Part shown: positions 1-64,000 of the stretch, piece by piece | How positions within the stretch are numbered: the stretch's first letter is position 1 | Layout: each line of letters begins with the position of its first letter | NCBI GenBank assembly: GCA_035547835.1 | Contig: DASZTW010000014.1 | Span: 1-64,000 of the forward strand | Source of the DNA: Acidimicrobiales bacterium | Lineage (GTDB): Bacteria > Actinomycetota > Acidimicrobiia > Acidimicrobiales > Iamiaceae | Reading direction: 5' to 3' | DNA: 64,000 nt | Notes under the pieces: generated by a model | What the model was told of the DNA's origin: nothing | Databases searched by the model: none | What the model saw: the letters and a program-made list of their open reading frames with translations, nothing else | Made by a program: the position numbers and the translations under genes

Positions 1-1016
1 GTGAACAGCGAATTGCCCGCCTCCAGCGTACGCATCGCATTGGGGTTCGTGGTCCAGTCCGTGCCCGGCGCTACGCCGAAGAACCCGAACTCCGGATTGG
101 TCGCGTACAGGCGGCCGTCTTCGCCGAACCTCATCCAGGCGATGTCGTCGCCGAGGGTCTCCACACTCCACCCGGCGATCGTGGGCTCGAGCATCGCCAG
201 GTTCGTCTTGCCGCACGCGGACGGGAACGCCGCCGCCACGTAGTGGACCTTGTTTGCGGGGCTGGTCAGCTTGAGGATCAGCATGTGCTCGGCAAGCCAG
301 CCTTCGTCGCGGGCCATCACGGACGCGATGCGCAGGCTGTAGCACTTCTTGCCCAGCAGGGAGTTGCCGCCGTATCCGGAGCCGTACGACCAGATCTCGC
401 GGGTCTCGGGGAAGTGGGAGATGTACTTGTTGTCGGCGTCGCACGGCCAGCGGACGTCGGGCCGGGCGTTGCCGTCGGCGTCGACGAGCGGGTAGCCGAC
501 CGAGTGCAGGCACGGCACCCAGTCGCCGCCGCCCAGCACGTCGAGGGCCGCCTGGCCCATCCGCGCCATGATCCGCATGTTCACGGCGACGTACGCCGAG
601 TCGGTGAGCTGCACACCGATGTGCGCGATCGGCGAGCCCAGCGGTCCCATCGAGAACGGCACCACGTACATGGTGCGGCCGCGCATCGCCCCCGTGTAGA
701 AGCGCAGCATCTCTTCGCGCAGCTCGGCCGGCGCGCGCCAGTTGTTGGTGGGACCGGCGTCGATCTCGTTTTCGCACGCGATGAACGTGCGCTCTTCGAC
801 GCGGGCGACGTCGGCCGGATCAGACAGCGCGAGGTAGCTGTTGGGTCGCTTGACGTCGTCGAGGCGCTCGAACGCACCCCCGTCGACGAGGCTCTGCGCC
901 AAGAGGTCGTACTCCTCGGCGGAACCGTCGCACCAGTGGACCTGATCGGGCTGGAAGATCCCGGCCCAGTGGTCGACCCAGTCGCGCAGCTTCTGATTGG
1001 ACGTCGTTGCAGTCAT
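1..1016 (-). CDS. pckG: Phosphoenolpyruvate carboxykinase (GTP), partial
   Basis: Converts oxaloacetate and GTP to phosphoenolpyruvate, GDP and CO2, the first committed step of gluconeogenesis, in the cytosol. The 338 residues present are the N-terminal part; the 3-prime end lies beyond base 1. Seen directly: the GTP-PEPCK nucleotide loop FPSACGKTN at about residues 264-272, and the substrate-loop motif [13 protein letters not shown] near residue 213. The ATG at 1016 is preceded by GGAG and gives the family N-terminus ([11 protein letters not shown]). A -10-like TACCAC lies about 30 bases upstream on the minus strand. It stands apart from the leftward rpmB gene, which ends 150 bases away. Identity is secure; regulation cannot be judged. 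Confidence 0.96.
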
Positions 1017-1129
1017 TGGTCTCCGGCTTCACACGGGGGAACGTGGTACCGGCCCAAAGAGGTCGCGACCACGCTGGGACCGCCACCCTACCGAGCGGTC
1101 ACCTGCGGGTCCCATTCGTGCCGCCGGCC

Positions 1130-1152
1130 GTCACGGTCGAGTCGACGGTGAC
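1130..1152 (-). terminator. Hairpin downstream of rpmB
   Basis: An imperfect inverted repeat (GTCACGGTCGA with TCGACGGTGAC) begins 17 bases past the rpmB stop. It could end rpmB transcription before the PEPCK gene. There is no U-tract, as is common in high-GC actinobacteria. Confidence 0.45.
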
Positions 1153-1168
1153 CGGGGCAGACGCACCA

Positions 1169-1363
1169 CTAGCGGGTGGCCTTGACGACCTTGCCCGCTT
1201 TGAGGCACGACGTGCAGACGTCGATCCGCTTGGGGCTGCCGCCGACGATGGCCCGGACGCGCTGGATGTTGGGGTTCCACCGGCGCTTGGTACGCCGGTG
1301 CGAGTGGCTGACGTTCATGCCGAACGAGGGGTGCTTGCCGCACACCTCACACACCGAAGCCAT
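1169..1363 (-). CDS. rpmB: 50S ribosomal protein L28 (zinc-binding form)
   Basis: Structural protein of the large ribosomal subunit, 64 residues. Two CxxC pairs (C5/C8 and C50/C53) mark it as the zinc-carrying C+ form; zinc-free paralogues are often zinc-regulated elsewhere in actinobacterial genomes. The ATG at 1363 follows GAAGGTGG at good spacing and gives the expected N-terminus MASVCEVCGK. The gene is divergent from fakA, the same neighbour relationship seen in Firmicutes. A minus-strand -10-like TACCAT at 1416-1421 implies a leader of about 46 bases. Very high confidence from length, cysteine pattern and context. Confidence 0.97.
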   Translation of the reverse strand: MASVCEVCGKHPSFGMNVSHSHRRTKRRWNPNIQRVRAIVGGSPKRIDVCTSCLKAGKVVKATR

Positions 1364-1415
1364 GGATCCACCTTCAAGGTCGTTGGCCACGATGGGCCTG
1401 CCAGGACGGCTGACC

Positions 1416-1421
1416 ATGGTA
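1416..1421 (-). promoter_or_regulatory. -10 element of rpmB
   Basis: TACCAT on the minus strand, about 50 bases before the rpmB ATG, in the divergent region shared with fakA. Assigned by motif only; no convincing -35 was seen. Confidence 0.4.
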
Positions 1422-1480
1422 CGGGCCGGCGGCCCTTGCCGACAAGCCGGGCCGGAGCAGGTGGGCCACCCGGACCTCAC

Positions 1481-1486
1481 TACGAT
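1481..1486 (+). promoter_or_regulatory. -10 element of fakA, probably leaderless
   Basis: TACGAT followed by 8 bases and then the ATG. This distance would put the transcription start at or next to the start codon, and no Shine-Dalgarno sequence is present. Confidence 0.5.
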
Positions 1487-1494
1487 CGTCCCCC

Positions 1495-3159
1495 ATGGCC
1501 ATCCTGGAGCGGCTGGGCGCCGACGACCTCTGTCAGGTGATCGTCGCGTTCCGAGATGCGCTCCGCAGCCACCAGGAAGTCGTCAACCGGCTCAACGTCT
1601 ACCCGGTGCCCGACGGCGACACCGGCACCAACATGGCACTCACCCTCGAATCGGTGGTGGCCGAGCTCGAACCGGTCACTCCGGCTGGCGGCGGCGCCGA
1701 CCTCGCCGCGGTGTGCAAGGCCATCAGCCACGGCTCGCTGATGGGGGCACGGGGCAACTCCGGCGTGATCTTGTCGCAGATCCTGCGCGGCATCGCCGAC
1801 GTCGCCCAGGCCGAGCCCGACGGCGACGGTGCGTGCTGGGCGAACGCACTCGGGCGGGCGTCGGCCGCCGCATACGAAGCCGTGATGAAGCCGGTCGAGG
1901 GCACGATCCTCACGGTCGTGCGGGAGTCGGCCGAAGCCGCGGCAGGCGCCGCTGCCGAGGGCGCGTCGCTGGTGGGTGTGCTCGAAGCTGCCCAGCTCGC
2001 CGGGCGCGCCGCCCTCGAGCGCACCCCCGACCTGTTGCCGGTGCTCGCCGAGGCCGGCGTGGTCGACGCAGGGGGCACCGGTTTTCTCCTGCTGCTCGAT
2101 GCCGCGCTCCACGTGGCCGACGGCCGCCCGCTGCCCGAGGCCCCGGAGATCACCGGCGCCGACCCGGCAGCGGGGTTCGCCGCGCACGACCACGACCACG
2201 AGCCGGGCTTGTCCGACCTCCGCTACGAGGTCATGTACTTCCTGGAAGCCCCCGACCACACGATCCCCGCGTTCAAGGACGTGTGGGCCGGTCTCGGCGA
2301 CTCCATCGTGGTGGTCGGCGGCGACGGCCTGTGGAACTGCCACGTCCACACCGACGACATCGGCGCCGCGATCGAGGCGGCGCTCGACTGCGGCCGGCCC
2401 CGCAACATCCGCGTCACCGACCTCCTCGAGCAGGTGGAGGAGGAGCGCTGGGTGCGCGAGGGCGCGGCAGCACCGGCCGGCGACGCGCCGCCGCCGGAGC
2501 CGGTGCCGTGCGGGGTGGTGGCCGTGTCGGTGGGCGACGGCGTGCGCCGGATCTTCCACTCCCTCGGCGTGCAGGTGATCGTGACCGGCGGGCAGACCAT
2601 GAACCCGTCGACGGCGCAGCTCGTGGAAGCGGTCGAGGCGTGCCCGGCCGACCAGGTGGTGATCTTGCCGAACAACAAGAACATCATCCCGGTGGCCGAG
2701 CAGGTCGACGCGCAGACCTCCAAGCAGGTGCAGGTGGTGCCGACCCGGTCGGTCACCGAGGGCTTCGCCGCGCTGCTGGCGTACGACCCCCAGGCCGAGG
2801 TGGCCGCCAACGTGGCGTCGATGGGGGAGTGCGCCGCCAACGTCACCGCCGCCGAGGTCACCCGCGCCGTGCGCGACAGCTCCAGCGACGTCGGCCCCAT
2901 CGCGGCCGGCGACTGGCTCGGCATCGCGGCCGACGGCATCCGTGCGGTGGAGCCCGACCTCGCCAGTGCCTGCACGGTGCTGCTCGGCGCCATCATCACC
3001 GCGGAGCACGAGATCCTCACGCTCATCGAGGGCGACGGCGCGACCGCCGCGGTCACCCGCCAGCTCACGGCGTGGGCCAGCGAGCAGTTCCCCGACCTCG
3101 CCGTCGAGGTCCACCAAGGCGGGCAGCCGCTCTACCCGTACCTGATCGGTATTGAATGA
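1495..3159 (+). CDS. fakA: FakA/YloV-type DAK2-domain fatty acid kinase
   Basis: Belongs to the DhaK-like kinase family that works with a FakB (DegV-type) carrier to phosphorylate fatty acids for phospholipid synthesis. The N-terminal DAK2 domain has the metal/ATP-binding motif PDGDTGTNM at residues 39-47 and a GARGNSGVILSQ stretch near residue 84. The C-terminal half contains the DegV-like segment with GGQTMNPST. Its length of 554 residues is normal. It begins a rightward operon and overlaps the next gene by ATGA. Its place between rpmB and recG matches yloV in Firmicutes. No FakB gene is visible in the window. Family assignment is secure; the kinase substrate is inferred from the family. 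Confidence 0.9.
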   Translation: MAILERLGADDLCQVIVAFRDALRSHQEVVNRLNVYPVPDGDTGTNMALTLESVVAELEPVTPAGGGADLAAVCKAISHGSLMGARGNSGVILSQILRGIADVAQAEPDGDGACWANALGRASAAAYEAVMKPVEGTILTVVRESAEAAAGAAAEGASLVGVLEAAQLAGRAALERTPDLLPVLAEAGVVDAGGTGFLLLLDAALHVADGRPLPEAPEITGADPAAGFAAHDHDHEPGLSDLRYEVMYFLEAPDHTIPAFKDVWAGLGDSIVVVGGDGLWNCHVHTDDIGAAIEAALDCGRPRNIRVTDLLEQVEEERWVREGAAAPAGDAPPPEPVPCGVVAVSVGDGVRRIFHSLGVQVIVTGGQTMNPSTAQLVEAVEACPADQVVILPNNKNIIPVAEQVDAQTSKQVQVVPTRSVTEGFAALLAYDPQAEVAANVASMGECAANVTAAEVTRAVRDSSSDVGPIAAGDWLGIAADGIRAVEPDLASACTVLLGAIITAEHEILTLIEGDGATAAVTRQLTAWASEQFPDLAVEVHQGGQPLYPYLIGIE

Positions 3160-4262
3160 CCGTCACCGAGCCGGACTTCCTGGCACGGCTCGCGGTCCAT
3201 TTCCGGTACTTCGCCCGCAGCGAGTGCGACCGGACCGCTCCGCTGTACGCGGCGTTGTCCATCCGCGCGGCAGGTGATCCCGAGATCCTCGGCCTGCTCG
3301 CCCACGCGGCCCCCCGAGAAGCGCGCCCGACGCTGCTGTTCGCCGCCGTCCACTTCCTCGTGCTCGCCGAGCCCGCTTCGGAGCTGGCTTCGTTCTACCC
3401 GTCGGTGACCGGCCGCCCGGTTCCCGCGGGCGACGCGTATCCCGTGTTCCGGCAGTTCTGTCTCGACCGTCACGACGAGCTCGTCGCGCTCTTGTCCACC
3501 CGCATGACCCAGACGAACGAGGTCAACCGCTGCGTGGCGCTCCGGGCCGCGCTGGGCGCGGCGGTGGCCGACCTGCCCGATCAGCCGGTGGCCTTGCTCG
3601 AAGTGGGAACCAGCGCCGGGCTCAACCTCGGTTTCGACCGCTACGAGCTGCCCGGCCGCTTCGGCCCGGCCGGTTCACCCGTGCAGCTCGACTGCGACGT
3701 GCTCGGCGCGATCGCACCGCCGTTCGAGCCGGCCCTGCCGCCACTGTCGTGGCGCGCCGGGCTCGACCGCAGCCCCATCCGTGTCGCCGACGACGCCGAG
3801 ATCCGCTGGCTCGAAGCGTGCTTGTGGCCCGAGCAGGTGGAGCGGGTGGCCCGCTTCCGGGCAGCCGTGGCGCTGGCCCGGGCCGACCCGCCGACCCTGG
3901 TGACCGGCGACATGGTCGACGACCTGGCGCGTGCTGCGTCGACCGCCCCGGCCGACGCGCACCTGGTGCTGTGGCACTCGTGGGTGATGACCTACCTGCC
4001 CCGCGAGCGCCGCCCCGACTTCGCGGCCGCGGTGGCCGACCTGGCCGCCGGCGGGCGGTCGGTCACGTGGCTGTCGGCTGAGGGCCCCGGGGTGCTCGAC
4101 GATCTCGCCGCCCCACCGCTGGATGCCGATGCGTCCGACGAGCTGCGCGTCGCCACGCTGCTCGGCATCCAGCGGTTCCGCCGTGGAGCGGCGGGGGACC
4201 GCGTCTTGCTCGGCCGCTGCCACCCGCACCTTCGTTGGCTGGAGTGGCTGCGGCCGGCGTGA
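3156..4262 (+). CDS. DUF2332 family protein
   Basis: A 368-residue soluble protein of the actinobacterial DUF2332 family, whose function is unknown to me. Typical family stretches are visible: the N-terminal HFRYFARSECDRTAPLY, a conserved LLEVGTSAGLNL around residue 150 that resembles a nucleotide- or SAM-binding glycine loop, and a central VLWHSWVMTYL. No signal peptide or membrane segment is seen. It overlaps fakA by four bases (ATGA), so translation is probably coupled. A hairpin 5 bases after the stop likely ends the operon. The glycine loop hints at a Rossmann-like methyltransferase fold, but this is only a suggestion. Confidence 0.85.
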   Translation: MTVTEPDFLARLAVHFRYFARSECDRTAPLYAALSIRAAGDPEILGLLAHAAPREARPTLLFAAVHFLVLAEPASELASFYPSVTGRPVPAGDAYPVFRQFCLDRHDELVALLSTRMTQTNEVNRCVALRAALGAAVADLPDQPVALLEVGTSAGLNLGFDRYELPGRFGPAGSPVQLDCDVLGAIAPPFEPALPPLSWRAGLDRSPIRVADDAEIRWLEACLWPEQVERVARFRAAVALARADPPTLVTGDMVDDLARAASTAPADAHLVLWHSWVMTYLPRERRPDFAAAVADLAAGGRSVTWLSAEGPGVLDDLAAPPLDADASDELRVATLLGIQRFRRGAAGDRVLLGRCHPHLRWLEWLRPA

Positions 4263-4266
4263 TGGA

Positions 4267-4286
4267 CCCTGGCGCTCAGGCCAGGG
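4267..4286 (+). terminator. Hairpin after the fakA operon
   Basis: CCCTGGC and GCCAGGG form a perfect 7-bp stem with a 6-base loop, five bases after the DUF2332 stop. There is no U-tract. It separates this operon from recG; the remaining bases to 4426 show no other convincing feature. Confidence 0.55.
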
Positions 4287-4426
4287 CGAGGAGGCTTGTC
4301 GCTTCGACCGTAGGAGCCCGACCTGTCGGTCCGGTTGCCACCGGGAGACCGCTTGGCGAACCCTCGGTGAGCACTGCGTGGCGAGATGCCCGCCCGGGCC
4401 TCGTCAGGTCGACGCCGGACGCCTCG

Positions 4427-4432
4427 TAGTCT
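4427..4432 (+). promoter_or_regulatory. -10 element of recG, probably leaderless
   Basis: TAGTCT followed by 7 bases and the GTG at 4440. No ribosome-binding site is present. The spacing supports a leaderless transcript and decides the choice of the GTG start over a more upstream in-frame ATG at 4386. Confidence 0.5.
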
Positions 4433-4439
4433 CGGGGTC

Positions 4440-6632
4440 GTGGCTCGTCGGCTCGCGCAACTGGCAGCGCTTCCCGTCACGCAGCTGCGAGGGGTCGGAC
4501 CCAAGTACGCCGAGGCCCTCGAGCGCGCGTTCGAGATCGAGACCGTGCTCGACCTGTTGACCCACTACCCCCGTCGCTACATCGACCGCACGAACCTCCA
4601 GGCCATCCGCGACCTGCGGGTGGGCGACGAAGTGATGGTGATGGCGACCGTGCGCCGCATCAGCGGCCGTCGCACCCGGGGTGCGCGGGGCCGACGCCCG
4701 ATGGCCCTGGTGACGGCAGAGGTCGCCGACCCTTCCGGCGGGCACTTGCAGGTGGTGTTCTTCAACCAGGGGTGGCGCGAGCGGCAGCTCCCCGCGGGCG
4801 CCGAGTGCATCTTGTTCGGCAAGGTCACCGAGAACCGCGGGCGGCTGCAGATGGCGAACCCGCTGGTCGACCTGGTCGGCACCCAGACCGGCAAGATCGT
4901 GGCCGTCTACCCGCAGTCCGAAAAGGAGCGCCTCACGTCGTCGGACCTGAGCCGGTGGATGACCGAGGTGCTCGAACGGGCCGGGGAGTTCGCCGAGGCC
5001 GTGCCCGAGCAGGTGCTCGACCGGCTCGACCTGATCGACCGCACGTCGGCGTTCCGAACCGTGCACCTGCCCGAGACGATGGGCGAGGCCACCGCGGCCC
5101 GCAAGCGACTGGTGTTCGACGAGCTGTTGCGGGTGCAGCTCGCCCTCGTGTTGCGCAAGCGCGCGCTCGAGCGCGCGAGCACCGGTCTGGTGCACCGCAT
5201 CGGCCCCGGCCCCGCAGGCGAGCCCGACCTGGTGTCGGCGTTCCACGAGCGCCTGTCGTTCCCGCTCACGGGCGCGCAGCGGCGGGCGATCGCGGAGATC
5301 GACGCCGACCTGGCGGGACCTCATCCCATGCACCGGCTCCTGCAGGGCGACGTGGGTGCTGGCAAGACCGTGGTGGCGGTGTCGGCGCTGCTGGTCGCGG
5401 TGCAGAACGGTCACCAGGGCGCGCTCATGGCACCCACCGAAGTGCTGGCCGAGCAGCACCACCTGGGCATCAAGGCGCTGTTGGAGGGCTTCACGATCGG
5501 CGACGGCGGCACGTCCCTGTTCGGCGAGCGACCCTTGCGGGTGGAGCTGCTCACCAACCGGGTGACCCCCACCGAGCGGCGACGCATCCTCGAGCAGCTC
5601 GCCGCCGGCGACGTCGACCTGCTGATCGGCACGCATGCCCTGATCCAGGAGGCGGTCGAGTTCCGGTCGCTCGGCGCGGTCGTGATCGACGAGCAGCATC
5701 GCTTCGGGGTCGAGCAGCGTGCCGCGCTGCGCGACAAGTCCGGCGGTGAGCACACGCCCGACGTGCTGGTGATGACCGCCACGCCGATCCCGCGCACCGC
5801 CGCCATGACCGTGTACGGCGACCTCGACGTGTCGGTGCTCGACGAGCTGCCCCCCGGTCGCACCCCGATCGACACGATCTGGATCCGCACCCCGGGCGAC
5901 GCGGAGGCCGACGACCCCGCGGTCGCCGCCGCCGAAGCTCCGGTGTGGGATCACGTCCGCACCGAAGTCGCCGCCGGGCGCCAGGCATATGTGGTGTGCC
6001 CGCTGGTCGACGAGTCCGAGAAGCTCGAAGTGCGTTCGGCCACCGACACGTTCGAGCGGTTGTCGGCCGGCGAGCTCACCGGCTTGCGGGTGGGCCTGTT
6101 GCACGGGCGGGTGCCGTCGGCCGACAAGGAGGTGGTCATGGACCAGTTCCGCCGCCGCGACCTCGACGTGCTCGTGGCCACGACCGTCATCGAAGTCGGC
6201 GTCGACGTGCCCAACGCGACCGTCATGGTGATCCTCGACGCGGACCGCTTCGGCATCGCGCAGCTCCACCAGCTCCGCGGCCGGGTTGGCCGCGGCTCGG
6301 CCACGTCGCGCTGCTACCTGGTCGGCGCCGCCACCACCCGCGAAGCCGAGGAGCGGCTCGCTGCCATGGTGCGCACCACCGACGGGTTCGAGCTCGCGGA
6401 GATCGACCTCGACCTCCGCGGTGAGGGCACGTTGATGGCCGAGCGCCAAAAGGGCCGCAACGACCTCAAGCTGGCCTCGTTGCGGCGCGACCGGGTGTGG
6501 GTCGAGCGTGCCCGCGAAGTGGCCTTCGAACTGGTCGACGCCGACCCGCAACTCGCCGACCATCCGCTGCTCAGGGAGGAGGTCGACTTGTTCCTCGGTG
6601 AGGACGAGGCCGACTTCCTGTTGAAGTCGTGA
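4440..6632 (+). CDS. recG: ATP-dependent DNA helicase RecG
   Basis: Branch-migrating helicase that remodels stalled forks and recombination intermediates. The protein has 730 residues from the GTG start. An N-terminal wedge/OB domain carries LRGVGPKYAEAL and HYPRRYIDR. The superfamily-2 helicase motifs follow in order: Walker A GDVGAGKTVVA, motif Ia APTEVLAEQH, DEQH box (VVIDEQHRFGV), MTATPIPRTAAMTVYGDLD, and motif VI QLRGRVGRG. An in-frame ATG 54 bases upstream would add an arginine-rich stretch not expected in the family, and the -10 position favours GTG 4440. The stop overlaps the next GTG start. Secure assignment. Confidence 0.96.
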   Translation: MARRLAQLAALPVTQLRGVGPKYAEALERAFEIETVLDLLTHYPRRYIDRTNLQAIRDLRVGDEVMVMATVRRISGRRTRGARGRRPMALVTAEVADPSGGHLQVVFFNQGWRERQLPAGAECILFGKVTENRGRLQMANPLVDLVGTQTGKIVAVYPQSEKERLTSSDLSRWMTEVLERAGEFAEAVPEQVLDRLDLIDRTSAFRTVHLPETMGEATAARKRLVFDELLRVQLALVLRKRALERASTGLVHRIGPGPAGEPDLVSAFHERLSFPLTGAQRRAIAEIDADLAGPHPMHRLLQGDVGAGKTVVAVSALLVAVQNGHQGALMAPTEVLAEQHHLGIKALLEGFTIGDGGTSLFGERPLRVELLTNRVTPTERRRILEQLAAGDVDLLIGTHALIQEAVEFRSLGAVVIDEQHRFGVEQRAALRDKSGGEHTPDVLVMTATPIPRTAAMTVYGDLDVSVLDELPPGRTPIDTIWIRTPGDAEADDPAVAAAEAPVWDHVRTEVAAGRQAYVVCPLVDESEKLEVRSATDTFERLSAGELTGLRVGLLHGRVPSADKEVVMDQFRRRDLDVLVATTVIEVGVDVPNATVMVILDADRFGIAQLHQLRGRVGRGSATSRCYLVGAATTREAEERLAAMVRTTDGFELAEIDLDLRGEGTLMAERQKGRNDLKLASLRRDRVWVERAREVAFELVDADPQLADHPLLREEVDLFLGEDEADFLLKS

Positions 6633-7081
6633 CCCGCGACGACCGATCGTCCGGCCGCGGGCCCCACGGCTCGGCTGGGTCCGGTGGATCGGCTGGGTCC
6701 GGTGGCTCGGCTGGGTCCGGTGGCTCGGTTGGGTCCGGTGGCTCGGTTGGGTCCGGTGGCTCGGCTGGGCCCGGCCGACGGAGCCGCGACTCCCGTGCCG
6801 CGCGCCCTGGCCGACCGGTCCGGCCCGCCGCCGCCCAACGTCGGGCCGAGCGCCGCGCCGAGCAGGCCCGCACCCCGTACGCGAGCAACTGGCGATCGGT
6901 GCTGCTCGCCGATGCCGCGGTCGGCGTCGTCATCGTGCTCGTCGGCCTGGTCGTGCTGGCGCTGTGGAACTTGTTCGCCGGCGCCGGCCTCGGCGCGCTC
7001 GGCGTGGCGTACCTGGCGATGGTCGCCCGCCGCTACCACTACTGGCGCCAACTCCGCCGCGAGGCCGGCCTCGACGACTGA
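6629..7081 (+). CDS. Hypothetical membrane protein with Gly-Ser repeat N-terminus
   Basis: I do not recognise this 150-residue protein. The N-terminal 55 residues are a Gly/Ser-rich low-complexity region made of six-residue repeats encoded by 18-bp tandem repeats. An arginine-rich stretch follows, then two hydrophobic segments around residues 93-114 and 117-130, ending in a charged tail (RRYHYWRQLRREAGLDD). It is therefore probably a small two-pass inner-membrane protein with a disordered cytosolic N-terminus. It starts at a GTG overlapping the recG stop (GTGA), which suggests coupled translation. Whether the whole repeat is translated or a later start is used is uncertain; TM topology is inferred from hydrophobicity. 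Confidence 0.65.
   Translation: MTRDDRSSGRGPHGSAGSGGSAGSGGSAGSGGSVGSGGSVGSGGSAGPGRRSRDSRAARPGRPVRPAAAQRRAERRAEQARTPYASNWRSVLLADAAVGVVIVLVGLVVLALWNLFAGAGLGALGVAYLAMVARRYHYWRQLRREAGLDD
6668..6775 (+). repeat. Six 18-bp tandem repeats (coding)
   Basis: Six consecutive 18-base units of the type GGCTCGGCTGGGTCCGGT, with one to three changes among copies, in frame within the preceding gene and encoding GSAGSG / GSVGSG. The repeat length is a multiple of three, so copy-number change would not shift the frame. Confidence 0.9.
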
Positions 7082-7090
7082 ACTGCGCCG

Positions 7091-7137
7091 ATGTTTGGCT
7101 CGTTCCTTTCGGAATCCGAAACAAACGAGCCAAACAT
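7091..7137. terminator. Nested palindrome between convergent genes
   Basis: A 14-bp perfect outer stem (ATGTTTGGCTCGTT with AACGAGCCAAACAT) encloses an inner 7-bp stem (TTTCGGA with TCCGAAA). It begins 10 bases after the stop of the rightward gene and lies ahead of the converging pgi stop, so it could act as a bidirectional terminator. It is noticeably richer in A/T than its surroundings. Confidence 0.65.
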
Positions 7138-7189
7138 TCGGGGCCATTACCGACGGGGTGCGACAGCCTTGTCGGATTGCGCCCGCGGG

Positions 7190-7205
7190 CGCGCCCGAGG
7201 GCGCG
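7190..7205 (-). terminator. Hairpin downstream of pgi
   Basis: CGCGCCC and GGGCGCG form a GC-rich stem 15 bases past the pgi stop on the minus strand. It is the likely end of the gnd-zwf-pgi transcript. There is no U-tract. Confidence 0.45.
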
Positions 7206-7220
7206 GCGTCGGGCCGACGA

Positions 7221-8843
7221 TCAGCGCGACGCTCGGTAACGGCGGATCAAGGCGTTGGTCGACGAGTCGTGGGCGAGGGCCGGGTCGTCGGCGCACTCGA
7301 GCTCGGGGATGATGGCGGTGGCCAGCACCTTGCCGAGCTCGACGCCCCACTGGTCGAAGCTGTCGATGCGCCAGATCGTGCCCTGCGTGAACACCTTGTG
7401 CTCGTAGAGGGCCACGAGCGCGCCGAGCCGGCGCGGGGTGAGCTGGTCGGCGAGCAGGGTGCTGGTGGGTCGGTTGCCCTCGCACACCCGGTGGGCCACC
7501 TGGTGCTCGGGTGAGCCCGCGGCTCGCACCTCCTCCGCGGTGCGGCCCATGGCCAGCGCCTCGGTCTGCGCGAACAAGTTGGCCATCAGCAGGTCGTGGT
7601 GGCGACCGAGCGGGGTCAGGGGTCTGGCGAACCCGATGAAGTCGGCCGGGATCAGGCGCGTGCCCTGGTGGATCAGTTGGTAGAAGGCGTGCTGGCCGTT
7701 GGTGCCCGGCTCCCCCCACACGACCGGCCCGGTCAGGTACGTCACGCGGTTGCCGTCGATGTCGACGTGCTTGCCGTCGGACTCCATGTCGAGTTGCTGG
7801 AGGTAGGCGGGGAAGCGGTGCAAGTACTGGTCGTACGGCAGCACCGCATGGGTCGCGGCGGCGAAGAAGTTGATGTACCAGACGCCGAGCAGGCCCAGCA
7901 GCACCGGCAGGTTGTGCTCGAACGGGGTGGTGCGGAAGTGCTCGTCCATCTCGTGGAACCCGGCGAGCATCTCGGCGAACGCGTCGGGCCCGACGGCGAT
8001 CATCAGCGACAAGCCGATGGCCGAGTCGTACGAGTAGCGACCACCGACCCAGTCCCAGAAGCCGAACATGTTCGCGGTGTCGATGCCGAAGTCGGCCACG
8101 CCCTTGGCGTTGGTCGACACCGCCACGAAGTGCCTCGCCACGGCCGACTCGTCGCCGTCGTAGGCCGCCAGCACCCAGTCGCGGGCGGTGTGCGCGTTGG
8201 TGAGCGTCTCGAGCGTGGTGAACGTCTTCGACGAGATGATGAACAACGTCTCGGTGGGGTCGAAGCCGAGCGTGGCCTCGGCGAAGTCGGTGCCGTCGAT
8301 GTTCGACACGAACCGCACCGCGAGGTCGCGCTGCGCGTAGTGGCGCAACGCTTCATAGGCCATGACCGGCCCCAGGTCGGAGCCGCCGATGCCGACGTTG
8401 ACGATGTTGCGGATCCGCTTGCCCGAGTGACCGGTCCAATCGCCGTTGCGCACCCGGTCGGCGAACGCACCCATCCGCCCCAGCACTTCGTGGACGTCGG
8501 GCACGACGTCGTGGCCGTCGACCTCCATCACCGCGTCGGCTGGCGCCCGTAGCGCCACGTGCAGCACCGCCCGGTCCTCGGTGACGTTGATGTGGTCGCC
8601 ACGGAACATCGCTTCGATCCGCTCGGCGAGCCCGGACTCGCGGGCGAGCTGCACCAGCAGCGTGATCGTCTCGTCGGTGACGCGGTGCTTGCTGTAGTCG
8701 AGGAACCAACCGCCGCCTTCGGCGGTGAGGCGGGTGCCCCGGTCGGCGTCGTGCTCGAACAGGTCGCGCAGCTGCAGGTCGCGGACCTGGCCGTGATGGG
8801 CCACCAGCGCCTGCCAGGCCGGGAGGTCGGTGGGCGAGGTCAT
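7221..8843 (-). CDS. pgi: Glucose-6-phosphate isomerase
   Basis: Interconverts glucose-6-phosphate and fructose-6-phosphate in the cytosol. The protein has 540 residues, typical of the bacterial/eukaryotic-type enzyme. Visible signatures include [19 protein letters not shown], the phosphate-binding [23 protein letters not shown] and [18 protein letters not shown]. The ATG at 8843 overlaps the zwf stop (ATGA), so it is the last gene of a coupled gnd-zwf-pgi unit. Together these enzymes link glycolysis and the oxidative pentose phosphate pathway. Secure assignment. Confidence 0.97.
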
Positions 8844-10273
8844 GTCGTGCCTCCAGGTGCGTCGGTCGGATCGCGCCACCCGCCGAGGTCGGCGACCAAC
8901 CCGTCGGCCTCGGCCGGCCCCCACGTGCCTTTGGCGTAGGGGTGGACGGGCACGGCGTCGCCGAGCACGTCTTGCACCACCCGCCACGCCGCCTCCACAC
9001 CGTCGATGCGCGCGAACAGCTGCGGGTCGCCGTCCATGGCGTCGCCCAACAGGCGCTCGTAGGGCTCCATGTCGTCGGACGCGTCGTCGTTGACCAGCAG
9101 CTCGACCGCCTCGCCGACCATCGCCTCACCGGGTGCCTTGTAGCGGGCGCCCAGCGCGGTGACCACGTTGGGGCTGAGGCGGAAGCGCACGTAGTTGCGC
9201 CCGCCGATGTCGCGCTCCTCGAAGATGACCTGGGGCGACTGGTGGAACTCGACCAGCACTTCGGTGGCGTGCGCCGGGAGGTGCTTGCCGGCGCGGATCA
9301 CGAACGGCACTCCGGCCCAGCGCCACGTGTCGATGGCGAGCCGGACGGCCGAGTACGTCTCCACGGTCGAGCCCGGCGCCACACCTTTCTCCTTGACGTA
9401 GCCGCGGTACTGGCCACGCACGATCGACCCCGTGTCGAGTGGGCGGATCGCCTTCAACAACATGGCTTTGGCGTCGCGGACCGACTCGTGGTTCATGTCC
9501 GACGGCGCTTCCATGGCCAGCAGCGCGACGACCTGCAACATGTGGTTCTGGATGACGTCGCGGGTGGCGCCCGTGGCGTCGTAGAACGCACCCCGGTCGG
9601 CCACACCGAAGTCCTCGGCCATCGTGAGCTGCACGTGGCGGACGTGGTGGCGGTTGAACACCGGCTCGAGGAAGGTGTTGGCGAACCGGAAGAACAGCAG
9701 GTTCTGCACCGGCTCCTTGCCGAGGTAGTGGTCGATGCGGAAGACGTTCTCCTCGGGGAAGGCGGCGAGCAGCACCCGGTTGAGCTGCTGCGCGCTGGCC
9801 AAGTCGTGCCCGAAGGGCTTTTCGACCACCACCCGCGCCCCGGTGGACTTGTGGCCGTCGCGGCCGAGCGCGGTGACCACGGTCTCGAACATCGACGGCG
9901 GGATGGCGAGGTAGTGCAGCGGCCGCCGGGCGTCGCCCAGTTCGGCGCGCAGCGCCTCGAACGTGGTGGGTTCGCCATAGTCGCCGTCGACGTAGCGGAG
10001 CAGGCCGAGCAGCTTGGTCATCGCCTTGCGGTCGACTTTGTCGGCATGGGTCTTCACCGAGTCCTCGGCCCGCTTCTTGAGCTGCTCGAGATCCCAGCCG
10101 GCCTTGGCCACGCCGATCACCGGTACGTCGAGGCGGTCGTTGCGCACCATGGCGTACAGCGCCGGGAAGATCTGCTTGTACGCGAGGTCGCCCGTGGCGC
10201 CGAAGAAGACGAGGGCGTCGGACCGCCGGTCGGACCGCGGGTCGGCGCGGCTGCCGGCCTTGGCGCCGCTCAC
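8840..10273 (-). CDS. zwf: Glucose-6-phosphate 1-dehydrogenase
   Basis: Oxidises glucose-6-phosphate to 6-phosphogluconolactone with NAD(P)+, the entry step of the oxidative pentose phosphate pathway. It has 477 residues. The N-terminal dinucleotide motif [17 protein letters not shown] and the substrate/catalytic signature [13 protein letters not shown] (about residue 180) are intact, as is the downstream [11 protein letters not shown]. Start and stop both sit in ATGA overlaps with gnd and pgi. The usual gene for 6-phosphogluconolactonase is not next to it. Coenzyme preference cannot be told from sequence alone. Confidence 0.96.
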
Positions 10274-11301
10274 TGCTGCGCCGGCTTCTCGAGGTGGCCG
10301 CCGAACTGGAAGCGCATCGCCGACAGGACCTTGTTGGCGAACTGGTCGGCGTCGCGCGACGAGTACCGGGAGAACAAGGCGGTGGCCAGCACCGGCGCGG
10401 GGACGGTCTCGTCGATGGCGGCCAGCACGGTCCAGCGCCCTTCGCCCGAATCGCTCACCCGCCCGCCGAACGCGTCGAGCTGCGGGTCACCGGCCAAGGC
10501 GTCGGCGGTGAGGTCGAGCAGCCACGAGCTGATCACCGACCCTCGTCGCCACACTTCGGCGATCTCCGACAGGTCGAGGTCGAACTGGTAGCGCTCGGGC
10601 TCGGCCATCGGGGTGGTCTCGGCGTCGGCGTCCTGCTCGGTCTTGCCGGCGTTGGCGTGCGCCAAGATGTTCAGGCCCTCGGCGTACGCCGCCATCAGGC
10701 CGTACTCGATGCCGTTGTGCACCATCTTCACGAAGTGCCCCGACCCGGCCGGGCCGCAGCGCAACCAACCGTGCTCGGCCGTGCTCCCCTTCGGGCCCTT
10801 GCCCGCTGCCCGCGACGGGGTGCGGGGCGCGGCGTCGATGCCCGGCGCCAACGCCTCGAAGATCGGCGTGAGCCGGCCCACGGTGTCGTCCGGGCCGCCG
10901 ACCATCATGCAGTAGCCCCGGTCGAGCCCGAACACCCCGCCGCTGGTGCCGACGTCGACGTAGTCGATCTTCTTGGCCGCCAGCTCGTTCGAGCGACGCA
11001 GGTCGTCGATGTAGTGCGAGTTGCCGCCGTCGATGACCGTGTCGCCGGCGGACAGGTGCGGCACGAGGTCGTTGGCCACCTGGTCGACGAGTGCGGTGGG
11101 CACCATCAGCCAGATGTGGCGCGGCGCCGCCATCTTGTCGACCAACTCGGCAAGCGACCCGGTACCGGTCGCGCCATCTGTCACCGACGCCTCGACTGCG
11201 GGCGGGTGCACGTCGTACACCACGCACTCGTGTCCGGCGGCCAACAGCCGCTTGACCATGTTGGCGCCCATCCGGCCGAGTCCGATCATCCCGAGCTGCA
11301 T
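10270..11301 (-). CDS. gnd: 6-phosphogluconate dehydrogenase, decarboxylating (short form)
   Basis: Oxidatively decarboxylates 6-phosphogluconate to ribulose-5-phosphate. At 343 residues it is the short GndA/YqeC-like form rather than the long ~470-residue enzyme. The N-terminal Rossmann motif GMIGLGRMGANM, the DGGNSHYIDDLRR segment and the active-site stretch GHFVKMVHNGIEYGLM are all present. The short, often NAD-preferring type is known from various bacteria; coenzyme use here is inference. The ATG at 11301 is chosen because a -10-like TACTGT lies exactly 7 bases upstream, implying a leaderless transcript. First gene of the gnd-zwf-pgi operon. Confidence 0.94.
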   Translation of the reverse strand: MQLGMIGLGRMGANMVKRLLAAGHECVVYDVHPPAVEASVTDGATGTGSLAELVDKMAAPRHIWLMVPTALVDQVANDLVPHLSAGDTVIDGGNSHYIDDLRRSNELAAKKIDYVDVGTSGGVFGLDRGYCMMVGGPDDTVGRLTPIFEALAPGIDAAPRTPSRAAGKGPKGSTAEHGWLRCGPAGSGHFVKMVHNGIEYGLMAAYAEGLNILAHANAGKTEQDADAETTPMAEPERYQFDLDLSEIAEVWRRGSVISSWLLDLTADALAGDPQLDAFGGRVSDSGEGRWTVLAAIDETVPAPVLATALFSRYSSRDADQFANKVLSAMRFQFGGHLEKPAQQ

Positions 11302-11308
11302 GCCAGCG

Positions 11309-11314
11309 ACAGTA
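11309..11314 (-). promoter_or_regulatory. -10 element of gnd, probably leaderless
   Basis: TACTGT on the minus strand, 7 bases before the gnd ATG, without a ribosome-binding site between. It is the only visible promoter for the gnd-zwf-pgi operon. Confidence 0.5.
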
Positions 11315-11383
11315 CGGGAGCGCAACCATCCCCGCAGGCCAGGCGCCCGCCGAGCGGACGTTCGGTCGCCCGAACCCCACCCT

Positions 11384-11428
11384 GCTGTGAGCACTCAGCC
11401 ACCGTGGAGGTGGTCAAGTGCTCACAGC
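11384..11428. terminator. Nested hairpin, copy 1 of a duplicated element
   Basis: A perfect 12-bp outer stem (GCTGTGAGCACT with AGTGCTCACAGC) encloses an inner CCACC/GGTGG stem with loop GTGGA. It is the distal copy of a 73-bp-spaced duplication lying between the leftward CxxC-protein gene and the gnd promoter. Likely a terminator or RNA-stabilising element. Confidence 0.55.
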
Positions 11429-11456
11429 GGGATGGTTGCCGGCGGGACCCCGTTCT

Positions 11457-11501
11457 GCTGTGAGCAGCCAGCCACCGTGGAGGTGGTCAAGTGCTCACAG
11501 C
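11457..11501. terminator. Nested hairpin, copy 2 of a duplicated element
   Basis: A 10-bp outer stem (GCTGTGAGCA with TGCTCACAGC) surrounds the same CCACC/GGTGG inner stem as copy 1. It lies 27 bases past the stop of the leftward CxxC-protein gene and is the likely end of that operon. Confidence 0.55.
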
Positions 11502-11527
11502 GGGATGGTTGGCGGCGGTTTGGCGGG

Positions 11528-11701
11528 CTACTCGTCGCCGAGGACGAGGTCGAAGCGCTCCATGCAGTCGGAGCAGCGGTACGTCAGGAGGTCGCCGACG
11601 TGGAAGTGGCCGTCCTCGTCGGGGCGGGAGATGAGGTGGCAGGTGCCGTCACAGTCGACGCAGGGGTACTCGGTTGGCGGCTGCAGCGGAGGAGTGGACA
11701 C
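11528..11701 (-). CDS. Small CxxC protein (putative zinc ribbon)
   Basis: A 57-residue protein that I cannot assign to a named family. It holds CVDCDGTC near residues 14-21 and CSDC near residues 43-46, so it could bind one zinc or iron ion between two cysteine knuckles. The remainder is acidic and has no membrane segment. It starts at a GTG two bases after the enoyl-CoA hydratase stop and is therefore almost certainly co-transcribed with it. The link suggests a role alongside fatty-acyl or related CoA metabolism, but only context supports this. The two hairpins downstream mark the operon end. Confidence 0.75.
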   Translation of the reverse strand: MSTPPLQPPTEYPCVDCDGTCHLISRPDEDGHFHVGDLLTYRCSDCMERFDLVLGDE

Positions 11702-11703
11702 GG

Positions 11704-12435
11704 TCAGCGCTCGCCACGGGCAGCGCGTTCGGCCTGGTTGGTGCCGAACCCGTCGACGCCGGCGGCGAACCCCGGTGCGAACACGACCTTGCGGCCGTGG
11801 CGGTCCTCGTTCTCGAGCGCGGCCTGGAGATCGAGCCCGTAGGACTCGTACACCGAGCTGCGGTCGTGCACGACGGCGTTCCAGGGCGACGACGCGATCA
11901 CTTCGGCGATCTCGACGGCGGTGGCCAGCGCGGCGCCCGGCTCGACCACCCGGTTGACCAGCCCGATCCGCTCGGCTTCGGCGGCATCGACCTCCCGGCC
12001 CGTCAAGATCAGGTCCAACGCCCGGCCGAGGCCGACGATGCGGGGCAGCCGGACCGTGCCGCCGTCCATGAGCGGCACCCCCCAGCGGCGTTCGAGGCAG
12101 CCGAACCGGGCGGTCGAACCGGCCACGCGGAAATCGCACCACAGCGCCAGCTCGAGCCCGCCAGCGACGCACCAACCCTCGACCGCGGCGATCACGGGCT
12201 TGGAGAGTTGGAGACGGGTGGGTCCGAGCGGCCCCGACGGGCGGAGGTCGGGGAGGTCGCGCAAGTTGGCGCCGGCACAAAAGGCCTCGTCGTCACCCGT
12301 GAGGATCGCGACGCGGGCATCGGGATCGGCCTCGAACGCGACGAACTCGTCGTGGAGGCGGGCCGCCGTCGCCGAGTTCACTGCGTTGCGGACGTGTGAC
12401 TGGTCGATCTTCACGATCCGGATCACGTCGCTCAT
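11704..12435 (-). CDS. Enoyl-CoA hydratase/isomerase (crotonase family)
   Basis: A 243-residue crotonase-fold protein that probably hydrates or isomerises an enoyl-CoA. Oxyanion-hole stretches are visible: GDDEAFCAGANLRDL near residue 49, and KPVIAAVEGWCVAGGLELALWCDFRVA around residues 75-100 with its two-glycine motif. The exact substrate cannot be predicted because the family is diverse. In canonical hydratases the residue set around LERRWGVPLMDGGTVRLPR carries a catalytic Glu; here the corresponding segment appears to have a different acidic residue placement, which I could not align exactly. The ATG at 12435 is 7 bases from a -10 hexamer, consistent with a leaderless message. It is divergent from rsmD. 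Confidence 0.88.
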   Translation of the reverse strand: MSDVIRIVKIDQSHVRNAVNSATAARLHDEFVAFEADPDARVAILTGDDEAFCAGANLRDLPDLRPSGPLGPTRLQLSKPVIAAVEGWCVAGGLELALWCDFRVAGSTARFGCLERRWGVPLMDGGTVRLPRIVGLGRALDLILTGREVDAAEAERIGLVNRVVEPGAALATAVEIAEVIASSPWNAVVHDRSSVYESYGLDLQAALENEDRHGRKVVFAPGFAAGVDGFGTNQAERAARGER

Positions 12436-12442
12436 GATCGGG

Positions 12443-12448
12443 ACCGTA
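12443..12448 (-). promoter_or_regulatory. -10 element of the enoyl-CoA hydratase gene, leaderless
   Basis: TACGGT on the minus strand, 7 bases upstream of the ATG. It is the mirror image of the rsmD -10; together they form an 8-bp inverted repeat (ACCGTACC ... GGTACGGT) 22 bases apart. Confidence 0.55.
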
Positions 12449-12474
12449 CCGGGTGGGCTGCGCCGGTGGAGCGG

Positions 12475-12480
12475 TACGGT
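12475..12480 (+). promoter_or_regulatory. -10 element of rsmD, leaderless
   Basis: TACGGT, 7 bases before the GTG start at 12488, with no ribosome-binding site in between. It heads the rsmD-coaD-sepIVA-like-DUF177 run of coupled genes. Confidence 0.55.
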
Positions 12481-12487
12481 CCGCTGC

Positions 12488-13054
12488 GTGCGAGTGGTGG
12501 CCGGGACGGCGCGAGGCAGAAAGCTCACCGCGCCGCGCGGGCGCGACGTGCGGCCCACCACCGACCGGGTGCGCGAAGCCATCTTCAACGCCTTGCGGTC
12601 GCTCGACGCCATCGACGACGCGTCGGTCCTCGACCTGTTCGCCGGCACCGGCGCGCTCGGGATCGAGGCGCTGTCGCGCGGCGCCGCCCACGCCACGTTC
12701 GTGGACCAGGACCGGGTCGCCCGGGCGTCGGTCAGCGCCAACTTGTCCGCGACCGGCCTCGAGGGGCGGGCAACCGTCGTGGCCGACGACGCCTCGCGGT
12801 TCGTGGCCCGCCACCCCCGCACCCAGTTGTTCGACCTGGTGCTCCTCGACCCCCCGTACGCGTTCGACTCGTGGATGGAGCTGCTCGATGCCGTGGCGGG
12901 TGTGGTGGCTGACGGCGGCGTCGTGGTGGTCGAGTCGCCAGCGGAGCCACCCACACCGACCTGGGGGTCGATCGTGAGGGTGAAGTCGTACGGCAGTACC
13001 GTGGTGACCCTGCTGCGACGAACACCTTCCCCCGAGCCGGAGCCCCGCCCGTGA
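12488..13054 (+). CDS. rsmD: 16S rRNA (guanine(966)-N(2))-methyltransferase RsmD
   Basis: Methylates G966 of 16S rRNA using S-adenosylmethionine during small-subunit assembly. It has 188 residues. The N-terminus VAGTARGRKL and the RPTTDRVREAIFNAL segment are family signatures. The SAM loop VLDLFAGTGALGIEAL (about residue 47) and the catalytic LLDPPYAF tetrad (D/N-PPY type, near residue 118) are intact. The GTG start at 12488 is set by both family alignment and the -10 hexamer 7 bases before it. It overlaps coaD by GTGA; the rsmD-coaD pairing is widely conserved. Confidence 0.95.
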   Translation: MRVVAGTARGRKLTAPRGRDVRPTTDRVREAIFNALRSLDAIDDASVLDLFAGTGALGIEALSRGAAHATFVDQDRVARASVSANLSATGLEGRATVVADDASRFVARHPRTQLFDLVLLDPPYAFDSWMELLDAVAGVVADGGVVVVESPAEPPTPTWGSIVRVKSYGSTVVTLLRRTPSPEPEPRP

Positions 13055-13530
13055 CACGAGTGCTGTATCCGGGGTCGTTCGACCCCATCCACAACGGCCA
13101 TGTCGAGCTGATCGAGACCGCTTCGCATCTGTTCGACGACGTCGTGGTGGCCGTGATCCGGAACCCGCAGAAGGGGCAGGGACTCTTCGACCTCGAGGAG
13201 CGCAAGCAGATGATCGAGGAGTCCGTTGCCCACATGGACAACGTGTCGATCGTCAGCCAGACGGTGCTCACCGTCGAGTTGGCCCGCGACGTCGGTGCCG
13301 ATTTCATCATCAAGGGACTGCGGGCGGTCTCTGACTTCGAGTCCGAGCTCCAACAAGCGCAGATGAACTTGGCCATCTCGGGGGTGCACACCGTGCTGAT
13401 CCCGTCGGCCACCACGCACTCGTTCATCGCGTCGAAGTGGATCCGAGAGATCGCACGTCTGGGCGGCGACGTCACTTCGCTGGTGCCGGCCTCGGTGGCC
13501 AAAGGCCTTGCCGAAAAGGACTTCGAATGA
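13051..13530 (+). CDS. coaD: Phosphopantetheine adenylyltransferase
   Basis: Fourth step of coenzyme A synthesis: adenylates 4-phosphopantetheine to dephospho-CoA. It has 159 residues, a standard length. The nucleotidyltransferase motif is YPGSFDPIHNGHVELI near the N-terminus, with the HxGH-equivalent HNGH. The C-terminal signature FIASKWIREIARLGGDV fits the ISSTxIRE-type motif. Starts with GTG inside the rsmD stop overlap and ends in an ATGA overlap with the next gene. Secure. Confidence 0.97.
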   Translation: MTRVLYPGSFDPIHNGHVELIETASHLFDDVVVAVIRNPQKGQGLFDLEERKQMIEESVAHMDNVSIVSQTVLTVELARDVGADFIIKGLRAVSDFESELQQAQMNLAISGVHTVLIPSATTHSFIASKWIREIARLGGDVTSLVPASVAKGLAEKDFE

Positions 13531-14165
13531 CCTTCCACGACGACGTGCCCACCGCCGGTGAGGCATCCGGACCGCAGCCGGTCGCCCGCACCGAGCCCTC
13601 GTATCCACCCGACGCCCCGCGCACCACCCGCAGCGCCCACAACCCTCCCCAGACCGAGCCGTTGCTGCGCCGCGCGGCCGATCTCATCGAGTCGGCCCGC
13701 CCCATGCCGTTGTCGTCGTCGGTGATGATCAACAAGGACGAGGTCCTCGAGCTCATCGACGAAGCCGTCGCGCAACTGCCCGAAGAGCTCCGGGCGGCCC
13801 GATGGCTGCTGAAGGAGCGCGAGGAGTTCCTCGACAAGGTCCGCCGCGAGGGCGATGAGATCCTCGACGCGGCTCGCGCCAAGGCCGAACGCATGGTCCA
13901 GCGCACCGAGGTCGTCAAGCAGGCCGAGGCCCGCGCCCGTCGCATCGTGGACGGCGCCGAGGCCGAGTCGCGGCGCATGCGCCACGAGTGTGAGGACTTC
14001 TGCGACCAGAAGCTCGCCAGCTTCGAGATCGTGCTCGACCGCACCATGAAGCTCGTGGCGGCGGGCAGGGAGAAGCTGGCGGGCCCACCGCTCTCGCCGG
14101 CCGAAGACGAGCCGAACGGCGCCGATCGCGAGGGCGCCCCGTTCAACCAGGACGACCTCAGCTGA
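13527..14165 (+). CDS. SepIVA-like coiled-coil protein
   Basis: A 212-residue protein with a Pro-rich disordered N-terminus (about 50 residues), then a long charged helical region (residues about 75-185) rich in Glu, Arg and Ala that should form a coiled coil. The pattern resembles DivIVA/ATP-synthase-b-like proteins. In mycobacteria the gene in this same position, ahead of DUF177 and rnc, is SepIVA, a DivIVA-domain protein needed for septation; orthology here is inferred from synteny and composition, not proved. It overlaps coaD (ATGA). An AGGA about 8 bases before its stop would serve the following gene. Confidence 0.75.
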   Translation: MTFHDDVPTAGEASGPQPVARTEPSYPPDAPRTTRSAHNPPQTEPLLRRAADLIESARPMPLSSSVMINKDEVLELIDEAVAQLPEELRAARWLLKEREEFLDKVRREGDEILDAARAKAERMVQRTEVVKQAEARARRIVDGAEAESRRMRHECEDFCDQKLASFEIVLDRTMKLVAAGREKLAGPPLSPAEDEPNGADREGAPFNQDDLS

Positions 14166-14710
14166 GCGACCTCGACGTCCGCGTCCTCGATCTGCTCCGC
14201 CATCCGGGGGAGCGGCACCGGATCGACGCAACGGCCGACCTGTCCGATGTCCACACCACGTCTGCCCGGGTCACGGAGCGTCCCGTGGAGCTGGCGCTCG
14301 ACGTCGAGGCCCAAGGCAGGCAAGTGATGGTCCACGGCCACTTCACCTTCGAATGGGAAGGGGCGTGCCGGCGTTGCCTCGAGCCCACCCGCCAGGTGGA
14401 GACCGCGGAAGTGCAAGAAGTGTTCGAGCCGTCGCCGGTCGAAGGCGAGACGTGGTTGCTCGACGGCGACCACATCGACCTCGCGCCGGTCGTCCGCCAG
14501 GCGGCGTCGCTGGCCCTGCCCCTCGCGCCGCTGTGCCGGCCCGACTGCCCGGGGCCCGACCCCGAGCACTACCCCGCAACTGGTGCGGGGCCCGGGGCCG
14601 GCGACACCGCCGGTGCCGGTCGGGAAGGCAACCAATCGGGCGACCCGGCGGGCCCGGCGCGCGATCCGCGGTGGGCCGCGCTCGACGAGCTGCGGTTCGA
14701 CCAGGACTGA
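14162..14710 (+). CDS. DUF177 (YceD) family protein, apparent CTG start
   Basis: DUF177/YceD proteins are found next to rpmF in most bacteria; a link to 23S rRNA metabolism has been described for members of the family. The 182-residue reading begins SDLDVRVLDLLRHPGERHR, the expected family N-terminus. It carries CRRC near residue 75 and a second Cys pair CRPDC near residue 126, as usual for zinc-binding members. No ATG, GTG or TTG occurs in frame before 14285, which would remove the conserved N-terminus. The CTG at 14162 overlaps the previous stop as CTGA and has AGGA about 8 bases upstream, so I annotate CTG as the start. Family assignment is firm; the start is inference. Confidence 0.82.
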   Translation: MSDLDVRVLDLLRHPGERHRIDATADLSDVHTTSARVTERPVELALDVEAQGRQVMVHGHFTFEWEGACRRCLEPTRQVETAEVQEVFEPSPVEGETWLLDGDHIDLAPVVRQAASLALPLAPLCRPDCPGPDPEHYPATGAGPGAGDTAGAGREGNQSGDPAGPARDPRWAALDELRFDQD

Positions 14711-14813
14711 CCGGGTCCGGCGTTGGCCGCCCCCCGTCCGCGCCCACTAGCCTGTCCTCTCCGTGCCCGGCGCCCCTGCCGGGTGCTCCACGAGCTCGAT
14801 CCAGGATTCCGCC

Positions 14814-14993
14814 ATGGCTGTCCCCAAGAAGAAGACCTCGAAGGCGAAGAGCCGCAGCCGCCGGGCGTCGGCCTGGAAGTTGTCGACCCCTGCGCAGAGC
14901 ACGTGCCCGCGCTGCGGTACCACCAAGACCCCCCACGTCGTGTGCGGCAACTGCGGTTGGTACGGCGGACGGCAGGCCATCGAAGTCGAGTGA
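14814..14993 (+). CDS. rpmF: 50S ribosomal protein L32 (zinc-binding form)
   Basis: Large-subunit ribosomal protein, 59 residues, with the signature N-terminus MAVPKKKTSKAKSRSRRA and a four-cysteine zinc knuckle (CPRC ... CGNC) that defines the C+ form. The ATG follows AGGA with 7-base spacing. A -10-like TAGCCT at 14748-14753 gives a leader of roughly 50 bases. An in-frame GTG at 14763 would add 17 unlikely residues and is rejected. The DUF177-rpmF-plsX order is conserved across bacteria. Confidence 0.97.
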   Translation: MAVPKKKTSKAKSRSRRASAWKLSTPAQSTCPRCGTTKTPHVVCGNCGWYGGRQAIEVE

Positions 14994-15179
14994 GGGTCTC
15001 GTGCGGGAGGGAGCCCCTTTCGCACGATCCTGATGGCGCCGGCTGTGGCGACCCGCGGCGCCCGCGAGCGGCCCAGCCGCCCTACGGCGCGTCGGTGCGG
15101 GGGCGGCGCCACGCACGCCCCAGCGGCTGCGCCGGGGCGGACCCCTGGTCTGCAGAGCTGTTGAGCCCGGAGGACTGTG

Positions 15180-16193
15180 ATGACGGCCACTGAGGGACTG
15201 CTGCCGATTGCCGTGGACGCGATGGGGGGCGACAACGCTCCGGACGCGATCGTGGCGGGGGCGCGGCGCGCCGCCGACGAGCTCGGCGTGCCGGTCGTGC
15301 TGGTTGGTCGGTCGGCGGAGCTGGGTGACACCGGCGGGCTCGACGTGATCGAGGCGTCCGAAGTGATCGCCATGGACGCCGACCCGGGCTCGAGCGTGCG
15401 GCGGATGAAGGACTCCAGCCTGGTGCGCGCCGCCGAAGCGGTGCGCGACGGGCGGGCCTCGGCCATGGTGTCGGCGGGCAACACGGGCGCCACGATGGCC
15501 TCCGCACTGTTGCGGATGGGCCGGATCAGAGGTGTGGCGCGTCCTGCCATCGCCACGCCGATCCCGGTGCCCGGCGCCGACCGGCCGACGATCCTGCTCG
15601 ACGCCGGGGCCAACGCCGAGTGCCAGCCCGACTGGCTGGTGCAGTTCGCCCAGATGGGCAGCGTGTACGCCACCGATCGCTATGGGGTGACCGCGCCCAA
15701 GCTGGGGTTGCTGTCGATCGGCGAGGAGGCCACCAAGGGCAACACCTTGGTCAAGGCCACCCACGCGTTGCTGGCCGAGGGATCGTGGGCTCGAGCGACG
15801 GGCGCCTCGTTCGTCGGCAACGTCGAGGGCCGCGACATCATGACCGACGCCGTCGACGTGGTCGTCACCGACGGCTTCACCGGCAACGTCGTGCTCAAGA
15901 CCCTCGAAGGCAGCATGCGAAGCCTGGTGGGTGCGATCCTCGGTGCGTTCGGCACCGACGACGCCACCCGCGCCGCCGCCGACACGCTCATGCCCGCCTT
16001 GGCGCCGCTGTACCAGACGCTCGACCCCGACAACACAGGCGGGGCCATGCTGCTCGGCGTCGATGGGGTCTGCATCATCAGCCACGGCTCGTCGTCGGCC
16101 ACGGCGGTGTTCAACGCGGTGGAAGTGGCGGCCGAGATGGTGCGCGGCGACCTGGTCGGTCGCCTCTCGGCCACCATCCGCCCTTCTGGCTGA
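15180..16193 (+). CDS. plsX: Phosphate acyltransferase PlsX
   Basis: Makes acyl-phosphate from acyl-ACP, feeding phospholipid synthesis through PlsY. It has 337 residues. Family motifs: AVDAMGGDNAP at the start, VSAGNTGATMASAL near residue 93, LLDAGANAECQPDWLVQFA, and GFTGNVVLKTLEG. GTG 15177 and ATG 15180 are adjacent; GGAGG at 15169-15173 is 6 bases from the ATG and only 3 from the GTG, so the ATG is chosen. The 186-base gap before it shows no clear feature beyond this ribosome-binding site. It is followed by acpP, its substrate carrier. Confidence 0.96.
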   Translation: MTATEGLLPIAVDAMGGDNAPDAIVAGARRAADELGVPVVLVGRSAELGDTGGLDVIEASEVIAMDADPGSSVRRMKDSSLVRAAEAVRDGRASAMVSAGNTGATMASALLRMGRIRGVARPAIATPIPVPGADRPTILLDAGANAECQPDWLVQFAQMGSVYATDRYGVTAPKLGLLSIGEEATKGNTLVKATHALLAEGSWARATGASFVGNVEGRDIMTDAVDVVVTDGFTGNVVLKTLEGSMRSLVGAILGAFGTDDATRAAADTLMPALAPLYQTLDPDNTGGAMLLGVDGVCIISHGSSSATAVFNAVEVAAEMVRGDLVGRLSATIRPSG

Positions 16194-16237
16194 CCCCGTC
16201 CCGCCAGCGTTCACAAGCGCACAAAGTCGGCAAGGGC

Positions 16238-16243
16238 TATGCT
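16238..16243 (+). promoter_or_regulatory. -10-like element of acpP
   Basis: TATGCT about 33 bases upstream of the acpP start, leaving a short leader that contains AAGGAG at 16262-16267. A promoter here would let acyl carrier protein and rnc be expressed above the level of plsX. Confidence 0.4.
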
Positions 16244-16275
16244 CCGCCGGTTCGCCGAGGCAAGGAGTGCGGCTG

Positions 16276-16581
16276 GTGCCGGCTGAGACGCATGTCGAAC
16301 GGGGCCCGATCGGGCGTGAGGAGATCTTCGACCTCATCCGCGACCGGTTGGCCGACATCTTGGAGATCGACCCGACGTCGATCTCGGAGGGCGACTCGTT
16401 TGCCGACGACCTCGAAGCCGACTCCCTCGCCTTGATCGAGCTCGTGGAAGCCCTCGAGGAGGAGCTCGGTGAGCGCACCGTCGGCTTCCGCATCGACGAC
16501 GAGGACCTCGAGGATCTGAAGTCGGTCCGCGACGCGGTCGACTACGTGTACGCCCGGGTCGGAGGCGCGTCGGAGGCTTGA
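16276..16581 (+). CDS. acpP: Acyl carrier protein
   Basis: Carries growing acyl chains on a phosphopantetheine arm in fatty-acid synthesis. The modified serine is Ser50 in the conserved EADSLALIELVEALEEELG helix. The full product is 101 residues, somewhat longer than the usual ~80 because of an N-terminal extension (PAETHVERGPIGREE). Two in-frame GTGs exist: 16267 would overlap AAGGAG (16262-16267), while 16276 is spaced 8 bases from it, so 16276 is preferred. The rnc start overlaps its stop (TTGA). The plsX-acpP-rnc order matches the Firmicutes arrangement, without fabD/fabG. Confidence 0.95.
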   Translation: MPAETHVERGPIGREEIFDLIRDRLADILEIDPTSISEGDSFADDLEADSLALIELVEALEEELGERTVGFRIDDEDLEDLKSVRDAVDYVYARVGGASEA

Positions 16582-17342
16582 CACCTCTCACGGACCGGCT
16601 CGGTCACACCTTCGGCGACCCCGCGCTGCTCGAGCGTGCGCTGACCCACCGCTCGTGGTGCGCGGAGCACCCCGGCCACCTCTCCAATGAACGTCTCGAG
16701 TTCCTCGGTGACGCCGTGCTCGGACTGATCGTCGCCGACTACGCCTTTCGGACCTATCCGGACCACGGCGAGGGATGGCTGTCGCGGGCACGGGCCTCGG
16801 TGGTGCGTGCCACTGCGCTGGCCGAGATGGCCACCGACCTCCACCTCGGCGACCACCTGCGGCTCGGCAAGGGAGAAGCGGCCTCGGGCGGGCGGGAGAA
16901 GCCGTCGATCCTCGCCGACTCGCTCGAAGCCGTCATCGGCGCCGTGTACCTCGACGGTGGGTGGAACGAAGCCCGGCGATTCGTGCTCGACCTGCTCCGC
17001 GACCGACTGGAGCAACTCGCCGACGGCGACGCCGACCAGGACCACAAGAGCCGCCTGCAGGAACTGTGCGCCCGCCTGTTCGACCACGGACCCGATTACC
17101 AACTCAGCGAGAAGGGCCCCGAGCACGACAAGGAGTTCCGGGCCGAGGTCTGGGTCGACGGTGGGGTCTGGGGCACCGGCACCGGTCGCACCAAGAAGCA
17201 AGCGGAGCAGGACGCGGCCGAACAGGCGGTCCAGCGGCTCAGCGAAGTCCACGCCCAACATCTCCCACCCGATGTCGTCAACGGCACGTTGGCGCCGGAT
17301 CACGAACCCACCCCCCGACGCGACGAGACGACAGATGCCTGA
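16578..17342 (+). CDS. rnc: Ribonuclease III
   Basis: Double-strand-specific endoribonuclease that processes rRNA precursors and structured mRNAs. It has 254 residues. The catalytic signature NERLEFLGDAVLGL is at about residues 37-50, with the second acidic cluster in DSLEAVIGAVYLDGG. The C-terminal dsRNA-binding domain ends with GTGRTKKQAEQDAAEQAVQ. The start is TTG inside the acpP stop overlap (TTGA), with CGGAGG just before it. A disordered tail extends about 30 residues beyond the binding domain and overlaps the next gene by 8 bases. Confidence 0.96.
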   Translation: MTPLTDRLGHTFGDPALLERALTHRSWCAEHPGHLSNERLEFLGDAVLGLIVADYAFRTYPDHGEGWLSRARASVVRATALAEMATDLHLGDHLRLGKGEAASGGREKPSILADSLEAVIGAVYLDGGWNEARRFVLDLLRDRLEQLADGDADQDHKSRLQELCARLFDHGPDYQLSEKGPEHDKEFRAEVWVDGGVWGTGTGRTKKQAEQDAAEQAVQRLSEVHAQHLPPDVVNGTLAPDHEPTPRRDETTDA

Positions 17343-18174
17343 GCTTCCCGAGATCGAGACCCTCCGCCACGACCTCGAACGTGAGGTCGGCGGCAAGCGG
17401 ATCAAGTCCGTGGAGGTGAACAGCGCCAAGGTCGTGAGCCGCCACGCCAACCGCAAGCAGTTCGCCGGCCACCTCGAAGGGGTGAAGATCAACAGCGTCC
17501 GGCGCCGCGGCTCGATCCTCCTGGTGCCGCTCGACACCGACGAGACCTTGATCATCGACCTGCGCGCGGGCGGGCGGCTGCGGCGGGCTGCGGCCCGCGA
17601 GGAGGTCGAGCCCAAGACCCAGATGGTCGTCACGTTCACCCAGGGCGGTCAGCTCCGCCTCATCGACAAGGCCGACGGCGCGGCGCAGCTGTTCGTCGTC
17701 CCGAGCGACCAGGTCGACGAGGCGCTGCCAGAGCTCGCAGAGCTCGGCGTCGATCCGGTGGCCGAGCCGGTGTCGTGGGTGACCTTCGGCGAACTGTTGC
17801 ACCGCAACAAGTTGAAGCTGAAGAACTTCCTCACCGACCAGACCGTCGTCGCCGGCCTTGGCCCCGTGTACAGCGACGAGATCCTGTACGAAGCGGGGCT
17901 GCGGCCCGATCGCATGTCGAACGAGCTCTCGTCACAGGAGATCCGCCGCCTGTACCGGGCCGTGGTCGAGATGATGCACGAAGGGATGAAGCACCGAGGT
18001 GTCACGCTCGACGACGACGGGTTCCTCGACCTTGCCGGCAAGCCCGGCGGGTTCACCGAACTGCTCAACGTGTACGGGCGCGACGGGCTGGCGTGCCGCC
18101 GGTGCCGGGCGGTGATCTCGAAGCGGAAGATGGCCGGCACCACCGTGTACCTGTGTGAGCAGTGCCAAGTCTGA
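17335..18174 (+). CDS. Divergent Fpg/Nei-family protein with substituted DNA-contact residues
   Basis: Family assignment is clear: 279 residues, N-terminal PELPEIE with the catalytic Pro and Glu, the H2TH region, and a C-terminal zinc finger with C254, C257, C274 and C277. Compared with E. coli Fpg, the Lys57 position is Ser60, the void-filling Met is Ala78, the PRRFG loop reads KADGA (112-116), the Asn of GVGNIY is Pro177, and the zinc-finger Arg is Thr269. These residues contact the flipped base, phosphates and opposite strand. It may therefore have changed specificity or lost glycosylase activity, though Pro1/Glu2 chemistry is retained. It overlaps rnc by 8 bases and occupies the mutM position of the actinobacterial rnc-mutM-smc cluster. 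Confidence 0.85.
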   Translation: MPELPEIETLRHDLEREVGGKRIKSVEVNSAKVVSRHANRKQFAGHLEGVKINSVRRRGSILLVPLDTDETLIIDLRAGGRLRRAAAREEVEPKTQMVVTFTQGGQLRLIDKADGAAQLFVVPSDQVDEALPELAELGVDPVAEPVSWVTFGELLHRNKLKLKNFLTDQTVVAGLGPVYSDEILYEAGLRPDRMSNELSSQEIRRLYRAVVEMMHEGMKHRGVTLDDDGFLDLAGKPGGFTELLNVYGRDGLACRRCRAVISKRKMAGTTVYLCEQCQV

Positions 18175-18230
18175 GGTCGGTGGCCGAAAGTCACGGCACC
18201 GCCCGTCGGGTGTGATCGACTGGTCCCCGG

Positions 18231-21200
18231 ATGTTCCTGAAATCCCTCACGCTGAAGGGCTTCAAGTCCTTTGCCGACGCGACCGTCCTCGAGCTGCAAC
18301 CCGGGGTGTGCGTGGTCGTCGGTCCGAACGGCAGCGGCAAGTCCAACGTGGTCGACGCGATCGGCTGGGTGCTCGGTGCCCAGGCGCCCTCCGCCGTCCG
18401 ATCCCAGAAGATGGACGACGTCATCTTCGCCGGCACGTCGAAGCGCCAGGCGCTCGGCCGCGCCGAGGTGTCGCTGACGCTCGACAACTCGGCGGGGCTG
18501 CTCCCGATCGAGTTCTCCGAGGTCACCGTCACCCGCACGCTGTTCCGCAGCGGCGACAGCGAGTACGCCATCAACGGCGTGCCGTGCCGGCTGCTCGACA
18601 TCCAAGAGCTGCTGTCGGACTCGGGTGTGGGGCGCCAGCAGCACGTCATCATCTCCCAGGGTCAGATCGACGCCGTGCTCAATGCCCGACCCGAGGACCG
18701 CCGGCTGATCATCGAGGAAGCCGCGGGCGTCTTGAAGTTCCGCCGCCGCAAGGAGAAGGCGGAGCGACGGTTGGCCGCCACCGAAGGCAACCTCACCCGC
18801 GTCCAGGACCTGCTCCGCGAAGTCCGTCGTCAGTTGCGGCCGCTGGAGCGCCAGGCCGACGCGGCCCGCCGCCATGGTCAGGTCGTCGCCGAGCTCCAGG
18901 CGTTGCGGGTGTACGTGGCTGGTCGGGAGCTGAACCAGTTCGAGACCCGTCTCGGCCGCGCCACCGCGCAGCGCCAAGAGCTCGGCGCCGCGGAGCGCGA
19001 CCTCCGCGCGCGGCTCGCCGAGCTCGACACGAACGTGCTCGCGGCGGAGCGGGAGCTGTCGAACCAGGGTGGCGACGACCTCGGCGACGCGCTCGTCCGG
19101 TTCGAGGCGCTGCGGGAGAAGGCCCTCGGGCAGACCGCAGTGCTGGCGGAACGCCGGCGCGGCATCGACCGGGCGCGAGAAGCGTTCGTCGACCAGGCCG
19201 TGGTGGCCACCCTCGAAGCGGAAGCCGCGCGGCTGCGGCGCGACCTCGACGAGCTCGGCCAAGGCGAAGCCGCGCTGGCGGCCAGGTTCGAAGAGCTGGC
19301 CGAGGCCGAAGCCGGTGTCGACGACCAGCGCACCCTGTTCGCCGAGCAGTGGCCCGAGTCGTTGCCGGTGCCGACCAGCCAAGCTGCCGAGGTCCGCGGC
19401 GAGCTGGCGGCCTTGCAGGCCGGGGCCGATCGCACGACCAGCGAGGCGGCCCGCATCCGCACCCGGGTGGCCACCCTGGCCGACAAGCGTGCGCGGTTGA
19501 CCACCGAGGTCGAGGAGCTGCGCACCGAGCACCAGCAGCTCGAGGCCAGCGAGTCGGAGCTCCGGGCCGAGGCGGAGGCGGCCGCCGGCCGTCGACGCGA
19601 GGCCGACGCGGCGCTGGCCGCCGCCGACGACGCGCGCCGCGCGGCCGAAGGCGGGCACCACCGGTGGACGGCACGCGCCGATGCCCTGGCGCAAGCCCTC
19701 GAGTCAGCCCGGGCGCGAGCCGGAGCGGAGCAGTTGGCCGGCGTCGACGGTGTGGTGGGGACGTTGCTCGACCTGGTCGCGATCGACGACGGATGGGAGC
19801 TGGCGTTCGAGGCTGCGGCGGGCGCGGCCATCGGCTCGGTGGTCGTCGACGACGTGGCCGCCGGTCGGCGCGCGCTCGACGCGCTGCACCACGCAGGGTC
19901 GCCGGGCGCCGTGCTGGCGCTGGGCGCCGCGCTCGAGCCCGCTGGTGGTGGATCGGGGTCGACCCTTCCCGGCACGCCGCTGCGTCGCCACGTCCGAGCG
20001 ATGCGGCCCGACGTCGAGCGGCTGCTCGATGCGCTGCTCGCGTCGGCCGTGGTGGTCGACGACTGGACTGCGGGCATCGATCTCGTGCTGGTGCACCCTG
20101 GCGCCGTCGCCGTCACCCGCGCCGGGGATCACATCGCCAGCACAGGTTGGCGTCTCGGTGGTGGCGGCACCGGCGCCACCGGCGCAGCGCTCGACGAGGC
20201 CTGCCGCCAAGCCGAACAGGCGGCCGATGCGGTGGCCACCAGCCGGGCCGCCCTCCAGAACGCGCGCGACGCTGCAGCGCACGCGCAGGAGGAGGCAGCC
20301 CAGCGGGCCAAGGCGTTCGACGCGGCTGCGCACCGCCTGCGGGCCATCGCCGACACGCTGCCTCGTCTCGAACGCGAGCTGGCCGACGGTCAGCGGGAAG
20401 CGGAGGCGCTCGAAGCGCAGCTCGCCGAGTCGACCCGCGGCGCCGAGCGCGCCGCCACCCGCTTGGGTGAGCTCCAGATCCTCCTGCCTGAGCTCGAAGC
20501 CGCCGAGGCCAGAGCCAGCGAGCTGGCCACCGCCAAGGCGGAGGCCAAGGCCGGGCTCGAGGAGAGCTCGTCGGCGGTCGCCGCACGGCGCGCCGACCTC
20601 GACCGCCAGCGGGCCGGGATGGTGGAGCGCCGTGACTTCCTGCATGGCCGGTTGGTCGAGGTCGAACAACGACTCGAGCACCAGCGCGACGCACGGGAGG
20701 CGGCCGCGACGCGTCGCGCCGAGCTCGATCAGCAACAGCTCGCGGTCGACCGGCTCGCCGCCTGGGTGGCCACGCGCGAACAAGCCATCGACAGCGAGCT
20801 GACCGGCCTGCGCGAGCGCCGGCGCCGTCAGTCGGAAGCGGCGCGCGCGGCCGCTGCCCGGCTCGACACGCTGCGCAAGGAGCGCGCCGAGGCCGAGCGT
20901 GAGCTCGAGGCGCACCGCGAGCGTCAGCGCCGCGCCGAGCTCGACGAGACCGAGCTGCGGCTCCGCTTGGAGCAAGCGGTCGAGTCGTGCCGCCGCGACC
21001 TCGACACCGAGCCGTCAGCAGCGATGGCCGCAGCCGAGCCCGAGCTGCCCGAGGGCACTTCGGCGGCAGCCCGCATCCGCGAGCTCGAGCGCGACTTGCG
21101 GATCATGGGTCCGATCAACCCGCTCGCGCTCGAGGAGTTCGAAGCGCTCCAGGAGCGGCACGTCTTCCTGGAAGGGCAGCTCGACGACGTCAAGACCTCG

Positions 21201-21698
21201 CGTCGTGAGCTCGCCAAGGTCATCAAAGCGATCGACGCCGAGATCGTCAGCGTGTTCGCCGCCGCCTACGCCGATGTCGAGTCCAACTTCCGCGACTTGT
21301 TCTCCACGCTGTTCCCCGGTGGCAGCGGCCGGTTGCGGCTCACCGAGCCCGACAACTTGCTCGACACGGGTGTGGAGGTCGAGGCCCGGCCGTCGGGCAA
21401 GAACGTCCGCAAGCTGTCGCTGCTGTCGGGTGGCGAACGTTCGCTCACCGCGCTGGCGTACCTGTTCGCCGTCTTCCGCGCACGGCCGTCGCCCTTCTAC
21501 GTGATGGACGAGGTGGAAGCGGCGCTCGACGACGTGAACCTGCACCGCTTCCTCGACTTGGTGGCCGAGTTCCGCGCCGAGGCGCAGCTGATCATCGTGA
21601 GCCACCAGAAGCGCACGATGGAAGCGGCCGACGTGCTGTACGGCGTCACGATGCAGCCCGGTGGCTCGTCTCGGGTGTTGTCCGAAAGAGCGTCCTGA
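18231..21698 (+). CDS. smc: Chromosome segregation protein SMC
   Basis: ATPase that loads onto DNA with ScpA/ScpB and organises the chromosome. It has 1155 residues. Walker A is VVVGPNGSGKSN near residue 28, followed by two long coiled coils (about 160-500 and 660-1000). They flank a hinge with the GVDGVVGTLLDLV start near residue 505 and conserved glycines. The C-terminal signature LLSGGERSLTALAYLFAV and Walker B YVMDEVEAALDD are intact. The 56-base gap before the ATG lacks a strong promoter, so co-transcription with the upstream gene is likely. In most relatives ftsY follows directly; here a block of six other genes intervenes. Confidence 0.97.
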   Translation: MFLKSLTLKGFKSFADATVLELQPGVCVVVGPNGSGKSNVVDAIGWVLGAQAPSAVRSQKMDDVIFAGTSKRQALGRAEVSLTLDNSAGLLPIEFSEVTVTRTLFRSGDSEYAINGVPCRLLDIQELLSDSGVGRQQHVIISQGQIDAVLNARPEDRRLIIEEAAGVLKFRRRKEKAERRLAATEGNLTRVQDLLREVRRQLRPLERQADAARRHGQVVAELQALRVYVAGRELNQFETRLGRATAQRQELGAAERDLRARLAELDTNVLAAERELSNQGGDDLGDALVRFEALREKALGQTAVLAERRRGIDRAREAFVDQAVVATLEAEAARLRRDLDELGQGEAALAARFEELAEAEAGVDDQRTLFAEQWPESLPVPTSQAAEVRGELAALQAGADRTTSEAARIRTRVATLADKRARLTTEVEELRTEHQQLEASESELRAEAEAAAGRRREADAALAAADDARRAAEGGHHRWTARADALAQALESARARAGAEQLAGVDGVVGTLLDLVAIDDGWELAFEAAAGAAIGSVVVDDVAAGRRALDALHHAGSPGAVLALGAALEPAGGGSGSTLPGTPLRRHVRAMRPDVERLLDALLASAVVVDDWTAGIDLVLVHPGAVAVTRAGDHIASTGWRLGGGGTGATGAALDEACRQAEQAADAVATSRAALQNARDAAAHAQEEAAQRAKAFDAAAHRLRAIADTLPRLERELADGQREAEALEAQLAESTRGAERAATRLGELQILLPELEAAEARASELATAKAEAKAGLEESSSAVAARRADLDRQRAGMVERRDFLHGRLVEVEQRLEHQRDAREAAATRRAELDQQQLAVDRLAAWVATREQAIDSELTGLRERRRRQSEAARAAAARLDTLRKERAEAERELEAHRERQRRAELDETELRLRLEQAVESCRRDLDTEPSAAMAAAEPELPEGTSAAARIRELERDLRIMGPINPLALEEFEALQERHVFLEGQLDDVKTSRRELAKVIKAIDAEIVSVFAAAYADVESNFRDLFSTLFPGGSGRLRLTEPDNLLDTGVEVEARPSGKNVRKLSLLSGGERSLTALAYLFAVFRARPSPFYVMDEVEAALDDVNLHRFLDLVAEFRAEAQLIIVSHQKRTMEAADVLYGVTMQPGGSSRVLSERAS

Positions 21699-21728
21699 CG
21701 CTTCCGGGCGCGTGGCCTGGCGGCTCGG

Positions 21729-22694
21729 TCAGGGCAGGCGGTTGAACCACGCCAGCGACAGGCCCGACGCGGCCAGCAGCAACACGATGCCGCCGCCCAC
21801 GAACCAGGCTGTCAGGTCCGACGGCACGTGCAGGTAGCCGATCGACTTGCCGATGTCGTGGTACACGTTGCGGATCTGAGTCGAGTTCTCCGCCGTGAAC
21901 GCCCGCCCGCGGGTGGCCGCCGCGATCGCCGCGAGCGCGTCCCGGTCGACCGACACGTCGGCGATTTCGCCGTTCACCTCGATCGTGGCTCCTTGCTGGC
22001 CGAACGCGATCGTCTCGACCGGCACGTGCTGGGCCCTGGCGTCGCGCGCAGCGGTCGCGTTGCTCGTGCCAACGGTGGTCGTGCCGTCGGACAGCAAGAC
22101 GATGTAGGCCGGCACGCGCTCGCCGTTGGGGGCGGGCGGTGCCGATTCGATCGCGTCGAGGCTGGTCTCGATGGCATCGCCGATGGCAGTGGATTCGCCC
22201 AGCCGTAGCTGTGCGATGTGGTCGCGCACCGTGGTGCGGTCGGTGGTCGGCGCGACTTCGAGCGTGGCGTGACCGTTGAAGGACACGAGCCCCACGTTGA
22301 GGTCCTTGGGTACGACGTCGAGGAACGCGGTGGCCGCGGCTTTCGCGGCGGCGAGGCGGTTCGGCTGCACGTCGGTGGCCTTCATCGACAGCGACGTGTC
22401 GATGGCGAGCATGACCGTGGCCCGGTTCTTGGGGATCCGGCGCTGGTGAAAGGGGCCGGCCACCGCGAACACGAGCAGCACGAGCGCGCCGAGGTAGATG
22501 GCAGCAGGCGCGTGGCGGCGCCACCCGGGACGTTGCGGCGCCACGCTGTCGAGCAGCTCCAGGTTGGTGAATCGCACCGTGTAGCGCGGGCGGCGCGACT
22601 GGAGCGCGAGGTAGCCGGCGGCCACGCCGGCCACGACCACGAGGAGCCACAGCCAGCCGGCGCGATGGAACGAGAGTGCGACGAGGGTGCTCAC
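21729..22694 (-). CDS. VWA-domain membrane protein (BatA-like)
   Basis: A 321-residue protein with two N-terminal hydrophobic segments (about residues 11-28 and 60-78), a von Willebrand factor A domain with MIDAS motif IDTSLSMKATD near residue 92, and a C-terminal membrane segment near the end (FVGGGIVLLLAASGLSLAWF). The topology and the MoxR-DUF58-VWA order match Bat-type modules, which act with a MoxR AAA+ ATPase in metal-dependent protein maturation or envelope stress. Function in this organism is unknown. GTG start, overlapping the DUF58 stop (GTGA). Confidence 0.88.
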   Translation of the reverse strand: MSTLVALSFHRAGWLWLLVVVAGVAAGYLALQSRRPRYTVRFTNLELLDSVAPQRPGWRRHAPAAIYLGALVLLVFAVAGPFHQRRIPKNRATVMLAIDTSLSMKATDVQPNRLAAAKAAATAFLDVVPKDLNVGLVSFNGHATLEVAPTTDRTTVRDHIAQLRLGESTAIGDAIETSLDAIESAPPAPNGERVPAYIVLLSDGTTTVGTSNATAARDARAQHVPVETIAFGQQGATIEVNGEIADVSVDRDALAAIAAATRGRAFTAENSTQIRNVYHDIGKSIGYLHVPSDLTAWFVGGGIVLLLAASGLSLAWFNRLP

Positions 22695-23629
22695 CGGCGT
22701 GCCGCTCCGGTGACGTGGCGGCGGCGCCGGTCGACGAATCGGACCAGGTCGTGCAGCCAGTCGCTGTCGGTGCGCAGCACCAGGTGGTCGGCACCGGCCT
22801 CGCGCATGGCGTGGGCGTTGCGTTCTCGTTGCGCACGGGCCGCGTCGGCGTAACGGCGCCGGAGGTCGGGCGAGGTGCGCACCTCGCGGTGGGCGCCGGT
22901 CTCCGGGTCGACCAGGTCGAGTGTCCCGACGTCGGGCAGCTCCAGCTCGCGGGGATCGATGACCTCGACACACAGCGCTTCGTGGCGGGAGCTGACGGCG
23001 CGCAGCGCACGAGTCCAGGTGGGTGGTGCCAAGAAGTCGGAGATGACGACGACAAGGCCGCGCCGGTTCGCGGAACGGCCGAGCCGGCCGATGCCGTCGG
23101 CCAGGTCGGTGGACCCCTCAGGCGCCCGGCGCCGGTCGGCCACCTGGTGCAGCAGCGCCATCAAGTGCCCTCGGCCGGCGCGGGCCGGCACGACAGTGAC
23201 ACCCCTCGGGTCGAGCAGCAGGGCGCCGATGCGGTTGCCGGTGTGGTGCGTGAGGAAACCGATCGCAGCCGCGGCGGCCACCGCGAGATCGCGCTTCTCA
23301 CAGCTGGCCGTCCCGAAGTCGAGGCTGGGGGACAGGTCGATCAACAACCACGTCTCGAGCTCGCGGTCGGCGATCGTCTCGCGGATGTAGGGCTCCTGCA
23401 GTCGGGCGGTGACGTTCCAGTCGATGCGACGGACGTCGTCGCCGGGCTGGTACGCCCGGGTCTCGCCGAGCTCGGTGCCGTGCCCGGGCACGAGTCCCTG
23501 GTAGTTGCCGTGGAGCACACCTTCGAGCCGGCCGGCGATGGCGAGCTCGAGGCGCCGCAGCAGCTCCTCGGTCGACGCCTGGCCGAGGTGCGGCGGCGCG
23601 GCACCCGGCCGTGTGGGGACGGAGCTCAC
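22691..23629 (-). CDS. DUF58 domain protein
   Basis: A 312-residue protein with the DUF58 hallmark GETRAYQPGDDVRRIDWNVTAR around residue 55 and a VWA-like fold after it (WLLIDLSPSLDFG). It has no membrane segment in this version. DUF58 proteins are nearly always encoded beside a MoxR ATPase; they are thought to be its partners or clients. Starts at GTG overlapping the MoxR stop. The role is inferred from genomic association only. Confidence 0.9.
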   Translation of the reverse strand: MSSVPTRPGAAPPHLGQASTEELLRRLELAIAGRLEGVLHGNYQGLVPGHGTELGETRAYQPGDDVRRIDWNVTARLQEPYIRETIADRELETWLLIDLSPSLDFGTASCEKRDLAVAAAAAIGFLTHHTGNRIGALLLDPRGVTVVPARAGRGHLMALLHQVADRRRAPEGSTDLADGIGRLGRSANRRGLVVVISDFLAPPTWTRALRAVSSRHEALCVEVIDPRELELPDVGTLDLVDPETGAHREVRTSPDLRRRYADAARAQRERNAHAMREAGADHLVLRTDSDWLHDLVRFVDRRRRHVTGAARR

Positions 23630-24687
23630 CGGTAGGAGTGCCCCAGCGCGGGTGGCGGCGGCACGTGCCCGTTGGGCGCCACCCGGCCGTCGGCGGCGAG
23701 GCGCGGCGCCGGCACCGTGGAGAGCACTTTGGCCACGAGCTGATCGGCCACCACTTGTTGCGCCAGCGCCTCATACGACATCACCAGGCGGTGGCGGAGG
23801 ACGTCGGGAGCCACGTCGTAGACGTCCTGCGGCAGCACGTGGGCCCGACCGCGGATCAGTGCCAGCGCGCGGCCGGCCGCGACGAGACCGAGCGTGGCCC
23901 GGGGGCTGCACCCATACGTGAGGAACTGCTCGATCTCACCGACCCGGTAGCGGACCGGGTCGCGGGTGGCCATCACGAGGTTGACGGCGTACTCGACGAC
24001 GGAGGGGTCGATGTAGATGTCGTCGGCGGCCGACTGGAGGCTCACGAGCTGCTCGGGGGTGAGGACCTGGCGCGCTTCGGGGGGCCGCACACCCATCCGG
24101 TAGACGATCTCGGCTTCCTGCTCGGCAGTGGGGTGATCGACCAGCACCTTCATCAAGAAGCGGTCGCGTTGTGCCTCCGGGAGCGGATACACGCCTTCCT
24201 GCTCGATCGGGTTCTGGGTGGCGAGGACCAGGAACGGCTCGGGCACCTCGAACGTCGTGCCGCCGATCGACACGTGGTGCTCGGCCATCACTTCGAGCAG
24301 GGCGGACTGGACCTTGGCCGGCGCCCGGTTGATCTCGTCGGCGAGCACGAAGTTCGCGAACACCGGGCCCGGCTCCACGTCGAACGCCTCGGTGGACGCC
24401 CGGTAGATGCGCGTGCCCACGACATCGGCGGGCAGCAGGTCGGGGGTGAACTGGATGCGGTGGAACGTGCCGCCGACCGTCCGGGCCAGCGTCTCGGCGG
24501 CGAGGGTCTTGGCCAGCCCGGGCAGCCCCTCGAGGAGGCAGTGGCCCCGCGCGAGGAGGCAGACCACGAGGCGCTCGACCACCCGCTCCTGACCGACGAT
24601 CACCCGCTCCACCTCGCTCATCGTCGTGCCGAGCAGCTCGGCGGGTCGGCTGGTGGTCGTGTCCAAGAGTTCGCTCCAGAGTCGCAC
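23626..24687 (-). CDS. MoxR-family AAA+ ATPase
   Basis: A 353-residue AAA+ ATPase of the MoxR type, probably a chaperone for the DUF58/VWA partners encoded just downstream. Walker A is GLPGLAKT at 54-61, Walker B is VLADEINRA, and sensor regions such as VLATQNPIEQEGVYPLPEAQRDRF are typical of MoxR. GTG at 24687 is used; an in-frame ATG at 24621 (MSEVERVIVGQ) is a possible alternative. It is divergent from the response-regulator gene, with a 128-base intergenic region. First gene of a three-gene coupled operon. Confidence 0.93.
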   Translation of the reverse strand: MRLWSELLDTTTSRPAELLGTTMSEVERVIVGQERVVERLVVCLLARGHCLLEGLPGLAKTLAAETLARTVGGTFHRIQFTPDLLPADVVGTRIYRASTEAFDVEPGPVFANFVLADEINRAPAKVQSALLEVMAEHHVSIGGTTFEVPEPFLVLATQNPIEQEGVYPLPEAQRDRFLMKVLVDHPTAEQEAEIVYRMGVRPPEARQVLTPEQLVSLQSAADDIYIDPSVVEYAVNLVMATRDPVRYRVGEIEQFLTYGCSPRATLGLVAAGRALALIRGRAHVLPQDVYDVAPDVLRHRLVMSYEALAQQVVADQLVAKVLSTVPAPRLAADGRVAPNGHVPPPPALGHSYR

Positions 24688-24744
24688 AGAGGGCGGTTGG
24701 TGGGTGTTGGCGCGGCCGGCAGGCGCCCTTACCCGCCGTCACAG

Positions 24745-24750
24745 AGCGTA
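24745..24750 (-). promoter_or_regulatory. -10-like element for the MoxR operon
   Basis: TACGCT on the minus strand, about 58 bases from the GTG start, within the divergent region shared with the response-regulator gene. Motif-based and tentative. Confidence 0.3.
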
Positions 24751-24802
24751 AAGCTCCCCGCTCGGCTTTCGGGCGCGGACGCCGGTCCGCGGTCGATCCG
24801 GT

Positions 24803-24808
24803 TACCGT
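24803..24808 (+). promoter_or_regulatory. -10 element of the response-regulator gene, leaderless
   Basis: TACCGT followed by 7 bases and the ATG at 24816, without a ribosome-binding site. Confidence 0.5.
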
Positions 24809-24815
24809 CACCGCG

Positions 24816-25556
24816 ATGCGTTTGCTGGTGGTGGAAGACGAGGTCGACCTCGCCGACGCGCTCGGTCGCGGGTTGCGTCGTGACGGCTACGCGGTCGATG
24901 TGGTGAACAGCGGTGCTGATGCGCTCTCGCGCCTGGCGATCGCGCCCTACGACCTGGTGTGCCTCGACTTGAACCTCCCTGACATGGACGGCTTGGAGGT
25001 GTGCCGGCGCCTGCGCACCGAGCCCGAGTACCACCCGGATGAGGGCCAGCCCGCCGCACGCGTGCTGATGTTGACCGCCCGGGATCGACTCGACGACCGC
25101 GTGGCCGGTCTCGACGAAGGGGCCGACGACTACCTGGTCAAGCCGTTCGCGTTCGACGAGCTGCGAGCCCGCGTCCGCACGCTGTTGCGCCGCGACGCGG
25201 GCAAGAGCGGCGCAGTGCTGCGGGTCGGCGACCTCGTCCTCGACACGGCGCGGTTCGAGGCGGAGCGGTCGGGGCGCCCGCTCGAGCTGACGGCGAAGGA
25301 GTTCGCGCTGCTGCGCTACTTCATGACGCACGCCGGTGAAGTGCTCTCCCAGGAGCACTTGTTGGAGCATGTCTGGGACGAGCACGCCGATCCGTTCACG
25401 AACACCGTGCGCGTCACGGTCGGGACGTTGCGGCGCAAGCTCCTCGGCGACGGCGACGACCAGCCCATCGAGACGGTGGTGGGCGCCGGGTACCGGCTCC
25501 GTGACGTGCCGGCCACTTCCACCAGCGACACGACCGATCCTGGCCGCGAGCAGTGA
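24816..25556 (+). CDS. OmpR/PhoB-type response regulator
   Basis: A 246-residue two-component regulator. The receiver domain has acidic residues D8/D11, phospho-acceptor D51 (LVCLDLNLPDMDG), the switch stretch MLTARD and the lysine in YLVKPF. A 10-residue insertion (about EYHPDEGQPA) lies before the fourth strand. The C-terminal winged helix of the OmpR class includes LTAKEFALLRYFM and VGTLRRKL and ends with the wing motif VVGAGYRL. It is followed four bases later by its histidine kinase gene. The target genes are unknown; neighbouring HtrA and MoxR genes suggest an envelope-stress role. Confidence 0.94.
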   Translation: MRLLVVEDEVDLADALGRGLRRDGYAVDVVNSGADALSRLAIAPYDLVCLDLNLPDMDGLEVCRRLRTEPEYHPDEGQPAARVLMLTARDRLDDRVAGLDEGADDYLVKPFAFDELRARVRTLLRRDAGKSGAVLRVGDLVLDTARFEAERSGRPLELTAKEFALLRYFMTHAGEVLSQEHLLEHVWDEHADPFTNTVRVTVGTLRRKLLGDGDDQPIETVVGAGYRLRDVPATSTSDTTDPGREQ

Positions 25557-25560
25557 GACG

Positions 25561-26934
25561 GTGACCGGACCCGTCCAGCACGGCGACGTCCCGCAACCTG
25601 CGCCCGAGCCGGCGGAGCCTCCGGCCCAGCGCCCGAGGAGCCGGGTCGACCGGATGGCCGACAGCCTGCCGTCGTGGATGGGCTCGGTCCGCTTTCGCCT
25701 CACGGCCATCTACTCGCTGGTGCTGTTCGGCCTCGCTGCGGTGCTGGTGGCCGGCATCTACCTCGCCGTCGCCGCCCGTTTGCACAAGCAAGTGGTCGCC
25801 GACCGAGCCATCCGCGCGCAGGTCACCCCCAACGGGTTGGTCGTCCCCGACCAACAGCAGGTGTACGAGTACATCGAGCACCAGGCCAACGAACGGGCGT
25901 TGCGGACGCTTCGCCAGTTCTCCTTCACCGCGCTGAGCTTGCTGTTCCTCGCCAGCCTGGCCGTCGGGTGGGTGGTCGCCGGCCGGGTGCTGGCGCCGAT
26001 CGAGCGGATCACTGCCGTTGCCCGCGACATCCAAGTCACCGACTTGCAGCGCCGCATCGGCATGCGCGGCCCGCCCGATGAGCTCCAGCGCCTCGCCGAC
26101 ACCTTCGACGCGATGCTCGGCCGGCTCGACGAGGCCTTCGAAGGCCAGCGTCGGTTCATCCACGAGGCCAGCCATGAGCTGCGCAACCCGCTTGCCGTGA
26201 TCCGCACCAACCTCGACGTGTTGCAGTCGGACCCCGACGCCGACATCGCCGACTACCGCACCGCCGCCGAGGTCGTGCAGCGGTCGACGGAACGGATGGG
26301 TCGGCTGGTCGACGACCTGTTGGTGTACGCGGATCGTGGTTCGCCGACCAGCAAGCACGAACCGGTCGATGTGGCGATGGTCGTGCACGACGTCGCCGCC
26401 GAGTTCCTCGTGCCAGCCGACGCCCGCGGGTCGCGGCTGCTCGCGTCGGCCGATCCGGGCCTGTGGGTGTACGGCGATCGCGACACCTTGCGCCGCGCGC
26501 TCGCCAACCTCCTCGCCAACGCGGTGCGCTTGTCGGAGCCAGGCTCGACGATCCGCCTGGCGGCCGGGCGCGAGACGGGGTGGATCTGGATGGCCGTCGA
26601 GGACGAAGGCCCGGGGATCCCGCCCGAGCAGCGCGAGCTCGTGTTCCGGCGTTTTTGGCGCGGCGACGAAGCCGGCGCACGGCGCGAAGGTCGCTCAGGG
26701 CTCGGCTTGACGATCGTCCGCCAGATCGCCGAGGCCCACCGCGGGACGGTGCGGTTGTTGCCCTCACCCAAGGGCGGCTCGACCTTCGTCATCTGGCTGC
26801 CCGCATCGGCGTCGAACGGCGCGCCGGGCGCACCCTCCTCGGCCGCCCCTCCCGCTCCGCCCGACGCGCCTCCACCTCCCGGTTCTCAGACTCCTCCCAG
26901 CGTCGATCCAGGTGCCGTGGAGGGCGGCGAGTGA
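25561..26934 (+). CDS. Sensor histidine kinase with HAMP domain
   Basis: Membrane sensor kinase of 457 residues, partner of the preceding regulator. It has a Pro-rich N-terminus, TM1 at about 46-70, a short periplasmic loop of about 50 residues, TM2 at about 121-143, and a HAMP domain. The HisKA box is HEASHELRNPLAV with phospho-acceptor His205, followed by an ATPase domain with N-box LANLLANAV, G1 VEDEGPGIP and G2 GRSGLGLTIV. The last 45 residues are a Pro/Ala-rich tail. The GTG at 25561 is used; an ATG at 25654 could be an alternative start just before TM1. The small sensor loop suggests the signal is membrane-associated. Confidence 0.93.
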   Translation: MTGPVQHGDVPQPAPEPAEPPAQRPRSRVDRMADSLPSWMGSVRFRLTAIYSLVLFGLAAVLVAGIYLAVAARLHKQVVADRAIRAQVTPNGLVVPDQQQVYEYIEHQANERALRTLRQFSFTALSLLFLASLAVGWVVAGRVLAPIERITAVARDIQVTDLQRRIGMRGPPDELQRLADTFDAMLGRLDEAFEGQRRFIHEASHELRNPLAVIRTNLDVLQSDPDADIADYRTAAEVVQRSTERMGRLVDDLLVYADRGSPTSKHEPVDVAMVVHDVAAEFLVPADARGSRLLASADPGLWVYGDRDTLRRALANLLANAVRLSEPGSTIRLAAGRETGWIWMAVEDEGPGIPPEQRELVFRRFWRGDEAGARREGRSGLGLTIVRQIAEAHRGTVRLLPSPKGGSTFVIWLPASASNGAPGAPSSAAPPAPPDAPPPPGSQTPPSVDPGAVEGGE

Positions 26935-27001
26935 GGCTGTGCTTGACCGGGGTTTTCGTGGCGCGTCCTAGCCTGGGACCGACCCGCCGAGGAGGATCGT
27001 G

Positions 27002-28369
27002 ATGGCGCCGATGGACAGGAACGTCGACCCGGGTGAGCAGCCGCCCGCCCGTGAAGGGTCGTGGGTTCCCGCGCCACCGGCGTCCCCACCTCCTCCCGAT
27101 CCGACCGTCGTCGATGCCACGCCCGCCGCGCCGGCCCCGCCGCCACCCGCGCCGCCCGTCGAGTCGCCCCAACCCGCGCCGCCACCCGCCGTCGCGCCGC
27201 CTCCGGTCCTCGCTCCGCCGGGTGCCGCTGTCGGCGCGGCTGGGGCGCCGCCGCCGCCGCCGGCGCGTACCGCGGGCGGCGGGGCGGGTGTCGGGCGCAA
27301 CGCCAAGCGGGCGCTGGCCGCGGGGCTCGTCGCAGCCGTCTTGGCCGCCGGTGGCGGGTTCGCGGCTGGTCGCATCACGGACGACCATGCACCGTCGCGC
27401 ACGCTGGCCGGCGTGTCCGCCCCCACCGATGTCGCGTCGAACAGCCAGACCGGCACCACGGTGGCGCCGCCGCTGAGCGGCAACGAAGCCGAGCCTGCGG
27501 CTGCGGTCGCCCAACTGCTCGGGCCGGCCATGGTGCAGATCACCGCGAGCGACGGGCTCGGATCGGGTTTCGTGTACGACAAGTCCGGCCTGGTCATGAC
27601 CGCGGCGCACGTGGTCGGTTCCGCCAAGCGGGTCAAGATCCAGCTGGCCGACGCCACCCAGGTCGAGGGCGAGGTGCTCGGTGCCGACCCGTCGACCGAC
27701 GTGGCCGTGATCAAGATCCCGGCCCGACCAGGTCAGGCCCTGGCCCAGCTCGGTCTGGGCGTGAAGGTCGTGCCGGGCCAGACGGCCATCGCGATCGGTA
27801 GCCCGTACGGCCTGTACCAGACCGTGACCGAAGGCATCATCAGCGCGGTCGACCGCAGCATCCCGACCAGCGACGCGCTGAACGAGGTGCCGATGTTGCA
27901 GACCGACGCGCCGATCAACCCGGGCAACTCCGGCGGCGCCCTGGCCGACCGCCGCGGCCGGGTCATCGGCATCAACGACTCGATCTACTCGGGCAGCACG
28001 GACCCCAACGGCGAAGCCGGCAACGTGGGCGTCGGCTTCGCGATCCCGATCGACCTCGCCAAGTCGGTGGCCGACCGGATCGTGGCGGGCAAGCCGATCG
28101 AGCCGGGATTCCTGGGCGTGAGCGGCCAGACGTCGACCGGGGCGAGGCTGGGCGCCGAGCTGGTGACGGTGGAGTCGGGCTCGCCCGCCGCCAAGGCCGG
28201 CCTCGAGAAGGGCGATCTCGTCGTCGCCATCGACGGGCGTCGCATCGGCAGCATGGCCGACCTGGCTGCCGGTGTCCGCACCCGCCAGCCCGGCAGCACG
28301 GTCACGCTCACGGTGGAGCGCGACGGCAAGCAGCTCCAGACCCAGGTGGTGCTCGGCAAGGGCAAGTGA
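27002..28369 (+). CDS. HtrA/DegP-type membrane-anchored serine protease
   Basis: A 455-residue protease. Its first 100 residues are a Pro/Ala-rich, probably cytosolic, disordered tail, followed by one membrane segment (about 103-122). The trypsin-like domain has the triad His203 (TAAHVV), Asp233 (STDVAVIK) and Ser310 (NPGNSGGAL), and a single C-terminal PDZ domain is present. Such proteins handle misfolded envelope proteins. GTG 26999 and ATG 27002 are adjacent; GGAGG at 26991-26995 is 6 bases from the ATG, which is chosen. TTGACC at 26943 and TAGCCT at 26969 may be its promoter, though the 20-base spacer is long. Its neighbour two-component system may regulate it. Confidence 0.93.
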   Translation: MAPMDRNVDPGEQPPAREGSWVPAPPASPPPPDPTVVDATPAAPAPPPPAPPVESPQPAPPPAVAPPPVLAPPGAAVGAAGAPPPPPARTAGGGAGVGRNAKRALAAGLVAAVLAAGGGFAAGRITDDHAPSRTLAGVSAPTDVASNSQTGTTVAPPLSGNEAEPAAAVAQLLGPAMVQITASDGLGSGFVYDKSGLVMTAAHVVGSAKRVKIQLADATQVEGEVLGADPSTDVAVIKIPARPGQALAQLGLGVKVVPGQTAIAIGSPYGLYQTVTEGIISAVDRSIPTSDALNEVPMLQTDAPINPGNSGGALADRRGRVIGINDSIYSGSTDPNGEAGNVGVGFAIPIDLAKSVADRIVAGKPIEPGFLGVSGQTSTGARLGAELVTVESGSPAAKAGLEKGDLVVAIDGRRIGSMADLAAGVRTRQPGSTVTLTVERDGKQLQTQVVLGKGK

Positions 28370-28396
28370 CGGGTCGGAGGCGACCGCTCTGCCGAG

Positions 28397-28413
28397 GTGA
28401 GCGGAACGCTCAC
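28397..28413 (+). terminator. Palindrome between htrA-like gene and ftsY
   Basis: A perfect 7-bp inverted repeat (GTGAGCG, loop GAA, CGCTCAC) ends two bases before a -10-like TAGGCT of ftsY. It could be a terminator for the protease gene or an operator over the ftsY promoter. Confidence 0.45.
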
Positions 28414-28414
28414 G

Positions 28415-28420
28415 TAGGCT
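28415..28420 (+). promoter_or_regulatory. -10-like element of ftsY
   Basis: TAGGCT, 10 bases before the ftsY ATG, implying a leader of a few bases at most. No Shine-Dalgarno sequence is visible. Confidence 0.4.
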
Positions 28421-28430
28421 CAGACGCACC

Positions 28431-29654
28431 ATGACTGCCCTGATCATCGGAATCATCGTCGCCGCGCTCATCTTGGTGGTGAGCGGCGTGTACTTCGTGA
28501 CGTCGCGCCGCGGCGACCGAGGTCCGCAGCTCGAACCGCCGGGCCGTGGGGGAGCCGGCACCGCCGTCCGTGAGCGGCCAGCCCACGGGCGGCCCGCGAA
28601 CGACGAACCGGCAGCCGTGCAGCCGGTCGACGAGGCCGCCGTCGACGAGACCGAGGTCGAACAAGGCGCGGTCGAACAAGCCGCGGTCGACCAGGCGACC
28701 GTCACCGAGATCGAAGAAGCGCTCGGCGGGGTCGAGGCGGAGGCGCCGCCGGAGCGGCCGTCGTTCCGTGACCGCCTGGCCAAGGCACGGGGCACGTTCT
28801 CGGGCTACTTCGGTTCGATCCGCGGCCGTGGCCGCATCGACGACGAGACGTGGGACGACCTCGAGGAAGCCATGATCCGCGCCGACGTCGGTGTCGCCAC
28901 CACCACCTCGGTGCTCGACCAGCTGCGCGCACAGGTGAAGGACGAGGGCATCAAGGAGCCCGCGGTGCTGCTCGAAGCGCTCAAGCAGCAGCTGACCTCG
29001 CGGTTGTCGCAAGGCGATCGCATGCTCGCGTACGCCGACGACGGACCGACGGTGTGGCTCTTCGTCGGCGTGAACGGTGTCGGCAAGACCACCACGATCG
29101 GGAAGCTGGCCAAGGCGGAGGCCGACGCCGGCAAGTCGGTGATCCTTGCTGCAGGAGACACCTTCCGCGCGGCGGCAGCAGAGCAGCTCGGCACGTGGGC
29201 CGAGCGTTCCGGCGCCGACTTCGTGCGCGGCGCGGAGGGGGCAGACCCCGGCTCGATCATCTTCGACGCCGTCGAGCGAGCCGAAGCCCGCAACGCCGAC
29301 CTGGTGTTGGGCGACACCGCCGGGCGCCTCCACACCAAGACCAACTTGATGGAGGAGCTCCGCAAGGTCCGGCGCGTGGCCGACAAGGGTGCCGGCACCG
29401 TCACCGAGGTGTTGCTCGTCCTCGACGCGACGACCGGCCAGAACGGGCTCGTGCAGGCCCGCCAGTTCACCGACGCAGTCGACGTCACGGGTGTCGTGCT
29501 GACCAAGCTCGACGGCTCGGCCAAAGGCGGTATCACCCTCGCCATCCACGACGAGCTCGGCATCCCCGTGAAGCTCGTCGGCCTCGGCGAAGGTGTGGCC
29601 GACCTCGTGACGTTCGATCCCGCCGAGTTCGTCGACGCCCTGTTCGCTGAATGA
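28431..29654 (+). CDS. ftsY: Signal recognition particle receptor FtsY
   Basis: GTPase receptor that docks SRP-ribosome complexes to the membrane. It has 407 residues. An N-terminal membrane segment (about 4-24) is unusual for proteobacterial FtsY but common in actinobacteria. An acidic Glu/Val-rich linker follows to residue 105, then the N domain and the G domain with GVNGVGKTTTIGKLA, the DTFRAAAAEQL stretch, DTAGRLHTK and TKLDGSAKGG. The C-terminal GLGEGVADLVTF is conserved. It is separated from smc by the MoxR/two-component/HtrA block, unlike the usual smc-ftsY adjacency. Confidence 0.97.
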   Translation: MTALIIGIIVAALILVVSGVYFVTSRRGDRGPQLEPPGRGGAGTAVRERPAHGRPANDEPAAVQPVDEAAVDETEVEQGAVEQAAVDQATVTEIEEALGGVEAEAPPERPSFRDRLAKARGTFSGYFGSIRGRGRIDDETWDDLEEAMIRADVGVATTTSVLDQLRAQVKDEGIKEPAVLLEALKQQLTSRLSQGDRMLAYADDGPTVWLFVGVNGVGKTTTIGKLAKAEADAGKSVILAAGDTFRAAAAEQLGTWAERSGADFVRGAEGADPGSIIFDAVERAEARNADLVLGDTAGRLHTKTNLMEELRKVRRVADKGAGTVTEVLLVLDATTGQNGLVQARQFTDAVDVTGVVLTKLDGSAKGGITLAIHDELGIPVKLVGLGEGVADLVTFDPAEFVDALFAE

Positions 29655-29685
29655 CCGCTCCGCCCCCGACCGACGGAGGACCCCC

Positions 29686-30156
29686 ATGTCACTGATCCGC
29701 CTCGTCCTGTTGCCGCCGCGGGTGCTGTTCGGCGTGTCCAAGCGGGCCACCAAGGTGTCGTACCGGGTGGGTCGGGCCGTTGGTTACCGCCGCATCGTGC
29801 TGTTCGGCGCCGGCGCGGCGGTCGGGTTGCTGGTCGCGCCCGTGCCGGGCCGGGACTTGCGACGGCGCCTGCTCGAAGGCACCGGCCTGGCCACGGGCGA
29901 CGTTCCGCCGGGCATCGCCGAACAAGAGTTGGCCGACGAGGTGCGCACCCACCTGCGCCAAGCGCCACGCACGTGGCACCTCCCACAGCCGGTGGTCACC
30001 GAAGTCGCGCCCGGCCGGATCCGCCTCGACGGCTCCGTGTCCGACGACACCGCCCGCCGCGACCTCGAATCCACGGTCGCGCAGGTCGAGGGCGTCGACG
30101 AGGTCGACAACCAGGTTCGGGTGGTCGGCACGGCCAGTACCATCGAACCTTCGTAG
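29686..30156 (+). CDS. BON-domain protein
   Basis: A 156-residue protein with a basic N-terminus, one hydrophobic stretch (about residues 37-52) that may anchor it, and a C-terminal BON domain (about 85-148) recognisable by the ADEVRTHL start and the GRIRLDGSVSDD ... VEGVDEVDNQVRV pattern. BON domains are thought to bind phospholipids or envelope surfaces. It starts at an ATG after GGAGGA, 31 bases downstream of ftsY. Inserted between ftsY and ffh, it may be linked to membrane biogenesis, but that is only context. Confidence 0.8.
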   Translation: MSLIRLVLLPPRVLFGVSKRATKVSYRVGRAVGYRRIVLFGAGAAVGLLVAPVPGRDLRRRLLEGTGLATGDVPPGIAEQELADEVRTHLRQAPRTWHLPQPVVTEVAPGRIRLDGSVSDDTARRDLESTVAQVEGVDEVDNQVRVVGTASTIEPS

Positions 30157-30175
30157 TGCGGCACTTCAGCCGCAC
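30156..30175 (+). terminator. Hairpin between the BON gene and ffh
   Basis: GTGCGGC and GCCGCAC form a perfect 7-bp stem with loop ACTTCA, starting at the last base of the BON-protein stop codon. It may be a partial terminator before ffh. Confidence 0.45.
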
Positions 30176-30201
30176 CCACGCCTGATCCACGGGGTTCCCG
30201 C

Positions 30202-31692
30202 ATGTTCGAAGCACTGAGCGATCGCTTCGAAGGCATCTTCAAGCGCCTTCGCGGTCACGGCCGGCTGAGCGACGCCGACGTCGACGAGGTCCTGCGCGAG
30301 ATCCGCGTCGCGCTGCTCGAGGCCGACGTCAACTTCACCGTCGTGCGCGGCTTCGTGGACCGGGTCCGCGAGGCGTGCGTCGGGGCCGAGCTGCACCAGG
30401 CGCTGAACCCCGCCCAGCAGGTCATCGACATCGTCCACCAGGAGCTGATCGACACCCTGGGCGGCGAGACGATCCGCATCACGTACGCATCGCGCCCGCC
30501 GACCGTGGTGCTCATGGCGGGCCTCCAGGGCTCTGGCAAGACCACCAACTCGGCCAAGCTCGCCCGCTGGTTCAAGCAGCAGGGGCGCAACCCGTTGCTG
30601 GTCGGCGCCGACCTCCAGCGGCCAGCCGCCGTCGAGCAGCTGCGCACGCTCGCCCGCCAGATCGACGTGCCGGTCTACTCCGCGCCTGACGACATCGTGG
30701 CGAGCGGCACCGGCGACCCGGTGGCCACCGCGGGCGACGGCATCGCCGAGGCCCGGCGCCTCGGTCGCGACGTCGTGATCGTCGACACCGCCGGCCGCCT
30801 GTCCATCGACGAGGAGCTGATGGATCAGGTCCGGCGCATCGAAGCGGTCACGGAGCCCCAGTACACGTTCCTGGTCGTCGACGCGATGACCGGTCAGGAC
30901 GCGGTCACCACCGCCGAGAACTTCCACAAGGCACTCAGCCTCGACGGCGTGATCCTCACCAAGCTCGACGGCGACGCCCGAGGTGGTGCCGCCTTGAGCG
31001 TGAAGGAAGTGGTCGGCCGCCCGATCGCGTTCGCGTCCACCGGCGAGAAACTCGCCGACTTCGACTTGTTCCACCCCGATCGCCTCGCCGGCCGCATCCT
31101 CGGCATGGGCGACGTCCTCACCTTGATCGACAAGGCCAAGGAGGCGTTCGACCAGGACGAGGCCGAAGCGGCCGCCGCCCGGCTCCTCGAGGGCCAGTTC
31201 ACGCTCGAGGACTTCCTCGAGCAGATGCAACAAGTCAAGAAGATGGGTCCGATCGGGAACTTGATCGGCCTCATGCCTGGCATGCCCAAGGAGTTGAAGA
31301 ACACCGAGATCGACGACAAGGAAGTCGGCCGGATCGAGGCCATCATCCGCTCGATGACCACCGAGGAGCGCCAGCGGCCGGAGATCGTCGACGGGTCCCG
31401 GCGGGTCCGCATCGCCAACGGGTCGGGCACGTCCACCGGCGAGGTCAACCAGCTGCTCAAGCAGTTCAAGGACGTGCAGCGGATGATGAAGCGCTTCGGC
31501 GGAGGCGGCGTCACGAAGCGCAAGGGCAAGAAGGGCAAGAAGGGCAAGGGTCAAGGCCGGGGGAGGGTGCGACCCATGTTGCCGCCCGGTATCGATCTGG
31601 CGGACTTCGGCGATCTCGGCGACCTGGCCGGCGACGGCCCGGGCAGCCCGCCGGCCCGTGGCGGCGGGCTGAAGCTCCCCGGCCTCGACTGA
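30202..31692 (+). CDS. ffh: Signal recognition particle protein Ffh
   Basis: SRP54 GTPase that binds signal peptides and 4.5S RNA. It has 496 residues. N domain start MFEALSDRFEGIFKRL; G domain with GLQGSGKTTNSAKLA, the DLQRPAAVEQL stretch, DTAGRLSIDEELM, and TKLDGDARGG. The methionine-rich M domain includes QMQQVKKMGPIGNLIGLMPGM. The C-terminal region has a Lys/Gly tract (about residues 435-450) and a Gly/Pro-rich tail ending LKLPGLD. The upstream hairpin and a -10-like TACCAT near 30138 suggest partial independence from ftsY transcription. Secure. Confidence 0.97.
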   Translation: MFEALSDRFEGIFKRLRGHGRLSDADVDEVLREIRVALLEADVNFTVVRGFVDRVREACVGAELHQALNPAQQVIDIVHQELIDTLGGETIRITYASRPPTVVLMAGLQGSGKTTNSAKLARWFKQQGRNPLLVGADLQRPAAVEQLRTLARQIDVPVYSAPDDIVASGTGDPVATAGDGIAEARRLGRDVVIVDTAGRLSIDEELMDQVRRIEAVTEPQYTFLVVDAMTGQDAVTTAENFHKALSLDGVILTKLDGDARGGAALSVKEVVGRPIAFASTGEKLADFDLFHPDRLAGRILGMGDVLTLIDKAKEAFDQDEAEAAAARLLEGQFTLEDFLEQMQQVKKMGPIGNLIGLMPGMPKELKNTEIDDKEVGRIEAIIRSMTTEERQRPEIVDGSRRVRIANGSGTSTGEVNQLLKQFKDVQRMMKRFGGGGVTKRKGKKGKKGKGQGRGRVRPMLPPGIDLADFGDLGDLAGDGPGSPPARGGGLKLPGLD

Positions 31693-31735
31693 CCCCCCGC
31701 CCCCGCCCCACCCCCACCCCCGTTCCCCACCCCCG

Positions 31736-31783
31736 TTCTGGGCTGCTTTCTACGCGTCCCAACGCGTAATTTTCAGCCCAGAA
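31736..31783 (+). terminator. Nested hairpin downstream of ffh
   Basis: A perfect 10-bp outer stem (TTCTGGGCTG with CAGCCCAGAA) encloses a 7-bp inner stem (TACGCGT with ACGCGTA). It is preceded by an unusually C-rich tract at about 31693-31735. It is the probable ffh terminator, separating it from the rpsP operon. Confidence 0.6.
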
Positions 31784-31815
31784 GCGTTGGGGGGTGGCGG
31801 CCGGTTTGCCGCCAA

Positions 31816-31827
31816 CGAGTCGACTCG
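31816..31827. promoter_or_regulatory. 12-bp palindrome upstream of rpsP
   Basis: CGAGTCGACTCG is a perfect palindrome 68 bases before the rpsP start, within the probable promoter/leader region. It may be an operator or chance; no regulator is assigned. Confidence 0.25.
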
Positions 31828-31895
31828 CCACACTGGTACGTCGGCTTCGGCCGGTCCTCGCCGACACCCGAACACACTGAGAGGCAGGTCACTCC

Positions 31896-32216
31896 GTGGC
31901 TGTAAAGCTCCGCCTGATGCGGATGGGCAAGAAGAAGCAGCCGACGTACCGCATCGTCGCGGCCGATTCGCGGTCGCCTCGCAACGGTCGCTTCATCGAG
32001 ATCCTGGGCACGTACCAGCCCCGGCTCGATCCGTCCGGCATCACGGTCGACGAGGACAAGGCCGTCAAGTGGCTCCGCAACGGTGCCCAGCCCACCGAGT
32101 CGGTCCGCAAGCTGCTCGAGCTCACGGGCGCGTGGGCCACGTTCAAAGGTGAGCCCAAGCCGGCCAGCGCGGCCGCGTTCCAGCCGGCCACGGAGCCGGC
32201 AGCCGACGCGTCGTGA
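31896..32216 (+). CDS. rpsP: 30S ribosomal protein S16
   Basis: Small-subunit assembly protein, 106 residues. The N-terminus [19 protein letters not shown] and the [12 protein letters not shown] segment are definitive. The last 25 residues form an Ala/Pro-rich extension usual in actinobacteria. GTG start, with GAGAGGCAGG upstream. It is the first gene of a rpsP-khpA-rimM-trmD operon; the order is the same in Firmicutes. The khpA start overlaps its stop (GTGA). Confidence 0.97.
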
Positions 32217-32539
32217 GTGACCACGACGACGACTTCAACCGCGTCGACGACGACCTCGCCGACGACGACCTCGCCGACGGCGACGGCAACGCCGCGCCGG
32301 TTCCGACTGCCGTCGACGTGCTCGAGTACGTCGTGAAGTCGGTGGTCAACCACCCCGACGGTGTCTCCGTCGAGGTCGACGACCGTCGTTCGCCGATCCG
32401 CCTCGACGTCCATGTGGCCGACGGCGACATGGGCCGGGTCGTGGGCAAGCGTGGCCGCACCGCGCAGGCCATCCGCACCGTCGTGCGGGCCGCCGCGCAC
32501 CGCGACGGCGCCGAGGTCGACATCGAGTTCGTCGACTGA
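32213..32539 (+). CDS. khpA: KH-domain RNA-binding protein KhpA
   Basis: A 108-residue KH-domain protein of the KhpA (YlqC) family, which binds RNA with KhpB and affects cell division and sRNA biology in some bacteria. The first 30 residues are a very acidic tail (Asp-rich) not found in the compact family members. The core includes [14 protein letters not shown] and the GxxG motif in [18 protein letters not shown]. Starts at GTG overlapping rpsP. High confidence from motif and synteny. Confidence 0.93.
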
Positions 32540-32572
32540 TGCGCCCGCCCTGCGCATGATCCGGGGGGCCGC

Positions 32573-33058
32573 GTGACCGACGCCCGGCCCGAGTTGCTCG
32601 AAGTCGGGCGCATCCATCGTGCCCATGGCCTCCGGGGCGAGGTGCAGGTCTCGCTGACGACCGACCGGGTGGAGCGAGTCCAGCCGGGTGCGCAACTGCA
32701 GACCGCGCAGGGACCGTTGACGGTGGCGGCGTCCCGCCCCCATCAGGGCCGCTGGCTCGTCCGGTTCGAGGGATACGCCGACCGCACGTCTGCCGAGACC
32801 CTGCAGGGTCGGGTGCTGTCCGCCCCGCCGCTCGATGGTGGTGAGGGCCTGTGGGTCCACGAGGCCATCGGAGCCGAGGTGGTGCTCGTCGACGGCACGA
32901 CGGTCGGCAAGGTCGCGGCAGTGGTCGACAACCCCGCGCACGACCTGATCGAGCTCGACAGCGGCACGCTGATCCCGGTGGTGTTCCTGGTCGACGCCGA
33001 CTCCCGCCCTGGCCGCTTGGTGATCGATCCCCCGCCGGGCCTGCTCGAGCTGGGGTGA
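32573..33058 (+). CDS. rimM: Ribosome maturation factor RimM
   Basis: Binds S19 and aids 16S rRNA processing. It has 161 residues. The N-terminal RimM domain starts LLEVGRIHRAHGLRGEVQV, and the PRC-barrel domain contains LWVHEAIGAEVVLVDGTTVGKV and ends IDPPPGLLEL. The start is GTG after a G-rich stretch. Three bases separate its stop from the trmD start, so the two are surely co-transcribed. Confidence 0.95.
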   Translation: MTDARPELLEVGRIHRAHGLRGEVQVSLTTDRVERVQPGAQLQTAQGPLTVAASRPHQGRWLVRFEGYADRTSAETLQGRVLSAPPLDGGEGLWVHEAIGAEVVLVDGTTVGKVAAVVDNPAHDLIELDSGTLIPVVFLVDADSRPGRLVIDPPPGLLELG

Positions 33059-33061
33059 GGC

Positions 33062-33784
33062 GTGCGGATCGACGTCTTCACGATCTTCCCCGACATGGTC
33101 GACGGCTTCGCCGGCCAGAGCTTGTTGGGGAAGGCCCGAGAACGGCACCTGGTGGATGTGCGCGTCCATGACCTGCGCGCCCACACGCGCGACCCTCACC
33201 GGTCGGTCGACGACGCGCCGTTCGGCGGGGGAGCGGGCATGGTGCTGATGCCCGAGCCGATCTTCGCGACCGTCGAGGCGGTCGACCCGCCGCGGCCTTT
33301 GCTGCTGCTCGGGCCGGGTGGCCGGCGATTCGACCAGGCCGCCGCGCGCGAGCTGGCCGCGCTCGACGGCTTCTCGTTGCTGTGCGGGCGCTACGAGGGC
33401 GTCGACGACCGGGTGCGTGCGCACCTCGTCGATGGCGAGCTGTCGATCGGCGACGTCGTGTTGAGCGGTGGTGAAGTGGCGGCCATGGTGGTGCTCGAGG
33501 CGGTGTCGCGGCTGGTGCCGGGCGTCATGGGCAACGAGGCATCCGCCGACGACGAGTCGTTCGCCGACGGTTTGCTCGAATACCCGCACTTCACGCGGCC
33601 CGCCGAGTTTCGTGGCTGGGCCGTGCCCGAGGTGCTGCGGTCGGGCGACCATGCCCGCGTCGCCCGCTGGCGGCGGGCGCAGGCGTTGGCCCGCACCCAA
33701 CGTGACCGCCCCGACCTCATCGAAGCGCGCGGCGGTCTGAGCGACGACGACTGCCGGGTGCTCGAGGAGTTCCCCGAGCGCTGA
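33062..33784 (+). CDS. trmD: tRNA (guanine(37)-N(1))-methyltransferase
   Basis: Makes m1G37 in tRNA anticodon loops, preventing +1 frameshifts, using S-adenosylmethionine in a trefoil-knot SPOUT fold. It has 240 residues. Signatures: IDVFTIFPDMVDGF, DDAPFGGGAGMVLMPEP, LLCGRYEGVDDRV and the knot segment SIGDVVLSGGEVAAMVV. GTG start. Last gene of the rpsP operon; rplS has its own promoter just downstream. Secure. Confidence 0.97.
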   Translation: MRIDVFTIFPDMVDGFAGQSLLGKARERHLVDVRVHDLRAHTRDPHRSVDDAPFGGGAGMVLMPEPIFATVEAVDPPRPLLLLGPGGRRFDQAAARELAALDGFSLLCGRYEGVDDRVRAHLVDGELSIGDVVLSGGEVAAMVVLEAVSRLVPGVMGNEASADDESFADGLLEYPHFTRPAEFRGWAVPEVLRSGDHARVARWRRAQALARTQRDRPDLIEARGGLSDDDCRVLEEFPER

Positions 33785-33799
33785 CCACGTGCCACGAGC

Positions 33800-33829
33800 T
33801 TGGTGGCCTCCGGACTGCTCGTCTACAGT
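33800..33829 (+). promoter_or_regulatory. Promoter of rplS
   Basis: TTGGTG at 33800-33805 and TACAGT at 33824-33829 with an 18-base spacer. Transcription would start near 33836 and give a leader of about 78 bases. Confidence 0.55.
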
Positions 33830-33913
33830 GATCCGTCGCCCCGACCACGGTCGGCGGCCCCGGACACCGTCCGGTTGCCTGATCGCACCACCGGCGCAAG
33901 GAGCGCGAGTCAC

Positions 33914-34261
33914 ATGCACAGCACCGATCTCGTCGACCAGGCGAATCTGCGCACCGACGTGCCGGACTTCGCGCCCGGCGACACGCTCAAGGTCCAGGTG
34001 CGCGTCGTCGAGGGCTCCAAGGAGCGGCTCCAGGCCTTCCAGGGCGTGGTGATCCGCCGGCAGGGCTCGGGTGTCCGGGAGACCTTCACGGTCCGCAAGC
34101 TGAGTTACGGCGTCGGTGTGGAGCGCACGTTCCCGGTGCACTCGCCGATCATCTCCGACATCGAGGTGGTCACGCTCGGCGACGTGCGCCGCGCCAAGCT
34201 CTACTACCTGCGCGACCGCATCGGGAAGGCCGCCAAGGTCAAGGAGAAGCGGGTCCGCTGA
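33914..34261 (+). CDS. rplS: 50S ribosomal protein L19
   Basis: Large-subunit protein at the subunit interface, 115 residues. Diagnostic stretches are [16 protein letters not shown], the [18 protein letters not shown] segment, [12 protein letters not shown] and [18 protein letters not shown]. The ATG at 33914 (MHSTDLVDQ) follows AAGGAG; the reading frame is open further upstream but with no family similarity. Unlike in mycobacteria, lepB and rnhB do not follow; DUF2469 comes directly next. Confidence 0.97.
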
Positions 34262-34270
34262 TCCTCGGCG

Positions 34271-34276
34271 TACCAT
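34271..34276 (+). promoter_or_regulatory. -10 element ahead of the DUF2469 micro-ORF
   Basis: TACCAT, 10 bases after the rplS stop and exactly 7 bases before a GTG at 34284. By the spacing seen at other genes of this window, the transcript would begin at that GTG. Confidence 0.45.
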
Positions 34277-34283
34277 GCAGCCC

Positions 34284-34307
34284 GTGACGTCGCGGGTCCA
34301 CCGATGA
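34284..34307 (+). CDS. Leaderless 7-codon micro-ORF upstream of DUF2469
   Basis: GTG begins a reading of seven codons (MTSRVHR) whose TGA overlaps the DUF2469 ATG as ATGA. An in-frame ATG nine bases earlier (34275) would give MQPVTSRVHR. The position right after a -10 hexamer, the lack of a strong ribosome-binding site for DUF2469, and the exact four-base overlap suggest translation of the short peptide delivers ribosomes to the DUF2469 start. The peptide shows no run of regulatory codons. Existence as a translated unit is inference. Confidence 0.4.
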   Translation: MTSRVHR

Positions 34308-34597
34308 ACACCGACGATCTCGAGCAGTACGAGTCGGAGATCGAGCTGCAGCTCTACAAGGAGTACAAGGACGTCTGTCCGATGTTCTCCTACGTGGTCG
34401 AGACCGAGCGCCGCTTCTACTTGGCGAACTCGGTCACAAAGACGGTCCACGACGAAGGCGGGCGCACCTGGGTCGAGCTCGAGCTCGCCGACGCGTGGGT
34501 CTGGGACATGTACCGCCAGAGCCGCTTCGTCCAGTCGGTCCGTGTGGTGACCTTCAAGGACGTCAACGTCGAAGAGCTGCCGGGCCGCGAGCTGTAG
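34304..34597 (+). CDS. DUF2469 family protein
   Basis: A 97-residue actinobacterial marker protein of unknown function. Almost the whole chain is conserved in the family, including DLEQYESEIELQLYKEYKDV, FYLANSV and WVWDMYR. No signal peptide or membrane segment. In mycobacteria it sits in the rplS-lepB-rnhB-DUF2469-yraN cluster; here lepB and rnhB are absent. Its translation may depend on the overlapping micro-ORF described above. It precedes yraN by 13 bases. Confidence 0.93.
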   Translation: MNTDDLEQYESEIELQLYKEYKDVCPMFSYVVETERRFYLANSVTKTVHDEGGRTWVELELADAWVWDMYRQSRFVQSVRVVTFKDVNVEELPGREL

Positions 34598-34610
34598 CCG
34601 CGCCGGCGCC

Positions 34611-34955
34611 ATGGCCGACCCGCGTCGAGCGCTCGGAGCCCACGGCGAGGATCTCGTCGCGGCCTGGTACGAAGCCCGCGGCTACGACGTGGTCGACCGC
34701 AACTGGCGTGTGCGGGAGGGTGAGATCGACCTGGTGCTGGCCCGTGGGCGCGACATCGTGTTCTGTGAGGTGAAGACCCGCAGCAGCGCCGCGTTCGGTC
34801 CGCCGTCGCTGGCCGTGACGCCGACCAAGCAGCGGCGGCTCCGCAAGCTCGGTTCGATGTGGTTGTCGGCGCGAGGGCACGCCCCTACCGACATCCGTTT
34901 CGACGTGGCGTCGGTGCTGGGCGACGAGATCGAGGTCCTACCCGCCGCGTTCTGA
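34611..34955 (+). CDS. yraN: YraN/UPF0102 endonuclease-like protein
   Basis: A 114-residue protein of the UPF0102 family, with the Holliday-junction-resolvase-like nuclease fold. Motif residues are seen in LGAHGEDLVAAWYEARGY, GEIDLVLA and VFCEVKTRS, the usual E-D-ExK nuclease pattern. The cellular role is unsettled; the conserved position next to comM/dprA suggests DNA uptake or recombination. It is followed by the bfd-bfr-carotenoid oxygenase insertion before comM. Confidence 0.92.
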   Translation: MADPRRALGAHGEDLVAAWYEARGYDVVDRNWRVREGEIDLVLARGRDIVFCEVKTRSSAAFGPPSLAVTPTKQRRLRKLGSMWLSARGHAPTDIRFDVASVLGDEIEVLPAAF

Positions 34956-34959
34956 GCGG

Positions 34960-34991
34960 TTGACAAAGGTGAGGGTGTTAAGGCATCCTTA
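34960..34991 (+). promoter_or_regulatory. Promoter region of bfd with a 5-bp palindrome
   Basis: TTGACA at 34960-34965 with a weak -10 (CATCCT) 18 bases later. The palindrome TAAGG-CAT-CCTTA at 34979-34991 overlaps the -10. Its A/T-rich arms recall DtxR/IdeR-type iron boxes, but the match to the consensus is poor. Confidence 0.35.
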
Positions 34992-35054
34992 CGACATGCA
35001 ACAGGCGCGCTGGGGCTACCGGTGTGAACAACCCCCACCAGCGGGTGCACGGCG

Positions 35055-35246
35055 ATGATGGTGTGCCACTGCCGTTCGGTGAGCGACCGCGCCATCTGCG
35101 GCGCCATCGACGCCGGCGCGACCGATGTGGAGTCCGTGGGCTTCCACTGTGGTGCGGCGACACGCTGTGGCGGTTGCCGACCGACGGTCGAGGCGCTCCT
35201 CGCCGAGAACCGCCAAGTCGAGATCCGCACCCCGGTCGGCGCCTGA
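35055..35246 (+). CDS. bfd: Bacterioferritin-associated ferredoxin-like [2Fe-2S] protein
   Basis: A 63-residue [2Fe-2S] protein of the Bfd type, which reduces bacterioferritin to release stored iron. The four cysteines are in CHC near the start (residues 4 and 6) and CGGC (38-41), in the order of the BFD domain. ATG 35055 and ATG 35058 are both possible; no strong ribosome-binding site is seen. Its neighbour 70 bases downstream encodes bacterioferritin, supporting the role. Iron-dependent control is plausible but not proven from the upstream palindrome. Confidence 0.88.
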   Translation: MMVCHCRSVSDRAICGAIDAGATDVESVGFHCGAATRCGGCRPTVEALLAENRQVEIRTPVGA

Positions 35247-35283
35247 GCCGCGCGGTTCGCCTCGGTCGGCGGCGGTGACGGGA

Positions 35284-35289
35284 TAGGGT
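35284..35289 (+). promoter_or_regulatory. -10-like element of bfr
   Basis: TAGGGT, 28 bases before the bfr GTG. The leader contains a small CCGGC/GCCGG hairpin followed by AGGAGG at 35307-35312. Confidence 0.4.
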
Positions 35290-35317
35290 CCGGCCACTGC
35301 CGGATCAGGAGGCGACC

Positions 35318-35788
35318 GTGCAAGGCAACCCCGAGATCATCGAGCTGCTGAACGACATCCTCACCGCCGAGCTCACGGCGATCAACCAGTACTTCGTGCA
35401 CGCCAAGATGGCCGACAACTGGGGTTTTGAGCGACTGGCCGACAAGATCCGGGCCGAGTCGATCGACGAGATGCACCACGCCGAGAAGCTGATCGACCGG
35501 ATCCTGTACCTCGAGGGCGCGCCGAACCTCCAACGACTCGGCGCGCTGCGCGTCGGGGAGACGATGGTCGAGGCGCTGCAGCTCGATCTCGCGGTCGAAC
35601 ACGAGGCCATCCCGCGGTTCAACGCCGGCATCGCCCGCGCCGCCGAGCTCGGCGACAACGGCACCCGTGAGCTGCTCGAAGACCTGCTCGTGAGCGAGGA
35701 AGCGCACACCGACTGGCTCGAGACGCAGGTCGACTTGCTGCGCCAGGTGGGTGAGCAGCACTACCTCGCCCAGCAGATCCGCGACTGA
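35318..35788 (+). CDS. bfr: Bacterioferritin
   Basis: Heme-containing 24-mer ferritin that oxidises and stores iron. The 156-residue chain keeps ferroxidase ligands Glu18, Glu51 and His54 and the heme ligand Met52 in ESIDEMHHAEKLI; the second Glu pair lies in EHEAI and EEAHTDW. GTG start with AGGAGG five bases upstream. Together with bfd it forms a two-gene iron storage/release module inserted between yraN and comM. Secure. Confidence 0.96.
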   Translation: MQGNPEIIELLNDILTAELTAINQYFVHAKMADNWGFERLADKIRAESIDEMHHAEKLIDRILYLEGAPNLQRLGALRVGETMVEALQLDLAVEHEAIPRFNAGIARAAELGDNGTRELLEDLLVSEEAHTDWLETQVDLLRQVGEQHYLAQQIRD

Positions 35789-35792
35789 GCTG

Positions 35793-37184
35793 ATGGCGTC
35801 GGGTCCCGCCACCGCACCGAACCCGTATCTGTCCGGCAATTTCGCGCCGGTACACGACGAGCTCACCACCGACGCGCTGCAGGTCAGCGGGCGACTTCCC
35901 GAGGCGTTGGAAGGCACGTTCATGCGCAACGGCCCCAACCCCGCGTTCGCGCCGCTCGGCCGCTACCACGTGTTCGACGGCGACGGCATGGTGCACGCGG
36001 TCGAGCTGCGCGACGGCACCGCGCGCTACCGGAACCGATGGGTGCAGTCGCGGGGCCTGCAAGCGGAGCGCAAGGCGGGGCGGGCGCTCTACGGCGGCCT
36101 GTCGGAGTTCCATGCCCCCGACCCCGAGGTCGTGGCCGAGGCCGGCGGTCTGAAGAACACGGCCAACACGCACGTGGTGCGCCACGCAGGTCGGTTGCTC
36201 GCCCTCATGGAAGCTGCCCTGCCGACCGAACTGACCGGTGACCTCCAAACCGTCGGCGAGTACGACTTCGACGGCCGGCTCGCCGGGCCGATGACCGCGC
36301 ACCCCAAAGTCGACCCTGACACGGGTGAGTTGTTGTTCTTCGGCTACAGCCCGTTCCCGCCGTACCTCCGCTACCACGAGGCCGACGCCGAGGGGAGCCT
36401 GATCCGCACGGTCGACATCGACCTGCCGAAGCCGGTGATGATGCACGACTTCGCCGCATCGCAGCAGCGTGTGGTGTTCTTCGACCTGCCGGCGATCTTC
36501 GACCTCCGAGCGATGCTGTCGGGCGGCGCCGGCATCTCGTGGCAACCCGCCAACGGGGCGCGCATCGGCGTCCTCGACCGACGTGATCCTGCGGCGACCG
36601 TCCGCTGGTTCGACGTCGAGCCGTTCTGGGTGTTCCACTTCCTCAACGCGTCCGACGACGGCGACTCGGTCGTCGTCGAAGGCTGCCGGGCCGAACGCCT
36701 CAACATCGCGTTCGGGCCCGACGAGCTCGACAGTGCGGCGCCTCCGACACTGCACCGGTGGCGCATCGACCTCGCAGCCGGTCGCGTCCACGACGGGCCG
36801 CTCGACGACCGGCCGGCCGACTTCCCGCGCCTCGACGACCGCCGAGCCGGCAAGCCGGCCCGTTTCGGGTACCTCGCGGCGGCCCGTGACTGGTCCGACG
36901 AAGTGGCCGACTTCGACGGATTCGTGAAGCACGACCTCGCCACCGGTGCCTCCGAGCGCTACTCGTACGGGCCGCGGTCCTTCGCGGGCGAGGCGGTCTT
37001 CGCCCCGGACCCCACCCGCACGGACGAGGACGCCGGCTGGTTGGTCAACTTCGTGCACGACGGTGATCGCGACGAGAGCTCGCTGGTGATCGTCGACGCG
37101 CAAGCCCTAAAGGAAGTCGCGCGGGTGCGCTTGCCACGTCGCGTGCCGTTCGGGTTCCACGGGAGCTGGCTCGCCGCGATGTGA
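35793..37184 (+). CDS. Carotenoid oxygenase family protein
   Basis: Non-heme iron dioxygenase of the RPE65/CCD family, 463 residues, which cleaves carotenoids, stilbenes or related alkenes. Family features: FMRNGPNPAF, YHVFDGDGMVHA, and four candidate iron-binding histidines in TAHPKVD, MMHDFAAS, the WVFHFLNA stretch and the C-terminal FGFHGSW. The substrate is not predictable. The ATG at 35793 is four bases after the bfr stop; a GTG inside bfr (35751) is in frame but adds non-conserved residues. Being in the iron module fits its need for iron, but a functional link is only suggested. Confidence 0.9.
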   Translation: MASGPATAPNPYLSGNFAPVHDELTTDALQVSGRLPEALEGTFMRNGPNPAFAPLGRYHVFDGDGMVHAVELRDGTARYRNRWVQSRGLQAERKAGRALYGGLSEFHAPDPEVVAEAGGLKNTANTHVVRHAGRLLALMEAALPTELTGDLQTVGEYDFDGRLAGPMTAHPKVDPDTGELLFFGYSPFPPYLRYHEADAEGSLIRTVDIDLPKPVMMHDFAASQQRVVFFDLPAIFDLRAMLSGGAGISWQPANGARIGVLDRRDPAATVRWFDVEPFWVFHFLNASDDGDSVVVEGCRAERLNIAFGPDELDSAAPPTLHRWRIDLAAGRVHDGPLDDRPADFPRLDDRRAGKPARFGYLAAARDWSDEVADFDGFVKHDLATGASERYSYGPRSFAGEAVFAPDPTRTDEDAGWLVNFVHDGDRDESSLVIVDAQALKEVARVRLPRRVPFGFHGSWLAAM

Positions 37185-37220
37185 ACGGCACCCCCGCCCG
37201 GCGGGGACCCGGCGCGATGC

Positions 37221-37433
37221 TCAGCGCAGCCGCCCCGGTCGGCGGCGTCCCCGGTTGGCCCAACACGCCCGGTGCCAGTGGCGCCGGAGATCGGGTGCCG
37301 CCTTGGGGACCGCCACCAGGTGGCCGAGCCCGGGAGGGATGTCCTGGTTGCAGCCCGGGCAGAGGTACACCTTGACGGCTTCGTACGGCTGCACCCGCCG
37401 CACGTCCACCTCGTCGTCGGCCCAGGGATCCAT
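37221..37433 (-). CDS. Small CxxC/HxxxC zinc-binding-like protein
   Basis: A 70-residue protein resembling a conserved actinobacterial family of unknown role. CPGC lies at residues 25-28, and HWHRACW near residue 52 supplies further potential ligands, so a zinc site is likely. Basic C-terminus (GRRRPGRLR). It is transcribed toward the carotenoid oxygenase gene and follows a tiny membrane-protein gene by 20 bases. The ATG at 37433 has no strong ribosome-binding site. No function is claimed. Confidence 0.7.
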   Translation of the reverse strand: MDPWADDEVDVRRVQPYEAVKVYLCPGCNQDIPPGLGHLVAVPKAAPDLRRHWHRACWANRGRRRPGRLR

Positions 37434-37453
37434 GGCTCGTCCGCGGTGCCGGC

Positions 37454-37564
37454 TCAGCCGAACACGGCCCAGGCCACTGCCGCGAGGCAGGCGAGCACGG
37501 CCACCGCCGCCATCACGTAGTCGCCGATCGAGTGATCCTCGGGGCGGAACGGGTTGAGGCCCAT
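37454..37564 (-). CDS. 36-residue single-pass membrane protein
   Basis: A tiny protein starting MGLNPFRPEDHSIGDYVM, followed by a single hydrophobic helix (about residues 18-35) ending WAVFG. I believe short proteins of this layout (MG-x-NPFR start, D-Y-V-M before the helix) occur in other actinobacteria, usually unannotated. It is divergent from comM and lies directly upstream of the small zinc-binding-like gene. Evidence is the ATG, clean stop and helix; there is no strong ribosome-binding site, so confidence is moderate. Confidence 0.55.
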   Translation of the reverse strand: MGLNPFRPEDHSIGDYVMAAVAVLACLAAVAWAVFG

Positions 37565-37678
37565 GGGCCGAGTCTCGCGGTCGCCGCGCATCGTGTCACA
37601 ACCGCTGGCTACGTTGGTGGTGCCTCGAGGGCCGGGCTGACGGCCGCTCCTCCCATCACCTCGCATTGGGAGGGCTCC

Positions 37679-39190
37679 GTGCTCGCCACCACGCGTTCCG
37701 CCACTCTGCTCGGCGTCGACGGCCAGCCCGTCACCGTCGAGGTCCATGTCACCGTCGGGCTGGCCACGTTCACTGTCGTCGGTCTGCCCGACACGTCGTG
37801 TCGCGAGGCGCGCGACCGCGTCCGTGCCGCGTTCGCCGCGATCGACGTGCCGTTTCCGCACCGACGGGTCACCGTCAACCTCGCACCTTCCGCGTTGCGC
37901 AAGATCGGCAGCGGCCTCGACCTGGCCATCGCCGCGGCCCTGCTCGCCGCGTGCGAGGAGGTCGACGCGGAGCAGGTGCGGTCGCTCGGGTTCGTCGGAG
38001 AGCTCGGCCTCGACGGCACCGTCCGGCCGGTGCCCGGGATGATCTCGCTCGTCGACGCGCTCGGGTCGTGCGCCGCCGTCGTGCCGGCCGCCGCCCAGCA
38101 CGAAGCCGCGCTCGTGGCGCACGGGCGCGTGCGCCCGGTCCGCGACCTCCGCGAGCTGGTGCTCGCGTTGAAGGGCGAGGCGCCGTGGCCCGAACCTGCC
38201 CAGCCGCCTGCACCCGTACCGTTGCCGCCGCCGTTGCAGCTCAACGACGTGCGCGGCCAGCACGTGGCGCGCGCTGCGCTCGAGGTCGCCGCTGCCGGCG
38301 GCCATCACTTGTTGCTGGTGGGACCACCTGGGGCCGGCAAGACCATGCTTGCCCGGCGCCTGCCGGGCTTGCTCCCCCCGCTCGGGCCCGAGGAATCGCG
38401 CGACGTCTCCCGCGTGTGGTCGGCGGCCGGTGAGCCGATGCCACCGGGTCGCCTCATCACCCGACCGCCGTTTCGAGCGCCACACCACAGCGCCACGATC
38501 GTGGGCCTGATCGGCGGCGGCTCCGCGGCGATGCGTCCAGGCGAGATCAGCTGCAGTCATGGAGGTGTGCTGTTCATGGACGAGCTCGGTGAGTTCCCCG
38601 TGCACGTGCTCGAGGCCCTCCGCCAGCCGCTCGAGTCCGGGTCGATACGGATCTCTCGCGCGGCGCTGAGCGTCGAGCTACCGGCGCGCTTCTTGCTGGT
38701 CGCTGCCATGAACCCGTGCCCGTGCGGCGAAGGCTCGGTCGATCGGTGTCGGTGTCGCGACTTCGATCGTGTGCGGTACCGGCGGCGGCTGTCGGGACCG
38801 CTGCTCGATCGTTTCGACCTGCGAGTCGTGGTGGGCCGCCCTGATGTCGACGAGCTCATCGGTGCGGTGCCCGGCGAGACCACCGAGTCCGTCGCCGCGC
38901 GGGTGGCCGAGGCGCGTGAGCTGGCCGCGCGGCGCGGGGTGCGCTGCAACGCGGATCTGCCAGATGCCGATCTCGACACTGCGGCGGCGCTCGACGGCGG
39001 CGCCACCGTGGAAGCCGAGGCTGCGCTCCGCCGCGGCACGCTCAGCGCACGTGGCTTCGCACGAGTGCGTCGGGTGGCGCGCACCATCGCCGATCTCAGC
39101 GGTTGCGACGGCCCCATCGACCGGCGGCAGTTCCTCACGGCGCTGCAGCTGCGGGTCGACCCGCTGCCCGATCACCAGGTGGCGGCATGA
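37679..39190 (+). CDS. comM: ComM/YifB AAA+ ATPase
   Basis: Mg-chelatase-like AAA+ helicase that in naturally competent bacteria promotes branch migration during integration of donor DNA. It has 503 residues. The N-terminal LonC-like domain includes GLPDTSCREARDRVRAA. The ATPase domain has Walker A LLVGPPGAGKTMLARRLPG (about residue 215), FRAPHHSATIVGLIGGG, Walker B VLFMDELGEF and a zinc-like NPCPCG ... CRC segment. The GTG at 37679 follows GGGAGG; an earlier in-frame start would add non-conserved residues. Stop overlaps dprA (ATGA). Confidence 0.95.
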   Translation: MLATTRSATLLGVDGQPVTVEVHVTVGLATFTVVGLPDTSCREARDRVRAAFAAIDVPFPHRRVTVNLAPSALRKIGSGLDLAIAAALLAACEEVDAEQVRSLGFVGELGLDGTVRPVPGMISLVDALGSCAAVVPAAAQHEAALVAHGRVRPVRDLRELVLALKGEAPWPEPAQPPAPVPLPPPLQLNDVRGQHVARAALEVAAAGGHHLLLVGPPGAGKTMLARRLPGLLPPLGPEESRDVSRVWSAAGEPMPPGRLITRPPFRAPHHSATIVGLIGGGSAAMRPGEISCSHGGVLFMDELGEFPVHVLEALRQPLESGSIRISRAALSVELPARFLLVAAMNPCPCGEGSVDRCRCRDFDRVRYRRRLSGPLLDRFDLRVVVGRPDVDELIGAVPGETTESVAARVAEARELAARRGVRCNADLPDADLDTAAALDGGATVEAEAALRRGTLSARGFARVRRVARTIADLSGCDGPIDRRQFLTALQLRVDPLPDHQVAA

Positions 39191-40542
39191 GCGCCGGTGC
39201 GTCGCCCGCCGATGCCGCGCCGTCGGGTGGCGAGCCCTGGTGGGCCGACTTGGGTGAGCGTCTGGCTCCACCCGCCTCCACCGGCGACGGCCCTGTCGGC
39301 CCGGGCCCCGGCGCCGCGCGACCAGGCCGACCCGCTGACGCCGCCAAGGCCGCCGAGCACGCCGAGCCCGCCGCGGAAGACCGGCCGGAGCGGGCGGTGG
39401 TCGGCGGCCTGCCCCACTTGCCCGACGCGGCGTGGATCGCCGCCATGTTGCTGCTCGACGACATGGGCCCGGTCCGCCTCGCCAACCTGCTGCGCTCGTT
39501 CGGCGCCCAAGGCGCCTGGCGACGTGTCCTCGATGGGTCGCTCGGCGTTCGTCCCGAGCTCGCCGGTCGGCTCAACGGCCGGTCCTGGGACGCAATGCTC
39601 GCCACCTGGCAGCGCCAAGCGCGACTGGTCGACGTGGCGGGTTTCTGGGCGCGTCACGAGGAAGCCGCGGTCGGCGTCACGGTGCACGGTGGTCCGTCGT
39701 TCCCACGGGCGCTGGTCGACGACCCCGAGCCGCCCGCGGTGCTGTTCCACGCCGGCGACCCTGGCTGCATCGCCGGGCCGAGGGCCGCCGTGGTGGGCAC
39801 CCGGCGGTGCAGCGAGCGCGGCCGCCGCTTCGCCGAAGAGCTGGGCTTCGCCCTTTCCCGGGCCGGTGTCGGCGTGGTGTCCGGCCTCGCGCGCGGCATC
39901 GACGGGGCGGCGCACCGGGGCGCGCTGCGGGCCGCGGAACGGGGCGGCGCACCCCCGATCGGCGTGGTCGCTTCGGGGCTCGACGTCGTCTACCCGCACG
40001 AGCACGCTGAGTTGTGGGCACGGGTGGCGCAGACGGGTGTCCTGTTGTCGGAAGTGCCGCTGGGGGTCCGGCCCAACCGGTGGCGCTTCCCGGCCCGCAA
40101 CCGGGTCATCGCCGGTTTGGCCGACGTGCTGGTCGTGGTGGAGTCGCCCGCCAAGGGTGGGTCGATGTACACCGTCGAAGAGGCCATGCGACGCAACGTG
40201 CCGGTCCTGGCCGTGCCCGGTGCGGTCGGGTTGCGCGCGGGCGAGGGCACCAACGCCTTGATCTTCGACGGCGCGGGTGTCGCCCGCGACGCGGCCGACG
40301 TGCTGCTCGAGCTGGGCCTGGCGGAGGAGGCGCCGGCGGCGCGGGAGGCGGACTCTCGACCCGTGCCTTCGCCGGAGGGGAGTCGCCTGCTCGACGCCGT
40401 CGCGTGGCAGCCCGTCACCTTGGCGGGGCTGGTCGGCCGGCTCGACTGGTCGGTCGGTGACGTCGCAGAGGCGCTGACCGAGCTGCGCGACGCGGGTTGG
40501 ATCGCCCAAGCCGGGGCGTGGTTCGAGCGGATCGCCCGATGA
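39187..40542 (+). CDS. dprA: DNA-processing protein DprA
   Basis: Loads RecA on incoming single-stranded DNA during transformation. It has 451 residues, longer than usual because of a ~70-residue Pro/Ala-rich N-terminus. A helix-hairpin-helix-like region follows, then the Rossmann-type DprA domain with AAVVGTRRCSERGRRFAEEL, VSGLARGIDGAAHRGAL, FPARNRVIAGLADVLVVVES and the GSMYTVEEAMRR stretch. A C-terminal winged-helix (DprA DML1-like) domain ends the protein. Coupled to comM by ATGA. Together with comM it implies retained DNA-uptake or repair capacity. Confidence 0.95.
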   Translation: MSAGASPADAAPSGGEPWWADLGERLAPPASTGDGPVGPGPGAARPGRPADAAKAAEHAEPAAEDRPERAVVGGLPHLPDAAWIAAMLLLDDMGPVRLANLLRSFGAQGAWRRVLDGSLGVRPELAGRLNGRSWDAMLATWQRQARLVDVAGFWARHEEAAVGVTVHGGPSFPRALVDDPEPPAVLFHAGDPGCIAGPRAAVVGTRRCSERGRRFAEELGFALSRAGVGVVSGLARGIDGAAHRGALRAAERGGAPPIGVVASGLDVVYPHEHAELWARVAQTGVLLSEVPLGVRPNRWRFPARNRVIAGLADVLVVVESPAKGGSMYTVEEAMRRNVPVLAVPGAVGLRAGEGTNALIFDGAGVARDAADVLLELGLAEEAPAAREADSRPVPSPEGSRLLDAVAWQPVTLAGLVGRLDWSVGDVAEALTELRDAGWIAQAGAWFERIAR

Positions 40543-40612
40543 CGGCCCGCGGTGCGCCGCCGGGGGCCCGATCTCGACCCATGTGGTCACCGTGGCGGTC
40601 GGGCGTCGCCGG

Positions 40613-40618
40613 TACCGT
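40613..40618 (+). promoter_or_regulatory. -10 element of xerC, probably leaderless
   Basis: TACCGT, 7 bases before GTG 40626. It lies inside the reading frame that would start at ATG 40539, so it argues for the shorter XerC. Confidence 0.45.
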
Positions 40619-40625
40619 TGACGCC

Positions 40626-41558
40626 GTGGGAGGGCCGTCGGCAGCCGAGCGTGACGAGGAGGCCAGCGAGTGGCGCGTCGACGCGTTCCTCGCGTCGCTC
40701 ACCTCGCTGTCGGCCAACACCGTCAAGGCCTACCGGGCCGACCTCGCCAACTTCGTCGACTGGGCGGGTCGGCTCGGCGCCACGGGTCCTGCCGCCGTCG
40801 ATCGGAAGGTCCTGCGGCGCTACCTGGCCTTCTTGGCGTCCGGTGGCAAGCAACGCCGCACGATCGCCCGGCGAGCCTCGGCGCTGCGGCGCTACTTCGG
40901 GTGGCTGCGGCGCACCGGCGTGCTCGACGTCGACCCCACGCTGGAGCTGTCCGCCCCGAAGGGCGACGGCCGCCTCCCGCACGTCCTCGGCAGCGCCGAG
41001 CTGCAGCACCTCCTCGACGAAGCGCCCGCGGGCGGGCCCACCGACGACCGTCCCGACGCCCGGGCACGGCGATGCCGCGACGACGCGCTGCTCGAGGTGC
41101 TCTACGGCAGTGGCCTCCGGGTGGGTGAGCTGTGCGGCATCCGCACGGGCGACGTCGATCTCGGTCGTGCGCGCCTCACCGTGTGGGGCAAGGGCTCCAA
41201 GCAACGGCTCGTCCCGCTCAGCGAGCCCGCCGTTGACGCGTTGGTGGCCTGGCTGCACGACGAGCGCCCCGCGCTGGCCACCAGCGACGCCGCCGCCGAT
41301 TTCGTGTTCGTGAACAGCCGCGGCCGACCGATGCAACCTCGTGACGTGCGACGGGTGCTCGATCGCCGTTCGGCCAGCCCCACCCACCCCCACGCGCTGC
41401 GCCACACCTTCGCCACCCACCTCCTCGACGGCGGTGCCGACCTCCGAGCGGTCCAGGAGCTGCTCGGCCACGCCGACCTGTCGACCACGCAGCTGTACAC
41501 CCACGTGAGCAAGGAACGCCTCCGCAAGGTGTACGACGCGACGCACCCCCGCGCCTGA
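40626..41558 (+). CDS. xerC: Tyrosine recombinase XerC
   Basis: Site-specific recombinase that resolves chromosome dimers at dif. The 310-residue product from GTG 40626 has a SAM-like N-terminal domain ([19 protein letters not shown]) and a catalytic domain with Arg in [13 protein letters not shown], the [12 protein letters not shown] His/Arg pair, the second His in [11 protein letters not shown] and the nucleophile Tyr in [10 protein letters not shown]. An alternative ATG at 40539 overlaps the dprA stop as ATGA and would add 29 Arg/Pro-rich residues; both may be used. The GTG is favoured by a -10 hexamer 7 bases upstream and by family length. Confidence 0.92.
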
Positions 41559-41680
41559 CGGGATCCCCGAACAGCAACCCAACCCCGCACGGCAACCCGA
41601 CCGTGAGGGGCTCGCGGCTGTCGCCGCCTTCCACGACACACGACGCCGTCGCACCGCTCGTGCCACGGCAGGGAGGCGAG

Positions 41681-42274
41681 ATGCCGACCGCTCCCACCCT
41701 CCGCAGGACACGCTTCGCCGGGCGCGTCGTTGGGGCGGACACCCACCGCCGTTCGACGCGCTTCGCCGCGGCCGTGCTCGCCGCGACCGCGCTGTTCGGC
41801 GGCGCGCTCGTCGCCAGCGCCGCCACCCGGTCGGCAACGTCACCCCATGGGCGCGCTCGAACCATCTCGACGGCAGGGCTGGTGCACTACGTACCGCCGG
41901 TCGCCGCCCCCGTCGTCGACCCGTTCCGCGCGCCGGCCAGCCCGTACGGACCGGGCAACCGCGGGATCGAGTACGCCACGGCACCGGGCACCACCGTGGG
42001 CGCGGCCGCGGCCGGCACGGTCACCTTCGCCGGGCGGGTGGCCGGATCGCTCGACGTGACGATCTTGCATGCCGACGGCATCCGCACGTCGTACGTGGGG
42101 TTGGCCACGATCGAGGTGCGGCTCGGCCAGCGCGTCACCCTCGGCGAGCCCATCGGGACCTCGGGCGCCAGGCTGCACGTGGGTGCGCGGCGGGGCGACG
42201 TCTACCTCGACCCGGCCACGCTGTGGTCGTCGGGCGGCGGAGCCGTCCTGGTGCCGCTCGACGGCGGCCGCTGA
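41681..42274 (+). CDS. Degenerate M23 (LytM-like) envelope protein
   Basis: A 197-residue secreted or membrane-anchored protein with an N-terminal hydrophobic segment (about residues 28-48) and a C-terminal M23/LytM fold recognised from [22 protein letters not shown] and [14 protein letters not shown]. Zinc ligands expected in active endopeptidases are altered: the HRGxD-type motif reads NRGIE (93-97), and the HxH motif reads RLH (164-166). It is thus probably catalytically inactive, like regulatory LytM proteins. The ATG follows GGAGG. Its place upstream of rpsB is conserved in actinobacteria. Confidence 0.85.
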
Positions 42275-42331
42275 TCGGTGCCGTGGCCCGCTGGGGCGGA
42301 TCTCGCTTCCCGGACTCGGCGGGTGTGCGGC

Positions 42332-42337
42332 TACAGT
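42332..42337 (+). promoter_or_regulatory. -10 element of rpsB
   Basis: TACAGT about 114 bases before the rpsB ATG. The resulting leader of roughly 107 bases could carry S2-dependent autoregulation, as known for rpsB leaders in other bacteria; no specific structure was resolved. Confidence 0.45.
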
Positions 42338-42450
42338 GGACGCTCGGCTCAGCGACCGCTGGGTCAGCTCGTCACCCGCCACGTCATCCCACGGTCGCCT
42401 CGGCGCGCACGTGGCGGCACCGTCAACCGTTGGGGAAAGGAGCGAGCGCC

Positions 42451-43443
42451 ATGGCGCCCGTCGTCACGATGAAGCAGCTGCTGGAGGCCGGAGTCCACTT
42501 CGGCCACCAGACCCGTCGCTGGAACCCGAAGATGAAGCGCTTCATCTTCGGTGAGCGCAACGGGATCTACATCATCGATCTCCAGCAGACCCTCGAGCGC
42601 ATCGAGACCGCCTACACCTTCGTGCGCGACACCGTGTCCGACGACGGCACGGTCTTGTTCGTCGGCACGAAGAAGCAGGTCCAGGAGCCGGTGCAGTCCT
42701 ACGCCGAGAAGTGCGGCATGCCGTACATCAACCAGCGCTGGCTGGGCGGGATGCTCACCAACTTCCAGACCATGTCGAAGCGGATCAACAAGATGCTCGA
42801 GTACGAGCGTCAGCGTGACTCCGGCGAGTTCGACGCGATGCCCAAGAAGGAAGCGCTGCGCGTGAGCCGCGAGCTCGAGAAGCTCGAGCGCAACCTCGGC
42901 GGCATCCGCAACATGGAGAAGCTCCCCGACGTCGTGTTCGTGCTCGACACCAAGAAGGAGCACATCGCGGTGACCGAGGCCAAGAAGCTCGGCATCCCGA
43001 TCGTGGCCCTCGTCGACACCAACTGTGATCCCGATCTGGTGCAGTACGTCGTGCCGGGCAACGACGACGCCATGCGATCCGGCTCGCTGCTGTGCCGCGT
43101 GATCGCCGAGGCGGTCGACGAAGGCCGTCACATCGCGCAGCGTCGTCGGCCTGACGCCGGCCCGCGCCGCACCGCCGAAGACGAAGCCCGTGTGGCGGCC
43201 GAGCAAGCCGAGGCCCGACGCCAGGCCGCTGCCCAGGCCGCCGACCGTGAGGCGCGGGTCGCCGCGGCGACCACGGCCGGACCCCCACCCGCCCCTGCGA
43301 CCAACGCTGCACCGCCGGCAGCCGAACCGGCAGCCGCGGTTTCGCCCGCGCCTGCACCGGCGCCGGCAGCCGAGGCCGCGGTACCCGCCGAGACCGAGGC
43401 CGGCCCCACTGGCGAGGCCACCACCGAGACCACCGAAGGCTGA
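42451..43443 (+). CDS. rpsB: 30S ribosomal protein S2
   Basis: Small-subunit protein of 330 residues. The core is unmistakable: [31 protein letters not shown] and [21 protein letters not shown]. The last ~100 residues are a Glu/Ala-rich helix and an Ala/Pro-rich disordered tail not found in compact S2 proteins such as those of Firmicutes. ATG after AAAGGAG. rpsB-tsf is a universal bacterial pair. Confidence 0.97.
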
Positions 43444-43446
43444 GCA

Positions 43447-44241
43447 ATGGCCAACTTCACTGCCAAAGACGTACAAGCCCTGCGCCAGTCCACCGGCGCC
43501 GGGATGATGGACGCCAAGAAGGCGCTCACCGAAAACGACGGGGACTCCGAAGCCGCGGCGAAGTGGCTGCGCGAGAAGGGCCTGTCGAAGGCCGCCGGGC
43601 GCGCCGACCGCGAGAACTCGCAGGGCGCCGTCGCCATCGCCCGCGTGGGCGACGCAGCGGCCGTCGTGGAGTTGAAGTCCGAGACCGACTTCGTGGCCAA
43701 GAGCGACCAGTTCACCGAGTTGGTCCAGACGCTGGCCGACCGCGTGGCCGCAGACGGCGCCGGTGCGGCCGACAGCGTCAAGGACGCGGTCGACGACCTC
43801 AAGGTCACGTTGAAGGAGAACATCGAGGTCGGCGCCGTGATCCGCGTCGAGGCCGCGCCCGGGAACCTGCTCGACACCTACCTACACCGCCAGGACGGCC
43901 GTGGCGTCAACGGCGTGATCGTCGAGCTCTCGGGTGGCACGCCGGAGCTCGCCCACGACCTCGCAGTGCACATCGCCTTCACCAAACCGCCGTACCTGAC
44001 CCGCGACGAAGTCCCTGCCGAGGAAGTCGACGCCGAGCGTGAGACGCTCACCAACTTGACCCGCGCCGAGGGCAAACCCGAGGCCGCGCTCGACAAGATC
44101 GTGCAGGGACGCCTCGGCGGCTGGTACGCCGAGCGCGTGCTGCTCGAGCAGAAGTTCGTGCGCGACGAGAAGCAGACGGTCAAGGCGCTGCTGGGCAACG
44201 CCGAGCTCGTGCGCTTCGCGCAGGTGTACATCGGCGCCTGA
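43447..44241 (+). CDS. tsf: Elongation factor Ts
   Basis: Nucleotide-exchange factor for EF-Tu, 264 residues. N-terminal UBA-like domain FTAKDVQALRQSTGAGMMDAKKAL, the core segment VELKSETDFVAKSDQF and C-terminal VRFAQVYIGA fit the family. It starts three bases after rpsB, so the two are co-transcribed. Confidence 0.97.
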   Translation: MANFTAKDVQALRQSTGAGMMDAKKALTENDGDSEAAAKWLREKGLSKAAGRADRENSQGAVAIARVGDAAAVVELKSETDFVAKSDQFTELVQTLADRVAADGAGAADSVKDAVDDLKVTLKENIEVGAVIRVEAAPGNLLDTYLHRQDGRGVNGVIVELSGGTPELAHDLAVHIAFTKPPYLTRDEVPAEEVDAERETLTNLTRAEGKPEAALDKIVQGRLGGWYAERVLLEQKFVRDEKQTVKALLGNAELVRFAQVYIGA

Positions 44242-44246
44242 TCTAC

Positions 44247-44276
44247 GGTGCGGGGCGGCGCCGACGGCGCCGCACC
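44247..44276 (+). terminator. Hairpin between tsf and pyrH
   Basis: GGTGCGG and CCGCACC form a 7-bp outer stem with a small inner CGCC/GGCG stem. It begins 5 bases after the tsf stop. It could end the rpsB-tsf transcript; an overlapping -10-like TACGGT (44245-44250) may start pyrH transcription. Confidence 0.45.
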
Positions 44277-44310
44277 CACCTCCACCACCTCCACGAGGAG
44301 ATCCCCTAGC

Positions 44311-45084
44311 GTGACCGACGACGCAGGCACGGGGCGGACGGACGGCCAGGCTTCCACCGACGGGCCCCAGCCCCGCTGGAACCGGGTCCTGCTCAAGCTC
44401 TCCGGTGAAGCGTTCGCCGGCCGCGAGGGGTTCGGCATCGATGGCGACGTCGTCGGTCGCCTGGCCCGCGACATCGTCGACGTGCGCCGCGACCTCGAGG
44501 TCGACATCGCGATCGTGGTCGGCGGCGGCAACATCTGGCGCGGCATGGCGGGCGCCGGCGCGGGGATGGACCGGGCGCAGGCGGACTACATGGGCATGCT
44601 GGCCACCGTCATCAACGCGCTGGCGTTGCAGGACCTGCTCGAGCGCCTCGGTCAGGACACCCGGGTGCAGTCGGCCATCCACATGGCGCAGGTCGCCGAG
44701 CCCTACATCCGGCGTCGGGCCATCCGCCACTTGGAGAAGGGCCGGGTGGTGATCTTCGCCGGTGGGACCGGCAACCCGTTCTTCACCACCGACACGACCG
44801 CCGCGCTGCGGGCCGTCGAGATCGAGGCCCAGGCGCTCCTGAAGGGTAGCCACTCGGGAACCGATGGCATCTACACCGACGATCCCCGCCAGAACCCCGA
44901 TGCCCGAAAGCTCGACCGCGTTTCGTACCTCGACGTGCTCAATCAGGGTCTCCGGGCCCTCGATGCCACCGCCATCACGCTGTGCATGGACAACAACCTG
45001 CCGATCGTGATGTTCGACCTGATGGGCGAAGGCAACGTGCGGTCCCTGCTGGAGGGGCGCACGATCGGTACGTTGGTGTCGTGA
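44311..45084 (+). CDS. pyrH: Uridylate kinase
   Basis: Phosphorylates UMP to UDP. It has 257 residues, of the bacterial amino-acid-kinase-fold type. Motifs: [44 protein letters not shown], and the C-terminal GRTIGTLVS. Here the first ~20 residues are a hydrophilic extension. GTG start chosen with GAGGAG 10 bases upstream. The frr start overlaps its stop (GTGA). Confidence 0.97.
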
Positions 45085-45650
45085 GCGACGAGATGGTCGG
45101 CGTCGTCCTCGAAGAGGCGACCGACAAGATGGACAAGGCGGTTGCGCACTGCCGATCGGAGTTCTCCGGTGTGCGCAGCGGCCGCGCCAGCTCTGCGCTG
45201 GTCGAGCGTCTCGTCGTGGAGTACTACGGGGCCGACGTCCCATTGCGGCAACTCGCCAGCTTCTCGGTGCCCGAGGCCCGCCAACTCCTGGTGGCGCCGT
45301 TCGACAAGGGGTCGATGGCGGCCATCGAGAAGGCGATCCGCAACTCCGATCTCGGCCTGAACCCCTCGAACGACGGCCATGTCATCCGGCTCTCGTTTCC
45401 GGCGCTCACCGAGGAACGCCGCCACGAGCTCGTGCGGCTGGTCCGTGGGATGGCCGAAGAGGGCCGCATCCACGTCCGGAACCTCCGCCGTGCGGCCCGC
45501 CACGAGCTCGGTGGGCTCGAAAAGGACGGAGATCTGAGCGAGGACGAGTTGGTGCGGGCAGAAAAAGAGCTCGACAAGGTCACCCACGCCAAAGAGACCG
45601 AGATCGACCAGGCGCTGGAGGCCAAGGAGCGGGAGTTGCTCGAATCGTGA
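45081..45650 (+). CDS. frr: Ribosome recycling factor
   Basis: Splits post-termination ribosomes together with EF-G. It has 189 residues. Family signature [31 protein letters not shown], and [19 protein letters not shown], followed by [21 protein letters not shown] start overlapping the pyrH stop. In most bacteria uppS follows; here cdsA is next, with no uppS between. Confidence 0.97.
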
Positions 45651-45666
45651 CCGCCAGGAGGTCCGC

Positions 45667-47469
45667 ATGACCGATCACTTCGCGCAGTCCCCGGAAGATG
45701 GTGAGCCCGATACCGAGGGTGTGCGCATCATCGGAGCGGAGGAAGCCCAAGAGGCGATCGAGCGCGGCGACGTCGCCCCACGCCTGTCCGACATGGAGCC
45801 CCGACCCGGCGAGCGGCCGGCGCCGCCCGCCGAGGGACCGCGGCCCACGTTGCGGTTCCCGCTGAGCGACGCCGAACGAGCGCAGGACGTCGCGCGCCCG
45901 GCGGTCGTGCCACCCCCCGAACCACCGCCGTCGGCCTCGTGGGGCGACGACGACGCCGGCTGGGCCGACACCGAAGGCGGGCCCTGGGGCGAGACCCAAT
46001 GGGACCCGCCGGCCGAAGCACCCCCGGAGTACGGCGCGCCCACCTACGACGACACCGGCTATGACGCGCCGATTCCCGAACAGGCGGCAGATCTGGGCGA
46101 CCACGGCGTCGCCGGCGGCTCCACGTCACCTGCCGAGTTCGGCGCCGCCGACCAGTACGCCGAACCCGACGAGTACGCCGCGTACGGCAGCCAACGAGAG
46201 CCGTTGTGGGGCGACGAGGCCAGCGGGGCCGAGCACGACGAGACGGCCGACGGCGACCCGTCCCAGCCGGTCGAGCTGCCGCACTGGACCGATCCGCCGA
46301 CTGGAGAGGTCCCGAAGGTGATCGCGTCCGAAGACGATGACCTCGAAGCCTGGTCGTCGTTCGCGTCGCCGCCTCGTTGGCGCGGCGACAACCACGACTG
46401 GTCCGAAGGTGACTACGACGACATGTCCGCCCTCGGCGACGAGGAGTCCCGCGTCGGCGCGCTCGATCCCACGCGGGTCGGCGCCCCCGACAGCGACCCC
46501 TTCGCCGAGCTCGACGAACCGGAGCCGGCGATGGTAGGTGGCGTGTACGACGCGTACGACGACGAGCAGGAGGCGGCGCCGCGTCACCGACCGATGCGGC
46601 GGCCGCTTCGGCGCCACGTGGCGGGCATGGACGATGGCGGTGCTGGCGGTGGGCCCGGTCGTGACATCCAGACCGCCGCCACCGTCGGGATCGGCCTCGG
46701 CATCGCGGCGATCATCCTCATCGGCCTGGCACCGCCGAAGATCGGCATCCTCGCCGTCACCGCGGCTGCCGCCGTCGCCGCATGGGAGTTCTTCGGCGCC
46801 ACGATCCAAGGCGGCGCCCGGGCCGCGGTGCCCGTCGGTCTGGTGGCGGCTGCCGGGCTGCCGCTCGCCACGTACTGGAAGGGCGCCCAAGCGGTGCCGT
46901 TGCTGTTGGTGCTCGCGCTGATCACCGCACTGGCGTGGTACGTGATCGGAGCAGGTGGCAACGCGCCCGTCCTGGAAGGGGTGGGCACGACGCTGCTCGG
47001 CGTGGTGTGGATCGGGGTCCTGGCCTCGTTCGCCGCCCAGTTCCTGTTGGCCCACCAGGGTCGCAGCATGTTGATCGGGATCATCGTGGTGGTGGTTGCC
47101 GCGGACGTCGGCGCCTTCTTCGGCGGTCAGAGCATCGGCCGGACGCCGTTGTCGCCGGTGAGCCCCAACAAGACCCGCGAGGGGGCCATCGTCGGCCTGG
47201 TCGCCGCCATCGTGATGGGTGTCATCATCGGCATCTTGAAGGTCGGCGTGTACCGCGGGGTGGGCGCCGGCTTCCTGCTCGGCCTGGCGATCGGCATCGT
47301 GGCCCCCATCGGTGACCTGTGCGAGTCGGTCATCAAGCGCGACCTCGGCGTCAAGGACATGGGCAACCTGCTGCCCGGCCACGGCGGCCTGCTCGACCGT
47401 ATCGACGGGCTGCTGTTCGCCCTGCCCGCGGCGTACTACCTGATCGCCGCGTTCCACTTCCACTACTGA
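45667..47469 (+). CDS. cdsA: Phosphatidate cytidylyltransferase with long acidic N-terminal region
   Basis: Makes CDP-diacylglycerol from phosphatidic acid and CTP in the membrane. The C-terminal ~280 residues are a standard CdsA with about eight membrane helices and the signature SVIKRDLGVKDMGNLLPGHG ... DRIDG. The first ~320 residues are an Asp/Glu/Pro/Gly-rich, presumably disordered cytosolic region, doubling the usual protein length; it has a Trp-containing acidic patch (WSSFASPPRWRGDNHDW). The ATG follows AGGAGG. Whether the whole N-terminus is translated seems likely because the ribosome-binding site lies right before it. The function of the extension is unknown. Confidence 0.93.
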   Translation: MTDHFAQSPEDGEPDTEGVRIIGAEEAQEAIERGDVAPRLSDMEPRPGERPAPPAEGPRPTLRFPLSDAERAQDVARPAVVPPPEPPPSASWGDDDAGWADTEGGPWGETQWDPPAEAPPEYGAPTYDDTGYDAPIPEQAADLGDHGVAGGSTSPAEFGAADQYAEPDEYAAYGSQREPLWGDEASGAEHDETADGDPSQPVELPHWTDPPTGEVPKVIASEDDDLEAWSSFASPPRWRGDNHDWSEGDYDDMSALGDEESRVGALDPTRVGAPDSDPFAELDEPEPAMVGGVYDAYDDEQEAAPRHRPMRRPLRRHVAGMDDGGAGGGPGRDIQTAATVGIGLGIAAIILIGLAPPKIGILAVTAAAAVAAWEFFGATIQGGARAAVPVGLVAAAGLPLATYWKGAQAVPLLLVLALITALAWYVIGAGGNAPVLEGVGTTLLGVVWIGVLASFAAQFLLAHQGRSMLIGIIVVVVAADVGAFFGGQSIGRTPLSPVSPNKTREGAIVGLVAAIVMGVIIGILKVGVYRGVGAGFLLGLAIGIVAPIGDLCESVIKRDLGVKDMGNLLPGHGGLLDRIDGLLFALPAAYYLIAAFHFHY

Positions 47470-47491
47470 CCGCCGGGAAGGCGGGGGCATC

Positions 47492-48715
47492 GTGACCACC
47501 ACCGTTGCCATCGCCGGTTCGACCGGATCGATCGGCACGCAGTCGATCGACGTCGCCTTGGCCGAGCCTGATCGGTTCACGGTGGTGGCGCTCGGCGCCA
47601 GCGGCCGCAACCCGGATCTGCTGGTCGCCCAGGCGGACACGCTGCGGCCGGGCATCGTGGCCGTCGCCGATGACACGGTGGCGTCGGAGCTCGCGCAGCG
47701 TCTCCCCTCAGGGTGCGAGTTGCGCGCGGGGCGCGAGGCGCTCGCCAGCCTCGGCGCAGAAGCCGACGTGTGCATCAACGGGGTCGTCGGTTTCGCAGGT
47801 CTCGGCGTCACGCTGGCGACGCTGATCGCGGGGCGACGGCTGGCGCTCGCCAACAAGGAGTCGTTGATCGCCGCCGGACCGGTGGTGCAGCGCGCCCGGC
47901 GCACCGCCGGCGCCGAGCTCGTCCCGGTCGACTCCGAGCACGGCGCGCTCCACCAGTGCCTGCGCTCCGGTGGCTTTCGGGCGGCCGGCGCGGATGGCGA
48001 AGCCCCCTCCGCGGTCAGCCGCCTCGTCCTCACGGCGAGCGGCGGGCCGTTCCGCGGGCGCACTGCCGGGGAGCTCGCCAACGTCACCATCGACGACGCC
48101 CTGGCGCACCCCACGTGGAGCATGGGACCGAAGATCACGATCGACTCGTCGACCCTGATGAACAAGGGCCTCGAGGTGATCGAGGCGCACGAGCTGTTCG
48201 GCGTGCCGGCCGGCCCGGCAGGGGTCGGCATCGGCTTCGATCAGATCGAGGTGGTGGTCCACCCGCAGTCGATCGTGCACTCGATGGTCGAGTACACCGA
48301 CGGCTCGACGATCGCGCAGGTCTCGCTCCCCGACATGCGGCTGCCCATCGGCTACGCGCTGGCGTGGCCCGAGCGCGGTCGCACCCCGTACGGCCGCATC
48401 GACTGGTCGACGCTCGGGCACCTCGACTTCGAGCCTCCGGATCTCGACGCGTTCCCGTGCCTTGGTCTGGCCTACCAGGCCGGTCGCGTGGGCGGCACCG
48501 CCCCGGCCTGGCTGAACAGCGCCAACGAGGTGGCCGTCGAGGCGTTTCTCGGAGGGCAGATCCCGTGGAACGCGATACCTGAGGTCCTGGAACGGGTGCT
48601 GACCCGGCATGATGGGGGGACGGCCGGTTCGGCCGATGAGGTGATCGAAGCCGACCGCACCGCTCGGGCTCTGGCTCGTGAGGTGTTGGCCACGGCTTGG
48701 GCCACACGGAACTGA
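47492..48715 (+). CDS. dxr: 1-deoxy-D-xylulose-5-phosphate reductoisomerase
   Basis: Second enzyme of the MEP isoprenoid pathway, converting DXP to MEP with NADPH. It has 407 residues. NADPH-binding start AIAGSTGSIGTQSIDV, LANKESLIAAGP, the metal/substrate stretch VPVDSEHGALHQCL, SGGPFRG and HPTWSMGPKITIDSSTLMNKGLE are intact. GTG start. With ispG two genes on, two MEP-pathway steps flank rseP, an arrangement common in actinobacteria. Confidence 0.97.
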   Translation: MTTTVAIAGSTGSIGTQSIDVALAEPDRFTVVALGASGRNPDLLVAQADTLRPGIVAVADDTVASELAQRLPSGCELRAGREALASLGAEADVCINGVVGFAGLGVTLATLIAGRRLALANKESLIAAGPVVQRARRTAGAELVPVDSEHGALHQCLRSGGFRAAGADGEAPSAVSRLVLTASGGPFRGRTAGELANVTIDDALAHPTWSMGPKITIDSSTLMNKGLEVIEAHELFGVPAGPAGVGIGFDQIEVVVHPQSIVHSMVEYTDGSTIAQVSLPDMRLPIGYALAWPERGRTPYGRIDWSTLGHLDFEPPDLDAFPCLGLAYQAGRVGGTAPAWLNSANEVAVEAFLGGQIPWNAIPEVLERVLTRHDGGTAGSADEVIEADRTARALAREVLATAWATRN

Positions 48716-48735
48716 CCTGACCCACCGGAGCGAGC

Positions 48736-50151
48736 GTGCGCAGACCGAACCACGACCGAGACGGCGACGCGCCGTCGATCGTCGCGCCTCCGCCGCCGCC
48801 GGGTGGCTATGCCCCCGCGCCGTCGGGCATCGGGCCGGCCACCTCAGCCGCCCCTGACCAACCGGCCGAGCCACCGAGTGGCCAGTGGCTGTGGGCCGGT
48901 GTCCTGCTCGCGGTCATCGCGCTGATCGTGGCCAAGACGGGCTGGTGGGGTCTGCTCGTGCTCGTCGGCCTGATCTTGATGATCTTCCTGCACGAGCTCG
49001 GCCACTTCCTCATGGCCAAGCGGGCCGGCATGAAGGTCACCGAGTTCTTTCTCGGGTTCGGCCCTCGCCTCGTGTCGTTTCGCCGCGGCGAGACCGAGTA
49101 CGGCATCAAGGCGATCTGGGTCGGTGCGTACGTGAAGATCGTCGGGATGAACAACCTCGACGAGGTGGCTCCCGAGGACGAGCCCCGGGCATACCGGCAA
49201 GGGAAGTTCCGTGACCGGCTCGGCGTCGCGGTGGCTGGCTCCGCGATGCACTTCTTGCAGGCGTTGGTGCTCGTCTTCGTGCTGCTCACGATGGTGGGCG
49301 TACAAGGCGGCAGCTTGTTCGGCAGTGCCGGCGCGGTGAAGAACTGGTCGGTCGACACGGTGAGCAGCGGTTCCGCCGCCGCGGCGGCCGGCCTGCGTCC
49401 CGGCGACCGGATCCAATCGGTCGCGGGGGTGTCGGTGCGCGATTTCGACGCGCTGCGCGAGGCCGTGGCAGCCCACCCCGACCAGAAGGTGACCATCGTC
49501 TACTCGCACAAGGGGGCGACCGAGCGGGCCACTGTCCAACTCGGGCACCAGCCCGACGACCCGTCAGAGGGTCTGCTCGGCATCACGCCGCAGTTGCCCA
49601 CCGAGCGGGTCGGCGTGGTCGACGCGGTGCCGCAGACGTTCCGCGACGTCGGAACCGTCGCCAACCAGTCGGTCCGAGGTCTCGCGGATCTGGTGAGCCC
49701 GACGGGGATCAGCGGGTTCTTCCACCAGCTGACCCACACGAGCCATGACGAGGCCGGACCAACCGTCACGTCGAATTCCAACCACACCAGCCAGTCGTCG
49801 TCCTCGTCTTCGTCGAGCGCCAGTGACGATCGCCCGCTGTCGATCTTGGGCGTGTTCCAGATCACCACGTCGGCGGCGCAGGCCGACGGCATCACCGCGG
49901 TGCTGAGCTTGTTCGTCTTGATCAACGTGTTCATCGGCTTGTTCAACCTGATCCCGCTGCTGCCGTTCGACGGCGGGCACGTGGTGGTGGCCGTCTACGA
50001 GAAGGTGCAGGAGATGCGCCGCGGGCAGCGGCGCTACTTCGCCGATGTCAGCCGGCTCCTGCCGGTCACGTACGTGGTGGTGGTGCTGCTGGCGGGGCTG
50101 TTCGCGTCGACGCTCTACCTCGACATCGTGAATCCGGTGAGCATCAAGTGA
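48736..50151 (+). CDS. rseP: Site-2 intramembrane metalloprotease RseP/RIP1
   Basis: Zinc protease that cleaves membrane-embedded regulators such as anti-sigma factors. It has 471 residues. Zinc motif HELGH at 86-90 inside a membrane helix, a periplasmic PDZ domain (about 200-290), and the second active-site helix with NLIPLLPFDGGH near residue 410. The N-terminus is a ~50-residue Pro-rich cytosolic extension. Between PDZ and the last helices is a Ser-rich stretch of about 11 residues. GTG start. Role here is inferred from the family. Confidence 0.95.
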   Translation: MRRPNHDRDGDAPSIVAPPPPPGGYAPAPSGIGPATSAAPDQPAEPPSGQWLWAGVLLAVIALIVAKTGWWGLLVLVGLILMIFLHELGHFLMAKRAGMKVTEFFLGFGPRLVSFRRGETEYGIKAIWVGAYVKIVGMNNLDEVAPEDEPRAYRQGKFRDRLGVAVAGSAMHFLQALVLVFVLLTMVGVQGGSLFGSAGAVKNWSVDTVSSGSAAAAAGLRPGDRIQSVAGVSVRDFDALREAVAAHPDQKVTIVYSHKGATERATVQLGHQPDDPSEGLLGITPQLPTERVGVVDAVPQTFRDVGTVANQSVRGLADLVSPTGISGFFHQLTHTSHDEAGPTVTSNSNHTSQSSSSSSSSASDDRPLSILGVFQITTSAAQADGITAVLSLFVLINVFIGLFNLIPLLPFDGGHVVVAVYEKVQEMRRGQRRYFADVSRLLPVTYVVVVLLAGLFASTLYLDIVNPVSIK

Positions 50152-50170
50152 CCCCGGCGACCTCGCGCTG

Positions 50171-51421
50171 ATGGAAGCACCCGAGAGCACCAAGTTCCCG
50201 CGGCGGCCCACCCGTCAACTCGTCTTGCGACACCCGTCGAATCCGGTGGCGGTCGGCGGCGACGCGCCGGTCACGGTGCAGTCGATGACGATCACCAAGA
50301 CGGCCGACGTCGAAGGCACGCTCCAGCAGATTTACGCCCTTGCTGCTGCCGGCGCCGACATCGTGCGCTGCACGTGCAACGAGGTCGAAGCGGCCGAGGG
50401 CCTCGCCCACATCGTGCCGCGCTCGCCGGTGCCGATCGTGGCCGACATCCATCACCAGTACCGCCGAGCGCTCGAAGCGCTCGAAGCGGGCGTGCACGGC
50501 CTGCGGCTCAACCCGGGCAACATCAAGAACCCCGAGCACATCAAGACCGTGGCGCGCGAGTGCAAGGACCGCGGTGTGCCGGTCCGCATCGGTGTGAACG
50601 CCGGGTCGCTGCATCCCGCCCTGTACGAGAAGTACGGCGGCGCCACTCCGGAGGCCATGGTCGAGTCCGCGCAGTGGGAGATGGCGCTGTTCGCCGAGAT
50701 CGGGTTCGACGACTACAAGATCTCGGTCAAGGCGTCGAGCGTCCCGCTGATGATCGCCGCATATCGCCAACTCTCCGAGGTCACCGACGCGCCCCTCCAC
50801 TTGGGCGTCACCGAGGCCGGTCCGCCGCCCGCGGGGCTCGTGAAGGCCACCGCCGGCATCGCCACGCTGTTGGCCGAGGGCATCGGCGACACGATCCGTT
50901 ACTCGCTCACCGCCGACCCGGTGGAGGAGGCGCGGGCTGGGCGGCAGTTGCTCGAATCGATGGGCCTGCGTGAGCGCAAAGGCCTCGACCTCATCGCCTG
51001 CCCGTCGTGCGGTCGTGCCGAGATCGACGTGATCGACCTCGCCCGGCGCGCGCAGGACGCGCTGGAAGATCGCGACCTCCCGTTGCAGATCGCGGTGATG
51101 GGCTGCGTGGTGAACGGCCCCGGCGAAGCGCGCGACGCCGACCTCGGCATCGCCGGTGGTCGCGGTCGCGGCCACTTGTTCGTGAAGGGCAACAACGTGG
51201 CCGTGGTGCCGGAAGCCGAGATGATCGACACGCTCGTCGACTGGGCGACGTTCATCCACGAGCACGGGGTGGAAGCCGCGTTGGCCCGCGTCGACACGGC
51301 GCGGGTGGCCCGCGAAGCCGAACGGGACCGTGCCGCGCTGTTGGCCGACAAGGGCGACGACGCCAATCACGCGTCCGAGCGCATCGAACTGATCCACCGC
51401 CGCGAGCGCGCGACCGACTGA
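50171..51421 (+). CDS. ispG: 4-hydroxy-3-methylbut-2-en-1-yl diphosphate synthase
   Basis: Iron-sulfur enzyme of the MEP pathway (GcpE), reducing MEcPP to HMBPP. It has 416 residues. N-terminal TIM-barrel motifs TVQSMTITKTADVEGTLQQI, LRLNPGNIKNPEH and the cluster-binding CPSCGR ... CVVNGPGEARDADLG with three cysteines. The last ~50 residues are a charged helical tail beyond the core. ATG start 20 bases after rseP. Secure. Confidence 0.97.
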   Translation: MEAPESTKFPRRPTRQLVLRHPSNPVAVGGDAPVTVQSMTITKTADVEGTLQQIYALAAAGADIVRCTCNEVEAAEGLAHIVPRSPVPIVADIHHQYRRALEALEAGVHGLRLNPGNIKNPEHIKTVARECKDRGVPVRIGVNAGSLHPALYEKYGGATPEAMVESAQWEMALFAEIGFDDYKISVKASSVPLMIAAYRQLSEVTDAPLHLGVTEAGPPPAGLVKATAGIATLLAEGIGDTIRYSLTADPVEEARAGRQLLESMGLRERKGLDLIACPSCGRAEIDVIDLARRAQDALEDRDLPLQIAVMGCVVNGPGEARDADLGIAGGRGRGHLFVKGNNVAVVPEAEMIDTLVDWATFIHEHGVEAALARVDTARVAREAERDRAALLADKGDDANHASERIELIHRRERATD

Positions 51422-51464
51422 TCTCGCCCCGCCGCACCGGCAGTCCCCCAGTTGGTGGGATTTC

Positions 51465-51478
51465 TAGAACGCGTTCTA
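51465..51478. promoter_or_regulatory. 14-bp TetR-type operator fitting the KstR pattern
   Basis: TAGAACGCGTTCTA is a perfect palindrome fitting the published KstR pattern TnnAACnnGTTnnA at every specified base. It overlaps the -10 hexamer of the acyl-CoA dehydrogenase gene, so a bound repressor would block transcription. A KstR-like TetR gene ends the same operon. Confidence 0.7.
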
Positions 51479-51480
51479 AT
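51475..51480 (+). promoter_or_regulatory. -10 element of the acyl-CoA dehydrogenase operon, leaderless
   Basis: TCTAAT followed by 8 bases and the GTG at 51489; no ribosome-binding site in between. It overlaps the palindromic operator. Confidence 0.55.
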
Positions 51481-51488
51481 GTTGGCCC

Positions 51489-52781
51489 GTGGAACAGACA
51501 TCGGCACCTGCCATGGCGGCGGCATCGGCTGCAAGTGCGGCACCGGCAACGGTTTCGATGAATTTCGACGACACACCGGACGAGGCGGCGTTTCGCGCCG
51601 AAGCTCGCGCGTGGCTCGCCGCCAACGCGCCGTCGAAAGGGTCTGACGACGACTTCTCGGCGCGCTGGAACGACGTGTCGCTCGCACCGCCGGAGATCCA
51701 GGAGTCGCTGGCGGTCGAGTACGCCGAGCTGTGCCGCGGCTGGCAGGCGACGCTGTTCAAGGGCGGTTGGGCCGGCCTGACGTGGCCCGAGGCGTTCGGC
51801 GGCAGGGGACTGGGCGCGGCGGAAGCCACGATCTTCGCTGAGGAGCAGGCCGAGTTCGGCGTGAGCAACGGCGCGTTCATGGTGGCGATCGGGATGGTGG
51901 GTCCAACGCTCATCGCCCACGCATCGCCGGACCAAAAAGCGCGCTTGCTGGGCGCGATGTTGCGCGGCGAGCACTTGTGGTGCCAGCTGTTCAGCGAGCC
52001 AGGCGCCGGGTCCGATCTGGCCGGCCTCACCACTCGGGCGGTCCGCGACGGCGATGAGTGGGTGGTGAACGGCCAGAAGGTGTGGACCTCGAACGCCACC
52101 ACGGCCGACTGGGGCATCCTGCTCGCCCGCACCAACCCCGCCGCGCCGAAGCACCACGGGATCACGTTCTTCGTGGTCGACATGACGTCGCCGGGCATCG
52201 AGATCCGCCCGCTGCGCCAGATGACGGGCGAGTCGCACTTCGCCGAGGTCTTCCTCACCGATCTGCGCTTGCCCGCCGATGCCGTGGTGGGCGAGGTGGA
52301 CGGTGGGTGGGGTGTGGCCAGGACCACGCTGGCCAATGAGCGGGCGTCGATCGGTGGACAAGGGCGGTTCACCACTGACGACCTGGTCGCGGTGGCTCGC
52401 CGCTTCGGCCGCTTGAACGACCCGGGCGTCCGCCAACAGCTCGCTGGGCTCCACGCCACGGGCGAGTGCCTGCGCTTCATGGGCTACCGGCTGCGCACCG
52501 CGATCAGCCAGGGACGCCAGCCCGGCGCCGAAGCCAACTGCATGAAGCTGCTCCAAGCCCGCTACTTGAAAGATGCCAGCCGGTTCGCGGTCGGCGTGCA
52601 GGGGCCCGCCGGCATGATCGACCACACCGCGGTCAGCGGCGACGAGTACTGGAAGCACCTGCTGCTCAGCGCCCCGTCGATCCGCATCGCCGGGGGTAGC
52701 GACGAAGTGCAGCGCAACATCATCGGGGAGCGCGTGCTCGGCTTGCCGCGCGACCCACGGCCTCAAGAGGAGAACCGCTGA
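51489..52781 (+). CDS. Acyl-CoA dehydrogenase family protein
   Basis: FAD-dependent enzyme of 430 residues that introduces a double bond into an acyl-CoA. Visible are the substrate/flavin motifs WPEAFGGRGLG, LFSEPGAGSDLAGLTTRAVRDG and VNGQKVWTSNA, and the C-terminal IAGGSDEVQRNIIGERVLGLPR. The substrate is unknown; KstR-like control (operator in the promoter) would point to steroid or polycyclic acid side-chain degradation, but this is inference. The GTG start is set by the leaderless promoter; an ATG at 51558 is the nearest alternative. The next gene overlaps it by one base (TGATG). Confidence 0.9.
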   Translation: MEQTSAPAMAAASAASAAPATVSMNFDDTPDEAAFRAEARAWLAANAPSKGSDDDFSARWNDVSLAPPEIQESLAVEYAELCRGWQATLFKGGWAGLTWPEAFGGRGLGAAEATIFAEEQAEFGVSNGAFMVAIGMVGPTLIAHASPDQKARLLGAMLRGEHLWCQLFSEPGAGSDLAGLTTRAVRDGDEWVVNGQKVWTSNATTADWGILLARTNPAAPKHHGITFFVVDMTSPGIEIRPLRQMTGESHFAEVFLTDLRLPADAVVGEVDGGWGVARTTLANERASIGGQGRFTTDDLVAVARRFGRLNDPGVRQQLAGLHATGECLRFMGYRLRTAISQGRQPGAEANCMKLLQARYLKDASRFAVGVQGPAGMIDHTAVSGDEYWKHLLLSAPSIRIAGGSDEVQRNIIGERVLGLPRDPRPQEENR

Positions 52782-53653
52782 TGGGAATGCCGACCGACGT
52801 CGGGATCATCGACACCATGCTCGGCTTCCCGGCCAAGGACATGGCGAAGCAGTACGCCTTCATCACGCAACAGACCAAGGACCGCGAGTCGAAAGAAGAC
52901 TTCGAGTTCCCGGTCGAGTACATGTTCAAAGCGCCGCCCGACAAGGAGCTGAAGGAAGTCGCCGACCCGGTCGACTACACGCTCCACGAAATGGACCGCT
53001 GGGGGATCGACCGGGGGATGATCGGCGTGCACGGCGAGGTGGGGGAGCGGGCGATGAAGCTGCATCCCGACCGCTTCATCCCGTCGATGGCCGGCGACCC
53101 CAACAGAGGCATGGACGGCATCCGCGACATCCAGCGGCTGTACGAGACGTGGGGCATCCGTGCCGTCGGGCTGTTCCCCGCCGGGACGTTTCCGCAGGTC
53201 GCCATCAACGACAAACTGATGTACCCGATCTATGCCAAGTGCGCCGAGTTGGGGATCGCGGTGTTCTGCTGCGCCGGAGTCCCCGGCCCGCGTGTGCGGA
53301 TGGAGCCGCAGAAAGTCGAGTACATCGACGAGGTGATGTTCGACTTCCCCGAGCTCACGTTCGTGACCCGCCACGGGTGCGAACCTTGGGCCGACCTGGC
53401 CGTGAAGCTCATGTTGAAGTGGCCGAACCTGTACTACTCGACCAGCGCGTTCGCGCCCCGCTACTACCCGAAGGCCGTGATCGACTACGCGAACACGCGC
53501 GGAGCCGACAAGGTCATCTTCGCGGGCTACTTCCCGATGGGGCTGTCGCTGGAGCGGATCACGACCGAGCTGAAGTCCGTGCCGTTCAACGACGACGTGT
53601 GGCCGAAGTTCCTGCGAGGCAACGCCGAGCGGGTGCTGAAGCTGAGCCAGTGA
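52781..53653 (+). CDS. Amidohydrolase-like (PF04909-type) protein lacking the N-terminal HxH
   Basis: A 290-residue protein that aligns by feel with the amidohydrolase 2/ACMSD-type TIM-barrel family. Conserved stretches are MDRWGIDRGMIGVHG, HPDRFIPSMAGDPNRGMDG, WGIRAVGLFPAG and FVTRHGCEPWADLA. The usual N-terminal metal motif HxH is replaced by IDTMLGFPAKD (residues 10-20), so metal binding may be altered. It may act as a hydrolase, decarboxylase or lyase on the product pathway of the adjacent dehydrogenase. Translational coupling (TGATG) makes the two an obligate pair. No reaction is claimed. Confidence 0.82.
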   Translation: MGMPTDVGIIDTMLGFPAKDMAKQYAFITQQTKDRESKEDFEFPVEYMFKAPPDKELKEVADPVDYTLHEMDRWGIDRGMIGVHGEVGERAMKLHPDRFIPSMAGDPNRGMDGIRDIQRLYETWGIRAVGLFPAGTFPQVAINDKLMYPIYAKCAELGIAVFCCAGVPGPRVRMEPQKVEYIDEVMFDFPELTFVTRHGCEPWADLAVKLMLKWPNLYYSTSAFAPRYYPKAVIDYANTRGADKVIFAGYFPMGLSLERITTELKSVPFNDDVWPKFLRGNAERVLKLSQ

Positions 53654-53663
53654 GCCGCTCGCG

Positions 53664-54287
53664 ATGAGCCGTACCAGCGGCGAGCTGCCGACCTCGGTGG
53701 AGGACATGACGCCCAACCAACGGGCGCGCCGCCACCGCGTGATCGAGGCCGCGCTGGCCATGATCACCGAGGGCGGCGTGGAGGACGTGCAGATGCGTGC
53801 CCTGGCCGAACGGTCGGGCGTGGCCCTCGGCACCGTCTACCGGTACTTCTCGTCGCGCGACCACGTGGTCGCGGCCGCGCTGGTCGAGTGGGCCAGCGAG
53901 CTCGACCGGCACCTCGCCCGCCGTCCCGCCGAGGGGCTGGGCACGGCCGAGCGGCTCCAGTCGGTGCTGCGCGCGGGCGTGCGTGCGTTCCAGCGGTCGC
54001 CCGAGTTCGCCGAGGCGATGATCCTCGCCGGCTCGTCGGACGATCCGCACGCGTGGGCCTGCTACCAGCAGATGGGCCAAGGCGTGCAATCTGTGCTGCG
54101 CAAGGCCATCGACGGCGAGCTCACCGACGACGAGCAGTCGAAAGTGCTCGTCGTGGTCAACGCGGTCTGGTACACCGCGCTGGTGTCGTGGGTGCACGGC
54201 CGCATCACGATCGACCAGGTCCACGTGCAACTCGACGCAGCCTGTGAGGTGGCGTTGGGTTGGCGCGAGCGCCAACCCAGTCCTTGA
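53664..54287 (+). CDS. KstR-like TetR family transcriptional regulator
   Basis: A 207-residue repressor. The N-terminal TetR helix-turn-helix runs from RRHRVIEAALAMITEGGVED through VQMRALAERSGVALGTVYRYF, a sequence pattern close to mycobacterial KstR as I recall it, including the VQMRA-GT-YRYF core. The C-terminal ligand domain has no recognised motif. It is the third gene of the acyl-CoA dehydrogenase operon, whose promoter contains a perfect KstR-type palindrome, so negative autoregulation released by a CoA thioester is the simplest model. A hairpin within its last codons likely ends the operon. Confidence 0.87.
   Translation: MSRTSGELPTSVEDMTPNQRARRHRVIEAALAMITEGGVEDVQMRALAERSGVALGTVYRYFSSRDHVVAAALVEWASELDRHLARRPAEGLGTAERLQSVLRAGVRAFQRSPEFAEAMILAGSSDDPHAWACYQQMGQGVQSVLRKAIDGELTDDEQSKVLVVVNAVWYTALVSWVHGRITIDQVHVQLDAACEVALGWRERQPSP
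54257..54278 (+). terminator. Hairpin at the end of the TetR gene
   Basis: GGGTTGGCG and CGCCAACCC form a perfect 9-bp stem with loop CGAG, lying within the last ten codons of the TetR gene. It has no U-tract. It separates this operon from proS. Confidence 0.6.
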
Positions 54288-54354
54288 CGCGCCCGACCGA
54301 TTCGTGCGCGCCGCCTGAGGCGAGCCGCCGGCCGGACCGCTCCGATCGCGCCAG

Positions 54355-54360
54355 TACCAT
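54355..54360 (+). promoter_or_regulatory. -10 element of proS, leaderless
   Basis: TACCAT followed by 8 bases and the ATG at 54369, with no ribosome-binding site. Confidence 0.5.
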
Positions 54361-54368
54361 CGGTCGCC

Positions 54369-55781
54369 ATGGCCAAGGCACCGGTGCTGACTCCCCAGGC
54401 AGACGACTTCCCGCGCTGGTACCAGGACGTCGTCGCCAAGGCCGGCCTCGCCGAGAGCGGACCGGTGCGGGGCACGCAGGTGATCCGGCCCTACGGCTAC
54501 GCCATCTGGGAGCGCATGCAGGCCGAAGTCGACGCCCGGATCAAGGCGGCCGGCGTGGAGAACGCGTACTTCCCGCTGTTCATCCCCGAGAGCTACCTGC
54601 AGCGCGAAGCCGAGCACGTGGAGGGTTTCAGCCCCGAGCTGGCCGTGGTCACCCACGCGGGCGGCAAGGAGCTGGAGGAGCCCATCGTGGTGCGTCCCAC
54701 CAGCGAGACGGTCATCGGCGAGTACATGGCCAAGTGGATCCAGAGCTACCGCGACCTGCCGTTGCTGTTGAACCAGTGGGCCAATGTCGTGCGGTGGGAG
54801 CTGCGGCCTCGGCTGTTGCTCCGTTCCAGCGAGTTCCTGTGGCAAGAAGGGCACACCGCCCACGCTGACGAGGCCGACGCCTCCGCCTTCGCTCGCCGGA
54901 TCCTCCTCGACGTGTACCGGGCCTTCATGGTCGACGTGCTGGCGATCCCCGTGTTCGCGGGTCGCAAGACCGCCAGCGAACGTTTCCCGGGCGCCACGAA
55001 CACGCTGACCTGCGAAGCGATGATGGTCGACGGCAAAGCGTTGCAGATGGGTACCAGCCACGAGCTGGGCCAGAACTTCGCTCGGGCGTTCGACATCCGC
55101 TTCCAGAGCGATGCGGGGGTCGAGGAGCTGGCGTGGACCACCTCGTGGGGTGCGTCGACCCGGATGCTCGGTGGGCTGATCATGACCCACGGCGACGATC
55201 GCGGCCTCCGCCTGCCGCCGCACGTCGCACCGATCCAAGCAGTCGTCATGTTGGTGCGCGACGAGGACGGTGCCGGTGCCGCGGCGGACCAGCTCGTCAC
55301 CGACCTGACCGCAGCCGGGGTGCGGGTGCGGCTCGATGCTCGCACGGACCTCAGCTTCGGACGCCGGGCCACCGAGTGGGAGCTCAAAGGCGTGCCGGTG
55401 CGGCTCGAGGTCGGGCCCCGCGATCTGGCAAACGGCGAGGTCACGCTCGTACGCCGCGACGACGGCACGAAGGTGCCCACCTCGGTGGGGTCGGTCGCGG
55501 GGGCGGTGCCGGGCCTGCTCGACACGATCCAACAATCGCTGCACGACGCGGCACTCGCTGCTCGCGACGCTCGCACCGTGGCGGCCACGTCGGTCGCCGA
55601 AGCCGCCGAAGTGGCTGCCGGGGGGTTCGCGCGGCTGCTGTGGGCCGATCTCGGCGAAGGCGGCGAGGAAGAGCTGGCCACTTCGGCCGTGACCGTGCGC
55701 TGCCTGCTGCGCCCCGACGGATCGGTGCCGGACAGCGACACGGAGCCAGGCCTGGAAGCCGTCGTCGGCCGGTCGTACTGA
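54369..55781 (+). CDS. proS: Prolyl-tRNA synthetase, archaeal/eukaryal-type (ProS type 3)
   Basis: Charges tRNA-Pro. At 470 residues it lacks the ~180-residue editing insertion of the bacterial ProRS and has the short type-3 layout. Class II motifs: motif 1 region around IRPYGYAIWERMQ, motif 2 in EPIVVRPTSETVI and WELRPRLLLRSSEFLWQEGHTAH, and motif 3 in GGLIMTHGDDRGLRLP. The C-terminal tail ends in Tyr, as is typical, but the zinc-binding cysteines of archaeal forms are not conserved. It occupies the same place as bacterial proS in the supercluster. Leaderless promoter upstream. Confidence 0.95.
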   Translation: MAKAPVLTPQADDFPRWYQDVVAKAGLAESGPVRGTQVIRPYGYAIWERMQAEVDARIKAAGVENAYFPLFIPESYLQREAEHVEGFSPELAVVTHAGGKELEEPIVVRPTSETVIGEYMAKWIQSYRDLPLLLNQWANVVRWELRPRLLLRSSEFLWQEGHTAHADEADASAFARRILLDVYRAFMVDVLAIPVFAGRKTASERFPGATNTLTCEAMMVDGKALQMGTSHELGQNFARAFDIRFQSDAGVEELAWTTSWGASTRMLGGLIMTHGDDRGLRLPPHVAPIQAVVMLVRDEDGAGAAADQLVTDLTAAGVRVRLDARTDLSFGRRATEWELKGVPVRLEVGPRDLANGEVTLVRRDDGTKVPTSVGSVAGAVPGLLDTIQQSLHDAALAARDARTVAATSVAEAAEVAAGGFARLLWADLGEGGEEELATSAVTVRCLLRPDGSVPDSDTEPGLEAVVGRSY

Positions 55782-55811
55782 CGTCCCGCTGATCGTCATC
55801 GGGATCGTCGG

Positions 55812-55832
55812 GGCGGGCGCCGATCGCCCGCC
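55812..55832 (+). terminator. Hairpin downstream of proS
   Basis: GGCGGGCG and CGCCCGCC form a perfect 8-bp stem with loop CCGAT, 30 bases after the proS stop and 8 bases before the -10 hexamer of the rimP promoter. Confidence 0.6.
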
Positions 55833-55840
55833 AGAACCGG

Positions 55841-55846
55841 TATAGT
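55841..55846 (+). promoter_or_regulatory. -10 element of the rimP-nusA-infB operon
   Basis: TATAGT, a near-consensus -10, giving a leader of about 85-90 bases that contains the hairpin at 55875-55904. No convincing -35 was recognised. Confidence 0.55.
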
Positions 55847-55862
55847 TGACCAGCCACATCCA

Positions 55863-55914
55863 GCCGGATGCTCGAAGGCGTGGGCTCTGCCCACGCCTTT
55901 TGTTTCGATCCGGC
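55863..55914 (+). promoter_or_regulatory. Attenuator-like nested hairpin in the rimP leader
   Basis: An 11-bp stem (AAGGCGTGGGC with GCCCACGCCTT, loop TCT) is followed directly by TTGTTT, the best intrinsic-terminator look in the window. It is enclosed by a 7-bp outer stem (GCCGGAT with ATCCGGC). It lies between the promoter and the rimP ribosome-binding site, so it can only work as a regulated terminator or leader element for rimP-nusA-ylxR-infB. Confidence 0.7.
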
Positions 55915-55938
55915 CTTGACTCGACGAAGGAGGTGCCC

Positions 55939-56478
55939 ATGGCCACGACCGATCTGACCGCGCTCATCGAGCCCTTGCTCGGACCCCTCGGCGTCGAGCT
56001 GTGGGACGTGGAGGAGTCGGGCGGTGTGCTGCGGGTCGCGGTCGACCGCCCGGGTGGCATCGACCTCGACGCCATCGCCGCCGCCACCCGCGCGGTGTCA
56101 GGTGGTCTCGACGAGGCCGACCCGATCGCGGGGCGCTACACGCTCGAGGTGTCGAGTCCAGGTGTCGAGCGGCGTTTGCGCACCCCCGCGCACTTCCGCC
56201 GCACGATCGGCGCCGAAGTCAACATCAAGACAGTCGCCGGCTTCGACGGCCCGCGCCGTCTGTTGGGCACGCTCGAAAGTGCCGATGACCAGGGCATTCG
56301 TCTCGCGATCACCGGCGGCGACGCGGAGGCCGTGGTGGCCGCCGAGTCGGCCACTGGCTCGGTCATCGACCTCGCGTACGGCGACATCGAGCGGGCGCGC
56401 ACGGTCTTCGCCTGGGGCGCCGCGGGCCCGGCGCGCTCGGGCAACCACAAGGGCCGAAAGAGGAAGGCAGCATCATGA
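55939..56478 (+). CDS. rimP: Ribosome maturation factor RimP
   Basis: Helps 30S subunit assembly. It has 179 residues. Core signatures include LGVELWDVEESGGVLRVAVD, the GLDEADPIAGRYTLEVSSPGVERRL segment and a C-terminal SH3-like domain; the tail is Lys/Arg-rich ([12 protein letters not shown]). The ATG follows AAGGAGGTG, one of the strongest ribosome-binding sites in the window, which sits after the attenuator-like leader. nusA starts within its stop (ATGA). Confidence 0.95.
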   Translation: MATTDLTALIEPLLGPLGVELWDVEESGGVLRVAVDRPGGIDLDAIAAATRAVSGGLDEADPIAGRYTLEVSSPGVERRLRTPAHFRRTIGAEVNIKTVAGFDGPRRLLGTLESADDQGIRLAITGGDAEAVVAAESATGSVIDLAYGDIERARTVFAWGAAGPARSGNHKGRKRKAAS

Positions 56479-57815
56479 GCAGCAGCAACCCCGAGATGAT
56501 GGAGGCGCTCCAGGTCTTGGCCGCCGAGAAGGCGATCTCGGTCGACACGGTGCTCGCCGCCCTGGCCGACGCCCTCGAGTCCGCCTACAAGCGCCTTCCC
56601 GACGCGTACGAGTACGCCTGGGTGACCATCAACCCCGACGACGGTGAGATGCGCATCTTCGCCCAGGAGCTCAACGAAGACGGTGAGCCCTTCGGCCCCG
56701 AGCTCGACGTGACACCCGATCGCGCCACGATGGGCCGCATCGCCGCGCAGACGTTCCGCCAGGTGATGATGCAGCGCCTGCGCGAAGTCGATCGCGAGAT
56801 GAAGTACGAGGAGTACGCGGGTCGCGAAGGCGACATCGTCACGGGCATCATCCAGCAGAACGACGCGCGCTACACGCTGCTCGACCTCGGTCGGGTCGAG
56901 GCGCTGCTGCCCCAGGCCGAGCAGGTCCCCTATGAGCGCCCGGAGCCGAACAGCCGGCTCAAGGCGTACATCGTCGAGGTCCGCAAGACGTCCAAGGGCC
57001 CCCAGATCGTCGTCAGCCGCACCCACCCGGGTCTGATCAAGCGGCTGTTCGAGCTCGAGGTCCCCGAGATCGCCGACGGTGTCGTGGAGATCAAGGCGTG
57101 TGCCCGCGAACCCGGTCACCGCACCAAGATCGCGGTCTGGTCCAACGACCCCAACGTCGACCCCGTCGGTGCCTGCGTCGGCGCCCGGGGAGCCCGCGTG
57201 CGCCAAGTCGTCACCGAGCTGCGCGGCGAGAAGATCGACATCGTCCCGTTCTCGGAGGACTCGCAGGATCTGGTGGCCAAGGCGCTGTCGCCGGCCAAGG
57301 TCAAAGAGGTCCGCATCGACCCCGAGACCGGCACGGCCGAGGTCATCGTGCCCGACTACCAGTTGTCGCTGGCCATCGGCAAGGAGGGCCAAAACGCCCG
57401 CCTCGCCGCCCGGCTCACGGGTTGGCGGGTCGACATCAAGAGCGAGACCCAGCTCGCCGAGGAAGAGGCTTACGGCAACCAGGATTGGGCCGAGGGCGAG
57501 TGGATCGTGGACCCCGAGACCGGCGAGCAGGTGTGGCAGCCGGCGGAGGGCGGGCCGGCGCTGTCCGCCGAGGAGTGGCAGCACGCAGCTGAGGATCAGG
57601 CCGCCGCGGGACAAGACTCGTCGGCGGCGGGGGAGTCGTCTTCCGCGGAGTCTTCTTCCGCGGAGACGTCGACCGAGGCCGAGGCGGCCACCGACGCCGA
57701 AGGGGCCACCGACGGCGAAGGGGCCACCGACGGCGAAGCGGCCACCAGCGAGGCATCGGCCGAGGAAGCGCCGGCCGAGGAAGCGCCGGTCACGGACGAA
57801 GGGGCCGACGCATAG
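56475..57815 (+). CDS. nusA: Transcription termination/antitermination factor NusA
   Basis: Binds RNA polymerase and nascent RNA, affecting pausing, termination and antitermination. It has 446 residues. N-terminal RNAP-binding domain; S1 domain (about 130-195) with [11 protein letters not shown]; two KH domains with [17 protein letters not shown] and [19 protein letters not shown]. The last ~100 residues are an acidic Glu/Ala/Ser-rich tail, with short Gly-Ala-Thr-Asp repeats. The ylxR reading begins within its TAG stop. It may control its own operon through the upstream leader hairpin, a known theme for nusA operons. Confidence 0.96.
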
Positions 57816-58078
57816 CGCGCACGCCGTCGCCCCACCGCACGTGTGTGGGCTGCCGGCAGGTCCGTCCGGTGGCGGAGCTGGTCCGGGTGGGGCGACGGAG
57901 CGACGGAACGTTGGCGCTCGGCCGTAGCATCGAGGGTCGAGGTGCCTGGCTGTGTCGAGGCTCGGTCCGGTGCCTCGACCAGGCAGTGCGCCACCGCTCG
58001 TTCGAACGGGCGTTCCGGGTTCCCGTCGATCCGGATGCCGTCCGGGCCCTCCGGGGTGGGATCGAGCTGGACGGCTGA
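57812..58078 (+). CDS. ylxR: YlxR/RnpM family RNA-binding protein, apparent ATA start
   Basis: An 88-residue YlxR-family protein; a Firmicutes member (RnpM) has been described as binding RNase P RNA. The family motif RTCVGCRQ lies at residues 10-17, followed by GRSIEGRGAWLC and the FERAFRV segment. In this frame there is no ATG, GTG or TTG upstream of 57845, and starting there would remove RTCV. The ATA at 57812 overlaps the nusA TAG stop as ATAG and is 7 bases after GAAGGGG, so I annotate ATA as start; an unknown RNA change or a truncated product from GTG 57845 remain possible. The family call is solid. Confidence 0.75.
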   Translation: MARTPSPHRTCVGCRQVRPVAELVRVGRRSDGTLALGRSIEGRGAWLCRGSVRCLDQAVRHRSFERAFRVPVDPDAVRALRGGIELDG

Positions 58079-58210
58079 GGCCGGTCCCGGCGGCCCGACC
58101 ACAAGACCTTTCGTGTCGGACCGGTGGTCTGCGCGAGACTGGAGAACTGTCCCGTTCGGCCCTACCGGCGCCGGCGCGACCGCATTCACTCACAAGGGGC
58201 TACGAAGCAC

Positions 58211-61033
58211 TTGGCAGGAAAGATCCGCGTCTACGAGCTCGCTCGAGAGCTCGGGCTCACGAACAAGGAGACGCTCGACCTGTGCGAGGCGCTCGGCATT
58301 GGCGTGAAGAGCCATTCGTCGAGCGTCGTCGAGGCGCAGGCCGACCGCGTCCGCCGCAGAGCCGAGCGCGACGGGCTCATCCGCGACGAGCAGCCCGAAG
58401 AGCCCAAGAAGGAAGCCAAGCCGGCCAAGCAGGCCGCCAAGAAGGCCGCCCCGGCAAGCGAGGCGGACGCGGAGCCTGCGGCTCCCGCCGCGACGGCCGA
58501 GTCCGCCCCTGAGGCCGAAGCGCCCGCCGAGGCCGAACCAGCGGCCCCTGCTCCCACCGCCGAGCCGGCGCCGGAAGCGGCCCCTGCCGCCCCTGCCGCG
58601 TCGGCCCCCGTCACCGCCGCACCTGCGGCGCCAGCGGCGCCCCGCCGGGTCGTCACTTCCAGCGGCAGCGGTCGCCCCACTCCGCCGCGGCGCGAGGCGC
58701 CCGCTCCATCGCCCACGACCGAGTCCGACGGCACGGCGCGCCCGGCCCCAGCTGCAGCCCCGGCGGCCCGCGCGACGCCGGCCGACGGCACGGGCGGCAC
58801 CCCCGGTGCCCCTGACGTGCCTGCGGCCGCCGCATCCGGTGCCGCGCCGGCGCGACCCCGTCCTCCAGTCAGCTCTTCGGGCAAGCCGATCCCGCCTCCG
58901 CCGCCGCCTCGCTCGGTGTCGGGCAAACCGATCCCGCCGCCCCCCGGCCTCGGTGGCCGTGGTCCGGCACAGCTGCCCGGGCGCCGACCCGGTGGCGGCC
59001 CGGCGCGCCCGGGTGCGGGTGGCGGTGCCGGGCGTTCCGGTCCCATCGGGGTCGGTGGTGGCGGTCGTCCAGGTGCACCCGCGGGCGGCGGTCCCGCGGG
59101 CGGCGCCGGTCGTCCCGGTGGTGGCGGTCGTCCAGGTGGCCCGGCCGGTCGCCGGCCTCCGCGGCGCAAGAGCCGTCGGCGCCGTGCGCTCGAAGAGCTC
59201 CAGCCGATGGACATGCCGAGCTACACGCCGGCCGACGCCGCGGTTCCCGAGGGTGTCGTCGTGGTGGAGCGGAGCACGTCGCCGATCGACCTCGGCCCGA
59301 AGCTGAACCGCACGGCGGCCGATGTCGTCCGCTTCTTGCTCCAGCAAGGTGAGATGGTCACGGCCACGCAGTCGCTGACCGACGACATGATCGAGCTGTT
59401 CGCCGCCGACATCGGGGCCGAGATCCGCCTGGTCGACCCGGGTGAGGAGCAAGAAGTCGAGCTCCAGAAGCAGTTGCAGGTCGACGACCTCGACGACGAC
59501 GCCGACGCGCCGCCCCGCCCGCCGGTCGTCACCGTCATGGGTCACGTCGACCACGGCAAGACCAAGCTGCTCGACCAGATCCGCAACACGAACGTGGTGG
59601 CGGGCGAGGCCGGTGGCATCACCCAGCACATCGGCGCGTACCAGGTCGTCCGCGACGGCAAGCCGATCACGTTCATCGACACCCCCGGCCACGCCGCGTT
59701 CACGGCGATGCGCGCACGGGGCGCCGAGGTCACCGACATCGTCATCCTCGTGGTGGCCGCCGACGACGGCGTGATGCCCCAGACCATCGAGGCGATCCAG
59801 CACGCACGGGCCGCCGAAGTGCCGATGGTGGTCGCAGTCAACAAGATCGACCGCGAGAACGCCGACCCGCAGCGGGTGTTGGCGCAGCTCGCGGAGAACG
59901 GCCTGGTGCCCGAGTCGTGGGGCGGCGACACGATCGTGTGCGAGGTCTCCGCGCTGCAGAACATCGGCATCGACGAGCTGCTCGACAACGTGCTGGTCGT
60001 CGCCGAGCTCGAAGACCTCCGGGCATCGGCTGAGGGCCGGGCCCGTGGCACCGTGCTCGAATCCGAGCTCGACGTCGGCCGCGGTCCCGTCGCCACCGTC
60101 ATCGTCGAGCGCGGCACCTTGCGCATCGGCGACCCCACCGTCGCCGGCGCGGCGTGGGGTCGTGTGCGTGCGCTGATCGACGACCACGGTGACAACGTCA
60201 CGGAAGCCGGTCCGTCGACCCCGGTCCAGGTGCTCGGCCTGTCCGACGTCGCGGTGGCCGGCGACGAGTTCGTCGTGGCACCGGACGACAAGACGGCCCG
60301 CAGCGTCGGCGAAGCCCGTGAGCACTGGCGACGCCAGACCCAGATCTCGGGCACCGCCGCAGCCGCCACGGCCGGTGGCGCCCGCCTGGAAGACATCTTC
60401 AAGCAGATCCAGGCCGGCGAGACGGCCACGCTCAACCTCGTGGTCAAAGCCGACGTCAACGGTTCGCTCGAAGCCGTCACCGAGAGCCTGAAGAAGCTCG
60501 AGCGCGACGAAGTGAAGCTCTCGTTCGTCCTCCGGGGCGTCGGCGGCATCACGGAGTCCGACATCCAGCTCGCCGCCACGTCAGACGCGACCATCATCGG
60601 CTTCAACGTGCGGCCCGACCGCAAAGCGCGCGAGTTCGCCGAGCAGGAGCACGTGGAGATCCGCACGTACGAGATCATCTACAACCTGCTCGACGACGTG
60701 CAGAACGCCATGCTCGGCTTGCTCGAGCCCGAGTTCGAGGAAGTCGTCACCGGCGAGGCCGAGGTCCGCGAGATCTTCTCGGTGCCACGGGTCGGCAAGA
60801 TCGCCGGCTGCCTGGTGCAGAGCGGTGTCATCACCCGCAACTCCAAGGTCCGCTTCCTGCGCGAGGGCGTCATCATCTGGAAGGGCACGGTGTCGTCGCT
60901 GAAGCGGTTCAAAGAGGACGTCACCGAGGTCCGAGCCGGCTTCGAGTGCGGCATTGGCTTGTCGGACTTCCAGGACCTGAAGCCCGGCGACGTCATCGAG
61001 ACCTTCGAGGAGCGGGAGATCCCCCGCGCCTGA
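58211..61033 (+). CDS. infB: Translation initiation factor IF-2
   Basis: GTPase that places initiator tRNA on the 30S subunit. It has 940 residues from the TTG at 58211, which gives the actinobacterial start [26 protein letters not shown] lies 11 bases upstream. The N-terminal half is a long Ala/Pro/Gly-rich linker with repeated GKPIPPPP-type motifs. The G domain has [12 protein letters not shown] (about residue 450), [15 protein letters not shown] and NKIDREN, followed by domains II-IV. The 132-base gap after ylxR shows several GC-rich inverted repeats but no clear promoter, so it is likely part of the rimP operon. Confidence 0.96.
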
Positions 61034-61062
61034 CCGGCGGCAGCCAGAACCGAGGTGATCGT

Positions 61063-61467
61063 GTGAGCCCGCGTTCCCGCGCCCGAGGTCGTCGCCAGTA
61101 TCCGCGCACGGCCCGCGTCAACCACGTGGTGATCGAGATCCTTGCCGAGCAGTTGGCGCGCTCCGACGACGATCGCCTCGAAGGCGTGTCGCTCACGGGT
61201 GTGGAGGTCGACGCCGACTTGTCGCGAGCGCTGGTGTTCTACGACAGCGCCGCCGGCGCCGAGGGCGATGACTCGGTGCTCGAAGCCCTCGAGGAGCACC
61301 GGGCCCGGCTCCAGGCAGCCGTGAACCGCGAGACCACCATGCGGCGTACGCCCACATTGGTGTTCCGCCCCGACCCGGCGATCCGCAGCGCCGCTCGGAT
61401 CGAGGAGATCCTGCACGAGATCCACCGCGACGAGCCCGAGCCCCTCGACGACGCCGATGGTGGCTGA
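61063..61467 (+). CDS. rbfA: Ribosome-binding factor A
   Basis: Late 30S assembly factor that binds near helix 1 of 16S rRNA. It has 134 residues. N-terminal RVNHVVIEILAEQLARS, the VSLTGVEVDADLSRALVFY strand and TPTLVFRPDPAIRSAARIEEIL fit the KH-like family. GTG start with GAGG 7 bases upstream. It overlaps truB by 11 bases. Confidence 0.94.
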   Translation: MSPRSRARGRRQYPRTARVNHVVIEILAEQLARSDDDRLEGVSLTGVEVDADLSRALVFYDSAAGAEGDDSVLEALEEHRARLQAAVNRETTMRRTPTLVFRPDPAIRSAARIEEILHEIHRDEPEPLDDADGG

Positions 61468-62353
61468 TCCCCAGCGCTCGGCAGCGCCCGACGGGCTCGC
61501 GGTCGTCGACAAGCCCGCCGGCTGGACCTCGCACGACGTGGTCGCCAAGTCGAGAGGGCTGCTCGGCACTCGCAAAGTGGGCCACTCCGGCACCCTCGAC
61601 CCTGACGCGACCGGGGTGCTGCTCCTCGGCGTCGGTCGGGTGACGAGGCTGCTGCGGTTCTTGGGCGTGCACCCCAAGTCGTACGTCGGTGAGCTCGTGT
61701 TGGGCGTGGAGACGTCGACCCTCGACGCGGCCGGAGACGTGACGGCGGTGCACGACATGGGTGGCGTCGATCTTGCCGCGGTCCGCTCTGCCGCCGGCAG
61801 CTTCGTCGGGGAGATCGACCAGATCCCCCCCATGGTGTCGGCCGTGAAGGTGGGCGGCCGACGGCTGCACGAGCTCGCCCGGGAAGGCGTGAGCGTCGAG
61901 CGGGAACCGCGGCGCGTCACGGTCCATGAGCTCGAGATCGACCCCACCGACGACCCGGCCGTGTTCCGGCTGTCGGTCCGGTGCTCGTCCGGCACGTACG
62001 TGCGCTCGCTCGCCGCCGACCTCGGTCGCGCCCTGGGCGGTGGCGCCCACCTGCGCGCCCTGCGGCGCACCGCGATCGGTCCGTTCGACTTGGCTCGAGC
62101 GGTCCCACTCGAGCAGCTGTCACCCGACGCGCTGCTGCCGCCGGCCGCTGCGCTGGCGGGCTACGCCCAGCGAGCTGTGGACGACGAGCTGGCCGCCGCG
62201 GCGCGCGACGGCAAAGTGCTCGGATCCGCCGAGTTGGGGGTCGACGGCGACGGTCCATGGGCGATCCTCGACGCCGATGGTGGGCTCGTCGCTGTCTACG
62301 AACCGTTCCGCGGTGAGCGAGTGAAGCCCGCCGTGGTCGTCGCGGCGCGCTGA
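61457..62353 (+). CDS. truB: tRNA pseudouridine(55) synthase
   Basis: Converts U55 of tRNAs to pseudouridine. It has 298 residues. Signatures: LAVVDKPAGWTSHDVVAKSR, the catalytic Asp in GHSGTLDPDATGVLLLGVG, PPMVSAVKVGGRRLHELAREG and the SSGTYVRSLAADLGRALGGG motif; a PUA-like C-terminus follows. ATG at 61457 lies inside rbfA. Last gene of the infB-rbfA-truB group. Confidence 0.96.
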   Translation: MVADPQRSAAPDGLAVVDKPAGWTSHDVVAKSRGLLGTRKVGHSGTLDPDATGVLLLGVGRVTRLLRFLGVHPKSYVGELVLGVETSTLDAAGDVTAVHDMGGVDLAAVRSAAGSFVGEIDQIPPMVSAVKVGGRRLHELAREGVSVEREPRRVTVHELEIDPTDDPAVFRLSVRCSSGTYVRSLAADLGRALGGGAHLRALRRTAIGPFDLARAVPLEQLSPDALLPPAAALAGYAQRAVDDELAAAARDGKVLGSAELGVDGDGPWAILDADGGLVAVYEPFRGERVKPAVVVAAR

Positions 62354-62414
62354 CGCGGCGGTTCCTCGGCGGTCACCTCCCGCTTCGGCTGGACGGCGCC
62401 TCCCCATGCGGACG

Positions 62415-62420
62415 TAGAGT
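62415..62420 (+). promoter_or_regulatory. -10 element of the DUF47 gene, probably leaderless
   Basis: TAGAGT followed by 9 bases and the GTG at 62430. No ribosome-binding site. It heads a phosphate-uptake pair. Confidence 0.45.
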
Positions 62421-62429
62421 CCCCGTTCG

Positions 62430-63047
62430 GTGCGATTTCGACTGACCCCACGCGACGAGAGCTTCTTCGATCTGCTGACCGCGTCGGCGGAGAACTTGGT
62501 GTCGGGGGCGAACGCGCTCGGCGAGTTCGTGACCGCCAACGGCGAGCGCGAGGCTTGGGCTGAGCAGCTCAAGGCACTCGAGCACGAAGGCGACGAGCAC
62601 ACGTCGCGGATCGTGCACAAGCTGAACGCCAGCTTCATCACGCCGTTCGATCACGAGGACATCTACCAGCTCGCCGTGAGCCTCGACGACGTCATGGACT
62701 ACATGGAGGCGGCCGCCGACCACGTCGTGCTGTACCAGCTCGGCGAGCTGCCGGCCGGCATCCGCCAGCAAGTCGACCTCATCAGCGAGGCCGCGAAGCT
62801 CACCGCCCAGGCGATGCCCGACCTCCGCAAGGTCCGCGACCTCGAGCCGTACTGGAGCGAGATCGACCGGATCGAGAGTCAGGCCGACCGTGTGCACCGC
62901 CGGCTGCTCGCTTCGCTGTTCAGCGGCGACTACAAGGCCCTCGAAGTCCTGAAGCTCAAAGAAGTGGTCGACGAGCTCGAGGACGCCTCCAACGCGTTCG
63001 AGCGGGTCGGCAAGATCGTGCAAGGGCTGGCGGTCAAGGAGTCGTGA
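62430..63047 (+). CDS. DUF47 (PhoU-like) family protein
   Basis: A 205-residue all-helical PhoU-fold protein of the DUF47 type. Conserved stretches are TPRDESFFDLL, HEGDEHTSRIVHKLNASFITPFDHEDIYQL, the DDVMDYMEAA segment and VVDELEDASNAFERVG. DUF47 genes usually precede a Pit-type phosphate transporter and are thought to modulate it, as here with 50 bases between. GTG start. No membrane helices. Confidence 0.93.
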   Translation: MRFRLTPRDESFFDLLTASAENLVSGANALGEFVTANGEREAWAEQLKALEHEGDEHTSRIVHKLNASFITPFDHEDIYQLAVSLDDVMDYMEAAADHVVLYQLGELPAGIRQQVDLISEAAKLTAQAMPDLRKVRDLEPYWSEIDRIESQADRVHRRLLASLFSGDYKALEVLKLKEVVDELEDASNAFERVGKIVQGLAVKES

Positions 63048-63097
63048 GCCAACCGACTCCGCGGCGGATCGCCGTGGCGAACGGCTGACCGCCGCAC

Positions 63098-64000
63098 ATG
63101 CAGACCTTTGCCCTGGTCGCCATCATCGCGGTGGCGCTGGCGTTCGACTACACGAACGGGTTCCACGACGCGGCCAACGCCATCGCCACGGCGGTGGGCA
63201 CCCGTGCGCTGAAACCCCGCACCGCGCTCGCCATGGCATCGGTGATGAACCTGGCAGGCGCGCTCATCGCCACAGGCGTGGCCACCACCGTTGCCGAAGG
63301 GATCATCAAGATCTCCGCTGCCGATGGCAACCACGGGCTCGTGGTGGTGCTCGCCGCGCTGCTCGGCGCCATCGGCTGGAACTTGATCACCTGGTACTTC
63401 GGGTTGCCGTCGTCGTCGACGCACGCGCTGATCGGTGGGTTGGTGGGCGCCGCGCTGGCCTCGTCGACGGCGGTGAAGTGGGCGCACGTGGTGGACAAGG
63501 TCGTGATCCCTATGGTCGTGTCGCCGATCGTCGGGATGGTCCTCGCCTACTTGGTGATGGTGGCGTTCCTGTGGATCTTCCGGCGTGCCCAGCCGGGCCG
63601 CCTCAATCGCGGGTTCCGGCTTGCACAGACGGCTTCCGCCGGTGCGATGGCGCTCGGCCACGGGCTTCAGGACGCACAAAAGACCATGGGCATCGTGGTG
63701 CTCGCGCTGGTCACCACCGGCCACCACCACGGCTTCAACGTCCCGCTGTGGGTGAAGGTCGCCGCGGCCAGCGCGATCAGCCTCGGCACGTGGTCGGGAG
63801 GTTGGCGCATCATGCGGACGCTCGGCCGGCGGGTCATCGAGCTCGACCCCGCCCGGGGCTTCGCGGCCGAATCGACGTCGTCGCTGATCTTGTACGTCAC
63901 GGCGTTCCTGTGGAAGGCGCCGATCTCCACCACCCACGTGATCACGTCGTCGATCCTCGGGGTCGGCGCCACCAAACGGGCTTCGGCCGTGCGGTGGGGC
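63098..64000 (+). CDS. Inorganic phosphate transporter (Pit family), partial
   Basis: Low-affinity phosphate symporter of the PiT family in the inner membrane. The 301 codons present are the N-terminal part; the gene continues past the window. Signature FDYTNGFHDAANAIATAV at the start and the second repeat STTHVITSSILGVGATKR near the end are PiT hallmarks, as is the LPSSSTHALIGGLVGAAL segment. Six or more membrane helices are evident in the visible part. Paired with the DUF47 gene upstream. Start ATG has no strong ribosome-binding site, suggesting coupling to DUF47. Confidence 0.95.
   Translation, partial: MQTFALVAIIAVALAFDYTNGFHDAANAIATAVGTRALKPRTALAMASVMNLAGALIATGVATTVAEGIIKISAADGNHGLVVVLAALLGAIGWNLITWYFGLPSSSTHALIGGLVGAALASSTAVKWAHVVDKVVIPMVVSPIVGMVLAYLVMVAFLWIFRRAQPGRLNRGFRLAQTASAGAMALGHGLQDAQKTMGIVVLALVTTGHHHGFNVPLWVKVAAASAISLGTWSGGWRIMRTLGRRVIELDPARGFAAESTSSLILYVTAFLWKAPISTTHVITSSILGVGATKRASAVRWG

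Follow-up and report, generated by a model that had tools for sequence, protein, structure and literature searches.

The gene between rnc and smc in an Acidimicrobiales bacterium of the family Iamiaceae encodes a homolog of the DNA repair glycosylase Fpg/MutM from which most residues that contact a lesion have been replaced. This raises the question of whether the protein is still an enzyme and, if it is not, what it has been kept for. An earlier note, made from the sequence alone, listed the replaced residues, held that the pattern was not decay, and suggested a new substrate or a structural role. Here, we evaluate these claims using the locus itself, a stretch of 64,000 nucleotides (GCA_035547835.1, contig DASZTW010000014.1, positions 1 to 64,000; hereafter the window), and the corresponding genes of related genomes.

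An Fpg-family gene between rnc and smc

The gene is an intact open reading frame that encodes 279 amino acids from an ATG start (17335-18174, forward strand). Its assignment to the mutM slot was confirmed by the coordinates and Pfam identities of its neighbors: rnc (RNase III) occupies positions 16578-17342 and smc positions 18231-21698, both on the forward strand. The ATG of the slot gene lies inside the last 8 nt of rnc, with which the gene overlaps by 8 nt, and smc starts 56 nt past its stop codon. Pfam identified cytidylyltransferase-like (coaD-type), YceD, and PlsX-type genes farther upstream of rnc, and no RNA family reached the gathering threshold between positions 14000 and 24000 of the window. 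Mycobacteria also have the rnc-fpg order according to the accessible text of PMC2734929, which in addition describes Rv0944 of M. tuberculosis as a truncated Fpg-like paralog.

The slot protein of the window scores above the cut-offs of PF01149 and PF06831 but just below that of zf-FPG_IleRS (20.9 versus 21.3 bits). It passes the equivalog cut-off of the TIGR00577 ‘fpg’ model (218.6 versus 203.3 bits) and falls narrowly under that of NF002211 (210.8 versus 212). Alignments made with phmmer to MutM proteins with solved structures run end to end, the best being that to B. stearothermophilus MutM (1l1t; E = 1.1e-45). In an AlphaFold2 model built from a 40-sequence alignment (pLDDT 94.0, pTM 0.89), residues 2-279 superpose on residues 2-274 of MutM 1r2y, a complex with 8-oxoG (Z 34.1, rmsd 2.3, 273 aligned; Foldseek TM 0.89). 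The fold is predicted to be intact, with an Fpg N-terminal domain, an H2TH domain (residues 137-224; 17743-18006, forward strand; Pfam and model), and a zinc ribbon arranged as in full-length MutM. Structure prediction, which the earlier note had proposed as a check, thus returned a MutM fold, and because the phmmer alignment and the superposition agree, the register of the residues discussed below is safe.

Lesion residues and phylogeny of the slot copies

Five residues of B. stearothermophilus (Bst) MutM were taken as diagnostic, namely K60, M77, R112, F114, and N174, and a slot copy retaining at most two of them was termed dead. Residue counts refer to a non-redundant set of 73 dead and 46 canonical slot copies, from which locus L025 and five duplicates or near-duplicates (dead) and two copies (canonical) were left out.

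In the window, Pro2-Glu3 of the catalytic N-terminus (17338-17343; all features in this paragraph are on the forward strand) and the four cysteines of the zinc ribbon (C254, C257, C274, and C277; 18094-18165) are kept, as the earlier note had observed with the first two residues counted as Pro1 and Glu2. The replacements that it had listed are all present in the sequence as well. Ser60 replaces the active-site lysine (Bst K60; 17512-17514), Ala78 the intercalating methionine (Bst M77; 17566-17568), K-A-D-G-A at residues 112-116 the R112/F114 void-filling loop (17668-17682), Pro177 an asparagine (Bst N174; 17863-17865), and Thr269, within the zinc ribbon, an arginine (Bst R264). A further change, Asp75 in place of a histidine (Bst H74; 17557-17559), was absent from that list. 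The void-filling positions of Met, Arg, and Phe are occupied by A78, A113, and A116. The slot protein therefore shares with Fpg/MutM (TIGR00577; 1r2y, 1l1t) its predicted whole-length fold, domain order, and position after rnc, and in the window also the N-terminal Pro-Glu and the zinc cysteines, but it lacks the Lys, the His, the intercalating Met, the Arg/Phe loop, the Asn, and the zinc-finger Arg.

None of the five diagnostic residues is kept in 66 of the 73 dead copies, one is kept in six, and two are kept in one, whereas four of the five are present in all 46 canonical copies and N174 in 45; L053 is a canonical slot copy with Ser at N174. By position, the dead copies retain K60 in 4 cases (69 are without it), M77 and F114 in none, R112 in 1, and N174 in 3 (70 are without it, and 37 have Pro there). 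His at position 74 is kept in 3 copies and replaced by Asp in 35, and Arg264 is kept in 21 and lost in 52. The N-terminal proline persists in 16 and is lost in 57, while Glu3 is found in 63/73 and Glu6 in 73/73. The intercalating and lesion-loop positions vary freely across the 73 copies. Mean net charge, a crude proxy, is -0.3 in 44 dead copies versus +5.7 in 68 canonical copies.

The four-Cys zinc set is broken in 37 of the 73 dead copies, yet C274 and Q278 are retained in all 73. One copy without the set (L096) is still predicted by AlphaFold2 to fold (pLDDT 91.8; hairpin blocks 88-92). Zinc ligands have likewise been lost from the zincless finger of NEIL1, which is an active glycosylase, unlike the slot protein as we interpret it. 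The residue at the N-terminus is Ala or Pro in 27 of the 36 dead copies with four zinc cysteines and Leu, Ile, or Phe in 24 of the 37 without them; the initiator methionine is normally not removed before Leu, Ile, or Phe.

These N-termini bear on whether the slot protein might be a changed but catalytic glycosylase or lyase, in which the N-terminal amine and Glu2 (Glu3 when methionine is counted) act on a new base or AP-site substrate through other contacts. The strongest argument that some chemistry remains is the retention of Glu3 in 63 of the 73 copies, and the Ala or Pro terminus of most four-Cys copies is compatible with a working amine. A Nei or NEIL enzyme with an alternative N-terminal nucleophile nonetheless needs both an amine and the active-site lysine, which the slot protein lacks; here, we take K51 of M. 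smegmatis Nei2 to be the counterpart of Bst K60. As described in the accessible portion of PMC11323726, Nei2 K51A is inactive as both glycosylase and AP lyase and E3A loses glycosylase activity, whereas P2A loses only lyase activity and still acts as a glycosylase on 5-hydroxyuracil, and NEIL3 has Val at the position of the N-terminal proline. A substituted proline is thus tolerable on this precedent, but the loss of Lys60 from 69 of the 73 copies, the Leu, Ile, or Phe termini, and the free variation of the lesion loop make a new-substrate enzyme unlikely.

The slot copy could be read in 20 of the 24 genomes of the window's own family (its own included), and the lesion residues are missing from every one of these copies, with Ala at the catalytic-proline position in 14; the other four assemblies, each in 390-560 contigs, yielded no slot copy, one of them having a contig-end fragment. 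The 37 genomes taken from families of the order other than this one yielded 36 readable slot copies, of which 26 were canonical and 10 dead or part-dead. A further 80 named loci, which were fetched with an alignment of dead copies, comprised 32 dead and 48 canonical copies. Slot copies across the Acidimicrobiales are thus either canonical or stripped, with L025 the sole clear intermediate. Named members with a dead copy include Aquihabitans sp. G128 (L077, complete genome), Candidatus Microthrix parvicella RN1 (L099, from the record title), and EGI L10123 (L102), an isolate for which an abstract gives the name Salinilacustristhrix flava. NCBI places Aquihabitans in the Iamiaceae, Acidimicrobiales.

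In a tree reconstructed without the diagnostic columns, 45 dead copies formed a single clade (100/98), as did 78 dead copies in a larger tree reconstructed in the same way (SH-aLRT 97); the phylogeny proposed in the earlier note thus recovers a distinct clade. Trees and counts variously omit rows that were partial, fragmentary, or very distant (L026, L039, L056, L058, L068, and L070) as well as other paralogs (L003, L004, and L072-L074). In L025, from genome G027, the Pro, Glu, Lys, His, and Arg112 positions are unchanged, whereas Met, Phe, Asn, and Arg264 are gone; this copy branches beside the canonical copy L029 in both trees without diagnostic columns. A placement of L025 inside the dead clade (98/89) was obtained only with the diagnostic columns kept, and it was dropped once these were removed. 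Collectively, the alignments and trees indicate that lesion residues were lost once in the main Acidimicrobiales clade and that L025 represents a second, partial loss outside of it. The residue pattern lies beyond chance, since it is common to the whole clade, and sequencing error or local decay was ruled out because this state and an open frame are common to many genomes.

A second Fpg in most genomes with dead slot copies

The earlier note had also recommended searching the genome for a second, canonical mutM, and one was found. PF01149 occurs at four places in the window's genome: the slot gene, L001, L003, and L004. L001, hereafter Fpg-B, is a second canonical Fpg (contig C5, 383987-384796; signature PEEKHMRFNYRR; four zinc cysteines) that is 35% identical to the window slot protein. 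It belongs to the same family but differs in that all of its diagnostic residues are kept and in that Fpg-B proteins form a branch of their own (100/99 in the tree that kept the diagnostic columns), the closest grouping of which is with Bst MutM and not with the slot proteins. An origin of Fpg-B as a recent duplicate of the slot gene is unsupported given this separate long branch. Relatives of Fpg-B elsewhere in the phylum share 48-57% identity with it. The remaining two, L003 and L004, belong to different Fpg/Nei types and are not canonical Fpg-B. L003, located elsewhere in the genome, is 34% identical to the window slot protein over residues 47-278 and resembles it in having altered N174 and R264 positions (PEEKHQGKRHAY), but unlike it retains Pro, Glu, Lys, and His. 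The Nei-type rows L004, L181, and L182 carry Lys in the K60 column.

Fpg-B and dead slot copies are strongly associated in three sets of genomes, the counts of which are not independent and overstate the association because the link mostly reflects one historical event. In the first set, in which Fpg-B was called at an identity of at least 54%, it was present in 22 of 24 own-family genomes and 9 of 37 other-family genomes. Slot copies were read from eight of these nine and all eight are dead, that of G034 being cut by a contig end. Fpg-B was found in none of the 26 first-set genomes with a canonical slot copy, and two genomes with a dead or part-dead copy (G039 and G027) are also without it. 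The second set consisted of the 49 genomes, many shared with the first, that contain 50 of the 80 named loci (32/32 dead and 18/48 canonical). Fpg-B was detected in 26 of 31 dead-slot genomes, with a contig-end fragment in G106 and none in G068, G080, G087, and G088, and in 0 of 18 genomes with a canonical slot copy. For the third set, 34 genomes with and 36 without Fpg-B were picked by family and not randomly, and the slot copy was obtained from 62 of the 70 (none from G426, G546, G406, G438, G447, G451, G396, and G397, the last two of which lie outside the order). All 32 genomes with Fpg-B had a dead slot copy, and the 30 without comprised 27 canonical and 3 dead. Nine of these 62 sequences repeat ones read earlier; among the 53 fresh sequences, those from genomes with Fpg-B were all dead (30/30) and the 23 from genomes without it were 22 canonical and 1 dead.

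Dead-clade genomes without a detectable Fpg-B are G039, G019, G022 (the same as G068), G080, G087, G088, and G412, of which G019 and G022 are 79% and 74% complete, respectively. In the basal group of L094, L102, and L103, the slot copy is dead and Fpg-B is absent, which suggests either that the loss of lesion residues came before the gain of Fpg-B or that Fpg-B was lost later. At least G087 (L171) and G022/G068 (L169/L170) have a further Fpg-like gene, marked by a Met-Arg-Leu signature, which might serve where Fpg-B is absent. Fpg-B was present in 127 of the 298 genomes sampled from the order; used as a proxy, this frequency suggests that the dead clade accounts for about 40% of the order.

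The score of the window protein against TIGR00577, together with its Pro-Glu and four cysteines, is what would be expected of an ordinary working MutM with unusual residues. However, the protein misses NF002211, if narrowly, its residues have been lost clade-wide, and a canonical copy is present in the same genome. Moreover, single mutants of E. coli Fpg at three of the replaced contacts (R108, N168, and R258) are already impaired on 8-oxoG, to differing degrees and with R258Q the least impaired of the R258 mutants, in the accessible text of PMC4737139. An ordinary MutM is scarcely credible in light of these observations.

Constraint on the slot protein and its probable role

Values of dN/dS, estimated with a Nei-Gojobori script, ranged from 0.07 to 0.45 in 61 non-independent pairs of dead slot copies (at least 72% identity, dS < 2.5). 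Those of canonical slot copies were lower (0.01-0.30; 33 pairs), and those of Fpg-B, from 32 more distant pairs, were similar to those of the dead copies (0.17-0.57). Some relaxation is real, since the dead copies exceed the canonical slot copies, and the substitution rates indicate that constraint on the dead copies is weaker than that on the working enzyme, but clear.

Mean identity was 47% among the 73 dead copies versus 56% among the 46 canonical copies, the dead set being the more divergent, and 39 residues occur in at least 95% of the dead copies. Several of these sites are stricter than in the canonical copies: K24, K51, and T102 are each found in 72/73 dead copies and R204 and K219 in 73/73, versus 61, 61, 57, 80, and 63% of canonical copies (n = 46), respectively, with the T102 and R204 comparison biased in this set because the scan patterns lay in residues 101-108 and 200-208. 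The per-site comparison was repeated on loci fetched without these peptide patterns, at first 16 dead and 19 canonical and later 35 and 27. In the later set, dead and canonical frequencies were 34/35 and 18/27 for K24, 34/35 and 16/27 for K51, 34/35 and 13/27 for T102, 35/35 and 21/27 for R204, and 35/35 and 17/27 for K219. E202 and R205 are, like R204 and K219, invariant among the 73 dead copies in the H2TH helix (residues 200-219), and R256 is present in 70. Conversely, 19 positions conserved in at least 95% of canonical copies drop below 35% in dead copies, and the lesion contacts are among them. In the model, residues 102-105 form a turn between strands 95-101 and 106-111, at the opposite end from the lesion loop (112-116); given this strand order, the conserved 102-105 patch should lie away from the lesion site.

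Gene order has been kept as well. The slot copy adjoins rnc and/or smc in 61 of 62 later-read cases, the remaining one being at a contig end. The 8-nt overlap with rnc recurs in 52 of the 62 dead rows of an earlier set, duplicates counted, and in 17 of the 35 dead rows of the later one, and smc is close downstream of dead fpg in most. The neighborhood does not point to a partner, since canonical fpg also has rnc and smc as neighbors. In some genomes, dead and canonical alike, fpg and smc are separated by an extra 1-2 kb; visual comparison of the open reading frames of six such loci revealed no gene common to them.

The overlap with rnc, the proximity of smc, and the elevated dN/dS would all be compatible with a decaying gene, the protein of which is useless and the frame of which is kept only because it couples translation from rnc to smc. 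Yet dN/dS is well under 1, no stop codons were found inside dead copies among the matches listed, and 39 residues remain nearly invariant at 47% mean identity, some of them held more strictly than in canonical orthologs. Decay of this kind is thus highly improbable, and the claim of the earlier note that the pattern is not decay is upheld by the open frames, the retained operon place, and the dN/dS of the 61 close pairs.

The conserved basic residues (R204, R205, K219, and R256) and the retained H2TH domain and C-terminal hairpin could also belong to a non-catalytic sensor of lesions or DNA structure that passes damage to other repair pathways, as the alkyltransferase-like protein ATL does for O6-alkylguanine. 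Like the slot protein, ATL is a repair-enzyme homolog, in its case of an alkyltransferase, that was kept after its catalytic residue was lost, and it retains residues for DNA binding and base flipping (accessible text of PMC10779285). DNA binding could survive in the slot protein, since KM hardly changed in the E. coli Fpg R108, N168, and R258 mutants (accessible text of PMC4737139) and loss of these contacts therefore need not mean loss of binding. However, whereas ATLs bind DNA and flip the base, the dead clade has lost the corresponding lesion contacts (Met, the Arg/Phe loop, Asn, and in 52/73 copies Arg264), and the change of His to Asp in 35/73 copies and a mean net charge near zero further argue against a sensor, which we consider distinctly unlikely.

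The interpretation that we favor, with a probability of roughly two in three, is that the slot protein is a conserved pseudo-glycosylase that gave way to Fpg-B in repair and was retained for a role that involves no catalysis and probably consists in binding a partner. Such a role is favored because most of the lesion residues are gone together, because the intercalating positions vary freely, and because charge falls, in contrast to the DNA-binding ATLs. In this scenario, the old chromosomal MutM between rnc and smc would have lost lesion recognition and catalysis once, early in the clade, and would have been retained thereafter with its Fpg fold, N-terminal helix, H2TH helix, and C-terminal hairpin. 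In most of the clade, 8-oxoguanine would probably be excised by Fpg-B, a canonical Fpg only distantly related to the slot protein, which itself most likely does no chemistry but acts as a binding or scaffold protein. Binding would involve conserved regions outside the lesion contacts, namely the H2TH helix (200-219), the 102-105 turn, K24/K51, and R256, C274, and Q278 of the hairpin, and SMC, RNase III, or a repair protein are examples of candidate partners. The more specific proposal, that a MutM pseudo-enzyme of the rnc-smc cluster binds its partner via the helix and C-terminal hairpin while Fpg-B performs the chemistry in most genomes, is tentative and has a little less than an even chance of being correct.

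Of the two roles offered in the earlier note, a structural, non-catalytic one fits better and a new substrate is the less likely, since K60, N174, the N-terminal Pro, M77, and F114 have been lost from most or all of the 73 copies and mean charge drops from +5.7 to -0.3. Retention of Glu3 and Glu6 would be odd without chemistry, although both residues could have a structural part instead. The presence of Pro2, Glu3, and four cysteines in the window protein also runs against a pseudo-enzyme.

Conserved pseudo-enzymes occur among kinases, and in the open literature that we searched, the coverage of which was incomplete, no report of one in the Fpg/Nei family was found. Annotation is affected as well, since the score of the window protein exceeds the TIGR00577 equivalog threshold and genome surveys of oxidative repair could thus be counting the wrong gene. 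Aquihabitans sp. G128 and the isolate Salinilacustristhrix flava are among the relatives in which the proposed role could be tested. If our interpretation is correct, a base-excision-repair glycosylase would have become a conserved non-enzymatic protein in about 40% of an actinobacterial order (with Fpg-B as the proxy), and would represent a clean case of an enzyme that was replaced and then reused rather than lost.

Zinc ligands and annotation of the slot copies

Among the 73 non-redundant dead slot copies of the Acidimicrobiales clade (Fpg/MutM homologs between rnc and smc that keep at most two of K60, M77, R112, F114, and N174), zinc ligands 2 and 4 are replaced in 37 members (e.g., L096, L151, and L098) and ligand 1 in 36. 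The third ligand, C274 in the window protein, is retained in all 73. Its retention even in the members whose other ligands have been replaced suggests that C274 may have a role other than binding zinc.

The window protein (17335-18174, + strand) scores above the TIGR00577 equivalog cut-off for Fpg despite lacking the active-site lysine; annotation will therefore probably label its gene a functional mutM.

Arrangement of the rnc-fpg-smc locus

Approximately 1-2 kb separates fpg from smc at the dead loci L077, L078, L104, L094, and L085, and also at the canonical loci L091 and L092. Because such gaps occur in some genomes, the fpg-smc linkage is looser than that between rnc and fpg. Two similar dead slot copies (L095 and L100; 85% identical) were identified in one metagenome bin, G081, which is perhaps mixed.

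Partial loss and other Fpg-like types

The slot copy L025 has lost part of its lesion residues separately from the main clade, retaining Pro, Glu, Lys, His, and Arg112 while Met, Phe, Asn, and Arg264 are gone. Fpg-B, the second, canonical Fpg of most dead-slot genomes, was not found in its genome (G027). L025 possibly represents an early stage of the same change that the dead clade has undergone.

Another Fpg-family branch comprises L003 (G000:C2:168233-169015, in the window's own genome), L173, L174, L179, and L184, which share the signature PEEKHQG(K/R) and have altered lesion residues with Pro, Glu, Lys, and His retained. The Asn174 position is Arg, within G[LV]GR[RM]LANE, and the Arg264 position is Tyr in four of the five, L184 being unread there.

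In genome G087, a two-piece Fpg-like match (G087:C28:219099-219965), its pieces separated by approximately 78 unmatched bases, lies within one 604-codon open frame, whose product would be either a fusion of greater length or an Fpg-like protein interrupted by an insert.

A third Fpg-like type, in which Met-Arg-Leu replaces Met-Arg-Phe (L169-L171, L176-L178, and L183), is present in genomes with and without Fpg-B, and is a candidate that may supply 8-oxoG repair in those without it.
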